This document shows positions 1 through 42,034 of a stretch of 42,034 nt of DNA, in pieces. Position numbers and translations under genes: made by a program. Position 1 is the stretch's first letter; every line of letters begins with the position of its first letter. Source of the DNA: Thermoplasmata archaeon (lineage in GTDB: Archaea; Thermoplasmatota; Thermoplasmata; Lutacidiplasmatales; UBA184); the NCBI GenBank assembly GCA_021798195.1, contig JAJZYH010000014.1, positions 1-42,034 on the forward strand. The letters run 5' to 3'. The notes beneath the pieces were generated by a model that saw only the letters and a list, made by a program, of their open reading frames with translations, had not been told where the DNA came from and did not search any database.

Positions 1-242
1 GCGACGATCCCCTGGGTAACCACACCGCCGATCAGAAGGAGGATTCCCCCGGCAAGGCAGGAGGCAAAGCCGGTGGATCGTGGTCGGGGAAGGGGGATCC
101 CCCCCGAAGGAGGAACCTGTGCGTACACGGGTGGCGGAGGAGGCGGTGCTTGGGAGGGCACTTCATGGGCCCGCATCGCCGAACGTGGCTCCCCGGGGGC
201 ATGTCCCATTCCCGTTCTTTGTCCTCCCCAATCCCCCTCCAT
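1..242 (-). CDS. Partial membrane protein with proline-rich N-terminus (cut by window edge)
   Basis: The reading frame starts at ATG 242-240 and stays open to base 1, so about 80 N-terminal residues are visible and the C-terminus lies outside the window. The start overlaps the stop of the gene upstream by one base (TGATG), which implies translational coupling. The visible part is a hydrophilic segment rich in Pro, Ala and Gly (a run of five prolines near residue 35), then from about residue 59 a hydrophobic stretch, FASCLAGGILLLIGGVVTQG, that is probably the first membrane helix. A cytoplasmic proline-rich tail ahead of one or more membrane segments is common in Thermoplasmata membrane proteins of unknown role. 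I cannot name a family. The frame is supported by the coupling and by its composition. Confidence 0.6.
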   Translation of the reverse strand, partial: MEGDWGGQRTGMGHAPGEPRSAMRAHEVPSQAPPPPPPVYAQVPPSGGIPLPRPRSTGFASCLAGGILLLIGGVVTQGIV

Positions 243-904
243 CACGGTGGACCGCCCTCGTTCCCAGGTGGGAACGGGAACATCTTACCTCGTGGAGGGG
301 ATCCTTTCCTCCGTTGACCCAGCACGAACACGAGGACCGCGAGGAGGATGATCCCGGTGGTCGAAAGGACCAGGATTAGGGTGAGATTGGAGACGCACGA
401 GGCGCCCAGTTGGAGCCCCTGCGTGCAGGCAGGGGGGCCCAACGGACCGTACACCGCCGTGAGGACGCCAGAGCCGAAGGCCGTGAGTTGCGTTTCGTTC
501 GCCTGAGGGTTCTGGATGGTGAGATTGCCCCCCGTGGTCCACTCGCGGAACACAACAGCCGGACAGGACCCATTGGAGGTGACTTGGAGTTCTGAGGGGG
601 CCGCGAGCCGATACGTTCCGGGGGGGAGGCTCACGTTCCCCCACACCGGATAGCCGGTTCCGTTCACCTGGATGGAAAAGCAATCCGAGATCGTCTGGGT
701 CCCCACGAACGCTCGCAGCATGATCTGGACCGAGCCGTTGGCCCCATGGTATTCCTGAGGCAACGCGAGGGCGGAGAGAGTTCGGTCCGTGGTTTCGAAG
801 CCCCCGGTGGGCGGAGCGCTGAACAGGACCAGAATGCCGAGAAATATGACCATGGCTTGGACAAGGGAGAAACCATCCGAGGAGAAGGGACGGACTCTGC
901 GCAT
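242..904 (-). CDS. Secreted, membrane-anchored protein with candidate N-glycosylation sites
   Basis: A 220-residue protein. Residues about 10-33 form a hydrophobic signal or anchor helix, the middle 130 residues look beta-rich, and a C-terminal helix (about 180-203) is followed by a basic cytoplasmic tail. The middle part carries at least six N-X-S/T sequons and three or four cysteines, as expected outside the cell. A stretch around residues 116-145 has a W...G...NP...T...G...L-A-Y pattern reminiscent of small bacterial or archaeal surface repeats such as InlB-B-like repeats; that resemblance is only suggestive. I chose ATG 904 over an in-frame start at 931 because a TATA-like sequence (GATTTATGAT, about 948-957) would put transcription start near 925. 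It is the first gene of a two-gene operon with the partial gene downstream. Function unknown. Confidence 0.65.
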   Translation of the reverse strand: MRRVRPFSSDGFSLVQAMVIFLGILVLFSAPPTGGFETTDRTLSALALPQEYHGANGSVQIMLRAFVGTQTISDCFSIQVNGTGYPVWGNVSLPPGTYRLAAPSELQVTSNGSCPAVVFREWTTGGNLTIQNPQANETQLTAFGSGVLTAVYGPLGPPACTQGLQLGASCVSNLTLILVLSTTGIILLAVLVFVLGQRRKGSPPRGKMFPFPPGNEGGPP

Positions 905-946
905 GGTTGGTGGATACGGTCTCAAAGGCACATATCCTGGTCCGAA

Positions 947-958
947 ATCATAAATCCT
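947..958 (-). promoter_or_regulatory. TATA-like box for the 242-904 gene
   Basis: On the minus strand the sequence GGATTTATGATT lies about 45 bases before ATG 904. It is the most AT-rich patch in this intergenic region and fits an archaeal TATA box. It would give a leader of roughly 20 bases. This is inferred from sequence only. Confidence 0.4.
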
Positions 959-1380
959 CGCTTAACGCATGAACTTCCGGATGGACTACGGATTTCCCCA
1001 TCTCATGATCCGCAGATCTCAGAGTCTGCACATCCTGTGACAGGTTCATGATGGTCCCCTTCGACGCCCGACGCATGTCCACCCTGCTGAAGTTCCCCGT
1101 TGGGACATGCGGGTGTGTGCAGCGAGATTCCCGGGGGTGGATAGAAACTCCACCCTCAATGGCACGCGTTCCGCGTATGCGTCTCCCTCCTTCTCCACCG
1201 ACAATGGCCTTGCCATGCCGTCTCGTCGACCCGGACGGACTGGAGCGGTTCCCGATCCCCTCTCGTTCGACCGGGGGCAGCGATTCCCCCTATCCGCGGA
1301 CGCGGGCCCAAGGTTCGGGCCCCTTCCCCTTCAGGAGTTCGACCTGAGAGACCTCGCCATCATGTTCACGGGCAGAATTC

Positions 1381-1410
1381 GTGGATGCATGGGCCCATGC
1401 ATAGGTCCAC
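1381..1410. repeat. Perfect 16-bp palindrome with flanking inverted arms
   Basis: Positions 1386-1401 read TGCATGGGCCCATGCA, a perfect palindrome. It is flanked by GTGGA on the left (1381-1385) and TCCAC on the right (1406-1410), which are also reverse complements, with four extra bases (TAGG) on the right side. It could be a dimeric protein-binding site or a hairpin in an RNA. It lies in non-coding DNA about 200 bases upstream of the stress-protein gene. Confidence 0.6.
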
Positions 1411-1577
1411 TTGATCCGTCTACAGGTCACGCCTCACGGGAGATGCTCTTGCCTCTCCCACGACGGGTGGAACTCTCGGGTCCTACCGGCCCTGGGTCGC
1501 CGGGGTCATCCGACCCGAGGATGGGCGGAAGCGTGGATCTTCCCCTTCGCCGGCAATCTGAAGATGCCGGGCAGGCG

Positions 1578-1587
1578 TAGAATTAAG
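1578..1587 (+). promoter_or_regulatory. Weak TATA-like box for the universal stress protein gene
   Basis: TAGAATTAAG is centred about 30 bases before ATG 1613, which would give a leaderless transcript. It is a weak match, but it is the only AT-rich patch just upstream. Confidence 0.35.
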
Positions 1588-1612
1588 AGCCGGGCATGGA
1601 TGCATCGGGAAC

Positions 1613-2080
1613 ATGGAACCTCCGCAGATCCGTACCATCGCAGTGGCCATCGATGGGTCAACGTTCGGCGAACTTGCCCTGGAGTTCGCCATCGACCTCG
1701 CCAAGAAGTACAAGGCCGGGATCCGTGTCGTCACGGTGATCCCTCCCCTCATCGCCACCAATTTCGGAGCCATGACCTACATCCCCCAGACCACGTGGGA
1801 GGAGCAGGCGAAGCCCTTCCGGGAAGCCAGTGAGCGGGCGGGGCAGAGCGCGAAGAGCGCTGGTGTCTCCTCCGTCACGTCGGAGGTCCTTGACGGACCC
1901 GTCGTGGAGACCCTCCTCACGTACCTGGAGACCCATCCCGTGGATCTCCTGGTGGTGGGATCGCGGGGGCTCACCGCCGGCAAGCGGCTCCTCCTGGGGA
2001 GCGTCTCCGACGCCCTGGTCCACCACGCCACGTGCCCGGTGCTGGTGGTCCGCGTACCCCCGGGCGCCCGGTCTCCCTGA
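1613..2080 (+). CDS. Universal stress protein (UspA family)
   Basis: A 155-residue single Usp domain, the usual length for this family. It begins with the family's strand pattern (RTIAVAIDGS near residues 6-15) and ends with the nucleotide-binding signature G-x2-G-x9-G-S (GSRGLTAGKRLLLGSVSDAL) and the closing CPVLVVR strand, so it belongs to the ATP-binding Usp branch. Usp proteins bind ATP and act in stress responses by poorly defined means; many archaeal ones sit next to transporters. Here the next gene on the same strand is a P-type H+-ATPase 155 bases downstream, which suggests a link to ion or pH homeostasis, though this is only context. ATG 1613 fits the conserved N-terminus. Confidence 0.92.
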   Translation: MEPPQIRTIAVAIDGSTFGELALEFAIDLAKKYKAGIRVVTVIPPLIATNFGAMTYIPQTTWEEQAKPFREASERAGQSAKSAGVSSVTSEVLDGPVVETLLTYLETHPVDLLVVGSRGLTAGKRLLLGSVSDALVHHATCPVLVVRVPPGARSP

Positions 2081-2235
2081 ACGAGCCCCGTCCCTGACCT
2101 GGCCACAATGGTGGGGGAACGCCACCCGGAAGGAACCGTGACCGAACCTTCTGGGTCTCTCCCCCATCCACACGGGGCAAACCACGCCCGAAGCGAGGCG
2201 CGGGGGCACCGGCCCGTGGGGATTTCTCGGCGCCC

Positions 2236-4611
2236 ATGGGGTCCCGGCTTCTCGGCCGGGGACCGGACGTGAGCGGGTCCGACCCCACGGGGGAACCCGT
2301 GGGCCTTTCCTCGCAGGAGGCGGCCCGTCGACAGCAAACGGTGGGGCGGAACGAGCTCCCCAGCGTCCGCGAGAACCCCCTCCAGCGACTTCTCCGGAAG
2401 TTCACCGGGGCCGTCCCCTACCTCCTGGAGCTCGCGCTCGCCCTTGAGATCTGGATGGGGAAGTGGATCGACGCGGGAGTGATCGCGGCGCTCCTTGTCT
2501 TCAATGCCGCCCTGAGCACGCACCAGGAGGGGAAGGCGGAGAAGGCGCTGGCGCTTCTCCGGGAGCGGCTTCCGGTCATGGCCCGCGTGCTGCGGGACGG
2601 GGCCTGGGGCCGGCGCCCGGCGGCGGAACTCGTGCCGGATGACGTAGTGGAGCTTCGGATGGGGGACCAGGTCCCGGCCGACCTGCGGGTGCTCAAGTCC
2701 TCGGTCCTTCGTCTGGATCAGTCCTCGCTCACGGGGGAGTCTCTCCCCGTGGAACGCCGTGAGGGGGACACCCTCTTCGCTGGCACCTCGGTGGTCCACG
2801 GGGAGGCCCTGGGGGTGGTGGTCGCCACGGGGCCCCGTACTTCGTTCGGCCGCACGGCGGAGATCGTTCGGAAGGCGGAAGCCCCCAGCCGCCTGGAGCA
2901 GTTGGTCCTCAAGCTGGTCCGATCCCTGGTGATCTACGCCTCCATCCTCCTCGTCCTCGTTGCCGGGGTGGCCCTCCTGCGCGGCATCGGTTGGCTGACC
3001 CTGGTCCCCTTCGCACTGGTCCTTCTCGTGGTCTCCATTCCCGTGGCTCTGCCGGCCACCTTCACCCTCGCCAACGCCGTGGGAGCCACCGAGCTTGCCC
3101 AGGCGGACATCCTGGTCACGGGACTCGCCGCGGTGGAGGAGGCCGCCACCATGACCACCCTCTTCTCGGACAAGACGGGGACCTTGACGCAGAACCGGCT
3201 GGAGGTGACCGCCCTCGACCCCAGCCCGGGAGAGACCAGCACCCGGCTGGTCCAGCTCGCGGCGGGGGTGGCCGACGAGGCGACGCAGGATCCCATCGAC
3301 GTCTCGATCCTCTCCCGCGCGACGGCCATGGGGATCCCCCGGCTCCCGGTTCGGGAACGCGTCCCCTTCGAGCCGGGCACGAAGCGGGCCGAAGCGGTGC
3401 TCGTCGGCGAGGACGGGACCCTCCGGGCGGCGCTGGGCTCCCCCCAGGTCGTCGGCGGTCTCTGCGCCGAACCCTTGCCCTCGCTCCAGGAACGCGTGGA
3501 TCGGCTGGCCCGGGACGGGAGGCGGGTCCTCGCGGTGGCCGCCACCCGGGGGGGACAGTTCCGCCTGGTGGGGCTCATCGGGCTTTCCGACCCCCCGCGT
3601 CCCACTTCCGCTGCGGTGGTGCGCCGGCTCCGGGAGTTGGGGATCCGGGTGGTGATGGTCACCGGGGATGCGGTGGAAACGGCTCGGGCCATCGCCCGGC
3701 AACTGGGGCTGGGGGATCGTGTGGCCACCCGAGAGGCGTTCGCCGAGTCCCCCGAGTCCGCGGATGTGCTGGCCGGGATCTACCCGGAGGACAAGTTCCA
3801 GGTGGTTCGAACGGCCCAGGCGCACGGGGAGGTGGTGGGCATGACGGGGGACGGGGTGAACGACGCACCCGCCATCCGGCAAGCGGACGTGGGGATCGCG
3901 GTGGCCAACGCCACCGATGTCGCCAAGGCCTCCGCCCGCCTCGTCCTGACCCGTCCCGGGATCGACGGGGTGGTGCCCGCGGTGGTCACGGGCCGCCGGG
4001 TGTACCAACGCCTGCAGACCTATACTCTTGTCAAGGTGGTGAAGGTGCTGGAGATCGGAACGCTTCTCTCCCTGGGGGTCCTCTGGGCCGGGCAGTTCTG
4101 GACGACACCCCGTCTCATCCTCTTCCTGGTATTTGCCAACGATTTCGTCACCATGTCCCTCGCCGAGGACCGGGTGCATCCGTCCTCCCGCCCCAACCGC
4201 TGGGACGTGCGAAGTCTGGTGGAGGTGGGTGCCCTCCTCGCGGGGTCCTGGCTCCTCCTCTCCGTCCTGTTGATCCTGGTCATCGCCCCGGCCCTGCACC
4301 TGGGTCTCCCGGCCATCCAGACCCTGGTCTTCCTGGACCAGGTCTATCTCGTCCAGGCCACCGTCCTCCTCATGCGGACCAAGGATCCCCTCTGGACCTC
4401 CCGACCGGGGAGATTCGTATCCCTCTCCACCGTGGCGGTGATCGGAGTGGCCACCGGCCTTGCCCTGGTGGGGCTGGGGATGGCCGCACTTCCCGTGGCT
4501 GCCGTCCTGGACCTTGCGATCCTGGTGACGGGGACCACGGTCCTCCTGGACTTCGCCAAGCGAACGTTCCAGGGGCACCTCGACGGGAGCGGGTCTCCCT
4601 CTCCCACGTGA
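2236..4611 (+). CDS. P-type (P3A) plasma-membrane H+-transporting ATPase
   Basis: A 791-residue P-type ATPase with all catalytic motifs: TGES in the actuator domain (about 166-169), the phosphorylated aspartate D312 in DKTGTLTQ, and the hinge TGDGVNDAP in the phosphorylation domain. The M4 segment carries PVALPATFT, the proline motif typical of P3A proton pumps, and a later membrane segment has FANDFVTMS, placing an Asp-containing ND pair where fungal and plant H+-ATPases keep their proton acceptor. It should use ATP to export protons, keeping the cytoplasm near neutral or building membrane potential. The N-terminus is short and there is no long C-terminal autoinhibitory domain. ATG 2236 is used; a GTG at 2269 is also possible. 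The substrate is inferred from family motifs. Confidence 0.93.
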   Translation: MGSRLLGRGPDVSGSDPTGEPVGLSSQEAARRQQTVGRNELPSVRENPLQRLLRKFTGAVPYLLELALALEIWMGKWIDAGVIAALLVFNAALSTHQEGKAEKALALLRERLPVMARVLRDGAWGRRPAAELVPDDVVELRMGDQVPADLRVLKSSVLRLDQSSLTGESLPVERREGDTLFAGTSVVHGEALGVVVATGPRTSFGRTAEIVRKAEAPSRLEQLVLKLVRSLVIYASILLVLVAGVALLRGIGWLTLVPFALVLLVVSIPVALPATFTLANAVGATELAQADILVTGLAAVEEAATMTTLFSDKTGTLTQNRLEVTALDPSPGETSTRLVQLAAGVADEATQDPIDVSILSRATAMGIPRLPVRERVPFEPGTKRAEAVLVGEDGTLRAALGSPQVVGGLCAEPLPSLQERVDRLARDGRRVLAVAATRGGQFRLVGLIGLSDPPRPTSAAVVRRLRELGIRVVMVTGDAVETARAIARQLGLGDRVATREAFAESPESADVLAGIYPEDKFQVVRTAQAHGEVVGMTGDGVNDAPAIRQADVGIAVANATDVAKASARLVLTRPGIDGVVPAVVTGRRVYQRLQTYTLVKVVKVLEIGTLLSLGVLWAGQFWTTPRLILFLVFANDFVTMSLAEDRVHPSSRPNRWDVRSLVEVGALLAGSWLLLSVLLILVIAPALHLGLPAIQTLVFLDQVYLVQATVLLMRTKDPLWTSRPGRFVSLSTVAVIGVATGLALVGLGMAALPVAAVLDLAILVTGTTVLLDFAKRTFQGHLDGSGSPSPT

Positions 4612-4690
4612 CGTCCCCTTGTCCGGCGTCCTCCGGGAGGAAGATCCGGTCGACCGGAAGAAAGCCTCGTTCTCCGCGGATGACCGCACG

Positions 4691-4704
4691 GAGATTTGTA
4701 GTCC
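4691..4704 (+). promoter_or_regulatory. TATA-like box for the flavoprotein gene
   Basis: GAGATTTGTAGTCC lies about 26 bases before the GTG at 4723, the spacing expected for a leaderless transcript. It is a moderate match. Confidence 0.35.
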
Positions 4705-4722
4705 CCGGGTGTCCGGAAAGAC

Positions 4723-6087
4723 GTGCGGGCGGACGTGCTGATCGTGGGAGGGGGCGGCGGTGCCTACCCCGCCGCCTTTGCGCTCGCCGAGGCAGGCCGA
4801 CATGTGGTGATGGTGGATCCCAAGGGGGTCCTGGGGGGGAATTGCCTCTTCGAGGGCTGCATCCCGTCCAAGACGGTCCGGGAGATGGGCCATCTCCTGG
4901 TCCGGGCCCAACGCCTCCTGGGGTCCACCACCCGGGCGGACTTCGGCGCGATCCAGGCACACCGGGATCACGTGCAGGAGATGCGGTTCGAAATGCACCG
5001 GAAGGAACTCCTGGACCACCCCAACGTGACATTCTTCCCCGGCACGGCCCGGCTCCGAGGGAATGGCCGGGCCACCGTACGGATGGAGGACGGGGAACGG
5101 GAGGTGGAGGCCGATTCCACCATCCTGGCCACCGGGACCGAGGCGGTCCGCCCCCCGATCCCGGGACAGGAGCTCTGCTGGACCAGCGATGACCTGTTCC
5201 GGTACCGGACCCCCATCCGGGAGTTGCCCGAGGATGTCGTCATCGTGGGGGGCGGCTACATCGCATTGGAGATCGCCTGCATCCTGCGGAGCCTGGGGTC
5301 CAGGGTCCGGCTCCTGGTCCGGTCCCACGTCCTCCTCCGAGGGGCGGACCCGGACCTCGTGGCGCTCCTGCAACATTCGCTTCCGGGCCTGGACATCCTC
5401 TGGAACTCCACCCTGGCCCGCGTGGATCGGGACGGGGGATCCCTCGTGGTTCGTGGCCTCCGGGGGACGAAGCCCTACGAGGAGCGCACAGATGCCTGTC
5501 TCCTCGCCGTGGGACGGACGCCGGTGCTCCCCGACGGAGCCCGGGAGACCGGCCTCTCCGTCGATCCCCGGGGGTTCGTGGTCACGGACGAGTTCCTCCG
5601 CACCAACATCCCCGGCGTGTACGCCACCGGCGACGTGAACGGACGGGCCCCGTACTTCCACGCCGCCGTGCGGGAGTCCCTCGCCGCCGCCCACAACATC
5701 CTGGCGGGACACCGGCCGGTGGATCCCGTGAATTTTGCGGCGATCCCGGTCACCATCTTCACCGATCCGCCCATGGCCTGGGTTGGGCTCACGCGGACGC
5801 AGGCCCACCAGCGGTCCGTGGAGGTCACGGAAGCGAGCTATCCCTTCTCCACGGATCCCAAGGCCCAGATGTACCGCGAGACGGATGGGGAGATCCGCCT
5901 GTTCTTTGACCGGGGGAGCCGGCGCCTGCGGGGCGGATGGGTCCTGGGGATCCAGGCCCCCGAACTGATCAACGAGATCGGCCTCGCCGTCAGTGCCGGC
6001 TTGACCGCACGGGAACTTGCCGAGTTCCCCGACCAGCATCCGACGAGCCACGAGGGGATCTCCAAGGCGGCCCGCCAGATCGTATAG
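4723..6087 (+). CDS. Dihydrolipoamide dehydrogenase-like FAD/NAD disulfide oxidoreductase
   Basis: A 454-residue class I pyridine-nucleotide disulfide oxidoreductase. The N-terminal FAD-binding glycine motif (VGGGGGAYP, about 8-16) is followed by the redox pair C41-x4-C46 in NCLFEGCIPSK, a second nucleotide-binding motif (VIVGGGYIALE) for NAD(P), the FAD-contact ATGDVNG, and the C-terminal dimer domain with the catalytic base motif H439-P-T-S-H-E444. All active-site residues for reversible dithiol oxidation are present. Lipoamide is the likeliest substrate, but mercuric, glutathione and CoA-disulfide reductases share this layout, and no dehydrogenase-complex E1, E2 or lipoylation genes are nearby. 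The start is GTG 4723, directly before the FAD motif. It sits between an H+-ATPase and a transporter with separate promoters. Confidence 0.88.
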   Translation: MRADVLIVGGGGGAYPAAFALAEAGRHVVMVDPKGVLGGNCLFEGCIPSKTVREMGHLLVRAQRLLGSTTRADFGAIQAHRDHVQEMRFEMHRKELLDHPNVTFFPGTARLRGNGRATVRMEDGEREVEADSTILATGTEAVRPPIPGQELCWTSDDLFRYRTPIRELPEDVVIVGGGYIALEIACILRSLGSRVRLLVRSHVLLRGADPDLVALLQHSLPGLDILWNSTLARVDRDGGSLVVRGLRGTKPYEERTDACLLAVGRTPVLPDGARETGLSVDPRGFVVTDEFLRTNIPGVYATGDVNGRAPYFHAAVRESLAAAHNILAGHRPVDPVNFAAIPVTIFTDPPMAWVGLTRTQAHQRSVEVTEASYPFSTDPKAQMYRETDGEIRLFFDRGSRRLRGGWVLGIQAPELINEIGLAVSAGLTARELAEFPDQHPTSHEGISKAARQIV

Positions 6088-6120
6088 GCCTCCCCCACAG
6101 TCCATATCCGCGCCATTCAG

Positions 6121-6131
6121 GCCAAATACTC
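6121..6131 (+). promoter_or_regulatory. TATA-like box for the EamA transporter gene
   Basis: GCCAAATACTC is centred about 26 bases before the GTG at 6151 and fits a leaderless transcript. Confidence 0.4.
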
Positions 6132-6150
6132 TCATCGCCACAACCCCCCC

Positions 6151-7059
6151 GTGGAGACTTCACGGACGCAGACCGTGCTCCGCGTGATGGCCTTCGCGGC
6201 CATCGTCACCGCATGGGGCTTCAACTACCCCTTCGTCCGGATCGGTCTCGAGGTGGCTCCTCCCCTATGGTTGGCCACGCTTCGGGCCGCCACCGGCACC
6301 GCCGGGACGGCGCTCCTGTTCCTGGGCCTCCCCCAGGGGGAGACACTGGACCGGGCCGGAAAACTCCATGCCCTCCTGCTGGGCATCCCCAACACGGCGC
6401 TCTTCTTCGGGCTCTGGTTCAGCGCGGGCGCCTCGGTCCCCCCGGGCGAGACGTCCATCCTGATCTACACGTTCCCCCTCTGGGTGACGATCCTTTCGGG
6501 CCCGGTACTGGCCCGTAAGCCCACATCCGTGGAATGGGTCTCCGTGGCGCTGGGATTCCTGGGGGTCGCCCTCGTGACGCAGCCCTGGGCCGTCTCCGGG
6601 ACGGCCACGGGGTTCGGGCCGCTCGTGGAACTCCTCCTCGCCGCGGTCTGCTGGGGGGTCGCCACCGTGCTGTTCAAGAGGAGGTTCCGCCCGGGGCAGA
6701 TGCCCCAGGCAAACGGCTACCAGCTTCTGGGGGGCTCGGGGGCCCTCGCCCTCGCCACCTTCGTCTTCGAGCCCGATGCCATCCCCGTCCCGTCGCCCCT
6801 CCTCATCGGGGTCGTCCTGTACATGGGCCTCATCGGGACGGCCCTCGCCTACACCCTGTGGTTCGGGCTCCTCGCGCGATACCACGCCTCCACCCTGAGC
6901 ACCTACACGTTCCTCGTGCCGGTGGTGGCCCTCGCCGCATCGGCGGTCCTGTTCCGGGAAGGGCTCGACCTGGCCCAAGCCGCCGGGGTGGGGCTGGTCT
7001 GCGTGGGCATTTATCTAACGGGACGCCATGCCGCCCAGGGGGTCTCGGAGCCTTCGTGA
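6151..7059 (+). CDS. EamA (DMT superfamily) membrane transporter
   Basis: A 302-residue hydrophobic protein with about ten predicted membrane helices in two similar halves, the usual architecture of the drug/metabolite transporter superfamily. Typical EamA signatures are visible: WGFNYPFVRIGLE near the N-terminus, PLWVTILSG closing the first half, and YMGLIGTALAYTLWFGLL with the following TYTFLVPVVA in the second half. Relatives export amino acids, metabolites or drugs; the substrate cannot be read from the sequence. The start is a GTG preceded by a TATA-like box at leaderless spacing, so the gene seems to have its own promoter. The C-terminus ends soon after the last helix. Confidence 0.9.
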   Translation: METSRTQTVLRVMAFAAIVTAWGFNYPFVRIGLEVAPPLWLATLRAATGTAGTALLFLGLPQGETLDRAGKLHALLLGIPNTALFFGLWFSAGASVPPGETSILIYTFPLWVTILSGPVLARKPTSVEWVSVALGFLGVALVTQPWAVSGTATGFGPLVELLLAAVCWGVATVLFKRRFRPGQMPQANGYQLLGGSGALALATFVFEPDAIPVPSPLLIGVVLYMGLIGTALAYTLWFGLLARYHASTLSTYTFLVPVVALAASAVLFREGLDLAQAAGVGLVCVGIYLTGRHAAQGVSEPS

Positions 7060-7146
7060 GCGCGCAGGATAGTCTCCCCCGGTCATCCCGCTGCCCCCGG
7101 GCGGCCACGCGGGGGAGCCAGTACCGGAAGGGCCGGCCATGTCAAC

Positions 7147-7156
7147 CCATATAACC
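7147..7156 (+). promoter_or_regulatory. TATA box upstream of the response regulator gene
   Basis: CCATATAACC is a good archaeal TATA match. Transcription would start near 7176 and give a leader of about 70 bases before ATG 7245, so this gene, unlike most neighbours, would have a true 5' leader. Confidence 0.55.
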
Positions 7157-7230
7157 CGGACTCGATGGATGAGGAAAGGGCGACTCGAGATGCACGAACT
7201 AGGAGCCGACCGGACCCCGGGACGCCTTCC

Positions 7231-7239
7231 GGAGGAGGG
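7231..7239 (+). promoter_or_regulatory. Strong Shine-Dalgarno site for the response regulator
   Basis: GGAGGAGGG ends five bases before ATG 7245. It agrees with the distant TATA box in suggesting leadered, SD-dependent translation and fixes the start codon. Confidence 0.65.
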
Positions 7240-7244
7240 TTGAC

Positions 7245-7994
7245 ATGGATCCCCCCGCAGGTCCACCGGCTGCGGCCCGTCCCGCGGAGAGCGAAGGTGC
7301 CTCCCCCCCCGCCTCGGCCTCCTCCCCCGCACGGTACAAGGTGCTCGTCGTGGACGACGACGAGGACTCGCGAACCCTGGTCCGTCAGACCCTCCTGCTC
7401 ACCCCGGACTTCACCTCGGACGTGACCCTCGCGGACAGCGCGAAGGCGGGACTCGCCTGGCTCGACCAGGAAAAGTTCGACGTGGTGATCTCGGACCAGA
7501 TCATGCCCGAGACGAACGGCATCGAATTCCTCATGGAGGTCAAGCAGCGGTTCCCCGAGACCCTGCGCATCCTCATCACCGCCCATACGGGCCTCGAGAC
7601 GGTCCTCCGCGCCGTGAACCTCGCCCAGGTCCACGCCTACATCGAGAAGCCCCTGGACCCCCTCGAGGTGAACCGCATCCTGCGGGAGGCCATCACCCGC
7701 ATGCAGACGCGGCGCCAGTCCCACACGGTGAACGTGGTGAGCGTCCAGGAGGCCCTGCGCCTCGTCCATGAGGTGGAGGATCACCTCGTGGTGAAGCCCC
7801 GGGACCCGGGGAGCCTGGGACTGGACCTCGTCTTCGAGAGCCCCGTGGATTTCAACCGCTTCACCTTCGAGATCCTCCGCTCCCGGACCTCCCTCATCAG
7901 TGACGTCCACGTGTTCGAGGGGAAGTTCCACGTGGTGGTCCAGGTGCTGCCGCGCCTGGGACCCGTGGCGGATCCCTCCACGCCGAGATCCTGA
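7245..7994 (+). CDS. Response regulator with N-terminal receiver domain
   Basis: A 249-residue protein. After about 30 disordered, Pro/Ala-rich residues comes a complete receiver domain (about 31-150): acidic pair D37-D38, phosphoacceptor D84 in VISDQIMPE, the switch Thr of LITAHT, and the conserved Lys K135 in EKP. The region DAYIEKPLDPLEVNRIL-like pattern is typical of two-component receivers. The remaining 100 residues (about 150-249) are not a DNA-binding or enzymatic domain I recognise; they look alpha/beta with a beta-rich end. It should be phosphorylated by a histidine kinase, but none is encoded in the window. It is followed 105 bases later by an ACT-domain gene and then the arginine operon; whether these are co-transcribed is unclear. 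Confidence 0.88.
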   Translation: MDPPAGPPAAARPAESEGASPPASASSPARYKVLVVDDDEDSRTLVRQTLLLTPDFTSDVTLADSAKAGLAWLDQEKFDVVISDQIMPETNGIEFLMEVKQRFPETLRILITAHTGLETVLRAVNLAQVHAYIEKPLDPLEVNRILREAITRMQTRRQSHTVNVVSVQEALRLVHEVEDHLVVKPRDPGSLGLDLVFESPVDFNRFTFEILRSRTSLISDVHVFEGKFHVVVQVLPRLGPVADPSTPRS

Positions 7995-8099
7995 ACTCCG
8001 GGCGGGACCGGAAACCTCGCCCGAGAGCTCGGCGGGGACGGCGACCTCCCTCTACCCGGGGGCACAAGTTCAAGGGGGACCACGGACTGCGTCCGTACC

Positions 8100-8819
8100 A
8101 TGGCCCGGCGCCCTCCGGCCCCCATTGGCCCCACCGCCGCGGACATCACCCGGCGATATATCGACGAGCACCCCTCCATCCGGGCCTGCCTGGCCTGGGA
8201 CATCGTGAACTTCACGGCCCTCGCCCGGAGGATCCTGGAGGAGAAGGGGCTCAAGAACGAGGAGGCCGTGACCGTGGCGTGCCGGCGCTACCAGAGGCAG
8301 ATGCAGGCGGAGGCCCCCCTCGACGAGCGCATGCTGGGGGTCATCCGGGGGAGCCGCCTCGAGGTCCGGACCCGCCTCGCCATCATCACGGCACGGAACG
8401 ACTGGGAGGCGCTCCTCAGGGTCGATGAGGCCGCCGGAGAGCTCCTCAAGGACCGCCGGCATCTCCTGCAGCTCATCCAGGGGCCGGGGGCCCTCACCAT
8501 CCTCCTCGAGGATGACCTTCTCTCGAGCCTCCTGCCGGGGCTCGGGAAGGGATACGTCCTGGACATCTACCGCGGGTTGGCGGCCCTCACGGTGCGGTCC
8601 CCCATCTCCATCGTGGAGACCCCCGGCGTGCTGGCATTCCTCGCCAATGCGTTGGCCCGGCGGGGGCTCAACTGCCTCGAGATCGTGAGTTCCCACACGG
8701 ACAACACGTTCGTGCTGGACGAGAAGGACCTGGTGAACGCCTTCCAGGTCTTGAGCGACCTGGTCCATCCGGGAACCGACGGGAAGAAGGAATCCGAGTC
8801 GCCCTCGCGACACGATTGA
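8100..8819 (+). CDS. ACT-domain protein with N-terminal helical domain (archaeal conserved)
   Basis: A 239-residue protein. The C-terminal part (about 165-225) has the ACT pattern: beta strand SPISIVETPGVLAFLANAL, a helix, then GLNCLEIVSSHTDNTFVLDEKD, close to the small-molecule-binding ACT domains of aspartokinases and amino-acid regulators. The first 70 residues (DITRRYIDEHPSIRACL and on, into a conserved CRRY) match, from memory, a helical or winged-helix-like region in a conserved archaeal family of ACT proteins of unknown function. It lies directly upstream of argC (95-base gap, same strand, no clear promoter between), so it may sense an amino acid for the arginine operon. That role is inferred from position only; no experiment on this family is known to me. 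Confidence 0.75.
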   Translation: MARRPPAPIGPTAADITRRYIDEHPSIRACLAWDIVNFTALARRILEEKGLKNEEAVTVACRRYQRQMQAEAPLDERMLGVIRGSRLEVRTRLAIITARNDWEALLRVDEAAGELLKDRRHLLQLIQGPGALTILLEDDLLSSLLPGLGKGYVLDIYRGLAALTVRSPISIVETPGVLAFLANALARRGLNCLEIVSSHTDNTFVLDEKDLVNAFQVLSDLVHPGTDGKKESESPSRHD

Positions 8820-8914
8820 TTCCCGGGGGCCAGCCCCCGGCGGGGAAGTCGGCACCGGGTCGTCATGGCCATCTCCCCCCCCCTCATGGCATCCTGGAGA
8901 GACGTCCGGCCAAG

Positions 8915-9952
8915 ATGGTGGGAACGCGCGTGGCGGTGATCGGCGCCAGTGGCTATCTTGGGGGGGAGCTTCTCCGGGTCCTCGCGGGACATCCGGGAGT
9001 CTCCTTGACCGGCGCGGTCTCCCACTCCCACGGCGGAATCCCCCTCTCCCGCCTCTGGCCCAATCTGCCGGACGGGGAACGCATCGTCTGCGAGGGGGAC
9101 GCCGACCGGCTGGATTGTGACCTCGCCTTCCTGGCCCTTCCCGCGGGCGAGGCGCTCTCCCTGGTCCCTTCCCTCCGGGCCCGGGGGATCCGGGTGGTGG
9201 ACCTGGGCCCCGATTACCGCCTCAAGGACCCGGCACTCTATGCCGCGGTCTATGGCCGCCCCCATACCGATCTCGAGGGGCTTGCCCAGGCCGTCTACGG
9301 CCTCACCGAGTGGAACCGGGACGCGATCCGGAATGCCTCCCTGGTGGCGAACCCGGGATGCTACCCCACCGCATCCCTCCTGGCGCTCCTGCCCCTCCGG
9401 AAGAAGGGTCTCCTCCCCACCCACGTCATCATCGACGCCAAGAGCGGCACCTCGGGGGCCGGGAGCGCGCTCTCCCCGCTCACCCACCACCCGCAAGCTT
9501 CCCAGGGGGTCCAGCCCTACGGGGGAGGGGCCCACCGCCACGCCCCGGAGATCGTTCAGGGAATGAAGGACCTCTCCGGAGCTCCCGATACGAGCGGGAT
9601 CCCGGAGCTCACGTTCCAGCCCCACGTGGTGCCCCTCGTCCGGGGGATCCTGTGCGACATCTATGCCCCCGGGGTGGCGGCGGAGAGCTTCCACCGCTGG
9701 GCCGGCACGCTCTCCGAGACCTACGCGGGGAGCTCGTTCGTCCGGACGTCGGCCACGATCCCGCAGGTCCCCTGGAGCACCGGCTCCAACCGTTGCTACA
9801 TCGCCTCCCAGAAGGTGGGCGCCTCCGGGGTGGTCTACAGCGTGCTCGACAACCTGGGAAAGGGAGGGGCCGGACAGGCCATCCAGAACGCGAACCTCAT
9901 GCTGGGCCGGCCCGAGGCGGAAGGGATCTCCATGGCGGGGCTCGGCCTCTAG
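8915..9952 (+). CDS. argC: N-acetyl-gamma-glutamyl-phosphate reductase
   Basis: A 345-residue ArgC, the NADPH-dependent enzyme that reduces N-acetylglutamyl phosphate to the semialdehyde. The N-terminal Rossmann motif is GASGYLGGELLR (about 10-21). The catalytic cysteine is C149 in ANPGCYPT, and the active-site histidine motif is GGGAHRHAPE (about 203-211). The C-terminal GSNRCYI...GKGGAGQAIQN block is also typical. I use ATG 8915; a longer frame back to 8816 adds 33 residues with no homology-like character. The related LysY acts on LysW-bound substrates, but the argJ gene six bases downstream points to the acetylated arginine route. First gene of the arg operon. Confidence 0.95.
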   Translation: MVGTRVAVIGASGYLGGELLRVLAGHPGVSLTGAVSHSHGGIPLSRLWPNLPDGERIVCEGDADRLDCDLAFLALPAGEALSLVPSLRARGIRVVDLGPDYRLKDPALYAAVYGRPHTDLEGLAQAVYGLTEWNRDAIRNASLVANPGCYPTASLLALLPLRKKGLLPTHVIIDAKSGTSGAGSALSPLTHHPQASQGVQPYGGGAHRHAPEIVQGMKDLSGAPDTSGIPELTFQPHVVPLVRGILCDIYAPGVAAESFHRWAGTLSETYAGSSFVRTSATIPQVPWSTGSNRCYIASQKVGASGVVYSVLDNLGKGGAGQAIQNANLMLGRPEAEGISMAGLGL

Positions 9953-9958
9953 GGGGAG

Positions 9959-11215
9959 ATGGGGGCGAACATGATCCAGATCTCCGGCGGTGTGACCCAC
10001 CCCCACGGCTTTCGGGCGTCGGGCGTGGCGTCGGGCATCAAGCGGTCCCTGCGCCCCGACCTTGCCCTGCTCTTCACGGACCGTCCGGCGGCGGCCGCCG
10101 GCATCTTCACCACCAACCGCGTCCGCGCGGCTCCGGTGGAGATGTGTGCGGAGCGGCTCTCGCACGACCCCGGACGGATCCATGGGGCCGTGGTGGTGAG
10201 CGGCGTGGCCAACGCTCTCACCGGCCCCGCGGGCCGTGCGGACCAGGAGGAGGTGACCCGGGCCGCCGCGGAGCTCCTGGGCGTCCCTCCCGAGTCCCTC
10301 CTGCCCGCCGCCACCGGGGTCATCGGGCCGCGCATCCCGGTGGAGAAGGTACGCCGGGCCCTCCCCGAAGCCGTCCGCCAACTGGCTTCCGACCGGGAGG
10401 GTTCTTCCCACGCGGCCCATGCCATCCTCACCACCGACACCGGGCCCAAGGAGGCGGCCACCACGGTGCGGCTCGCCGACGGGACCCGGGTCCGTGTGGG
10501 GGGGATGGCCAAGGGGAGCGGCATGATCGCTCCCGCCATGGGGCCGCTCCACGCCACCACCCTCGGCTTCGTGACCACCGACGCCCGGGTCACTCCCGCG
10601 GGGCTGGAACGTCTCCTCACCCGCGAGGGGGACCGGACCTTCAACATGATCTGCGTCGACGGGGACACCAGCACCAACGACACCCTCCTCGCCTTCTCCA
10701 ACGGCGCCGCGGGGGGGCCCGTGGCCGACGACGACCCCGCCCTGGGGACGGCCGTGGGGCAGATCCTCGAATCCCTCGCCCGGGCGGTGGCGAAGGATGG
10801 GGAGGGAGCCACCAAGCTCCTCACCATCCGGGTGCGGGGGGCCAGCGACTCGGAGCACGCCCGACGGGCGGCCAAGGCGGTGGCGCGGTCCACCCTGGTG
10901 AAGACCGCCCTCTTCGGGGCAGACCCCAACGTGGGGCGCATCGCATGCGCCCTGGGCTACTCGGGGGCCGATTTTGCGGTGGAGCACTTGAACGTCTCCC
11001 TGGTGGAGGGCGCCCGGAACCTCCCCCTCATCGTGGGGGGGATCCCGGCGCCGGGCCTCGACAACGGCGGAGGGCAGAGGATCCACGCCGTCCTCCAACG
11101 GCAGCAGGAGGTGACGCTGGATGTGGATCTCGGCGCCGGCCCCGCCGCGGCGGTTGCCTGGGGATGCGACCTCTCCTACGGATACGTCCACATCAACGCG
11201 GCCTACCGGACATGA
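9959..11215 (+). CDS. argJ: Bifunctional ornithine acetyltransferase / N-acetylglutamate synthase
   Basis: A 418-residue ArgJ, which moves the acetyl group from N-acetylornithine to glutamate so that it is recycled. The protein self-cleaves: the expected site is between A199 and T200 in LHATTLGFVTTDA, T200 being the new N-terminal nucleophile. The preceding KGSGMIAP motif and the C-terminal end (DLSYGYVHINAAYRT) are family hallmarks. One difference is seen: the usual NSGNAN-ATG motif reads VSGVANALTG here (about 80-89). Whether it can also make acetylglutamate from acetyl-CoA cannot be judged. ATG 9959 is six bases after argC; ATG 9971 is an alternative. The stop overlaps the argB start as ATGA. 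Confidence 0.95.
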   Translation: MGANMIQISGGVTHPHGFRASGVASGIKRSLRPDLALLFTDRPAAAAGIFTTNRVRAAPVEMCAERLSHDPGRIHGAVVVSGVANALTGPAGRADQEEVTRAAAELLGVPPESLLPAATGVIGPRIPVEKVRRALPEAVRQLASDREGSSHAAHAILTTDTGPKEAATTVRLADGTRVRVGGMAKGSGMIAPAMGPLHATTLGFVTTDARVTPAGLERLLTREGDRTFNMICVDGDTSTNDTLLAFSNGAAGGPVADDDPALGTAVGQILESLARAVAKDGEGATKLLTIRVRGASDSEHARRAAKAVARSTLVKTALFGADPNVGRIACALGYSGADFAVEHLNVSLVEGARNLPLIVGGIPAPGLDNGGGQRIHAVLQRQQEVTLDVDLGAGPAAAVAWGCDLSYGYVHINAAYRT

Positions 11216-12114
11216 CGGCGGAAAGGGACGGGGGACCCACCGCGCATGGGGGGGTCGGTCTGCGTGTGGTGAAGGTGGGAGGGGACGAGATCCTCCCGGG
11301 ACCCGCCCTCGATTCCCTGGCCCGGTGGGTCGTGCGGGAGACGAGGGCGGGGTCCCCGATGATCCTGGTGCACGGGGGCGGGGATGAGGTCACGGAACTC
11401 GCCCGGCGCCTGGACGTCCCCACGCGAAAGGTCCAGGGACATCGGGTCACAACCCCCGAGATCCTTCCCCTGGTGGAAGGAACCCTCGCGGGAGTGGTGA
11501 ACCTGCGCCTGGTACGCGCCCTGGAGGAGGCGGGGATAGCCACGGTGGGCCTATCGGGGGTCTCCGGCGGAATGGTGGAGGCCCAATGGGCCGGCGACCC
11601 CCCGGGGAGCCTGGGCTTCGTCGGTTGGCCCCGGAGGGTGGACCCCACCCTCCTCCGTCTCCTCCTCCGGGAGGGCTTCCTCCCCGTCCTCGCGCCCCTC
11701 GCTCGGGGCCCGTCGCATGAGGTGCTCAACGTCAACGCGGACCCCTTTGCGGCGGCCCTGGCGGCCGCGCTCCGGGCCGATCTCTGGCTCCTCACCGACG
11801 TCCCCGGCGTCCGCGGAGAGGCCGGGGAGTGGCTCCCGGAGCTTCCGGAGCACGTGGCCCAGGAGCTCCTCGCCCGGGGCATCGCGTCGGACGGCATGGT
11901 CCCCAAGCTCCAGGCCGCCCTGGGGGCCCTCTCCTCCGGAGTGCCCCGGGTGCGCATCGGGAACCTCCCCGCGGAGGGCTCGCCGGAACCCGGGAAGGGC
12001 ACGTGGGTCCTGCGGGAACGTCCCGTGCCCCACGCTGCCCCGGACGCGTCGGCGGGGTTCCCTCCCGCATCCACCATCATGAGCCTCCCTTCCCAACGGG
12101 AGGCGGGAACGTGA
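11212..12114 (+). CDS. argB: N-acetylglutamate kinase
   Basis: A 300-residue amino-acid kinase family protein that phosphorylates N-acetylglutamate. The visible motifs are VVKVGGDEI near residue 19, the glycine-rich loop LVHGGGDEV near 52, the substrate-binding NVNADPFAAALAAAL and the nucleotide-site LTDVPGV, followed by the conserved GMVPKLQAAL. The tail after about residue 270 is a variable Pro/Ala-rich extension longer than in most ArgB proteins. The start ATG overlaps the argJ stop (ATGA) and the stop overlaps the argG GTG start (GTGA), so translation is coupled on both sides. A LysZ-type role is possible in principle, but argJ, argG and argH on the same transcript favour arginine synthesis. 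Confidence 0.93.
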   Translation: MTAERDGGPTAHGGVGLRVVKVGGDEILPGPALDSLARWVVRETRAGSPMILVHGGGDEVTELARRLDVPTRKVQGHRVTTPEILPLVEGTLAGVVNLRLVRALEEAGIATVGLSGVSGGMVEAQWAGDPPGSLGFVGWPRRVDPTLLRLLLREGFLPVLAPLARGPSHEVLNVNADPFAAALAAALRADLWLLTDVPGVRGEAGEWLPELPEHVAQELLARGIASDGMVPKLQAALGALSSGVPRVRIGNLPAEGSPEPGKGTWVLRERPVPHAAPDASAGFPPASTIMSLPSQREAGT

Positions 12115-13394
12115 ACGGAACGATGTCCGAAGAAGGCAAGGGACCGCGGCATGTGATCCTGGCGTACTCGGGCGGCCTGGACACTTCGGTGGCGATCCCC
12201 TGGATCAAGGAGAAGTATGGAGCCGAGGTGACCACCCTCACCGTGGATGTGGGGCAGGAGGGAGAGCTGGGAGATGCCCTGGAGAGGGCCCGCGCCAACG
12301 GGGCGCGGGACTCCGTATTCGTGGATCTCAAGGAGGCGTTCGCGGAGGAGTTCCTCTTCCCGGGCCTCAAGGCCAATGCGCTCTACCAGGGGGTCTACCC
12401 GCTCTCCACGTCGCTGGCACGCCCCCTCATCGTCCGCGCCCTGGTGGAGACCGCCCGGCGCCTGGGGGCGGATGCGGTGGCCCACGGGTGCACCGGGAAG
12501 GGAAACGACCAGGTGCGGTTCGACGTGGGCGTGAAGACCCTGGCGCCCGAGCTCCGGATCATCGCCCCGGTCCGGGAGTGGGACATGAACCGGACCGACG
12601 AGATGGCCTTCGCCCGGGAACGGGGCCTGCATATCCACCAGAAGCCCGAGTCCCCCTACTCCGTCGATGAGAACCTCTGGGGACGGTCCGTGGAGGGAGG
12701 GATCCTCGAGGACCCCGCCGCTCCCCCGCCGGAGGAGGTGTTCGACTGGACGGGGCATCCCGACACGTGGCCCGCCGGGCCGGAGGAGGTGACCGTGGGC
12801 TTCCAGGAAGGGGTTCCCGAGACCCTCGACGGGCACATGCTGTCCCCCGTGGAGCTCATCCGTACCCTGAACCGCCGCGCGGGCCGGCACGGCATCGGCC
12901 GCATCGACCACGTGGAGGACCGGGTGGTGGGCATCAAATCCCGCGAGACCTACGAGTGCCCGGCCGCCACCGTCCTCATCCAGGCGCACCAGGCGCTGGA
13001 ATCGCTCGTCCTCCCCCGGGACCTCCTGTCGTTCAAGGCGGGCGTTGACCGCCGCTTCGCGGAACTGGTCTACGAAGGGTTCTGGTACAGCCCGCTGCGC
13101 AGCGCCCTCGAGGCCTTCGAGGACTCGACCCAGGCCACCGTTTCCGGGGAGGTCACCCTGCGCTTCTTTCAGGGAACCTCGAAGGTCGTCTCCCGGAAGT
13201 CCCCCTACTCCCTCCTCTCGCGGGAGCTCGTGACCTACGACCGGGGTTCCACGTTCCCGCAGAGGGCCGCCGAGGGGTTCATCCACCTGTACGGCCTGGC
13301 CAACCGGACGGCGTATGCGCGGAGGAAGGAGGCCCACCCCCTCGGGGAAGAAGGTGAGATCCCTGCTCCGGGACCGGTTCTCCCGCCCCCTTGA
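12111..13394 (+). CDS. argG: Argininosuccinate synthase
   Basis: A 427-residue ArgG, which joins citrulline and aspartate using ATP. The N-terminal PP-loop reads ILAYSGGLDTSV, and the citrulline/aspartate site includes AHGCTGKGNDQVRF and SPYSVDENLWGRS. I chose GTG 12111 because it overlaps the argB stop (GTGA) and has GGGAGGCGGG five to ten bases upstream; ATG 12123 is an in-frame alternative four codons later. The last 20 or so residues (from GEEGEIPAPG) run past the normal end and overlap argH by 41 bases. It is the fourth gene of the arg operon. Confidence 0.95.
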   Translation: MNGTMSEEGKGPRHVILAYSGGLDTSVAIPWIKEKYGAEVTTLTVDVGQEGELGDALERARANGARDSVFVDLKEAFAEEFLFPGLKANALYQGVYPLSTSLARPLIVRALVETARRLGADAVAHGCTGKGNDQVRFDVGVKTLAPELRIIAPVREWDMNRTDEMAFARERGLHIHQKPESPYSVDENLWGRSVEGGILEDPAAPPPEEVFDWTGHPDTWPAGPEEVTVGFQEGVPETLDGHMLSPVELIRTLNRRAGRHGIGRIDHVEDRVVGIKSRETYECPAATVLIQAHQALESLVLPRDLLSFKAGVDRRFAELVYEGFWYSPLRSALEAFEDSTQATVSGEVTLRFFQGTSKVVSRKSPYSLLSRELVTYDRGSTFPQRAAEGFIHLYGLANRTAYARRKEAHPLGEEGEIPAPGPVLPPP

Positions 13395-14853
13395 CCCCCG
13401 CGCGGCCGACTACAGTTCCTCGGTGGAGGAGGACCAAAGCCTCCTCGTCCCGGACCTCGTGGGAAGCCTCGCCCACCTCCGCATGCTCTGGCGCGAGGGG
13501 CTCATCCCCGACGGGGATGCCCGGAAGCTCCACGAGGGCCTCACGGCCCTCTACCGGCGGGCCCTCGAGGGCAGGGTGAAGCTCGACCCGGCCCTCGAGG
13601 ACGTGCACATGAACGTGGAGGTGGCCCTCACCTCCCGGGCGGGTCCCCGCGCCGGCGCACGGCTGCATACGGGCCGCAGCCGGAACGACCAGGTGGCCAC
13701 CGACCTCCTCCTCTACCTCCGGGAGTCCTCCTGGGCGGTGGAGACGGCCGCCTGGCGGCTCGTCCGGACCCTCCTGCGCCAGGCGCGGGGGCCCGCGGGG
13801 CGCACGACCGTCCTGGGACGGACCCATTTCCAGGAGGCGCAGCGCGTCCACCTGGGGCAGGTTCTCCTGGTGCACGCCCACCGCTTCGCCCGGGACGCCC
13901 AGCGGGCCGAAGCCCTCCGGCGGTCCCTCCGCCACTCCCCCCTGGGCTCCGCGGCCCTCGCGGGGAGTTCCCTCCCCCTGGACCGCGGAAGCACCGCGCG
14001 ATGGCTGGGCTTCTCGGGACCCAACCCCAATTCCATGGATGCCGTGTCCGACCGCGACCCCTCCGCCGAGGCCCTCTTCCTGGCGGCCCTCGTGGGGGTC
14101 CATGCCAGCTCCCTCGCCGAGGAGATCGTCCTCTGGTCCACCCCCGAGCTCCGGCAGGTCCGCCTCGACGACCCCTTCGTGACCACCTCGAGCCTCATGC
14201 CGCACAAGCGGAACCCGGACCTCGCGGAGCTTGCCCGCGCCGAGGCGGGACCCCTCCTGGGTCTTTTGGTGGCCCACCTCACCGTCCAGAAAGGCCTCCC
14301 TCTCGCCTACAACCGGGACCTCCAGGCCCTGAAGCCCCTCCTCCGGGAGGGGATCCGCCGCACCATCCGCCTCCTGGACCTCATGGAGGGCATGCTGGCC
14401 ACGGCCCGGTTCCTCCCTCCCGGAGAGGGTTCCCCATCCCCCCCCGCGACCCTCACCTGGAGCGTGGAGGCCGTGGATGCCCTGGTCCGGGCAGGCTCCC
14501 CGTTCCGGGAGGCGCACCGGCAGATGGCCGCGTTCGTGAAGTCCCTGGAGGGGCAGGATCTCCCGCGGGATCCCCGGTCCTGGGACCGCCTCCTGGAAGA
14601 ACGGTTCCCGGCCCTGGCGGCCACGGGGTTCCGGGTGCCCCGCCCCGAGGAGGAGCCGGACCTGCGCCGGACGATGGGCGGGAGCCACTGGTCCTGGGTC
14701 CGGAGGGACGCGAGGAACCTCCAGGCCCAAGCCGGGGCGGCGGCGCGCCGGATCCGACGGGAACGCCTCGCCTGGGAGCGGAAGGTCCGCTTCCTCCTGG
14801 AGCCACTCCCCCCTCGCTCCGGACGGGGAGCCCTCCCCGCGGAAAAGAGGTAA
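13354..14853 (+). CDS. argH: Argininosuccinate lyase
   Basis: A 499-residue member of the fumarase/aspartase superfamily that splits argininosuccinate to arginine and fumarate, the last step of the pathway. Conserved blocks are visible: MNVEVALTSR followed by GRLHTGRSRNDQV-like TGRSRNDQVATD, GRTHFQEAQ with the catalytic-site His, and the signature SSLMPHKRNPD (the common form is SSxMPQKKNPD). The start is GTG 13354 inside the argG 3' end, the point where homology should begin; an upstream in-frame start at 13315 would add 13 implausible residues. The carbamoyltransferase, argD and a glutamate acetylase are not in this window. Its stop TAA lies inside the TATA box of the next gene. Confidence 0.94.
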   Translation: MRSLLRDRFSRPLDPRAADYSSSVEEDQSLLVPDLVGSLAHLRMLWREGLIPDGDARKLHEGLTALYRRALEGRVKLDPALEDVHMNVEVALTSRAGPRAGARLHTGRSRNDQVATDLLLYLRESSWAVETAAWRLVRTLLRQARGPAGRTTVLGRTHFQEAQRVHLGQVLLVHAHRFARDAQRAEALRRSLRHSPLGSAALAGSSLPLDRGSTARWLGFSGPNPNSMDAVSDRDPSAEALFLAALVGVHASSLAEEIVLWSTPELRQVRLDDPFVTTSSLMPHKRNPDLAELARAEAGPLLGLLVAHLTVQKGLPLAYNRDLQALKPLLREGIRRTIRLLDLMEGMLATARFLPPGEGSPSPPATLTWSVEAVDALVRAGSPFREAHRQMAAFVKSLEGQDLPRDPRSWDRLLEERFPALAATGFRVPRPEEEPDLRRTMGGSHWSWVRRDARNLQAQAGAAARRIRRERLAWERKVRFLLEPLPPRSGRGALPAEKR

Positions 14854-14858
14854 ATAGC
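14847..14858 (+). promoter_or_regulatory. TATA box for the Sec61 beta gene, overlapping the argH stop
   Basis: AGAGGTAAATAGC includes the argH stop codon (14851-14853). It is about 28 bases before ATG 14882, giving a leaderless transcript for the small secretion gene independent of the arg operon. Confidence 0.55.
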
Positions 14859-14881
14859 GGAGCCGGAGTGGAACGGACCGT

Positions 14882-15043
14882 ATGGCCAAGGACCGCAACC
14901 GCGGGTTCAGCTCGGCGGCAGGGCTCATCCAGTACTACGACATGGAGGAGACCAAGTCGCTCAAGGTGCCCCCCGAGGTGGTCCTCATCATGGGGCTCGC
15001 CGCGGCATTCCTCGTGGAGATCCTCACCTGGCGATTCGGTTAG
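14882..15043 (+). CDS. Preprotein translocase Sec61 beta subunit
   Basis: A 53-residue protein of the archaeal Sec61 beta (SecG-like) family, the small non-essential subunit of the SecYE beta channel. The N-terminal cytoplasmic half has the family pattern SSAAGLIQYYDMEE (about 10-23), followed by K-x-x-P and a single C-terminal membrane helix (about 32-51). Length and one-helix topology match the family exactly. It has its own TATA box overlapping the argH stop. It is followed after only five bases by the stop of the convergent taw1 gene. The gene is easily missed because of its size. Confidence 0.93.
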   Translation: MAKDRNRGFSSAAGLIQYYDMEETKSLKVPPEVVLIMGLAAAFLVEILTWRFG

Positions 15044-15048
15044 GACCG

Positions 15049-16050
15049 TCACCGGGAGAGCACCGGGAGCGGTTCCCCCAGGGTGGGGAGGGGACCGTCC
15101 AGGGCAGGGGCAAGGCCCGGTAGCCATCGGACCGAGGGGTCCCGGCACAGGAGGAGGACCTTGGAATCCGGTGCCTCGTCCACCACGGGATAGCCCAGGA
15201 GGTTTGCAAGGCGCGTCCCGAATTGCCGCACCTCCTCGTGGGTGGGGACGTGGTCCCGGGAGAGCCTCTGGCGCGACCGCCCCATGTAGACGTACCCCTT
15301 GGGCTCGATGAAATCCGGGGCCGCCAAACGGTCCAGTTCCGCATACTGCTCCTCCCAGCCCAGGTTCCAGCCCCGGACCAGCGTGTGCCGGATCACCCGG
15401 CGGGTCTTCAAGTCCTTGAGGATCCGCAGGCTCTCCAGGATCCGGTCCCACGCGTCCTCCCGGGCCGGGAGGGTGAGGCGCCGGAAGATCTCCGCATTGG
15501 GCGCCGTGATGGAGCAATAGAGCTGCGTGGGGAGGGGATCCAGCGCCCGCAGGCCGTCGGGGTTCGTCCCGTTGGTGACGAGGAAGGTGGTGATCCCGCG
15601 CTCGTGGCAGAGCCGGAGGAACTCCGAGAGCTTGGGATAGAACGTGGGTTCGCCCGTGAGGGAGATGGCCACGTGCCGGGGCTCCCGGGACTCCTCCCAG
15701 CGGGCGCGGTCCACCCGGGGGTCCCCCCCGAAGCCGCTCAGGAGCTTCCTCTGGGCCTCGATGGACTTGGAGAGGAGCGTCGACGGATCGTCGAACTCGG
15801 GAAGCGTCTCGTCGTACTCCCATCCCTGGTAGCGCCAGCAGAACCGGCAGTGGAGGTTGCACGCATCGATGGACGGGCTCATCTGGAGGCAGCGGTGGCT
15901 CTCGATCCCGTAGAACTGGCCCTTGTAGCAGTGCCGCCCCTCTCCCAGAGCCTTGGCGGTCCAGTAGCAGACCTTCACCGCCGAATGCTTTCCGGTGAGT
16001 TGATACCCCTGCTCTTCCAGGGGGTTCCCCGAAAGGTCCTGGTCTCCCAC
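15049..16050 (-). CDS. taw1: 4-demethylwyosine synthase (radical SAM, TYW1/Taw1)
   Basis: A 333-residue radical SAM enzyme that condenses pyruvate carbons with N1-methylguanosine-37 of tRNA-Phe to form the tricyclic wyosine base. The SAM cluster motif is C64-x3-C68-x2-C71 (ACNLHCRFCWR), and three further cysteines C28, C41 and C54 are evenly spaced by 13, as in the second iron-sulfur cluster of archaeal TYW1. That spacing supports GTG 16050 as start; a TATA-like CTTTTAGTGG about 25 bases upstream would make it leaderless. A longer frame to 16140 is possible but adds only a Pro/Gly-rich stretch. No flavodoxin domain is present, as usual in archaea. Confidence 0.94.
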   Translation of the reverse strand: MGDQDLSGNPLEEQGYQLTGKHSAVKVCYWTAKALGEGRHCYKGQFYGIESHRCLQMSPSIDACNLHCRFCWRYQGWEYDETLPEFDDPSTLLSKSIEAQRKLLSGFGGDPRVDRARWEESREPRHVAISLTGEPTFYPKLSEFLRLCHERGITTFLVTNGTNPDGLRALDPLPTQLYCSITAPNAEIFRRLTLPAREDAWDRILESLRILKDLKTRRVIRHTLVRGWNLGWEEQYAELDRLAAPDFIEPKGYVYMGRSRQRLSRDHVPTHEEVRQFGTRLANLLGYPVVDEAPDSKVLLLCRDPSVRWLPGLAPALDGPLPTLGEPLPVLSR

Positions 16051-16070
16051 GTCTCTCCCGAGAGGGTCCT

Positions 16071-16080
16071 CCACTAAAAG
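16071..16080 (-). promoter_or_regulatory. TATA-like box for taw1
   Basis: CTTTTAGTGG on the minus strand lies about 25 bases before GTG 16050. The spacing matches the leaderless pattern of other genes here. Confidence 0.45.
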
Positions 16081-16146
16081 GGTTCCCCGGGCGCCGGGGC
16101 CCTCTGGCTCCGGGGGGCGAGCCGCCCCGGACGCGGGCACCCCGTC

Positions 16147-17535
16147 TCAGGCGGTGCGGTCCGAGAGCCTCCGAATGACGGCCTCTAGCTTCGCGATGGC
16201 GTCCTCGGCGAGCGACTCGGCGGTCGCCCGGTCCCGCGCCTCGGCGAACACCCGGTAGAGCGGCTCCGTGCCCGAGGGCCGGACGAGATACCAGCCGGAC
16301 CGGGAGATCACCTTGATCCCGTCGAGCGTGGAGACCTCCACGCCCGGGTCCCCCCGGTCCATCGCCGACGTGAGTTCCTCCAAAACCGGTTGACGGAGGG
16401 CCACCGGGCAGGGCACCTTCCGCTTCACCAGCGTGTAGGACGGGAGCGCGTCGATGAGCTGCGACAGGGGCACTCCCTCTCGGGCGAGCACCTCCAGGAC
16501 CCGGGCCAAGGTCATGGCCCCGTCCCGGGCCAGCTGGTGCCGCGGGAAGATCAGGCCCCCGTTCTCCTCGCCCCCGAACACGGCGGCGTGCGCCTGCATC
16601 GCCCGCGCCACCACGGGAGAGCCCACGCGCGTGTAGAGGACCTTGCCTCCCGCGGACTCCACCACCTCCCGCACCGCATCGGACGAGGTGACCGGGGTCA
16701 CCACGGTGCCTTTCCCCGCTTCCCGGACCGCCTCCCGCGCCAACAGGGCGAGGATCTTCTCCCCCGGCACGTAGCGGCCCTTCTCGTCCACGAAGACCGC
16801 CCGGTCGGCGTCGCCGTCATGCGCGACGCCCAGTTCCGCCCGGATCGCGGGGACCGTGGACACGAGGTCCGCGAGGTTCGCCTCCGTGGGCTCCGAGAGG
16901 TGCCCGGGGAACATCCCGTCGAGCGTCCCGTTGAGCGTCACGTACCGGGTCCCGAGGGAGCCCAGGAGGTGCGGGCTGGTGACCACCGAGGCGCCGTTCC
17001 CGCAATCCAGGACCACCCGGAAGCGGCGCCTCTGGATCGCCTCCACGTCCACCTGTCCCCGGATCCCCTCCAGATAGCGGTCCCCGCCCCGGGGGTCCCC
17101 CTGGATCCGGCCCACCCGGTCGTACGGCACCCCGGGCGCATCGTGCCGCTCGTAAGCGGCCTCCACGGCCGCCTCCACCTCCGGGGGGAACTCGAGACCG
17201 TCGGAGGCGATCCCCTTGATGCCGTTGAACTCCGGGGGATTGTGCGAAGCGGTGAGGATGACGCCCAGGCGGCCCCGCAGGCGGGGCACGTTGTACTGGA
17301 TCGCCGGGGTCGGAAGGACCCCCAGCTCCACCACATCCCGCCCTGCGAGGCTCAAAACTCCGGAGGCGATGCGGCCCAGCGCCGGGCTCGAGGTGCGCCC
17401 GTCGGTCCCCACCACCGCGGGCCCCGGACCCTCGTGGACCCGTGCGATGGCACCCACCATCTCCGCGACAAAGGGAGCCGTGAGCGTCGCCCCCACGACC
17501 TCCCGGATCCCGTTGGTCCCGAAGTACCGGCCCAT
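16147..17535 (-). CDS. glmM: Phosphoglucosamine mutase / phosphohexomutase family protein
   Basis: A 462-residue alpha-D-phosphohexomutase. The phosphoserine loop is LTASHNPPEFNGIK with catalytic S97, the metal loop is DGDADR, the sugar-recognition motif is GEENGG and the C-terminal phosphate-binding loop is RPSGTEPLYRV. This branch includes archaeal GlmM and bifunctional phosphomannomutase/phosphoglucomutase enzymes, so glucosamine-6-phosphate, mannose-6-phosphate or glucose-6-phosphate could be the substrate; GlmM is the best single guess from the GEENGG motif. Start ATG 17535 is 26 bases from a good TATA (GGATAAATAC), so leaderless. It may feed the nucleotide-sugar genes at 21-24 kb, though it is not in their operon. 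Confidence 0.88.
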   Translation of the reverse strand: MGRYFGTNGIREVVGATLTAPFVAEMVGAIARVHEGPGPAVVGTDGRTSSPALGRIASGVLSLAGRDVVELGVLPTPAIQYNVPRLRGRLGVILTASHNPPEFNGIKGIASDGLEFPPEVEAAVEAAYERHDAPGVPYDRVGRIQGDPRGGDRYLEGIRGQVDVEAIQRRRFRVVLDCGNGASVVTSPHLLGSLGTRYVTLNGTLDGMFPGHLSEPTEANLADLVSTVPAIRAELGVAHDGDADRAVFVDEKGRYVPGEKILALLAREAVREAGKGTVVTPVTSSDAVREVVESAGGKVLYTRVGSPVVARAMQAHAAVFGGEENGGLIFPRHQLARDGAMTLARVLEVLAREGVPLSQLIDALPSYTLVKRKVPCPVALRQPVLEELTSAMDRGDPGVEVSTLDGIKVISRSGWYLVRPSGTEPLYRVFAEARDRATAESLAEDAIAKLEAVIRRLSDRTA

Positions 17536-17554
17536 CGCGGGCACAGCGGGGGCC

Positions 17555-17567
17555 TCGTATTTATCCC
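17555..17567. promoter_or_regulatory. AT-rich promoter between divergent glmM and Mut7-C genes
   Basis: On the minus strand GGATAAATACG is placed 26 bases before glmM ATG 17535. On the plus strand the same patch (CGTATTTATCC) lies about 49 bases before ATG 17610 and could also serve that gene with a short leader. The minus-strand assignment is the stronger. Confidence 0.55.
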
Positions 17568-17609
17568 ATGCGCGCGGGGAGGCCGCGGGAACGGGACCGG
17601 AGCCGTTAG

Positions 17610-18134
17610 ATGGAGTCCCGGGATTCCCCCCCCGTGGCCGCCTCCCCCGACCCGCGCTGGCTCGCCGACGAGATGCTGGGCCGCCTCGCCCGCTACCTCC
17701 GGTTCCTGGGGTACGATACGTCGTACGCGCAGGACCTGCGCGATCTCGAGATCCTGCACAAGGCGCGGGAGGAAGGCCGGACCCTGCTCACCCGGGACCG
17801 CCAGCTGGCGATGCGCGCCAAGGCCTCGGTACTCCTGCGTTCCCTGGACCTCGAGGGACAGCTCCGGGAGCTCCGGCGGGCGTACCCCGCCCTCCGCGGG
17901 GAGGTCCGGTTCCTCCGCTGTTCCCTCTGCAACGCCCTCCTCGCCTCGGCGGACCGCTCCTCCCCCGTCCCCCCGCGGGGCGTTCCCGAACCCCTCTGGG
18001 GATCCTCCGAACCCGTCTACGTCTGCCCCTCCTGCGGGCAGGCCTACTGGGAGGGGAGCCACACCCGGGAGATCCGGGCCACTCTGGAGCGGGTGTTCCG
18101 GCCCGGGGCGGGTGCCCGGGGGACCCCGCCATGA
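17610..18134 (+). CDS. Mut7-C RNAse-domain protein with zinc ribbon
   Basis: A 174-residue protein of the Mut7-C family (PIN-like fold predicted as an RNase). The N-terminal part has the family signature WLADEMLGRLARYLRFLGYD (about 17-36) with acidic residues expected in the active site, then TLLTRDRQLA. The second half holds a zinc ribbon from two cysteine pairs, CSLC (about 108-111) and CPSC (about 143-146). The family is conserved in archaea and implicated in RNA processing by domain, not by direct evidence here. The stop overlaps the next start as ATGA, coupling it to a tRNA methyltransferase. Confidence 0.88.
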   Translation: MESRDSPPVAASPDPRWLADEMLGRLARYLRFLGYDTSYAQDLRDLEILHKAREEGRTLLTRDRQLAMRAKASVLLRSLDLEGQLRELRRAYPALRGEVRFLRCSLCNALLASADRSSPVPPRGVPEPLWGSSEPVYVCPSCGQAYWEGSHTREIRATLERVFRPGAGARGTPP

Positions 18135-19303
18135 CGGGGGCCGCACCGGCCCCGTTGCATTGGGTGGAGCTCTCCGGGGAGAACCTCCCTCTGGGGCTCC
18201 GGGAGCTGGAAGCCCTCCTCTCCATCCTGGAGCCATCGGGGACCCGGCCGACCCCCCTCGACGGACTGCCCCGGTTCCGGGAGGTCCCGCTCACCCGTCC
18301 CGAGGAACTCTGCCGCCGCATGGCCTTCCTGCATGGGGTCCTCAAGGTCCTGGGAGAAGGAAGCCTCGAGGAACTGGCCCGGGAGCTGGAGCGGATGGGG
18401 ACCTCGGGGCGTTCCGCCGAGGTCCGGTTCCTGCGGGGGGCCCGTGGTGCCAACGACCCCGACCTCCCGGGACGCCTGGGTCGCCACTACGTCCAGGGAG
18501 GAGGGTCCGTGGACCTTCGGAGCCCGGAACGGACGTTCCGCATCCATCCGCGCGCCTCTGGGGCCCCTTCGGGCGGGCGCTGGGTGCTCCTCGAGGAATC
18601 CTGCCGGCCGGATCGGGGAGGGTTTGAGGAGCGCCGGACCCACCGGCTCCCCTTCTCGAAACCGGTCACCCTCCCCCCTTCCCTTGCCCGCGCCCTCGTG
18701 AACCTCGCCCGGGTGGCTCCCGGAGGGACCCTCCTGGATCCCCTCTGCGGGACCGGGGGGATCCTCCTCGAGGCGGGCCTTTTGGGCTACCGGTTGCTGG
18801 GGAACGACCGGGACAGCGGGATGGTACGGGGGAGCCTCCGGAACCTGGAAAGGTTCTCCCTCACGCCCCTCGCCATGTCCCAGGGGGACGTGTCCCAGCT
18901 TCCCGTCTCCCTGGCTGCTCATCTCCCCGCGGACGGCCTGGTCTCCGATCCCCCGTACGGCCGCGGCTCCAGCACGGGCCGGGAAGGAATGGTCCGCGTC
19001 CTGGAGAAGCTCGGAGAGGTCCTTCCCTCCCTGCTGCGCCGGGGAGGCCGGTTCGCCTTCGTCCTCCCTCAGCCGGAACCGCCGGAGGGATTGTGCCCGC
19101 GGGGGTGGAAGATGGAGGGGCCCCCCATTCCCTGGCCCGTCCACGGGAGCCTCACCCGCTACCTGTTCGTCCTCCGCCGGCCCGGACATCCTGGACGGAG
19201 ACCCTCCGAGGGGGACGTCAGTACTGGATGGGGTAGTAGAATTCGGCCGTCTCCGGACCCGCGGGGAGACCCTGGATCCGGGAACAGACCTCCCGGACGG
19301 TAA
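18131..19303 (+). CDS. tRNA (guanine10-N2)-dimethyltransferase (Trm-G10 family)
   Basis: A 390-residue SAM-dependent methyltransferase. The N-terminal 150 residues are poorly conserved and probably hold a THUMP-like RNA-binding region. The catalytic part has the SAM motif LLDPLCGTGGILLEAGLLGY and the amino-methylating motif DPPYGRGSS, which is typical of Trm-G10 enzymes that modify G10 of tRNA. The fold appears complete at about residue 350 (TRYLFVLRR). The last 40 residues are Pro/Gly/Arg-rich and are read from DNA that also encodes the C-terminus of the convergent protease on the other strand (86-base overlap). It starts at ATG 18131 in an ATGA overlap with the Mut7-C gene. Confidence 0.88.
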   Translation: MTGAAPAPLHWVELSGENLPLGLRELEALLSILEPSGTRPTPLDGLPRFREVPLTRPEELCRRMAFLHGVLKVLGEGSLEELARELERMGTSGRSAEVRFLRGARGANDPDLPGRLGRHYVQGGGSVDLRSPERTFRIHPRASGAPSGGRWVLLEESCRPDRGGFEERRTHRLPFSKPVTLPPSLARALVNLARVAPGGTLLDPLCGTGGILLEAGLLGYRLLGNDRDSGMVRGSLRNLERFSLTPLAMSQGDVSQLPVSLAAHLPADGLVSDPPYGRGSSTGREGMVRVLEKLGEVLPSLLRRGGRFAFVLPQPEPPEGLCPRGWKMEGPPIPWPVHGSLTRYLFVLRRPGHPGRRPSEGDVSTGWGSRIRPSPDPRGDPGSGNRPPGR

Positions 19304-20807
19304 GGGAGATCACCAGGTGCTCGAAGGCAGGGTCCTGGATCTCCACCCGGATGGTCGCGTTCCCCCCGCTGGAGATCGCGAAGTAGTCCGGGATGGTGAA
19401 TCCGGCCCCGTGCGTCACGTAGGGGCTCCGTCCCTGGGCGGAGGGGTAGCTCACCGTCCAGGTGAAGTTGGCCTCGTACGCCTGGAGGGCGCTCTGGTTG
19501 AGGGGATGGCAATACCGGCCCAGCGTGCACTCCTCCACGGAGGCGAGACTGCCGTTGAGCACGAACGCATGGGGCACCACGTCGGTGTCCCCCACCTGGA
19601 AGGTCAGGTTCGCCATGGTGCCGTTCCCCGGGGCGGGAGGGAGCAACAGTTGGGTGTTGTACGTGGTGAAGGAACCGGACGGGGACGAGATGGGGACCAG
19701 CACGATGCCGGTCACCAGGATCCCCACCGCCAGGACGCCCAGCGCCTTCCGGCGTCCGTCGAGGGGGGTGATGTCGTTCAGGGGAGGCGGGTGGCGGATC
19801 CCCAGGAGGATGACCAGGAAGGCGAAAATGAACCAGCCGGGGTAGAAGAACCCCATCACGAAGAGGATCCCCACCGCGCCGATGCTGGCCCAGGAGGCCC
19901 GTCGGCCCAGGAGGGCCCGGAACACGTGGCCCCCGTCGAGCTGCCCCGCGGGCAGCAGGTTGATGGCGGTCACGAGGAGGCCCACCCAGCCCGCGATGGC
20001 AAGGGGGTTGAGGTTGGAGAGCCCCACCGGGAAGAAGAGGCTCAGCGCATACCAGATGGCCGAGGTCCCGATGAGGAGGTCCCCGTAGGGGACCCCCAGG
20101 AACACGGGGCCGCAGTTCGCGGGCGACAGGACGGGAGCGTGCAGGGAGAGGAAGAGACCTCCCAGGGTCACGGGGACGGCCACGGCGAACCCCGCGAGGG
20201 GCCCCGCGAACCCGATGTCCAGGAGGGCCTTCTTGGAGGGGATGGGCTCCCGGAGGGAGATGAAGGCCCCGAACGTCCCGAAGATGAGGAACGGCGGGGG
20301 GACAGGCAGGAAGAACGGCAGCGACGCATCCACGTGATGCCGGGTCGCCACCACGTAGTGGGCCAGCTCGTGGAGCCCCAGGATCGCCATGAGGGGGAGG
20401 GCGAAGAAGAGCGCCCCCCACAGGAAATCGGAGGCGACGAGAGCGGTTCCGCCGCGGTAGGAGGTCCAGAGGAACGCTCCCGCGAAGAGCGTGGTCACCA
20501 GGGTTGCCGCGAGGAGCGCCAGGTTGACGCGGGTGGTCCAGGGCCGACGCGGGGGAGACTTCACGATCTCCACGAGGTATTCTCCGCCCTCGGTCCGGAT
20601 CTGGCCGATGTACCCCCCGCGCCAGAGCTCCTGGCGCAGCGCGTCGAAGTCCGCCTCCAGCCGGGCCGGGTCCACATGGACCATGAGGACCAGCGACTGG
20701 GGGGTGATCCGCGTCTCGTAGACCGAGAAGTAGCGGGCCACCAGGGCCCGCAGCCGCTCCGCCTCGGGGCCGCCGGCTCCGGGCGGGATCACGTAGGCCA
20801 CGGTCAC
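19218..20807 (-). CDS. Site-2 protease family membrane metalloprotease with extracytoplasmic C-terminal domain
   Basis: A 529-residue M50 peptidase. Residues 1-90 form a soluble domain; membrane helices follow, the zinc motif HELAH (H146, E147, H150) sits in one of them, and the third zinc ligand is in the LLPAGQLDGGH motif. Around ten hydrophobic segments are visible. The last 160 residues (about 370-529) are hydrophilic, contain several N-x-S/T sequons and two or three cysteines, and look like an extracytoplasmic domain not found in classical S2P enzymes. The enzyme should cut membrane-spanning substrates, possibly regulators or surface proteins. Start GTG 20807 overlaps the upstream stop (GTGA); an apparent longer frame is a chance extension through antisense of the neighbouring genes. 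Confidence 0.9.
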   Translation of the reverse strand: MTVAYVIPPGAGGPEAERLRALVARYFSVYETRITPQSLVLMVHVDPARLEADFDALRQELWRGGYIGQIRTEGGEYLVEIVKSPPRRPWTTRVNLALLAATLVTTLFAGAFLWTSYRGGTALVASDFLWGALFFALPLMAILGLHELAHYVVATRHHVDASLPFFLPVPPPFLIFGTFGAFISLREPIPSKKALLDIGFAGPLAGFAVAVPVTLGGLFLSLHAPVLSPANCGPVFLGVPYGDLLIGTSAIWYALSLFFPVGLSNLNPLAIAGWVGLLVTAINLLPAGQLDGGHVFRALLGRRASWASIGAVGILFVMGFFYPGWFIFAFLVILLGIRHPPPLNDITPLDGRRKALGVLAVGILVTGIVLVPISSPSGSFTTYNTQLLLPPAPGNGTMANLTFQVGDTDVVPHAFVLNGSLASVEECTLGRYCHPLNQSALQAYEANFTWTVSYPSAQGRSPYVTHGAGFTIPDYFAISSGGNATIRVEIQDPAFEHLVISLTVREVCSRIQGLPAGPETAEFYYPIQY

Positions 20808-21148
20808 GCTCCGGGCGCGCCCTTCTTCGCCTCGGCCTGGAGCCTCTTGGCCCGCTCCTTCGAGGTGTAGCCCGTGGCCCCCTCGAGGAACCGGTTGTAG
20901 CGGCGGATCGTCTCCGCCTGCATCTCCGCGGGGACCTTGGGGTCCATCACGGTCTCCACCAGGAGCCGCGGAGCGCGGCGGGTGGGACCCGGCTCGATCC
21001 CCACCTTGAGGTCCCGGAGCGCCCCGAACGACGCGTGGAGGAATTCCCCTTCCTCGCGGACCTCGAGGAAGCTCTCTGAGAGGAGCGCCCGAAGGAAGTC
21101 CCGCGAGAACTCCTTCCCCACCCGGGGGGATACGGGATATCGATTCAC
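20804..21148 (-). CDS. Small conserved archaeal protein (DUF5611-like)
   Basis: A 114-residue soluble protein. It has an N-terminal K-F-x-R-F helix, a strand pair around EGEFLHASFGALRDLKVGI, a strand LLVETVMD and a C-terminal helix with ETIRRYNRFLEGATGYTSKE then a Lys/Arg-rich tail. This pattern matches, from memory, the archaeal DUF5611 family; I cannot confirm that without a search. Function unknown. The start is GTG 21148, about 26 bases from a weak TATA candidate. It is coupled to the site-2 protease by a GTGA overlap, which makes a functional link likely. Confidence 0.72.
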   Translation of the reverse strand: MNRYPVSPRVGKEFSRDFLRALLSESFLEVREEGEFLHASFGALRDLKVGIEPGPTRRAPRLLVETVMDPKVPAEMQAETIRRYNRFLEGATGYTSKERAKRLQAEAKKGAPGA

Positions 21149-21168
21149 GGCGCGCGGAGCCGGGCGGA

Positions 21169-21180
21169 GGATTTGAGTCT
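21169..21180 (-). promoter_or_regulatory. Weak TATA-like box for the DUF5611-like/site-2 protease operon
   Basis: AGACTCAAATCC on the minus strand is about 26 bases before GTG 21148. It overlaps the 3' end of ugd. The match is weak; transcription could also continue from ugd. Confidence 0.3.
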
Positions 21181-22657
21181 ATCGAGAGATGGCGGGCTTC
21201 CTGAGGTCCCCCGGGCTCCGTCCAGCCTCCGGGTCCTCCGCCGCGGGGAGGGCCGGCGGAGGGCGGCCCACCGCCGCGTAGACCTTTCCCGCCGCCCGGA
21301 GGGTCCGGGGATAGAGGCAGCGCCGCGTATCCAGGACCCCCGGGCCCCTGAGGCTCCGCCAGATCGCGGGGCCCGCCCGGACATACTCCTTCCAATCGGT
21401 CTGGATCACGGCGAGGTCCGCTCCCTCCACCGCCTCTCGGAGCGTGCGCATCGGGAGGATCTCCCGGGAGATCCGGCCATGAAGGGGAGGGGGTAAGCTC
21501 TCGAGGAAGGCGTCCAGGGACCTCGGGTCGTGGAGCCGGACCCGGGCACCGCGGCGGAGGAGCTCCTCCAGGATGGGGTAGGCCCGGGACTCCCGCACGT
21601 CCCCCGTGTCGGCCTTGAAGGAGAGGCCCAGGAGCGCCACCTCCTTCCCGGCAAGGTCCCCCAGCAGGCGCTCTGCCAGCTCCGCCACGTGGCGGGGCTG
21701 CCGCTCGTTCACCGTGAGGGCGGCCTCGCTGAGGGGGAGCTCCACCCCCCGGGCTCCCGCCGCCGCGAGGAGCGCCCGGAGGTCCTTGGTGAAGCAGCTT
21801 CCCCCGAACCCGGGACCGGCCCGGAGGAACCGGGGACCCAGACGGGGGTCCATCCCCACGGCCTGCATCACCGCATCCACATCGGTGCCCGTCGCCTCGC
21901 AGAGAGCCGCCATCTCGTTGGCGAAGGAGATGCGGGAGGCCAGGAATGCGTTCGACGCGTACTTCACGAGTTCCGCGGCGGTGGGGGAAAGCTCCACCAC
22001 GGGGGACGGGAAACCACGGTAGGCCGCCCGGAGCATGCGCGCCGTCCTCCGGTCGGAGCAGCCGATGACCACGCGGGACGGATGGAGCGCGTCGGCCACG
22101 AGGCTCCCCTCGGCGAGGAACTCCGGGTTCGCGGCCAGCCCCAGACGGGGGCCGATCTCCCGGCCGCTCTCCCGCACCAGGACCTCCCGGACCAGCCCCT
22201 CCGTGGTCCCCGGGACCACCGTGCTCTTCACGACCACGGCCTTCCACCCGGGCGCTTTCCGCAGGACGAGCGCCAGGTCGCCCACGGCCTCCTCCACGAA
22301 CCTGAGGTCCACGGACCCATCGGGCGCGCTGGGCGTGGGGACGCAGACGAACAGGAGGTCCGACTCCCCCACCAACTCGGCCACGTGGGACGCCACGGTG
22401 AGGCGCTTCGCCCGAACCACGCGGCGCAACAACCGGTCCAGTCCGGGCTCGTAGATGGGAGAGTCCCCCCGGGCCACCTGATCCCTCCGCGCACCCTGGA
22501 CGTCGTACCCCACCACGCGGGTACCATGGGCGGCGAAGGCCACCCCGGTGGCGATGCCCACGTACCCCAGCCCCACCACGCCGACCCGCGGCCCCCGGCC
22601 AACGGGCCCGCGGCGGGCCGGTGGGATTCGGGAAGGGAGGGAGGCGCGGGGCGTCAC
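21179..22657 (-). CDS. ugd: UDP-glucose 6-dehydrogenase
   Basis: A 492-residue NAD-dependent sugar dehydrogenase that oxidises UDP-glucose twice to UDP-glucuronate. The N-terminal Rossmann motif is VGVVGLGYVGIATGVAFA (about 24-41), the catalytic cysteine lies in GPGFGGSCFTKDL, and the substrate motif NPEFLAEGS is present, as is the C-terminal LGLSFKADTGDVRES block. Related enzymes use UDP-GlcNAc or UDP-ManNAc, but the next-upstream genes encode a UXS-type decarboxylase and GalU, which fits UDP-glucose. Start GTG 22657 overlaps the uxs stop (GTGA), so it is the last gene of the galU-uxs-ugd operon. A longer frame to 23176 is antisense-like and rejected. Confidence 0.93.
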   Translation of the reverse strand: MTPRASLPSRIPPARRGPVGRGPRVGVVGLGYVGIATGVAFAAHGTRVVGYDVQGARRDQVARGDSPIYEPGLDRLLRRVVRAKRLTVASHVAELVGESDLLFVCVPTPSAPDGSVDLRFVEEAVGDLALVLRKAPGWKAVVVKSTVVPGTTEGLVREVLVRESGREIGPRLGLAANPEFLAEGSLVADALHPSRVVIGCSDRRTARMLRAAYRGFPSPVVELSPTAAELVKYASNAFLASRISFANEMAALCEATGTDVDAVMQAVGMDPRLGPRFLRAGPGFGGSCFTKDLRALLAAAGARGVELPLSEAALTVNERQPRHVAELAERLLGDLAGKEVALLGLSFKADTGDVRESRAYPILEELLRRGARVRLHDPRSLDAFLESLPPPLHGRISREILPMRTLREAVEGADLAVIQTDWKEYVRAGPAIWRSLRGPGVLDTRRCLYPRTLRAAGKVYAAVGRPPPALPAAEDPEAGRSPGDLRKPAISR

Positions 22658-23604
22658 GTCACCTCCCCGCCCGCTCGTTCCCGGAAGTATTCGGAAGTGG
22701 CCCGCAGGCCCTCGTCCAGCGGGGTCGAGGGTTCCCAGTGCAGCAGGGTCCGGGCCCGGGCGATGTCCGGGCGGCGCCGCTCGGGGTCGTCGGTGGGCCG
22801 TTCCACGAACGCCAGCTTGGAGCGGCCCCCGGTCAGGGCCCGGATCCGCTGGGCGAGCTCCAGGACCGTCACCTCGAAGTCCGGGTTCCCCAGGTTCACC
22901 GGGCCGTCCACCGAGGTTGCCTCCATGAGGGCCATGAGCCCCCGCACCAGGTCGTCGACGTAGCAGAAGGAGCGGGTCTGGAGACCCGTACCATGGATGG
23001 TGAGGGGGAGGCCCTTCCACCCCTGGAGGAAGAAGTTGGACATCACCCGCCCGTCGTCCGGCCGCATCCGGGGACCGTACGTGTTGAAGATCCGGGCGAT
23101 CCGGACGTCGAGACCCCGCTCCCGGTGCCAGGCCATGGTGAGCGCCTCCGCGAACCTCTTCCCCTCGTCGTAGCACGACCGGGGACCGGTGGGGTTCACG
23201 TGCCCCCAGTAGGACTCGGGCTGGGGATGCACCTCGGGGTCCCCGTAGACCTCGGACGTGGAGGCCAGGAGGAAGCGGGCCCCGCTCTCCCGCGCGTGCG
23301 CCAGGAGCTGGGCCGTTCCCGTGGAATTCACCGAGAGGGTCGCGATGGGGCGCCTCTGGTAGTGGGGCGGCGAGGCGGGCGAAGCCAGGTGGAACACGAA
23401 GTCCACCGGCGGGAACGTCGCCGGCTCCGTGAGGTCCCGGCGCAGGAACGTGAACCGCGGGTCCTCACGGAACGTGGCGAGGTTCTCCGCGCGTCCCGTG
23501 GAGAGGTCGTCCACGCCGATCACCTCCCACCCGGCCCGGAGGAGCGCCTCGGAAAGGTGGGAACCCAGGAAGCCCGCGGCTCCCGAGACCAGGGCCCGGG
23601 TCAT
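22654..23604 (-). CDS. uxs: UDP-glucuronate decarboxylase (UDP-xylose synthase)
   Basis: A 316-residue extended SDR enzyme. The NAD motif is GAAGFLGSHL near residue 10. The blocks HLASPASPPHYQRRP and SYWGHVNPTGPRSCYDEGKR are the family hallmarks that separate UXS from other epimerases; the second contains the catalytic Tyr-x3-Lys. It should oxidise and decarboxylate UDP-glucuronate to UDP-xylose. The start ATG 23604 overlaps the galU stop (ATGA), and the stop overlaps the ugd start, so the three genes are tightly coupled. The product would supply a pentose for glycans on surface proteins or lipids; no glycosyltransferase is found in the window. Confidence 0.92.
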   Translation of the reverse strand: MTRALVSGAAGFLGSHLSEALLRAGWEVIGVDDLSTGRAENLATFREDPRFTFLRRDLTEPATFPPVDFVFHLASPASPPHYQRRPIATLSVNSTGTAQLLAHARESGARFLLASTSEVYGDPEVHPQPESYWGHVNPTGPRSCYDEGKRFAEALTMAWHRERGLDVRIARIFNTYGPRMRPDDGRVMSNFFLQGWKGLPLTIHGTGLQTRSFCYVDDLVRGLMALMEATSVDGPVNLGNPDFEVTVLELAQRIRALTGGRSKLAFVERPTDDPERRRPDIARARTLLHWEPSTPLDEGLRATSEYFRERAGGEVT

Positions 23605-24449
23605 CGCATCACCTCCCGGAGCCACAAGCGCAGCCGGGGCCCCAGGTCCGGGGACTTCAGGGCGAACTCGATGTTGGTCCGCAGCCAGAGGAAGCGGTCC
23701 CCGATGTCATATCTCGTCCCCCGGAAGGTGACGGCGTAGATCCGTTCCGTCCCCATGAGCCGGTGCAGCGCGTCGGTGAGCTGGACCTCCCCGTTGCGGC
23801 CCGGGGCCGTGTCCCGGATCGCCGAGAAGATCCCCGGAGTGAGGTAGTACGCGCCGGTGATGCCCAGGCGGCTCTCCACCTCCCCCGGGGAGGGCTTCTC
23901 CACGAGGTCCTCCACGGCCACCACCCCGGGGGAGACCTCCGGGCCCGTCACGATCCCGTAGTCCGAGACCTTCTCCGGAGGGACCGTCTCCACCGCGATG
24001 ACCGAGGCGTCCCCGCCCAGGCGCTCCTGGTGCTCCCGGAGCTGGCGCAGGAGCGGTGGGTCGCAGAGGTTGATGGTGTCCCCCAGGAGGACCCCGAAGG
24101 GTTCGTTCCCCACGTGGCGCGCCGCGCATCCGATGGCGTCGGCGAGGCCCCGGGGAGCGCGCTGCCGGACGAAGTGGAGGGTGGCCCCCTCCACGAGCCG
24201 CTCCAGGTCCTTGAGGGCCGGCAGATCGTTCGCGGGGCCCAGGTCAGGGTTGTGGTCGAAGTGGTCCTCCACCGCGCGCTTCCCCCGGCCCGTGATGATG
24301 GTGATGTCGTCGGCCCCGGAGGCGATGGCCTCCTCCACCACGTACTGGATGACCGGACGGTCCAGGACCGGGAGCATCTCCTTGGGCATGCTCTTGGTGG
24401 CCGGCAGGAAGCGGGTACCCTGTCCCGCCGCCGGGATCACCACCTTCAC
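23601..24449 (-). CDS. galU: UTP-glucose-1-phosphate uridylyltransferase
   Basis: A 282-residue nucleotidyltransferase. The N-terminal signature VIPAAGQGTRFLPATKSMPKEMLPV-type motif (residues about 4-28, with Gly-x-Gly-Thr-Arg and the KEM loop) is that of bacterial-type GalU rather than the RmlA branch. It makes UDP-glucose from UTP and glucose-1-phosphate. Later blocks (VEKPSPGEVESRLGITGAYYL) also match. GTG 24449 is preceded by a purine-rich GGGGTGAGGG element and by a TATA-like GCGTATTTGACC about 48 bases upstream, giving a short leader. First gene of the galU-uxs-ugd operon. Confidence 0.93.
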   Translation of the reverse strand: MKVVIPAAGQGTRFLPATKSMPKEMLPVLDRPVIQYVVEEAIASGADDITIITGRGKRAVEDHFDHNPDLGPANDLPALKDLERLVEGATLHFVRQRAPRGLADAIGCAARHVGNEPFGVLLGDTINLCDPPLLRQLREHQERLGGDASVIAVETVPPEKVSDYGIVTGPEVSPGVVAVEDLVEKPSPGEVESRLGITGAYYLTPGIFSAIRDTAPGRNGEVQLTDALHRLMGTERIYAVTFRGTRYDIGDRFLWLRTNIEFALKSPDLGPRLRLWLREVMR

Positions 24450-24490
24450 GGGTCCCTCACCCCCCTTGGACGGGGGCGGGACGCGCCCCG

Positions 24491-24503
24491 GGTCAAATAC
24501 GCG
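24491..24503 (-). promoter_or_regulatory. TATA-like box for the galU-uxs-ugd operon
   Basis: GCGTATTTGACCC on the minus strand lies about 48 bases before GTG 24449. Transcription would start around 24472 with a 22-base leader that includes a purine-rich ribosome-binding candidate. Confidence 0.5.
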
Positions 24504-24533
24504 TCGCCCCGGGGGATCCCCCCGGCCGCCCCC

Positions 24534-24755
24534 TCAGACGGTCTCCAGCTCGAACAGCACATGGTGCCCGCGGAGCGTGCGGGTGACCTCGTCGGCCAGG
24601 ATCATGGCATCGGGGAGGCGGATGGGGCGGTTCCAGTCGTACCGGAAATCGTAGTTCCCCTGCGTGGGCCGGAAACCGAGCTCATGCAGCTTGTCCGCCA
24701 CGGAAGACGGGCTCGCCCCTTCACTGGAGAAGGTCACGCGCAGGTAGGTCTCCAT
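24534..24755 (-). CDS. Small conserved protein of unknown function (73 residues)
   Basis: A 73-residue protein with a clear alpha/beta pattern: strand METYLRVTFSS, helix SPSSVADKLHELGF, strands around GNYDFRYDW, helix LPDAMILADEVTRTL and a final strand HHVLFELETV. The beta-alpha-beta-beta-alpha-beta order suggests a ferredoxin-like fold. I recall similar short proteins in Thermoplasmata and methanogen genomes but cannot name a family. It has its own TATA candidate (GGTTATTCCT, about 31 bases upstream) and lies between galU and the CoaD fusion. Codon use and hydrophobic patterning support it as a real gene. Confidence 0.7.
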   Translation of the reverse strand: METYLRVTFSSEGASPSSVADKLHELGFRPTQGNYDFRYDWNRPIRLPDAMILADEVTRTLRGHHVLFELETV

Positions 24756-24780
24756 GGCGGACCCTCCCCACGGGCCAGGG

Positions 24781-24790
24781 AGGAATAACC
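24781..24790 (-). promoter_or_regulatory. TATA-like box for the 73-residue protein gene
   Basis: GGTTATTCCT on the minus strand is centred about 31 bases before ATG 24755, giving a leaderless or near-leaderless transcript. Confidence 0.45.
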
Positions 24791-24791
24791 C

Positions 24792-25838
24792 TTACTCCCG
24801 CCGCGTCGCGGGGAGCCGCCGGTTCCGGGCGGCCAGCCGGGGCACGAAGGCCGCCGCCACGGCCTCCCGGACGGCCTCCTCCCGCGAAAGGACCCCACCG
24901 GAGAGGTACCCCAGGGCCCCCCCCGGCCGACGCCCCAATCGGGAGGGTCCCCCCAGTCCGCGGAGGGCCTCCTCCACGGTCGTTCCCCGCACCATGCCGG
25001 AGACCACCTCATCGGGATAGGGAAATCCCAGGGAGGTCGAGTGGAGGGTGCCTCCCGCCGCGTCCCGGATCACCACGCAATGGATGTCCTGGGGCCCGGG
25101 GCAACCGGGGGGCTGGGCCAGTGTGGACTCCACGCCCACCCCGTAGTCGCCCCGGCCCAGGGCGAAGCGCGCCCGGCGCAGGGCTCCCTCGTATCCGGCC
25201 CGCATGCCCCGGGGTTGGTCCCGCCGACCGGGGACGTCATGGGGCACGAGACGGATGGAGAGGTTGGGGAAGAGCTGGATGAAGGCGCGGCGGATCCCGG
25301 CGATCTTCACGGGGTTCTTCGTCCCCACCCCCACCACGAGGGGGCGCAGGCGCCGGCCCCGCGCATCCACGAGACCCTGGCGCATCCGCGTGGAGGAGAT
25401 GGGAAGGAGGTCGTCGGCGAGGATCCGCTTGAGGACGATCACCCGCAGCGGGGGAAGGCCCCGCCTCTTCCGGACCCGGTTCGCGGCCCGGGCCACGGGA
25501 GCCGTCTCCTCGCTCACCACCAGGCCCCGGGTCCGCCGCTCGAAGATGGCGCCCCACCGGTCCGTGAGTGGGATCACCCACCAGGAGCGATGGGGGAACC
25601 TCCTCCCCAGGTACTCCTCGAGCATCCGGCGGCGCTCGGCGAAGGGCCGGATCCGGCCCCGCTTGGACCTCCAGCGGCGGAGCAATCCGTCGGTGGTGAG
25701 CCCGATGCCCACCCGGGTGCCGTGCAAGAAGGCGGTCTCCAGGAGGGCCCGATGGCCCGCGTGCAGGCCATCGAAGGTGCCCCCCAGCACCACCACGGGG
25801 AGCCGTCGGATGCCTCGGGGACGGGAGGGGTCAGGCAT
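24792..25838 (-). CDS. Fusion of archaeal phosphopantetheine adenylyltransferase and DUF84 NTPase
   Basis: A 348-residue two-domain protein. Residues about 10-165 are an archaeal-type CoaD: GGTFDGLHAGH with the HxGH nucleotidyltransferase motif (about 19-29) and ISSTRMRQG. It should transfer AMP to phosphopantetheine to make dephospho-CoA. Residues about 167-335 are a DUF84/YjjX-type NTPase, beginning VVGVGTKNPVKIAGIRRAF, with the conserved GMRAGYEGALRRA and GVGVESTL strands; relatives hydrolyse inosine or xanthosine triphosphates. Fusing CoA synthesis to a house-cleaning NTPase is not obvious biochemically, though I recall similar fusions in Thermoplasmata. ATG 25838 overlaps the upstream stop by eight bases, so it ends the vWA/GTPase operon. 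Confidence 0.88.
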   Translation of the reverse strand: MPDPSRPRGIRRLPVVVLGGTFDGLHAGHRALLETAFLHGTRVGIGLTTDGLLRRWRSKRGRIRPFAERRRMLEEYLGRRFPHRSWWVIPLTDRWGAIFERRTRGLVVSEETAPVARAANRVRKRRGLPPLRVIVLKRILADDLLPISSTRMRQGLVDARGRRLRPLVVGVGTKNPVKIAGIRRAFIQLFPNLSIRLVPHDVPGRRDQPRGMRAGYEGALRRARFALGRGDYGVGVESTLAQPPGCPGPQDIHCVVIRDAAGGTLHSTSLGFPYPDEVVSGMVRGTTVEEALRGLGGPSRLGRRPGGALGYLSGGVLSREEAVREAVAAAFVPRLAARNRRLPATRRE

Positions 25839-26022
25839 GGGGACCGAAGAGGATGACCACGATGAGGACGATCCCCATGATCAGGAAGAGGTAGGTGTAG
25901 AGGGTCCGGGAGCGCATGGCCCTCGCCCGCTTCTCGGCGCAGACCGGGCCGCAGGTCCGGTCCTCCATCCCGATGGGTCGGCCGCAGACGGGGCAATGCT
26001 TGTGGGCCGGGAACTCGTCCAT
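25831..26022 (-). CDS. Zinc-ribbon single-pass membrane protein (DUF2116 family)
   Basis: A 63-residue protein. The N-terminal half has cysteine pairs and a His (HKHCPVCGRPI, then CGPVC with E-K-R-A) that form the treble-clef-like DUF2116 zinc ribbon, followed by a single hydrophobic helix (about 42-59). The length and layout match the archaeal family exactly; its function is unknown. A GGAGGTGAG ribosome-binding site sits just before ATG 26022, overlapping the stop region of the preceding 650-residue gene (gap of seven bases). It could be a membrane anchor partner of the cytoplasmic proteins encoded upstream; that is inference. Confidence 0.88.
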   Translation of the reverse strand: MDEFPAHKHCPVCGRPIGMEDRTCGPVCAEKRARAMRSRTLYTYLFLIMGIVLIVVILFGPHA

Positions 26023-26029
26023 GCGCCTC

Positions 26030-27982
26030 TCACCTCCGAGTGCGGCCCGGGGGAGGATTCTCGTCCGACCAGACGGAGCGCTCGGCGCCCACCTGGCGGA
26101 GGAGCTCCTGCCGCTCCTCGGTGAGCTGGGACAGGTGGCTCACCAGGGCGAGCCAGATCCGCCCCTGGCTCTGCAGGTTCCCTTCCACCCGGTCCAGGAT
26201 CGCCTTGGTCCGGTCCGCGATGTCGAGCTCCAGGCGTTTCATCTCGCCCCAGAGCTCCTCCCGGAGCTTGCGGAGTTTGGCATCCGAGGCCGGTGACTCC
26301 CGCCCGGCGGCGCCCTGCTGGATCTCCCCGATCCGGACCCAGGTCCGCTTCAGGATGGGGATCACCTTCTCGGTGAGGAGCTGGACCTTCTCGTCGACCA
26401 TCCGGACCTCGTCGCGCACCGCCCGATCCATCGCCTCGGTGTCCCCCCGGTACGCCTGGACCTCCTGGAGCAGCGCCTCCAGGCGCTCCCGCAGGTACGC
26501 CCGCTCCGCCGCCAGTGTCTTCTCCACCCGGTCCCGGAAGATCTCCTCCACCGAGGCCCGGACCTCGGCGCGGAGGGCCGGGGTCGTGGGGATGGAATCG
26601 AGGCGGCGTCCCAGTTCGTCCCCCACGAGATCCACCACCGCTTGACGGGTCGGGGGGGCGAGGTCCGTGGGAGGGGTCCCGGAAAGTCTCTCGGAGAACA
26701 CCTCCTCGATGCGCCGGTGGATCTCCTCGTCGAGCCGCCCCAGGAGCTCCCGGGGAAGTTCCAGGGCTTCGGGGACCTCCACGGGGCCGGGCCCGGGCTC
26801 CGTCCCCAAGGCCGGGATGGGCACGGGCGTCCCGGAGTCGTCCGGCGGCGGGGGAACATGGACGGGTCGCGGGTTCGGGGACCGCGCGAATTCGGGCTCC
26901 GGCCCCCCTCCCGAAGGGGATTTCCCCTGGAGGACGCGCGCCCGTTCCTCGGAGGTCCGGAAGATCCGGGCCAGTTCGCCCCTGCGGACCGGCCCGCGCC
27001 GGAACTCGGGGTCCGACGAACTCTCGAGGTATCGGGGGATCTCCGTCTCGTCGATCTCCTGGCGCAGGGCCTGGATCGTCTCCAGCGGGGGGTCCTCGGA
27101 GACCCACCAGGAGACGGGCACGTCCGGGTGCGAGGGCGCCGTGAGGGCCCGGGAACCGGGGGTGAGGTCCAGGACCCGAAGGCCCGCCGCCGTCCAGCTG
27201 GCGACCCTCTTCTGGTGCCGCTCTCCCATGGACTCCGCCGGAGGGACCCGGAGGACTCCCAGGGTGAGGGGAAACCTCCCCGTAAAATCGTTGAGGTTCA
27301 CCTGGGCCACGGACAGGTAGTACGGGATGGCGAAGATCCCCGCGAGGGCGACCATCGAGGAGGGGATCCGCTCCAGGAGAGTGAGGAGGCTCTCCAGCGT
27401 CTCGTTCCAGTTGCTGGAGACCAGGAGGAGCCGGGGGGAGGGGATGGGATCCCCGGGGAACCCGAAGGCCTGGGAGAGGATCTCCATGAGGCGCGGTTCG
27501 GGGGTTGCGTTGAGGGAACCTCGGGGAAGGTTCCCCATGGAGAGATACCACCGGCGGATCGCCCCGCCGGCCCCTCCGCGTCGCAGGATCTCCGAGGCCG
27601 TGAGGACCAGGGTCTTCATCCCCAGGCGGGGACGGTCCTCTGTGGAGAGGAACATCCGTCCCAGGCAGAGGTAGCGCCCGGAGTACCCCGGATAGAGGAA
27701 GAGGTTGTTGTAGAAGGCGAGCTTCGACGCCGGATCGGGGTCCCAGTAGTCCTGGGTGTCGCTCGCATTGATGGCCAGGTTCCCCACGAAGCGGACCTGC
27801 TCCAGGGTTTCCCGGCGTCCGGGAAAGTCGCCGGGCAGGGTGGTGTAGCCGGGGCTCTCGGCCTCGTTGTCCACCTGCCTCGACCAGACCACCGCCACCA
27901 GGGGGTTCGTCTCCCCCTCCCCCGGGGACCCCCCGGGAGCCTGGGAGGTCGGGGGGGCCTCCGCTGCGTTCCCCCGGCTCAT
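26030..27982 (-). CDS. GTPase-linked protein with N-terminal globular domain and C-terminal coiled coil
   Basis: A 650-residue protein I cannot assign to a named family. Residues about 26-330 look globular and alpha/beta, with a Tyr/Gly-rich segment (FYNNLFLYPGYSGRYLCLG, about 90-108) and a later patch LLTLLERIPSSMVALAGIF followed by strands. This order (N-terminal domain, a leucine-rich helix ending in IP, then a beta segment) recalls the GAP1 GTPase-associated proteins of bacteria; it is an impression from memory. Residues about 350-440 are a proline-rich linker and 445-635 are helical with heptad-like Leu/Glu/Arg spacing, likely a coiled coil. It starts one base after the GTPase stop. Probable role: binding partner or regulator of the GTPase. 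Confidence 0.78.
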   Translation of the reverse strand: MSRGNAAEAPPTSQAPGGSPGEGETNPLVAVVWSRQVDNEAESPGYTTLPGDFPGRRETLEQVRFVGNLAINASDTQDYWDPDPASKLAFYNNLFLYPGYSGRYLCLGRMFLSTEDRPRLGMKTLVLTASEILRRGGAGGAIRRWYLSMGNLPRGSLNATPEPRLMEILSQAFGFPGDPIPSPRLLLVSSNWNETLESLLTLLERIPSSMVALAGIFAIPYYLSVAQVNLNDFTGRFPLTLGVLRVPPAESMGERHQKRVASWTAAGLRVLDLTPGSRALTAPSHPDVPVSWWVSEDPPLETIQALRQEIDETEIPRYLESSSDPEFRRGPVRRGELARIFRTSEERARVLQGKSPSGGGPEPEFARSPNPRPVHVPPPPDDSGTPVPIPALGTEPGPGPVEVPEALELPRELLGRLDEEIHRRIEEVFSERLSGTPPTDLAPPTRQAVVDLVGDELGRRLDSIPTTPALRAEVRASVEEIFRDRVEKTLAAERAYLRERLEALLQEVQAYRGDTEAMDRAVRDEVRMVDEKVQLLTEKVIPILKRTWVRIGEIQQGAAGRESPASDAKLRKLREELWGEMKRLELDIADRTKAILDRVEGNLQSQGRIWLALVSHLSQLTEERQELLRQVGAERSVWSDENPPPGRTRR

Positions 27983-27983
27983 G

Positions 27984-29249
27984 TCAGGTGACTCCCGAAG
28001 GAGATGCCCCCGCGAGGATCCTCTGGCAGATCCGGGACAGGGGGAGGGTGGTGTTCACCATGACCGGGATCCCCGCGGTCAATCCGGTCCCTTCGTCGGA
28101 CTCGGCACCGGCGTCCCCATAGAGGAGGGGCCGCCCCTCTCCGGTGGCGATGGCCGAGGCCATGAGGAACGTGTCCTGGGTGATGTGGAAGTCGAGGCCC
28201 TCTCGAGCCAGGAGGATGCTCCCGAGGCCGGTGCCGTCCTGCCGGGTGAGGAACCCCTCCATGTCAAAGTTGCTCTGGTACCCCCGGCTGGTGAGGACCT
28301 GCTCCACCTCGAGGTAGAACTCCTTGAGGAGGTCGGCCTTGGAAATGGCCACCACGAGGGGGATCTTCCGCATGCGGCAATAGCGGAAGACCCCCCGGGC
28401 AAGGTTCACCTGCTGGGCGCTGTCCCGGAGGGAGGTGAGCTGGGGGGTGAGGAGGAGGATGATCCCCTGGGCGTCGGTGACGAAGCGGCCCATGAGGGTG
28501 AGGCCGCGCCGCCACATCTCCTGCCGCTCCGGCTTCCAGCTGTCGAACCGGGGGATGACCTGGCACTTCTCCCGGGAGATCTCTTCGAGGGGACCGTGGA
28601 TCCAGAGACGATCGTAGGTGAAGTAATCCGAGATGATGCCGCCCGCCTCATCCACCGTCCGTAGCTCCATGGGCCGGGTCCGGGAATAGTCGTCGGAGGA
28701 CCCATAGCGGAAACGCAGCGCCATCTCCACGAACTGGTTGTACTTGGTGGGCAGGGGGTACTTGGTGAGGACCCCTTGCTCCTCCCGGCCCGCGGCGAGC
28801 TCCACGAAGAGCCGGTTGGGGTCCTGCATGGGGCGGTTCACGTAGTGCCGCGTCGTGGCCTCCATGGGGGCCGTGGGGTTCGACGGGTCGGTGGTCTCAT
28901 AGGTGGTCTCCTCCAGGACCACCTCGTGGGTCAGGTCCCCGAAGAGGGGAATGGGATCCCCCTGCGGCCGGTGCGGGATGTAGATCACGGGGAGGTTCAG
29001 CCCGAAGTGGCCCGAAAGGTAGCGGAAATAGGTGGTCTTGCCGGAGGAGGGGATGCCCACCACGGCGATCTTGGTCACCGTTGGGGATGGGCTGGGTGCG
29101 GGGGCCGGCGGGGTCGGGGGAGCCCCCGTGACGGGAGGGGAAGGAGAGGGCGGAGCGCGGGGTGGCGCCGCGGGTCGGGGCGCTCCCCGGGGCCCCCGGC
29201 GCCCGTGAGAAGTTCCCTGCGTCGGTCGGGTTCCATCCTGCCGCGTCAT
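27984..29249 (-). CDS. Large P-loop GTPase with proline-rich N-terminus
   Basis: A 421-residue protein. The first 57 residues are Pro/Ala/Ser-rich and probably disordered. The P-loop is G65-IPSSGK-T72 (GIPSSGKT), the G3 motif is D200-E-A-G203 (TVDEAGG, where Ras-like proteins have DTAGQ), and the G4 motif is S303-K-A-D306 in place of NKxD. About 130 residues lie between G1 and G3, a large insertion for a small GTPase. The closest group I can think of is the GTPases (including double-GTPase families) found with GAP1-like and vWA proteins in bacterial conflict loci. Start ATG 29249 follows a purine-rich stretch and is 53 bases after the vWA stop. A frame extending to 31169 is a chance antisense frame. 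Confidence 0.85.
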   Translation of the reverse strand: MTRQDGTRPTQGTSHGRRGPRGAPRPAAPPRAPPSPSPPVTGAPPTPPAPAPSPSPTVTKIAVVGIPSSGKTTYFRYLSGHFGLNLPVIYIPHRPQGDPIPLFGDLTHEVVLEETTYETTDPSNPTAPMEATTRHYVNRPMQDPNRLFVELAAGREEQGVLTKYPLPTKYNQFVEMALRFRYGSSDDYSRTRPMELRTVDEAGGIISDYFTYDRLWIHGPLEEISREKCQVIPRFDSWKPERQEMWRRGLTLMGRFVTDAQGIILLLTPQLTSLRDSAQQVNLARGVFRYCRMRKIPLVVAISKADLLKEFYLEVEQVLTSRGYQSNFDMEGFLTRQDGTGLGSILLAREGLDFHITQDTFLMASAIATGEGRPLLYGDAGAESDEGTGLTAGIPVMVNTTLPLSRICQRILAGASPSGVT

Positions 29250-29302
29250 GTTCCCTTGCGCCTTCCCTCCCCCGGACCGTTCCCTGCTCTTGAAAAGGAT
29301 GC

Positions 29303-30907
29303 CTATCGCATCTCCGAGAGGGCGATCTCCACGAAATCCAGGAATCCGTCGATGGCCGGATGCCGGCCCGTGTTGGCGAGGCGGCAGTCCTGCAGGAGGC
29401 CGAAGATGTCCTCCACCAGCTTCTCGTGGTCCGCCGCCCGGCCTCGCTGGATGCCCTGGTACGTGCGGCGCAGCTCCAGGAGACGGTCGAACATGGTCTC
29501 GAGCATCCCCCCGAGGTTGGGAGCCAGCCGGCGCGCCTCCACGTCGGCCGCCTCGAAGAACTGGACGAGGGTCGCCGTGGCCCTGTCCTCCCGGACCTTG
29601 GCCTGGAGGATCCCCAGCCTCCGGACGATCCGCCGTCGCTCCGGCTCCGGGAGCTTCTCGGCTTCGGCCCAGGCCTGGGCGAGGAACCTTTCCGCCTCGG
29701 GCACGTTGTTCAGGGCGAACTGGACCCGGGCGTGCCAGTAGAACCGCGTCACCGGGGGCAGGCGGGCACCCCGCTGGTAAAGGAGGGCCTGCACCCGGTT
29801 CCAGTCCTTGGCGAGGAACGCTTCGGCGATCTCGCCCACCGGCCCGTACTTTTCCGCCAGGTGACCGGAGGGCGCCTGGGTGTCCTCGGAGGAGATGAGG
29901 TCGATGATCACCGGGGAGGCGAGAGGGGAGGCCGGTTCCGAGGAGGTCCGGTGGGTCCCCAGATGGTGCACCAGGTCGTGTCCGTCCACCTCCCGGAGGG
30001 CCCGGGCGGCGAGGGCCGCGTGCTGCGCCACCTCCTCGGGGCGGAGGGCCCCGATCTCTTCCGAGCCCTCGAAGGGGACATCCACGAAGGCGTTCACCAT
30101 CTCCGCAAAGAGCTCGGCGGAATTGGTCACTTCCTGGTAGCGGGCCACGGAAAGGTTCGCCACCCCCTGGGCGCGGACCCGGAAGCGGTCCAGGAACGCC
30201 TGCATCCGAGCGCTGTCCACCCCCTTGTCCCGGTCTTCCCCGCTCCCGATCCCGATGACGTGGAACGTGAGGTGGCTCCCGGGGGGGAGGAGGTGTTCCA
30301 TGAGGTTGGCGCGTCCGCGACCGGTCCCCCCCGGTGCCCCGTTGGGGACGGTCTCGAGCTCGGGGATCGTGTACCACTGGGACATGTTGTCCCAGCCGTC
30401 GGTGACGAGGACCAGGTTGCCCACGACACGCCCTCCCTCCGTCCTCAGGAGGTCCGCCCCCAGGGCCACGGCATCCCAGATGGCCGAACGGCCTGCCGGA
30501 TTCAGGAGGCTCACCATGTTGTCCACCATGGGGCGGCTCTCTCCGTTGATCTCGGTCAACGGCACCAGGACCCGCGCGGTGGAATTGAAAACCACGAGCC
30601 CGAAGCGGGATCGCTGGGCCATGACCGAATCCAGCACCCGGAAGGTGGCCGTCCGTGCCACGTCGATCTTGCGGCGGTTGGCGAAGGGGTCTTCCGTGTC
30701 CGGGAGCGGGGCCAGCATGCTCTTCGAGATGTCCAGGACCAGGACGTTCCGGGAGGCGGGGCTGATACCGGGTGCGGTCGACACGCCCGACGTTGCCGTC
30801 ACCCCGGTCGCCTCCCCGCCCCGCGCATCCGGTCGGACGGAGGATTCCGTTCCCGTATCTTGTGTGGCATGGGCTCCGAGCGCCGTCCCGGGATCGTGGA
30901 TCCCCAA
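29303..30907 (-). CDS. vWA-domain protein with helical C-terminal region
   Basis: A 534-residue protein. About 50 disordered residues precede a von Willebrand factor A domain (about 53-290) with a metal-ion-dependent adhesion site: D59-x-S61-x-S63 in LVLDISKSM, a Ser (S141 in GRSAIWDAV) where many family members have Thr, and D170 in LVTDGWDN. Residues about 340-534 are alpha-helical, and RARLPPVTRFYWHARVQFALNN-like spacing suggests TPR-type helices. vWA domains often bridge partners through a bound metal ion. It heads an operon: GTPase 53 bases on, then the 650-residue partner, DUF2116 and CoaD fusion. Start is TTG 30907, 28 bases from a TATA candidate; no ATG or GTG of comparable quality precedes the domain. 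Confidence 0.85.
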   Translation of the reverse strand: MGIHDPGTALGAHATQDTGTESSVRPDARGGEATGVTATSGVSTAPGISPASRNVLVLDISKSMLAPLPDTEDPFANRRKIDVARTATFRVLDSVMAQRSRFGLVVFNSTARVLVPLTEINGESRPMVDNMVSLLNPAGRSAIWDAVALGADLLRTEGGRVVGNLVLVTDGWDNMSQWYTIPELETVPNGAPGGTGRGRANLMEHLLPPGSHLTFHVIGIGSGEDRDKGVDSARMQAFLDRFRVRAQGVANLSVARYQEVTNSAELFAEMVNAFVDVPFEGSEEIGALRPEEVAQHAALAARALREVDGHDLVHHLGTHRTSSEPASPLASPVIIDLISSEDTQAPSGHLAEKYGPVGEIAEAFLAKDWNRVQALLYQRGARLPPVTRFYWHARVQFALNNVPEAERFLAQAWAEAEKLPEPERRRIVRRLGILQAKVREDRATATLVQFFEAADVEARRLAPNLGGMLETMFDRLLELRRTYQGIQRGRAADHEKLVEDIFGLLQDCRLANTGRHPAIDGFLDFVEIALSEMR

Positions 30908-30928
30908 GACCGGAATGGAATCGGCTTC

Positions 30929-30942
30929 GGCCTACAATAGTC
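30929..30942 (-). promoter_or_regulatory. TATA-like box for the vWA/GTPase operon
   Basis: GACTATTGTAGGCC on the minus strand is centred about 28 bases before TTG 30907. It is the only AT-rich patch between the pirin stop and the vWA gene, and would drive a leaderless transcript. Confidence 0.45.
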
Positions 30943-31042
30943 TTCCTTCCCGGGGAGAAGACCACCGGGGGTACGGGGGCAGTTCTCTCCGGACACCCTG
31001 GAAGGGGAAAGGAGAGGACGTGCGGCCCCGGGTCCCAACCTG

Positions 31043-31966
31043 TCAGGGATTCCGGGGGTCCGGGGCGGATCCGTGGGCCGCCGGGGCCGGGTCGAGGAAG
31101 GTGCCGTTCTGGTAGGCTTCCACGGCCTCCTCCAGTTCGTGGCGATGGTTCATGACGATGGGTCCCCACCAGGCCACGGGCTCCCGGAGCGGTTTCCCCG
31201 AGACGAGGAGAAAGTGAAGGGGCGAATCCCCCGTGCGGATCCGGATGCGGTCCCCGGGGCCGAAGATCACGAGGTTCTCCCCCTCGATCCGATCCCGACC
31301 CTCCTCATCCAGGCTCCCTGCGCCCTCGTAGACGTACGCGAAGACCGTATGGTCGGGCGGGACACGATGGAGGAAGTCCGTGTGCGGCGCGGCGCGGACA
31401 TCCAGATACTGGGGATCCACGGCGATGTCCCGCACAGGCCCCTGGACCCCGTAGACGTTGCCGCTCACCACCTTCATGACAAGGCCCCGGGCGGGCTCCA
31501 CGCGCGGGATCGTGCCGTCGCGGACCTCCTGGTACCGGGGGGGCGCCATCTTGCGGCCGGCCGGGAGGTTCACCCAGAGCTGGAAGCCTCCCATCTTGCG
31601 GTTGCTCCCCAGCTTCGGCATCTCCTGGTGGATGATCCCCCGTCCCGCGGTCATCCACTGGACGTCCCCCGAACCCACGACCCCGTGGTGACCCAGGCTG
31701 TCTCCGTGATCCACGCGCCCGTCGAGCATGTAGGTCACGGTCTCGATGCCCCGGTGGGGATGCCAGGGGAATCCCGCCACGAACTCGGCGGGGTTCTCGG
31801 ATCGGAAATCGTCCAGGAGGAGGAAAGGGTCCAGGCGCGGGACCTCCGCATGCCCGAAGGCTCGCTTGAGATGCACGCCGGCCCCTTCCAGGGTCGGGCG
31901 GCTCTCGAACACCTCCCGGATGGAGCGCGCCCGGGGGGTTACGTCCGGGGTGTCCGAAGGGTTCAT
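31043..31966 (-). CDS. Pirin family protein
   Basis: A 307-residue bicupin. The N-terminal cupin contains the metal-binding motif HPHRGIETVTYML (about 69-81) and then H-x-D-S-x-G-H-H, followed by QWMTAGRGIIHQEMP, all pirin hallmarks. The C-terminal cupin is less conserved, as usual. Bacterial pirins include quercetin dioxygenases, but most are of unknown function. ATG 31966 is 25 bases from a strong TATA (CCATATAGG), so it has its own leaderless promoter and is not part of the vWA operon 135 bases downstream. Confidence 0.93.
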   Translation of the reverse strand: MNPSDTPDVTPRARSIREVFESRPTLEGAGVHLKRAFGHAEVPRLDPFLLLDDFRSENPAEFVAGFPWHPHRGIETVTYMLDGRVDHGDSLGHHGVVGSGDVQWMTAGRGIIHQEMPKLGSNRKMGGFQLWVNLPAGRKMAPPRYQEVRDGTIPRVEPARGLVMKVVSGNVYGVQGPVRDIAVDPQYLDVRAAPHTDFLHRVPPDHTVFAYVYEGAGSLDEEGRDRIEGENLVIFGPGDRIRIRTGDSPLHFLLVSGKPLREPVAWWGPIVMNHRHELEEAVEAYQNGTFLDPAPAAHGSAPDPRNP

Positions 31967-31985
31967 GGTGGGGAATGGGAGGCAT

Positions 31986-31997
31986 ACCTATATGGTG
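31986..31997 (-). promoter_or_regulatory. TATA box for the pirin gene
   Basis: ACCATATAGGTA on the minus strand is about 25 bases before ATG 31966. It is one of the best TATA matches in the window. Confidence 0.65.
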
Positions 31998-32107
31998 ACT
32001 CGCTCCCGGTTCCCGGAAGGAGGAGCATCCCGGGGCCACGTCCGCAAGGGCCCTTGGGGCGGGCTTCATCCCCGCATCCGGTCCCCCGAGGTTCCCGCTG
32101 CCCCCAA

Positions 32108-32120
32108 GGCAAATGTAATG
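32108..32120 (+). promoter_or_regulatory. TATA-like box for the tRNA-Arg gene
   Basis: GCAAATGTAATGG lies about 40 bases before the mature 5' end of the tRNA, consistent with a short 5' leader trimmed by RNase P. Confidence 0.45.
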
Positions 32121-32153
32121 GGGGGCTTCCCGGTGACTCGACGGCCCCTCGAT

Positions 32154-32228
32154 GCGCCGGTGGCTTAGCTTGGATAGAGCAGTCGGTTCCTAACCGACCG
32201 GTCGTGGGTTCGAATCCCATCCGGCGCG
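32154..32228 (+). tRNA. tRNA-Arg (anticodon CCU)
   Basis: The sequence folds as a complete cloverleaf. The acceptor stem GCGCCGG pairs with CCGGCGC without mismatch, followed by discriminator G at 32228. The D stem pairs GCTT with GAGC. The anticodon stem GTCGG/CCGAC closes the loop TTCCTAA, giving anticodon CCT (positions 34-36), which reads AGG arginine codons. The T arm is GTGGG-TTCGAAT-CCCAT, with the expected TTCGA loop. CCA is not encoded and no intron is seen. It is isolated between two protein genes. Confidence 0.96.
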
Positions 32229-32247
32229 TCGCTCCGGGCCTTTCCGG

Positions 32248-32258
32248 GGATTTATCCG
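32248..32258 (+). promoter_or_regulatory. TATA box for the methyltransferase gene
   Basis: GGATTTATCCG is centred 27 bases before ATG 32281 and starts 20 bases after the tRNA. It implies a separate, leaderless transcript. Confidence 0.55.
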
Positions 32259-32280
32259 CCGCGCGGAATGAAGGCTCTCC

Positions 32281-33189
32281 ATGTTCCCCGGGGAGACTCG
32301 GGCCCGGATGCGCCGAGCCGGACGTCGGGAGGTCCGTCGGGAATGGGAACGGCTCCAGGGGAACCCCTATCGCCGGTTGTTGTTCGCTCTCCGGGCGAAG
32401 TATCTCCGGGAGGCCATCACGGCTACGCCCCTCGTGAACCGGACCTTCCTGGAGCTGGGGCCGGGCCCGGGCCGGTTCACCGGCGTGCTCGGAGAACAAA
32501 CCCGGACCCTGTTGCTCGTGGACCTCTCTCCCAAGATGCTGGGGGAGGCACGTCGGAGGATCGCCCCCGGCTCCCCCGCCGTGGTGCACGCCATCGTTGC
32601 CGACGCCGCCCGCCTGCCCGTCCGGTCGGGCCGCGTCGGCGCGGCCGTGGCGTTGGGGAACCTCGTGGGATTCGTCGAGGAAGAACTGGATTGGGTCCTG
32701 GGGGAGATGACCCGCGTCCTCGCCCCGGGGGGTCTCCTGGTGGTGGAGGCCGTCGACGGGGCCGTTGCGGGACCCCGGTGGGTGAGCCCCCCCTCTCCGA
32801 GCCGCCTTCGGGAAGCGCTTTCCCTTCCCACGCTGGAAGGGTCCATGAAGCGCCTCCTCTGCGAGGGGTGGACGGAGGCGCCTTCCCCCTCCGCGAACGG
32901 GCGTTCCCCCCACCATTTTCCCGCCACGGAGCTCCGGCGAAGATTTCTCCAGCTGGGACTCCAGGTGACCGCGCCCAGATGGGTGGCTCCGCTCACCGGA
33001 TCTCTCCCGGACCTGGTGAACGAAGTGGGGAGGGATCCGGTCCTGTTCCAGCGGATGCTCGCTTTGGAGGAGACCGCGGGAAGGGATCCCGGTTCGTCGC
33101 GCTCCCGGGGGCCGTACCTTTTGACGGCGATCTCCCGCGCATCGGGCGGGACATCCGACGGGCCCTCCCGGGGAGGGCATCGCACATGA
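32281..33189 (+). CDS. Class I SAM-dependent methyltransferase
   Basis: A 302-residue protein. The first 50 residues are basic and helical, then a Rossmann-type methyltransferase fold follows: motif I LELGPGPGRFTGVL (about 57-70), acidic loop LLVDLSPKMLGEAR, DAARLP with following hydrophobic strand, and LAPGGLLVVEAV. The last 120 residues hold strands and helices typical of methyltransferase type 11 proteins. The substrate cannot be read from the sequence. It starts at ATG 32281 with a good leaderless TATA and is coupled by ATGA overlap to the AIR-synthase-like gene, so the two may act in one pathway. Confidence 0.87.
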   Translation: MFPGETRARMRRAGRREVRREWERLQGNPYRRLLFALRAKYLREAITATPLVNRTFLELGPGPGRFTGVLGEQTRTLLLVDLSPKMLGEARRRIAPGSPAVVHAIVADAARLPVRSGRVGAAVALGNLVGFVEEELDWVLGEMTRVLAPGGLLVVEAVDGAVAGPRWVSPPSPSRLREALSLPTLEGSMKRLLCEGWTEAPSPSANGRSPHHFPATELRRRFLQLGLQVTAPRWVAPLTGSLPDLVNEVGRDPVLFQRMLALEETAGRDPGSSRSRGPYLLTAISRASGGTSDGPSRGGHRT

Positions 33190-34283
33190 AGGGGGACCCC
33201 ACGGGCCCTCCTCCCAGAGGGGCATCTCGGTCGGGAAGCACGGGAAAGGTGGATCGCTGGCTCCTGACCCGTCTCTTGCGGGAGATCCGGGCTCGTGCGC
33301 CCGTCCCCATGGACCAGCCCCCCGGGGTCGGCGTGGATGTGGGGGGTGTCCGGATCCGGGGCGGGACCCTCCTTGCCACGGTGGATCCCCTCTACGTCAT
33401 GCCGGAAGTGGAATGGGGGGAAGCCACCTGGTTCTCCTTCCATTCCCTGGCGGGAGACATGGCCACGTCCGGGGTCCCCCCTCAGTTCCTGCTGCTGGAT
33501 CTCAATCTCCCGCCCGGGACGAGCGCGAACACCATCCAGGCCATCGTGCGGGGGTTCCGGCGGGCCGCTCATGCCTCCCGGACGACGCTCCTGGGCGGCC
33601 ACACGGGCCGCTATGCTCACTGTTGGTTTCCCATGGTGGGGTCCGGAACGGTCCTCTCCGTGGCGCCGCCCGGAGGCTTCGTCACCACACGGATGGCGAA
33701 ACCGGGTCACCGGATCCTGGGGGTGGGGCCCGTGGGCCTCGAGGCCGCCTGGCTCCTCGCCATCCACCAGGCGGACGCGGTGAAGAGCTGCCTCGGCGCG
33801 GGAAGACGTACGCGCCTCCGGCAAAGGACGCGGGAACTCACGGTGCTCCCCACCGCCCTGGCATCCGCGAAGGTCGGGCTGGGTCCCTCAGGGGTCTCCG
33901 CCATGCACGATGCGTCGGAGGGAGGGGTGCTCGGCGCCGTCTGGGACATCGCCGAGGCGTCCCGCTCCGACGTGGAGCTGGACCTTGCATCGCTCCCCGT
34001 GGAGCCGGACGTGGAAAGGGTCCTGGGCAGGTTCCATTTGGATCCCCTCACCGCCTCATCCCAGGGCGTGCTCCTGGTCTGCGTCCACCCCTCCCGGGTC
34101 CCGATCCTGACGCGGTGGATGTCCCGCCTCGGCCGCAGGACGTTTTCCGTGGGATGGGTGAGGCGACGCTCCGCGGGGAGACCCAGGGTCCGGAGAGGAG
34201 GGGTCCTTGTGGGACCCCCCGGGCCGGATGAGATCGGGCGATGGATCTCCTCGGAGGGGAGTTCCGGGGCGGCCCCCTGTTGA
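33186..34283 (+). CDS. AIR synthase-related protein (HypE/ThiL/PurM superfamily)
   Basis: A 365-residue ATP-binding protein of the PurM-like superfamily. The N-terminal domain has GVDVGGVRIRGGTLLATVD with the aspartate pair expected for metal-ATP binding and SLAGDMATSGVPP, and the C-terminal domain has the signature DASEGGVLGAVWDIAEAS. This is the layout of HypE-like and AIR-synthase-related proteins; ThiL (thiamine-phosphate kinase) belongs to the same superfamily. The gene ends 60 bases before a TPP riboswitch that serves the next operon, so a thiamine link is tempting, but nothing in the sequence proves it. It is coupled to the upstream methyltransferase. Confidence 0.85.
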   Translation: MKGDPTGPPPRGASRSGSTGKVDRWLLTRLLREIRARAPVPMDQPPGVGVDVGGVRIRGGTLLATVDPLYVMPEVEWGEATWFSFHSLAGDMATSGVPPQFLLLDLNLPPGTSANTIQAIVRGFRRAAHASRTTLLGGHTGRYAHCWFPMVGSGTVLSVAPPGGFVTTRMAKPGHRILGVGPVGLEAAWLLAIHQADAVKSCLGAGRRTRLRQRTRELTVLPTALASAKVGLGPSGVSAMHDASEGGVLGAVWDIAEASRSDVELDLASLPVEPDVERVLGRFHLDPLTASSQGVLLVCVHPSRVPILTRWMSRLGRRTFSVGWVRRRSAGRPRVRRGGVLVGPPGPDEIGRWISSEGSSGAAPC

Positions 34284-34314
34284 CCTCTCCCTTTCCGCCG
34301 TATCGCCGTTCGAT

Positions 34315-34327
34315 TTCCTTTTATGCT
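34315..34327 (+). promoter_or_regulatory. TATA-like box upstream of the TPP riboswitch
   Basis: TTCCTTTTATGCT is about 27 bases before the 5' edge of the aptamer (about 34346), so transcription would start at or just before the riboswitch. Confidence 0.5.
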
Positions 34328-34345
34328 CACCCGCCATCTTCCCCG

Positions 34346-34434
34346 CCGCTGGGGGAGCGAACCTTGCTGAGAGGGCAGGAACCACCTGTCGACCCCTTGA
34401 ACCTGCACCGGGTAATGCCGGCGAAGGGAATGCC
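34346..34434 (+). ncRNA. TPP riboswitch (THI element)
   Basis: The conserved TPP aptamer strings are all present in order: GGGGGAGC (34351 on), GCTGAGAGGG (34366 on), ACCCCTTGAACCTG (about 34391-34404, near-consensus for ACCCTTGAACCTGA) and GGGTAATGCCGGCGAAGGGAA (about 34410-34430, split here by the quoting limit into GGGTAATGCCGG and CGAAGGGAA). The variable arm around AGGAACCACCTGTCG is short. The thiamine-type ABC importer directly downstream confirms the identity. The aptamer binds thiamine pyrophosphate and should reduce expression when it is plentiful. The regulatory mechanism in archaea is not settled. Confidence 0.95.
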
Positions 34435-34448
34435 ATGGGTCCAGCGGT

Positions 34449-34460
34449 GTTGATATTCCC
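34449..34460 (+). promoter_or_regulatory. Second TATA-like element between riboswitch and thiB start
   Basis: GTTGATATTCCC lies about 25 bases before ATG 34479. It could be a second promoter that bypasses the riboswitch or just an AT-rich spacer. A low-confidence call. Confidence 0.25.
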
Positions 34461-34478
34461 CCAGTACGGGCGGGGGAA

Positions 34479-35750
34479 ATGGAATCGGCGACGGACCTGA
34501 ATCCTTCAGGTGGATGGCTAGAGACTGGGGCGACTGAGAAGTCCGGGATGTTCCGCGGCGTGCGTCGGCGTCGGAACGCCTGGATCGCGGTGCTCGTCGC
34601 GGGGATCCTCCTCGTGGCGGCCTACGGTACCTACGTGGAGCTCACGTTGGGGAGATGCCCGGGAACCGGCACCAGCTCGGACCACACCCTCGTGGTGGAT
34701 GTCTATCCCAGCTTCATGGGGTCCGGATCGGATCCCGCAGCCGCCCGCGACGCGGTCTTCGGGGCCTTCGCCAACGCGACCGGGAGCCACGTGGTGGTGA
34801 ACAACATCTCCGGGGAGGATGTGGCCACGGCGGTCTCGCAGGCGTCCAGCTGTTCCCGCCCCGACATCGTGATCGGCGTGGATGAGGTGACCACCGAGGC
34901 CCTGGGAACCGAAGGGTTCCTCATCCCGTACGCCCCGCCGGCGCTGTCCCAGGTGAATGCCACTCTGGTCCAGGACTTGAGTCCCCAACATTACGCCACA
35001 CCCTACGAGTTCGGCTACCTGGGCCTGGACTACCTCACCGCGTTCAACAACTCCACATCCGGCCAGTTGGGCCGCTCCGATTTCTTCCAGGCGCTGGTCC
35101 AGAACTCCTCCCTGGCCTCCAACTTCTCATACGAGAACCCCACCCAATCCATCGTGGGCAAGGAGTTCCTGCTCTGGGAGTACGAGTTCTACACTCAGGT
35201 GCTGCACCAGAACTGGACGACCTTCTGGTCGGGGGCCGGCCCTCACCTGGGAACCGCCTTCCCGGACTGGACCGACGGGATCAGCGCGTTCGGGCCCAGC
35301 AACGACGCGAACCTCACGTGCGTCCCCCGCTGCTATCCCATGTTCGTGAGCTACAGCACGGACCCGGCCTACTATGCCACGTACCCTCCCGGCTTTTCCA
35401 TGAACACCACGTTCGCCTGGTACAATGGGAGCGCGTACACCTGGGAAACCATCTATGGCGTGGGCATCGTGAGGGCTCCGGGGGAGAACCTGACCCTCGC
35501 CGAGAAGTTCGTCGATTGGATGCTGGGTCCCCAGGTGCAATCCCTCGTGCCGCTCAACGAGTGGGAGTACCCTGCCAACGGGAGCATTCCCGTGCCACCC
35601 GTCTATCGCGTGAATCCGGCCTCTTCGGACCTCGTGGTGCTCAACGGAAAGACGACCCCTCTCGCCATCTCCCAGGAGCTGACCGGGCTCCTTCTGGAGT
35701 GGCAGAAGCTCATGGCCGCGACCGGATCGGGGAGTTCCGGTGCTGGATAG
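34479..35750 (+). CDS. thiB: Thiamine-type ABC transporter substrate-binding protein
   Basis: A 423-residue secreted binding protein of the ThiB/ABC type-2 periplasmic family. A Lys/Arg-rich segment (RRRRNAW) and hydrophobic helix (about 33-52) are a signal anchor. The mature part begins with strand TLVVDVYPSFMGSGS, as in iron/thiamine-type binding proteins, and contains DIVIGVDEVT. Numerous N-x-S/T sequons indicate an exported, probably glycosylated protein tethered to the membrane. The start is uncertain: ATG 34479 gives a 30-residue hydrophilic N-terminus with a 7-bp hairpin (34495-34511) in the codons; ATG 34548 would start right before the signal helix. The TPP riboswitch 45 bases upstream indicates thiamine or a precursor as ligand. 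Confidence 0.9.
   Translation: MESATDLNPSGGWLETGATEKSGMFRGVRRRRNAWIAVLVAGILLVAAYGTYVELTLGRCPGTGTSSDHTLVVDVYPSFMGSGSDPAAARDAVFGAFANATGSHVVVNNISGEDVATAVSQASSCSRPDIVIGVDEVTTEALGTEGFLIPYAPPALSQVNATLVQDLSPQHYATPYEFGYLGLDYLTAFNNSTSGQLGRSDFFQALVQNSSLASNFSYENPTQSIVGKEFLLWEYEFYTQVLHQNWTTFWSGAGPHLGTAFPDWTDGISAFGPSNDANLTCVPRCYPMFVSYSTDPAYYATYPPGFSMNTTFAWYNGSAYTWETIYGVGIVRAPGENLTLAEKFVDWMLGPQVQSLVPLNEWEYPANGSIPVPPVYRVNPASSDLVVLNGKTTPLAISQELTGLLLEWQKLMAATGSGSSGAG
34495..34511 (+). promoter_or_regulatory. Perfect 7-bp hairpin near the thiB start (possible expression platform)
   Basis: ACCTGAA, loop TCC, TTCAGGT form a perfect stem-loop that starts 60 bases after the aptamer. It lies just downstream of ATG 34479 and 37 bases upstream of ATG 34548. 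It could switch exposure of a start region with ligand binding. That role is inferred. Confidence 0.35.
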
Positions 35751-35760
35751 GATCCCCCCC

Positions 35761-37428
35761 ATGCACGAGAGGCGGCCCTGGGACCGGCTGGTGCCGATCC
35801 TGGCGGCGGCTCCCGCGGCGACCTTCCTCCTGCTATTCGTCCTCCTCCCCGTGGCGGTCCTCGTGATCGCCTCCCTTCTCGCGGCCGGAGGTCCTGCGGG
35901 CTTGGAGACCGGGCTCCTGGGGCCCTCCCTGGGCGCCCAGGTGGCCCGAGGAGCTTTCCGGAACTCCCTGGTGCAAGGTACCGTGAGCTCGCTCTTCGCG
36001 GTCCTCTGGGGATATCCAGCCGGCCTGTTCGTGGGCCGGTGGGCGTTCCCGGGGCGCCGCGCGTTCCTTTCGCTCCTCCTGGTGCCGTTCCTGCTCCCGA
36101 GCCTCGTCATGGTGCTGGGCGTGGAGGAGCTCTTCGGAGCCCAGGGGTGGCTCGGAGTGCCGCTCCCCCCTCTCCAGGTCCTGGGGAGCGGTCTGCCGGG
36201 GATCGTTCTCGTCAACGTGCTCTACAACACCCCCCTCGTGGCCCTCTTCACCGCAAATTCGGTGCGCGGGATCCCCCGGCACATGGAAGAGGCGGCGGCG
36301 GTCCTGGGAGCCCGCCCCCACAGGATCTTCGGGACCGTCTGGGCCAGGCCCTCCCTCCGGGGCGCCGGCATGGGGGCACTCCTCACCTTCCTGTTCTCCT
36401 TCCTGGGCTTCGCCGCACCGCTCATCCTGGGAGGGCCAGCCCAGTATACGGTGGAGGATTGGATCTATGCCCTTTACAAACTGGTGGGCTTCCAGGGACC
36501 CATTCTCGCCTCGGACCTCGCGGTCTGGACCCTGGGGTTCCTCGCAGTCCCGGTGGCCGTCTATGCCTTCCTGTCCCGCGGAGCGCTCCTCTGGAGCCGG
36601 ACGGACGCGAGCGGCTCGGTCCCCCCGTCCCCCCGGGCGCGCACCTGGGGCTGGCGGGCGGGGGCGGCGGCCACGCTCGCCCTGGCCCTCCTGGAGACGG
36701 GGCTCCTTGGCGCCATCCTCCTCGCCTCGGTGCGGAGCACCTCCGGAACCTGGTCCCTTTCCGATTGGTCCGTGCTGCTCTCTCCCCGGGCCACCGGGGC
36801 GGTGGGCATCTCCGTGGGGGCCGCGCTGGGGAACACCTTCCTGTACGCGCTCCTCGTAGCCGGCATCACCGTGGGAATCGCAATCCCCCTGGGGTTGCCG
36901 TCCCTCCGAAGATCCACTGCAGGGGACTGGTTGCGGGGGGCGAGCTTCCTCCCCCTTTTGGTCTCGCCCATCATCCTCGCCCTCGCCGTCTGGACGTTCT
37001 GGGGACCCACCCTGGGGGCGCCCGGAACGCTCTGGACGCTCATCGTGGCGAGCCAGGCGACACTGGCCCTCCCCTTCGTGCTCCAGGCCGTGGGTTCCTC
37101 GTTCCGGGGCCAGCCGCAGACCTACCTGGATGCGGCGAAGACCCTGGGATCGGGCCCCTGGGGGGTCCTGCGGGATGTTGTGGCCCCGCTGGCGCGTCCC
37201 GCCCTGGTCACGTCCGCGCTCTTCGCCCTCGCCCTGAGCTTCGGGGAGTTCGCCGCCACCAACTTCCTCTACATCCCCCAGTATGCCACCCTGGTGGTGA
37301 TGATGTACGGAATGGAAGGCCACCGCCTCTTCCCGGCCGCGGAGGCGCTGGGAGCCCTTCTTGTGCTGGTGACCCTCGCCGCCTTCGGGGCCCTCGTCCA
37401 TGGAGGGGAGGTCTCTGGAACCCGTTGA
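35761..37428 (+). CDS. thiP: Thiamine-type ABC transporter permease (fused two-domain)
   Basis: A 555-residue fused permease, as in bacterial ThiP, with about twelve membrane helices in two homologous halves. Each half has an EAA-type loop that contacts the ATPase: EEAAAVLGARPHRIF (first half) and LDAAKTLGSGPWGVL (second half), each followed by a P-x-L-R-G/A segment. It moves the ligand delivered by the binding protein across the membrane. ATG 35761 is used; GTG 35740, inside the thiB 3' end, would add seven residues. The 3' end overlaps the ATPase gene by 29 bases, so the three importer genes form one operon under the TPP riboswitch. Confidence 0.9.
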   Translation: MHERRPWDRLVPILAAAPAATFLLLFVLLPVAVLVIASLLAAGGPAGLETGLLGPSLGAQVARGAFRNSLVQGTVSSLFAVLWGYPAGLFVGRWAFPGRRAFLSLLLVPFLLPSLVMVLGVEELFGAQGWLGVPLPPLQVLGSGLPGIVLVNVLYNTPLVALFTANSVRGIPRHMEEAAAVLGARPHRIFGTVWARPSLRGAGMGALLTFLFSFLGFAAPLILGGPAQYTVEDWIYALYKLVGFQGPILASDLAVWTLGFLAVPVAVYAFLSRGALLWSRTDASGSVPPSPRARTWGWRAGAAATLALALLETGLLGAILLASVRSTSGTWSLSDWSVLLSPRATGAVGISVGAALGNTFLYALLVAGITVGIAIPLGLPSLRRSTAGDWLRGASFLPLLVSPIILALAVWTFWGPTLGAPGTLWTLIVASQATLALPFVLQAVGSSFRGQPQTYLDAAKTLGSGPWGVLRDVVAPLARPALVTSALFALALSFGEFAATNFLYIPQYATLVVMMYGMEGHRLFPAAEALGALLVLVTLAAFGALVHGGEVSGTR

Positions 37429-38473
37429 CGCGGCCCGGCAGTCGCCGGCTCCCCTCGAGGTGGAGGGGCTCGAATATTCCGTGGGCGACTTCCACATGGG
37501 CCCTCTCTCCTTCCGCCTCGAGGGGGGCCGGATCCTTTCCCTCATGGGCCCCAACGGGGCGGGGAAGACCACGCTGCTCCGGATCCTCGCCGGCCTCGAG
37601 AGGGCCCGGGGCGGCATCATCCGGCTGGGCGGCTCCGACGTCCAGGAACTGCCCCCCCACCGCAGGGAGGTGGGCATGATGTTCCAGGAGCCCAGCTTGT
37701 TCCCCCACATGACCCTCGCCGAGAACATCGCCTATGGGCTCGAGGTCCGGAAGGTCCCTCCCGCCCAGATCGCCCGACGCGTGAACGACCTCATGGATCG
37801 GTTCCGACTGGCGGGGCTCGCGCAGCGCCGGCCGGGAGAGCTTTCCGGCGGCGAGCAGCAGCGGGCCGCGCTGGCCCGGGCCCTGGCGCCCCAGCCACGC
37901 CTGCTCCTCCTCGACGAGCCGCTCTCCTCCATCGACCCCGGATCCCGCCGGAGGTTCCAGGGGGATCTCAAGATCTGGCTCCGGGAGAGCGAGACCACAG
38001 CGGTCTACGTGACCCACGACGTGGACGAGGGTCTGTTCATGGGAGACCGCGTGGCCCTCCTCTTCGGGGGGACCTGGGTCCGGTGCGCGTCCCCCGACGA
38101 GGTCTTTCGGCATCCCCGGAGCGTCCGGGAGGCGAGCTTCCTGGGGTACAATGTGTGGCGGGCTCCGGAGGGATGGCACGCCGCGCTTCCCGCAGAGATG
38201 GAACCGGGCGAACCCGGTGGTCCGGGGGACCTGCGGGGAGTGGTCCGCGCCGTGGGCCAGGGCTCCCCGACGGCCCGCCTCATCGTGGAACTCCTTCCCA
38301 AAGGGACCTCCCCCTTGGAGCACAGCATCATCGAGGTCCATCTCCCGGCAGGAGACCCCCGAGCTCTCCCCAGACCCGGGACCGAAATCCCTCTCAACTG
38401 TCCACGCATCCTCGCGCTTCCCGAGCCCGACGGGAGCATGGCTCCCGGATCGCAGGGGGGCCAATTCTCATGA
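37400..38473 (+). CDS. thiQ: Thiamine-type ABC transporter ATP-binding protein
   Basis: A 357-residue ABC ATPase. Walker A is GPNGAGKTT (about 50-58), the signature is LSGGEQQR, Walker B is LLLLDEP and the H-loop His is in VTHD. After the nucleotide-binding domain (to about residue 235) comes an extension of about 120 residues that should be a TOBE-type regulatory domain; E. coli ThiQ lacks this and is only about 230 residues, so the subunit is closer to iron- or molybdate-type ATPases in length. ATG 37400 is inside the permease 3' end. It powers thiamine or precursor import, inferred from the riboswitch. Confidence 0.92.
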   Translation: MEGRSLEPVDAARQSPAPLEVEGLEYSVGDFHMGPLSFRLEGGRILSLMGPNGAGKTTLLRILAGLERARGGIIRLGGSDVQELPPHRREVGMMFQEPSLFPHMTLAENIAYGLEVRKVPPAQIARRVNDLMDRFRLAGLAQRRPGELSGGEQQRAALARALAPQPRLLLLDEPLSSIDPGSRRRFQGDLKIWLRESETTAVYVTHDVDEGLFMGDRVALLFGGTWVRCASPDEVFRHPRSVREASFLGYNVWRAPEGWHAALPAEMEPGEPGGPGDLRGVVRAVGQGSPTARLIVELLPKGTSPLEHSIIEVHLPAGDPRALPRPGTEIPLNCPRILALPEPDGSMAPGSQGGQFS

Positions 38474-38501
38474 ACCTCCGTGCGTCCGGGTTCTCCGACC
38501 C

Positions 38502-38888
38502 ATGACCGCAGCGGACACCCCTCCCTCCATCCTCGTGGGGGGAAGCGAAGCAGATCGCGCCCTTCTCAAGACCTACCTGGAGAGGAACCGCCTCGCAGTG
38601 GTTGGGCTGGCGGCGACCCTGGAGGAGGCCCATCCCCAGGTGCTATCCCATCCGGAGGCGACGCTGGTGCTCATCCATCCCTCCGATGTGGCCGCCACAG
38701 GATCCTGGGTCCACGAACGCCGCGGGAGCGGTTTCGTGGGCCGCGTGGGGGTCGTCTCCGAACCCCGCCGGATCGCGGAGTATCTGGGGAAGGGCCGTTG
38801 GAACGACTTCGTCCTCAAGGCCCCCGTGGTGGAGGCGGACCTTTGCGGCGCCGTCCGGTCCTCCTCCCGTCTCTCCGACCGGTCCTGA
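38502..38888 (+). CDS. Degenerate receiver-like protein
   Basis: A 128-residue protein with the length and strand/helix order of a receiver domain (ILVGGSEADRALLKTYLE at the start, a middle TLVLIHPSDV strand, FVLKAPV near the end), but with the phosphorylation site lost: H59 is where the phosphoacceptor Asp should be, and the acidic pair is replaced by G-S-E. The conserved Lys (K106 in VLKAP) is kept. It therefore resembles a pseudo-receiver that signals by binding, not phosphotransfer. It starts 29 bases after the ATPase gene on the same strand, and the coiled-coil KaiC-like gene follows 137 bases on. Function unknown. Confidence 0.65.
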   Translation: MTAADTPPSILVGGSEADRALLKTYLERNRLAVVGLAATLEEAHPQVLSHPEATLVLIHPSDVAATGSWVHERRGSGFVGRVGVVSEPRRIAEYLGKGRWNDFVLKAPVVEADLCGAVRSSSRLSDRS

Positions 38889-38962
38889 ACCACCCTCGGA
38901 TCTGGTCCCCGGGGGGATCCCTCCCCTCCCGGGCCCCTGGCCCCCGGGTTCCTCACCGACCC

Positions 38963-38998
38963 CTACATTAATGAGCCGGGAGGTCGCAACTATTCTCC
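38963..38998 (+). promoter_or_regulatory. Two TATA-like elements before the coiled-coil KaiC-like gene
   Basis: CTACATTAATGAG (38963-38975) and CAACTATTCTC (38988-38998) both precede ATG 39026. The second, about 33 bases from the ATG, is closer to leaderless spacing; the first would leave a leader of about 35 bases. I cannot choose between them. Confidence 0.45.
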
Positions 38999-39025
38999 CG
39001 TTGTCCCGACGGGGGCTTCCGTTCC

Positions 39026-41806
39026 ATGGCCCGTCGTCCAATCCCGCAGAAGACCCCTCCGACGGGCGCCGGGCGGTCCGGCGAACCCCGCAAGAACCCT
39101 TCCTCGACACCCAGTGACCCGGGCCGGGCGGGGGGGAGACCTCCTCCCTCCCGACGGGCATCCCCCTTCGTACCCACCATCGGGGACGTGACCCGGGCCC
39201 GGGAGGAGGCCCTCCTCCAGTTGCGCCTGGGCCGCCAGGCCCTCTATCTGGGTCTCCTCGTGGGGGCCGTGCTCTTCGTGGATTCCTACCTCTCCCTCCT
39301 CTTGGAGACCACGGGCCTCCTCAACGAGGGGCAGGTGCTGCTCCGGCAGTCCCTCCCCTTGCTTGTCCCCGTGTTCGCCGCGGCCTTCCTGTCCGTGGCG
39401 CTCTTCTTCGAGAAGCTGGAACCCTACGGCTTCTGGCCCTTCGAGCCCCACTTCGCCGTGACGGTGGCCTCCGTCCCCCTCTCCCTGGCACTGGCATCCC
39501 TCTACCTCCTCCACCTCCTCCATTTCGGTCCGGACCTCATCCAGGCGTCCCTCCCCTGGACCTACCCCCTCGCCATGGCCGCCATCTCCCTCCCGCTGGT
39601 GGGCTTGGGGCTCACCTGGAGGGGAAGCGCCCCCCGGAAGATCGCGAGCCTCGTGCTGGCGGCCCTTCCCGTCGCCCTCTTCTTCCCCATCGATCTCGCC
39701 CTGGGACGGATCTCCTTCGACCTCGTCCTCGCCGTGTCCTTCTCGGGGGAGGCGTTCCTCACCATTGCGGCGGGGGCCATCCTCCACCTCATGGCCACGG
39801 CCACGCGGGCCCAGGAGCGGGAGGTGGTGGCGGGGGGGCACGAGAAGCTCTTCCAGATCTCCGCCGATCTCTCCAACCGCGCCGAAGCGCTCAACTTCCG
39901 CGAGGAATCCCTCCTCCGACGGGAGTCCGACGTGGCCTCCCAGGAGTCGGACCTCCAGGAACGGTCCCGCCTCCTGGAGGAGCGGCGTCGGGAGCTGGAC
40001 ACCCTCGAGGCCCACCTCCGGGGCCGGGGAACGGAGCTCCTCACCCGGGAGCGGGAGCTCATCCCCCGACAGGCTGCGGTGGAAGCCCAGGCGGAGTCCC
40101 TCACCCTGGAGAAGTCCCGCCTCGTGGATCGGCTCAAGGACCTCGAGGGATCCCTCCGGCAGCTGGCCGAACGGGAGAAGACACTGCTCACTCGGGAACA
40201 GGCGGTCCGCCAATCGGAGGTGGAGAACCAGGCCCGATCGGCGGAGATCGCCCGCCTCCGGGAGCAGCTCAAGGCCGCGGACGCCGAGGCACGACGCCGG
40301 CTCGAGGAGGCAGAGACCCGGCTCGGCCAGGCGATGCAGAAGGAAGCGGAGGTGCGCGCCCAGCTCTCCGTCTCCGAGGTTCCCGTCGCGATGCGGGCCA
40401 ACCTCCTGGTCCGGGAGCAGAGCCTGGGCAGCCGGGAGGCCAACCTGGAACTGGCCGAGAAGCGCCTTGCCGAGGACCGCACGGCGCTGGGGGAGAAGAC
40501 CCAGGCGCTGGAGAACGCCCGTGCGGCCCTCCGGAAGGAGACCGCTACGCTTTCGGAACGGCAGGCCGCATTGTCTACCCGGGAGGCGTCCCTCGCCGCC
40601 AAGGAACGGGAGGTGGAAGTGCAGACCAACCTCCTCAAGGCGGCCACCCAGCGCCACGAGGACGAGATCCGCAAGTACTACGATCTCACCCGGACGCTCA
40701 GAACCACTGAGGGGGAAGCGGCGCTCCGGGTGAGCGAACTCAAGGCGCGCGAAGAGACGCTGTCCCAGCGGGAGTCCCGGATCGCCGCCCGGGAGGGCGA
40801 GGTCCGATCTCTGTGGGAATCGCTCCGGCGCCGGGAGGCGGAACTGGAATCGCGAAGAGCCCTCCTGGAAGGGAGGGAGGCGGCCCTCCGGCTCCGGGAG
40901 GCCCGGGAGTCCCCCGGAGGGGCCTCCACGTCGCGGATCCCCTCTTCGCCGGCGGCTTCCTCGGGAACTGCCACCACGGTCCCCAGTTCCCCTGGGTCCA
41001 GCCGGGGGGGACCCCCTTCACCGTCCCGCCCCCTCGGGAGCCCGCTACTCCCTGCTCCCCCGGCTCCCTCCCGGGATCGTGTGCCCACCGGGACCCAAAG
41101 GCTCGATGAGCTGCTCCAGGGAGGGCTCCCCCCCCGCTCCCACCTCGCTCTCGTGGGTCCGGCGTTCACCGGCAAGGAGATCCTCCTCTACGGGTTCGTG
41201 GCGGAAGGGCTCCGGAAGGGGCAGCCCGCACTGGTCATCGCCGCGTCCCGGGCTCCCCGGGAGGTGGCCCAGGAGATGGGCGTCATCCTGCCCTCCCTCG
41301 TGGAGTACGAGCAGGCCGGTCTCCTGCGCTGGATCGACGCGTCCACCCGCGACCTTACGGCCCTCCCTGCGGAGACGCGGAGCCTCCGGGGGATCACCGT
41401 GGAAGGCCCCGGGGATTACACCGGCATCCTGCAGGGGGTGAGCCGGTTGATCCGGGAACTGGAGCCCCGGGGAACGCCCGTTCGGGTCGCCTACCTCTCC
41501 CTCTCCGCCTCGTTGACCCAGAAGGAAGATCGGCCCGCGTTCGCTTTCCTGCAGAACCTCGTGGGGATACTCAAGGTGAAGGACGTGGTGGGCGCCTATT
41601 CCGTGGACCAGGGGGTCCACGGCGAGCAGCAACTGGAAGCCATCCAGACCCGGATGGACGGAAGCCTCCTGTTCAAGGCCGAGGGAGGGAAGAACTTCCT
41701 CTCCGTGGTGGGGCTGGGAGACATCCCGACCCGGACGTGGGTGGAGTATCGCTTCACCCAGAGAGGGCTCACCCTGGGGAGCTTCTCCCTGGAGAGGATC
41801 CGCTAG
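39026..41806 (+). CDS. Membrane-coiled-coil-KaiC-like fusion protein
   Basis: A 926-residue protein in four parts. About 50 disordered residues; about six membrane helices (roughly 65-260); a very long charged helix (about 265-635) in which R-E and L-E-x-R pairs recur at short intervals, a strong coiled coil; a Pro/Ser linker; and a RecA/KaiC-like domain (about 685-926) starting VPTGTQRLDELLQGGLPP. Its P-loop, GPAFTGKE (711-718), ends in Glu (E718) where Thr or Ser normally holds magnesium, so classical ATP hydrolysis is doubtful; related archaeal KaiC-like proteins may share this. It may be a membrane-anchored sensor or scaffold. The preceding pseudo-receiver is a plausible partner. The stop shares CTAG with the convergent tpiA. 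Confidence 0.87.
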   Translation: MARRPIPQKTPPTGAGRSGEPRKNPSSTPSDPGRAGGRPPPSRRASPFVPTIGDVTRAREEALLQLRLGRQALYLGLLVGAVLFVDSYLSLLLETTGLLNEGQVLLRQSLPLLVPVFAAAFLSVALFFEKLEPYGFWPFEPHFAVTVASVPLSLALASLYLLHLLHFGPDLIQASLPWTYPLAMAAISLPLVGLGLTWRGSAPRKIASLVLAALPVALFFPIDLALGRISFDLVLAVSFSGEAFLTIAAGAILHLMATATRAQEREVVAGGHEKLFQISADLSNRAEALNFREESLLRRESDVASQESDLQERSRLLEERRRELDTLEAHLRGRGTELLTRERELIPRQAAVEAQAESLTLEKSRLVDRLKDLEGSLRQLAEREKTLLTREQAVRQSEVENQARSAEIARLREQLKAADAEARRRLEEAETRLGQAMQKEAEVRAQLSVSEVPVAMRANLLVREQSLGSREANLELAEKRLAEDRTALGEKTQALENARAALRKETATLSERQAALSTREASLAAKEREVEVQTNLLKAATQRHEDEIRKYYDLTRTLRTTEGEAALRVSELKAREETLSQRESRIAAREGEVRSLWESLRRREAELESRRALLEGREAALRLREARESPGGASTSRIPSSPAASSGTATTVPSSPGSSRGGPPSPSRPLGSPLLPAPPAPSRDRVPTGTQRLDELLQGGLPPRSHLALVGPAFTGKEILLYGFVAEGLRKGQPALVIAASRAPREVAQEMGVILPSLVEYEQAGLLRWIDASTRDLTALPAETRSLRGITVEGPGDYTGILQGVSRLIRELEPRGTPVRVAYLSLSASLTQKEDRPAFAFLQNLVGILKVKDVVGAYSVDQGVHGEQQLEAIQTRMDGSLLFKAEGGKNFLSVVGLGDIPTRTWVEYRFTQRGLTLGSFSLERIR

Positions 41807-42034
41807 GGGATCGCCCGACCCCCACGCCCCGGGGGTCTCCGGAATCCCCGGAGGAGGGTCCGGGCCACACCCGCCGGGTCCGCGGCGAGGGCCACGGAAC
41901 TGGCCACGAGCACGCCGTCGGACCCGAGCTCCAGCGCCCGCCGCACGTCGCGCTCGTCCTGGATGCCTGCTCCGCAGAGGACCCGGGTGCGGGGCGAGAC
42001 GCGGCGGACCGCCCGCACCGCCTCCTGGATCACC
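41803..42034 (-). CDS. tpiA: Triosephosphate isomerase, 3' part (cut by window edge)
   Basis: The C-terminal 77 residues or so of an archaeal TIM, which interconverts dihydroxyacetone phosphate and glyceraldehyde-3-phosphate. The visible motifs are VLCGAGI (phosphate-binding, as in archaeal TIM) and GSDGVLVASSVALAADP, the C-terminal phosphate loop. The archaeal family is about 220-230 residues, so roughly two thirds lies past the window edge. The last 15 residues, rich in Arg/Gly/Pro, extend beyond the typical end. It is convergent with the KaiC-like gene and their stop codons overlap in CTAG. Confidence 0.88.
   Translation of the reverse strand, partial: VIQEAVRAVRRVSPRTRVLCGAGIQDERDVRRALELGSDGVLVASSVALAADPAGVARTLLRGFRRPPGRGGRAIP

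Follow-up and report, generated by a model that had tools for sequence, protein, structure and literature searches.

Longin and DENN proteins control GTPases in eukaryotic membrane traffic and nutrient sensing. The DENN module has the order longin domain, three-layer alpha/beta domain and all-alpha domain, and the prokaryotic roots of longin and DENN were traced to roadblock/MglB-type proteins (PMC3521125). C9orf72-SMCR8, FLCN and GATOR1 are GTPase regulators (PMC8213707, PMC3521125), with C9orf72-SMCR8 acting as a GAP for ARF by means of an arginine finger in the longin domain (PMC8213707). In the DO-GTPase-GAP1 (GAP1-N2) systems (Kaur et al. 2020, eLife; PMC7159879), the GTPase gene precedes one for a multi-domain partner and vWA genes may be present; the archaeal locus described here is like them in these respects, and its GTPase profile is weakly similar.

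The analysed window is a stretch of 42,034 nucleotides from a Thermoplasmata archaeon, in which a vWA gene, a GTPase gene and the gene of a third protein (P3) follow one another on the minus strand, separated by 53 and 1 bases; gene order, strand, coordinates and both gaps were exactly as given in the initial annotation. Mean column identity across 20 relatives was ~58% for the GTPase, ~57% for the vWA protein and ~33% for P3, and this conservation of all three proteins implies that the genes are real. Comparison of the whole cassette with Pfam, NCBIfam, PHROGs, PADLOC and PDB sequences returned vWA and generic P-loop signals only. The best explanation, which we hold at about an even chance, is a vertically inherited GTPase switch of one acidic-soil Thermoplasmatota family, equipped with a vWA adaptor and a stalked regulator of longin/DENN-like type; its fold and function are inferred. 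The unit probably represents a cellular switch not described before, and not a defence system.

The vWA protein gene (29303..30802, minus strand) encodes ~499 aa and probably starts with the GTG at 30802 rather than with the TTG at 30907 that opens the reading frame, because GGAGG lies upstream of the GTG and the relatives measure ~500 aa (478-552 aa). All 21/21 members match Pfam VWA_2, the window protein with 34.3 bits against a cut-off of 27 (E 4e-8). The vWA domain (30380..30745, minus strand; Pfam stretch 55-176) carries a MIDAS-type site, DxSxS ... GRSAIWDA ... TDGWD, recognised by motif conservation over the loci. The site is intact, as first described, with one conservative change, Ser in place of the usual Thr, in nearly all relatives. 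The C-terminal half (29306..30040, minus strand) looks helical in the alignment and is perhaps TPR-like, with single weak TPR_19 and ANAPC3 matches, and the end of the protein is highly conserved (HE..VE.iFGLLQD...LDF.EI.LaEMR). Pro-rich disorder had been ascribed to all three proteins; it is evident at the N-terminus of the GTPase and in the linker of P3, but not clear in the vWA protein.

The GTPase (27984..29249, minus strand; 421 aa, with a Pro-rich N-terminus of ~58 aa) gave weak Pfam GTPase-type matches. Its G1 motif or P-loop GIPSSGKTT (29031..29057, minus strand) occurs as GIP[AS]SGKTT in 71/72 loci examined; the G3 motif DEAGG (28638..28652, minus strand) is invariant in two alignments; the G4 motif SKAD (28332..28343, minus strand) is found in 69/72 loci and is invariant in the GTPase alignment; and the G5 motif SA lies at residues 365-366 of the GTPase in the window. 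These motifs agree with the patterns of a P-loop GTPase of the TRAFAC type (G1 GxxxxGK[ST], G3 DxxG, G4 [NTS]KxD, G5 SA), so that the description of DEAGG and SKAD as replacements of the usual G3 and G4 motifs was wrong. Ras-like GTPases have a catalytic Gln at the position that is occupied here by Gly204, an oddity that is invariant in the alignments and makes help from a partner in hydrolysis a reasonable inference. The AF2 model of the GTPase was poor (pLDDT 61). Its Foldseek list included kinesins, G-alpha and MglA, with MglA having the highest probability among the matches listed (0.82); the kinesin matches were rejected in view of the model quality.

P3 (26030..27982, minus strand; 650 aa) is divided by alignment into a globular head, a variable stalk and a conserved helical end, and its relatives range from 559 to 1326 aa. 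No significant family was found for it in Pfam, NCBIfam, PHROGs or PADLOC, and apolipoprotein and tail-fibre matches were rejected as reflecting helical composition only. The head (residues 24-350) was modelled by AF2 from 62 sequences with a pLDDT of 91.4 and a pTM of 0.91. In this confident model, the elements run beta-beta-alpha-beta-beta-beta-alpha-alpha, then beta-alpha-alpha-beta-alpha-beta-alpha-beta, then long helices, which is the same order as in the DENN module. The longin-like domain (27539..27901, minus strand), predicted from the model, Foldseek and conservation, contains the invariant RQVDNE and EDRPRLG loops, with the invariant residues Arg117 and Arg119 in the loop that joins beta4 to beta5; it is followed by an alpha/beta and helical part (26933..27496, minus strand), which is DENN/d-DENN-like in the order of its modelled secondary structure. 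The linker or stalk (26603..26932, minus strand) measures 32-688 residues across 21 genomes, being Pro-rich when short, as in the window, and rich in A/E/L/K/R/Q when long, as in most relatives. The C-terminal helical domain (26063..26602, minus strand) appears as a separate conserved match in relatives. The shape of P3 points to a head carried on a stalk whose length can be adjusted. On inspection, no transmembrane segment was noticed in P3.

A Foldseek search of the PDB with the P3 head placed a chain of the C9orf72:SMCR8:WDR41:ARF1 complex at rank 1 (E 1.6e-3, probability 0.47), followed by an unrelated match with an E of 5.8e-2. The top 25 also included a GATOR1 chain, at rank 25, and two longin chains from Lokiarchaea, at ranks 11 and 19. 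The TM-scores were low, 0.19 for the whole chain and 0.35 for an Asgard longin chain, with an rmsd >10 A. Searching the BFVD viral library gave background alone, from E 0.11 upwards, and C9orf72-like and DENN sequence models did not match P3 at E up to 10. As judged from the model, the match of the P3 head to the longin-DENN module is coherent, not proven.

The distribution of the unit was assessed in a sample of 101 genomes, comprising 60 other genomes of the window's family and 40 from outside it. P3 and the GTPase were each present in 50/101 genomes from 7 genera, all within the window's own family, and in 0/40 of the genomes outside it; a profile search of 293 genomes of the phylum revealed no convincing relative outside the family and one weak P-loop match. 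A scan of GTDB genomes yielded 75 GTPase-family loci, of which 74, all from Thermoplasmatota MAGs and including that of Candidatus Lutacidiplasma silvani, were retained. The 75th (L165, Zipacnadia) was rejected as a chance match to a P-loop of the Obg/YchF type, and a Pseudoalteromonas plasmid match was likewise dismissed as chance. Two of the 74 MAG records carry the titles 'bacterium' and 'Euryarchaeota archaeon', respectively.

The vWA gene lies just upstream of the GTPase gene in 74/74 loci, and P3 lies downstream of it in 66/66 loci on sufficiently long contigs, bearing out the conserved three-gene cassette proposed in the initial annotation, which had named separation of the genes in related genomes as a possible refutation. 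The three-gene order was identical in 20/20 mapped regions. In 54/64 loci, the stop codon of the GTPase gene overlaps the start codon of the P3 gene, by 1 or 4 bases; the pair is translationally coupled. Nine relatives of the same family, six of them at least 90% complete, are without the vWA gene, the GTPase and P3 alike. At the four unit-less sites inspected (L213-L216), eL31 and aIF6 are kept on one side and DUF2116, CoaD, a 73-aa gene and DUF5611 on the other. One of these sites is nearly empty (~370 bp). An aldolase-like gene and an eS17-like ribosomal gene stand in others, joined in one case by a TnpB-like gene (the names aIF6, aldolase-like, eS17-like and TnpB-like were assigned by eye). 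Joint absence with the flanking genes retained implies that gain or loss affected the unit as a whole. The vWA, GTPase and P3 genes are linked and single copy, and a genome has either all of them or none.

The eL31-aIF6 flank is common to 14/21 regions, and DUF2116 and CoaD are each found downstream in 16/21 regions; in further genera, among them genus g2 (L062, L069, L080), the trio stands in a different context yet is intact. In the window, a DUF2116 membrane zinc-ribbon gene (25831..26022, minus strand; Pfam E 1.7e-13) begins 7 bases downstream of P3 and is probably co-transcribed with the three-gene unit, and a CoaD-DUF84 fusion gene is likewise found downstream. Neither was accepted as a member of the unit, since both are retained in genomes without it. 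The trees of the three proteins are congruent, with distance correlations of 0.85-0.93. Neither viral copies, in a search of IMG/VR, nor plasmid or other mobile copies of the unit were found. The unit is inherited vertically and differs in this from the conflict loci of PMC7159879, which are mobile and rich in effectors.

The likeness to vWA/GTPase/GAP1-type systems noted in the initial annotation holds weakly for the GTPase and is not supported for the third protein. On a rival reading, the locus would be a divergent DO-GTPase-GAP1-vWA system of archaea (Kaur et al. 2020), with P3 a GAP1 beyond sequence detection that coordinates sensing with the GTPase in a conflict or stress response; we regard this as rather unlikely. 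With a profile built from ten bacterial DO-GTPases of Armatimonadota genomes, 21/21 archaeal GTPases ranked first among 826 ORFs (E 3.7e-6 to 0.05), and hhalign of the two families gave 94.7% over 56 columns. The curated Pfam DO-GTPase models gave no match above cut-off, DO-GTPase2 hitting 1/21 members at E 0.043. The Walker B Glu of the pattern DxxGE, seen in most bacterial DO-GTPase sequences compared, is missing, the invariant DEAGG having its Glu right after the Asp. Because the signal lies mostly in motifs common to all P-loop GTPases and this Glu is absent, the archaeal GTPase appears weakly related to the bacterial DO-GTPases in sequence and is not counted as a member. The shared order of GTPase gene and partner gene and the occurrence of vWA genes in GAP1-N2 loci also speak for such a system, as does the impression, gained by eye, that the bacterial GAP1-N2 proteins collected probably have their strands in the same order as P3 and carry an Arg in the matching loop. 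The visual alignment of P3 to GAP1-N2 and -M was striking, yet it failed against shuffles and in hhalign and is not claimed. P3 has no Pfam GAP1 match and is not found by the bacterial GAP1-N2 model; its profile-profile score equals that of shuffles (Z 0.15), hhalign against GAP1 gave 0.2%, and none of the GAP1-N, -M and -C domains was recognised by Pfam or profile-profile alignment. A sequence search for a solved GAP1 structure found none. Further unlike the bacterial systems, in which the neighbourhood is mobile and the effectors vary, the archaeal unit occupies a fixed site in most genera with the same three genes only; it has no zinc ribbons, and no FNIII, GASH or variable effector component was seen adjoining it.

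The same stability bears on a conflict module of the defence or toxin-antitoxin type, an option left by the earlier reading that we now consider very improbable. Such a module would account for the superficial likeness to vWA/NTPase ternary systems and for an EAD2 match in P3. That match (E 0.005, below cut-off) was dropped, being confined to the window member (1/21), and PADLOC matches are weak; the single copy, congruent trees, stable site and vertical inheritance, together with the lack of a nuclease, of a variable effector and of viral, plasmid or mobile copies, argue against it. Somewhat easier to envisage, though still unlikely, is a structural or organising complex peculiar to the lineage: the GTPase would serve as a nucleotide-dependent assembly factor, and the P3 head would have an unrelated, PAS-like alpha/beta fold that resembles longin by convergence. 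The family-restricted distribution, the long variable stalk, the low TM-scores and the presence of a PAS domain chain among the Foldseek matches agree with this reading. Against it stand the over-representation of longin/DENN chains in the top Foldseek matches and the adjacent gene of a GTPase partner.

The coupling of a GTPase switch, a vWA protein and a regulator-like third protein, first put forward in the initial annotation, is supported by the present data, and its proposal that the third protein may be an activator or effector of the GTPase is favoured on the basis of the model. In the GTPase switch with a longin/DENN-like regulator, the GTPase would act as the switch, and the Gly204 in place of the usual catalytic Gln implies that hydrolysis or exchange may depend on a partner. 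The P3 head is predicted to bind the GTPase and to act as a GAP or GEF, with Arg117 or Arg119 of the beta4-beta5 loop as candidate arginine finger, while the stalk and helical end may place the switch at a distance, tether-like, or dimerise it. The metal site of the vWA protein would bind an acidic ligand, client or partner, which its helical half would dock on the complex. The probable output of the unit is not killing but the assembly or spatial organisation of a structure in the cytoplasm or near the membrane; a cytoplasmic organising switch is the most likely role, in which our confidence is evenly divided.

That P3 is a prokaryotic longin-DENN-type regulator outside Asgard archaea, standing beside its own GTPase, is a tentative proposal that we consider possible, if on the doubtful side; the DENN architecture or a precursor of it would then be pre-eukaryotic and may underlie bacterial GAP1. 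If true, a strictly linked archaeal GTPase with a longin/DENN-like partner would offer a small system in which to test how this regulator family originated. The Lutacidiplasmatales ancestor acquired 383 gene-family originations, 22% of them with close arCOG homologues (PMC9287336), and a function would be suggested for part of these novel genes.

Compared with the longin-DENN regulators C9orf72-SMCR8, FLCN-FNIP and NPRL2/NPRL3 (PMC3521125, PMC8213707), P3 shares the predicted order of longin, alpha/beta and helical parts, the pairing with a GTPase and, in its longin-like part, invariant arginines. It differs in being archaeal, in having no sequence match and low TM-scores, and in the stalk and helical end that follow the head; its partner GTPase, at 421 aa and with large inserts, is not small and Ras-like. 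In the MglA-MglB (roadblock) polarity switches, too, a prokaryotic GTPase has an adjacent longin/roadblock-type partner, and MglA was the most probable Foldseek match of the archaeal GTPase model among those listed. Unlike MglB, P3 is much larger and has, as modelled, the longin order rather than the permuted roadblock order, and in the archaeal unit a vWA partner is always present.

In same-family relatives without the vWA-GTPase-P3 cassette, the interval between aIF6 (named by eye) and DUF2116 was found to hold an aldolase-like gene together with an eS17-like ribosomal gene, as evident from regions L213 (2716-5390), L214 (3936-5246) and L216 (4076-5392). Judged by eye, the aldolase-like gene is of the HpcH/HpaI type. 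A TnpB-like transposase gene was additionally present at one of these three sites. The eL31-aIF6 flank seen in other genera is absent upstream of the cassette in the window; a tRNA-Arg (CCT) gene at 32153-32230 lies upstream of the pirin gene.

Downstream of the cassette, a CoaD-type nucleotidyltransferase and a DUF84/NTPase domain are combined in one fused gene (24792-25838). The 73-aa gene at 24537-24758, which matches no known family, comes after CoaD in a conserved gene order in 15 of the 21 genomes compared, and does so in the cassette-free ones too.

For the 926-aa ORF at 39026-41806, residues 1-680 matched no Pfam family at E 0.01, and the KaiC-type ATPase stretch was confined to the last third (Pfam E 1.6e-12).
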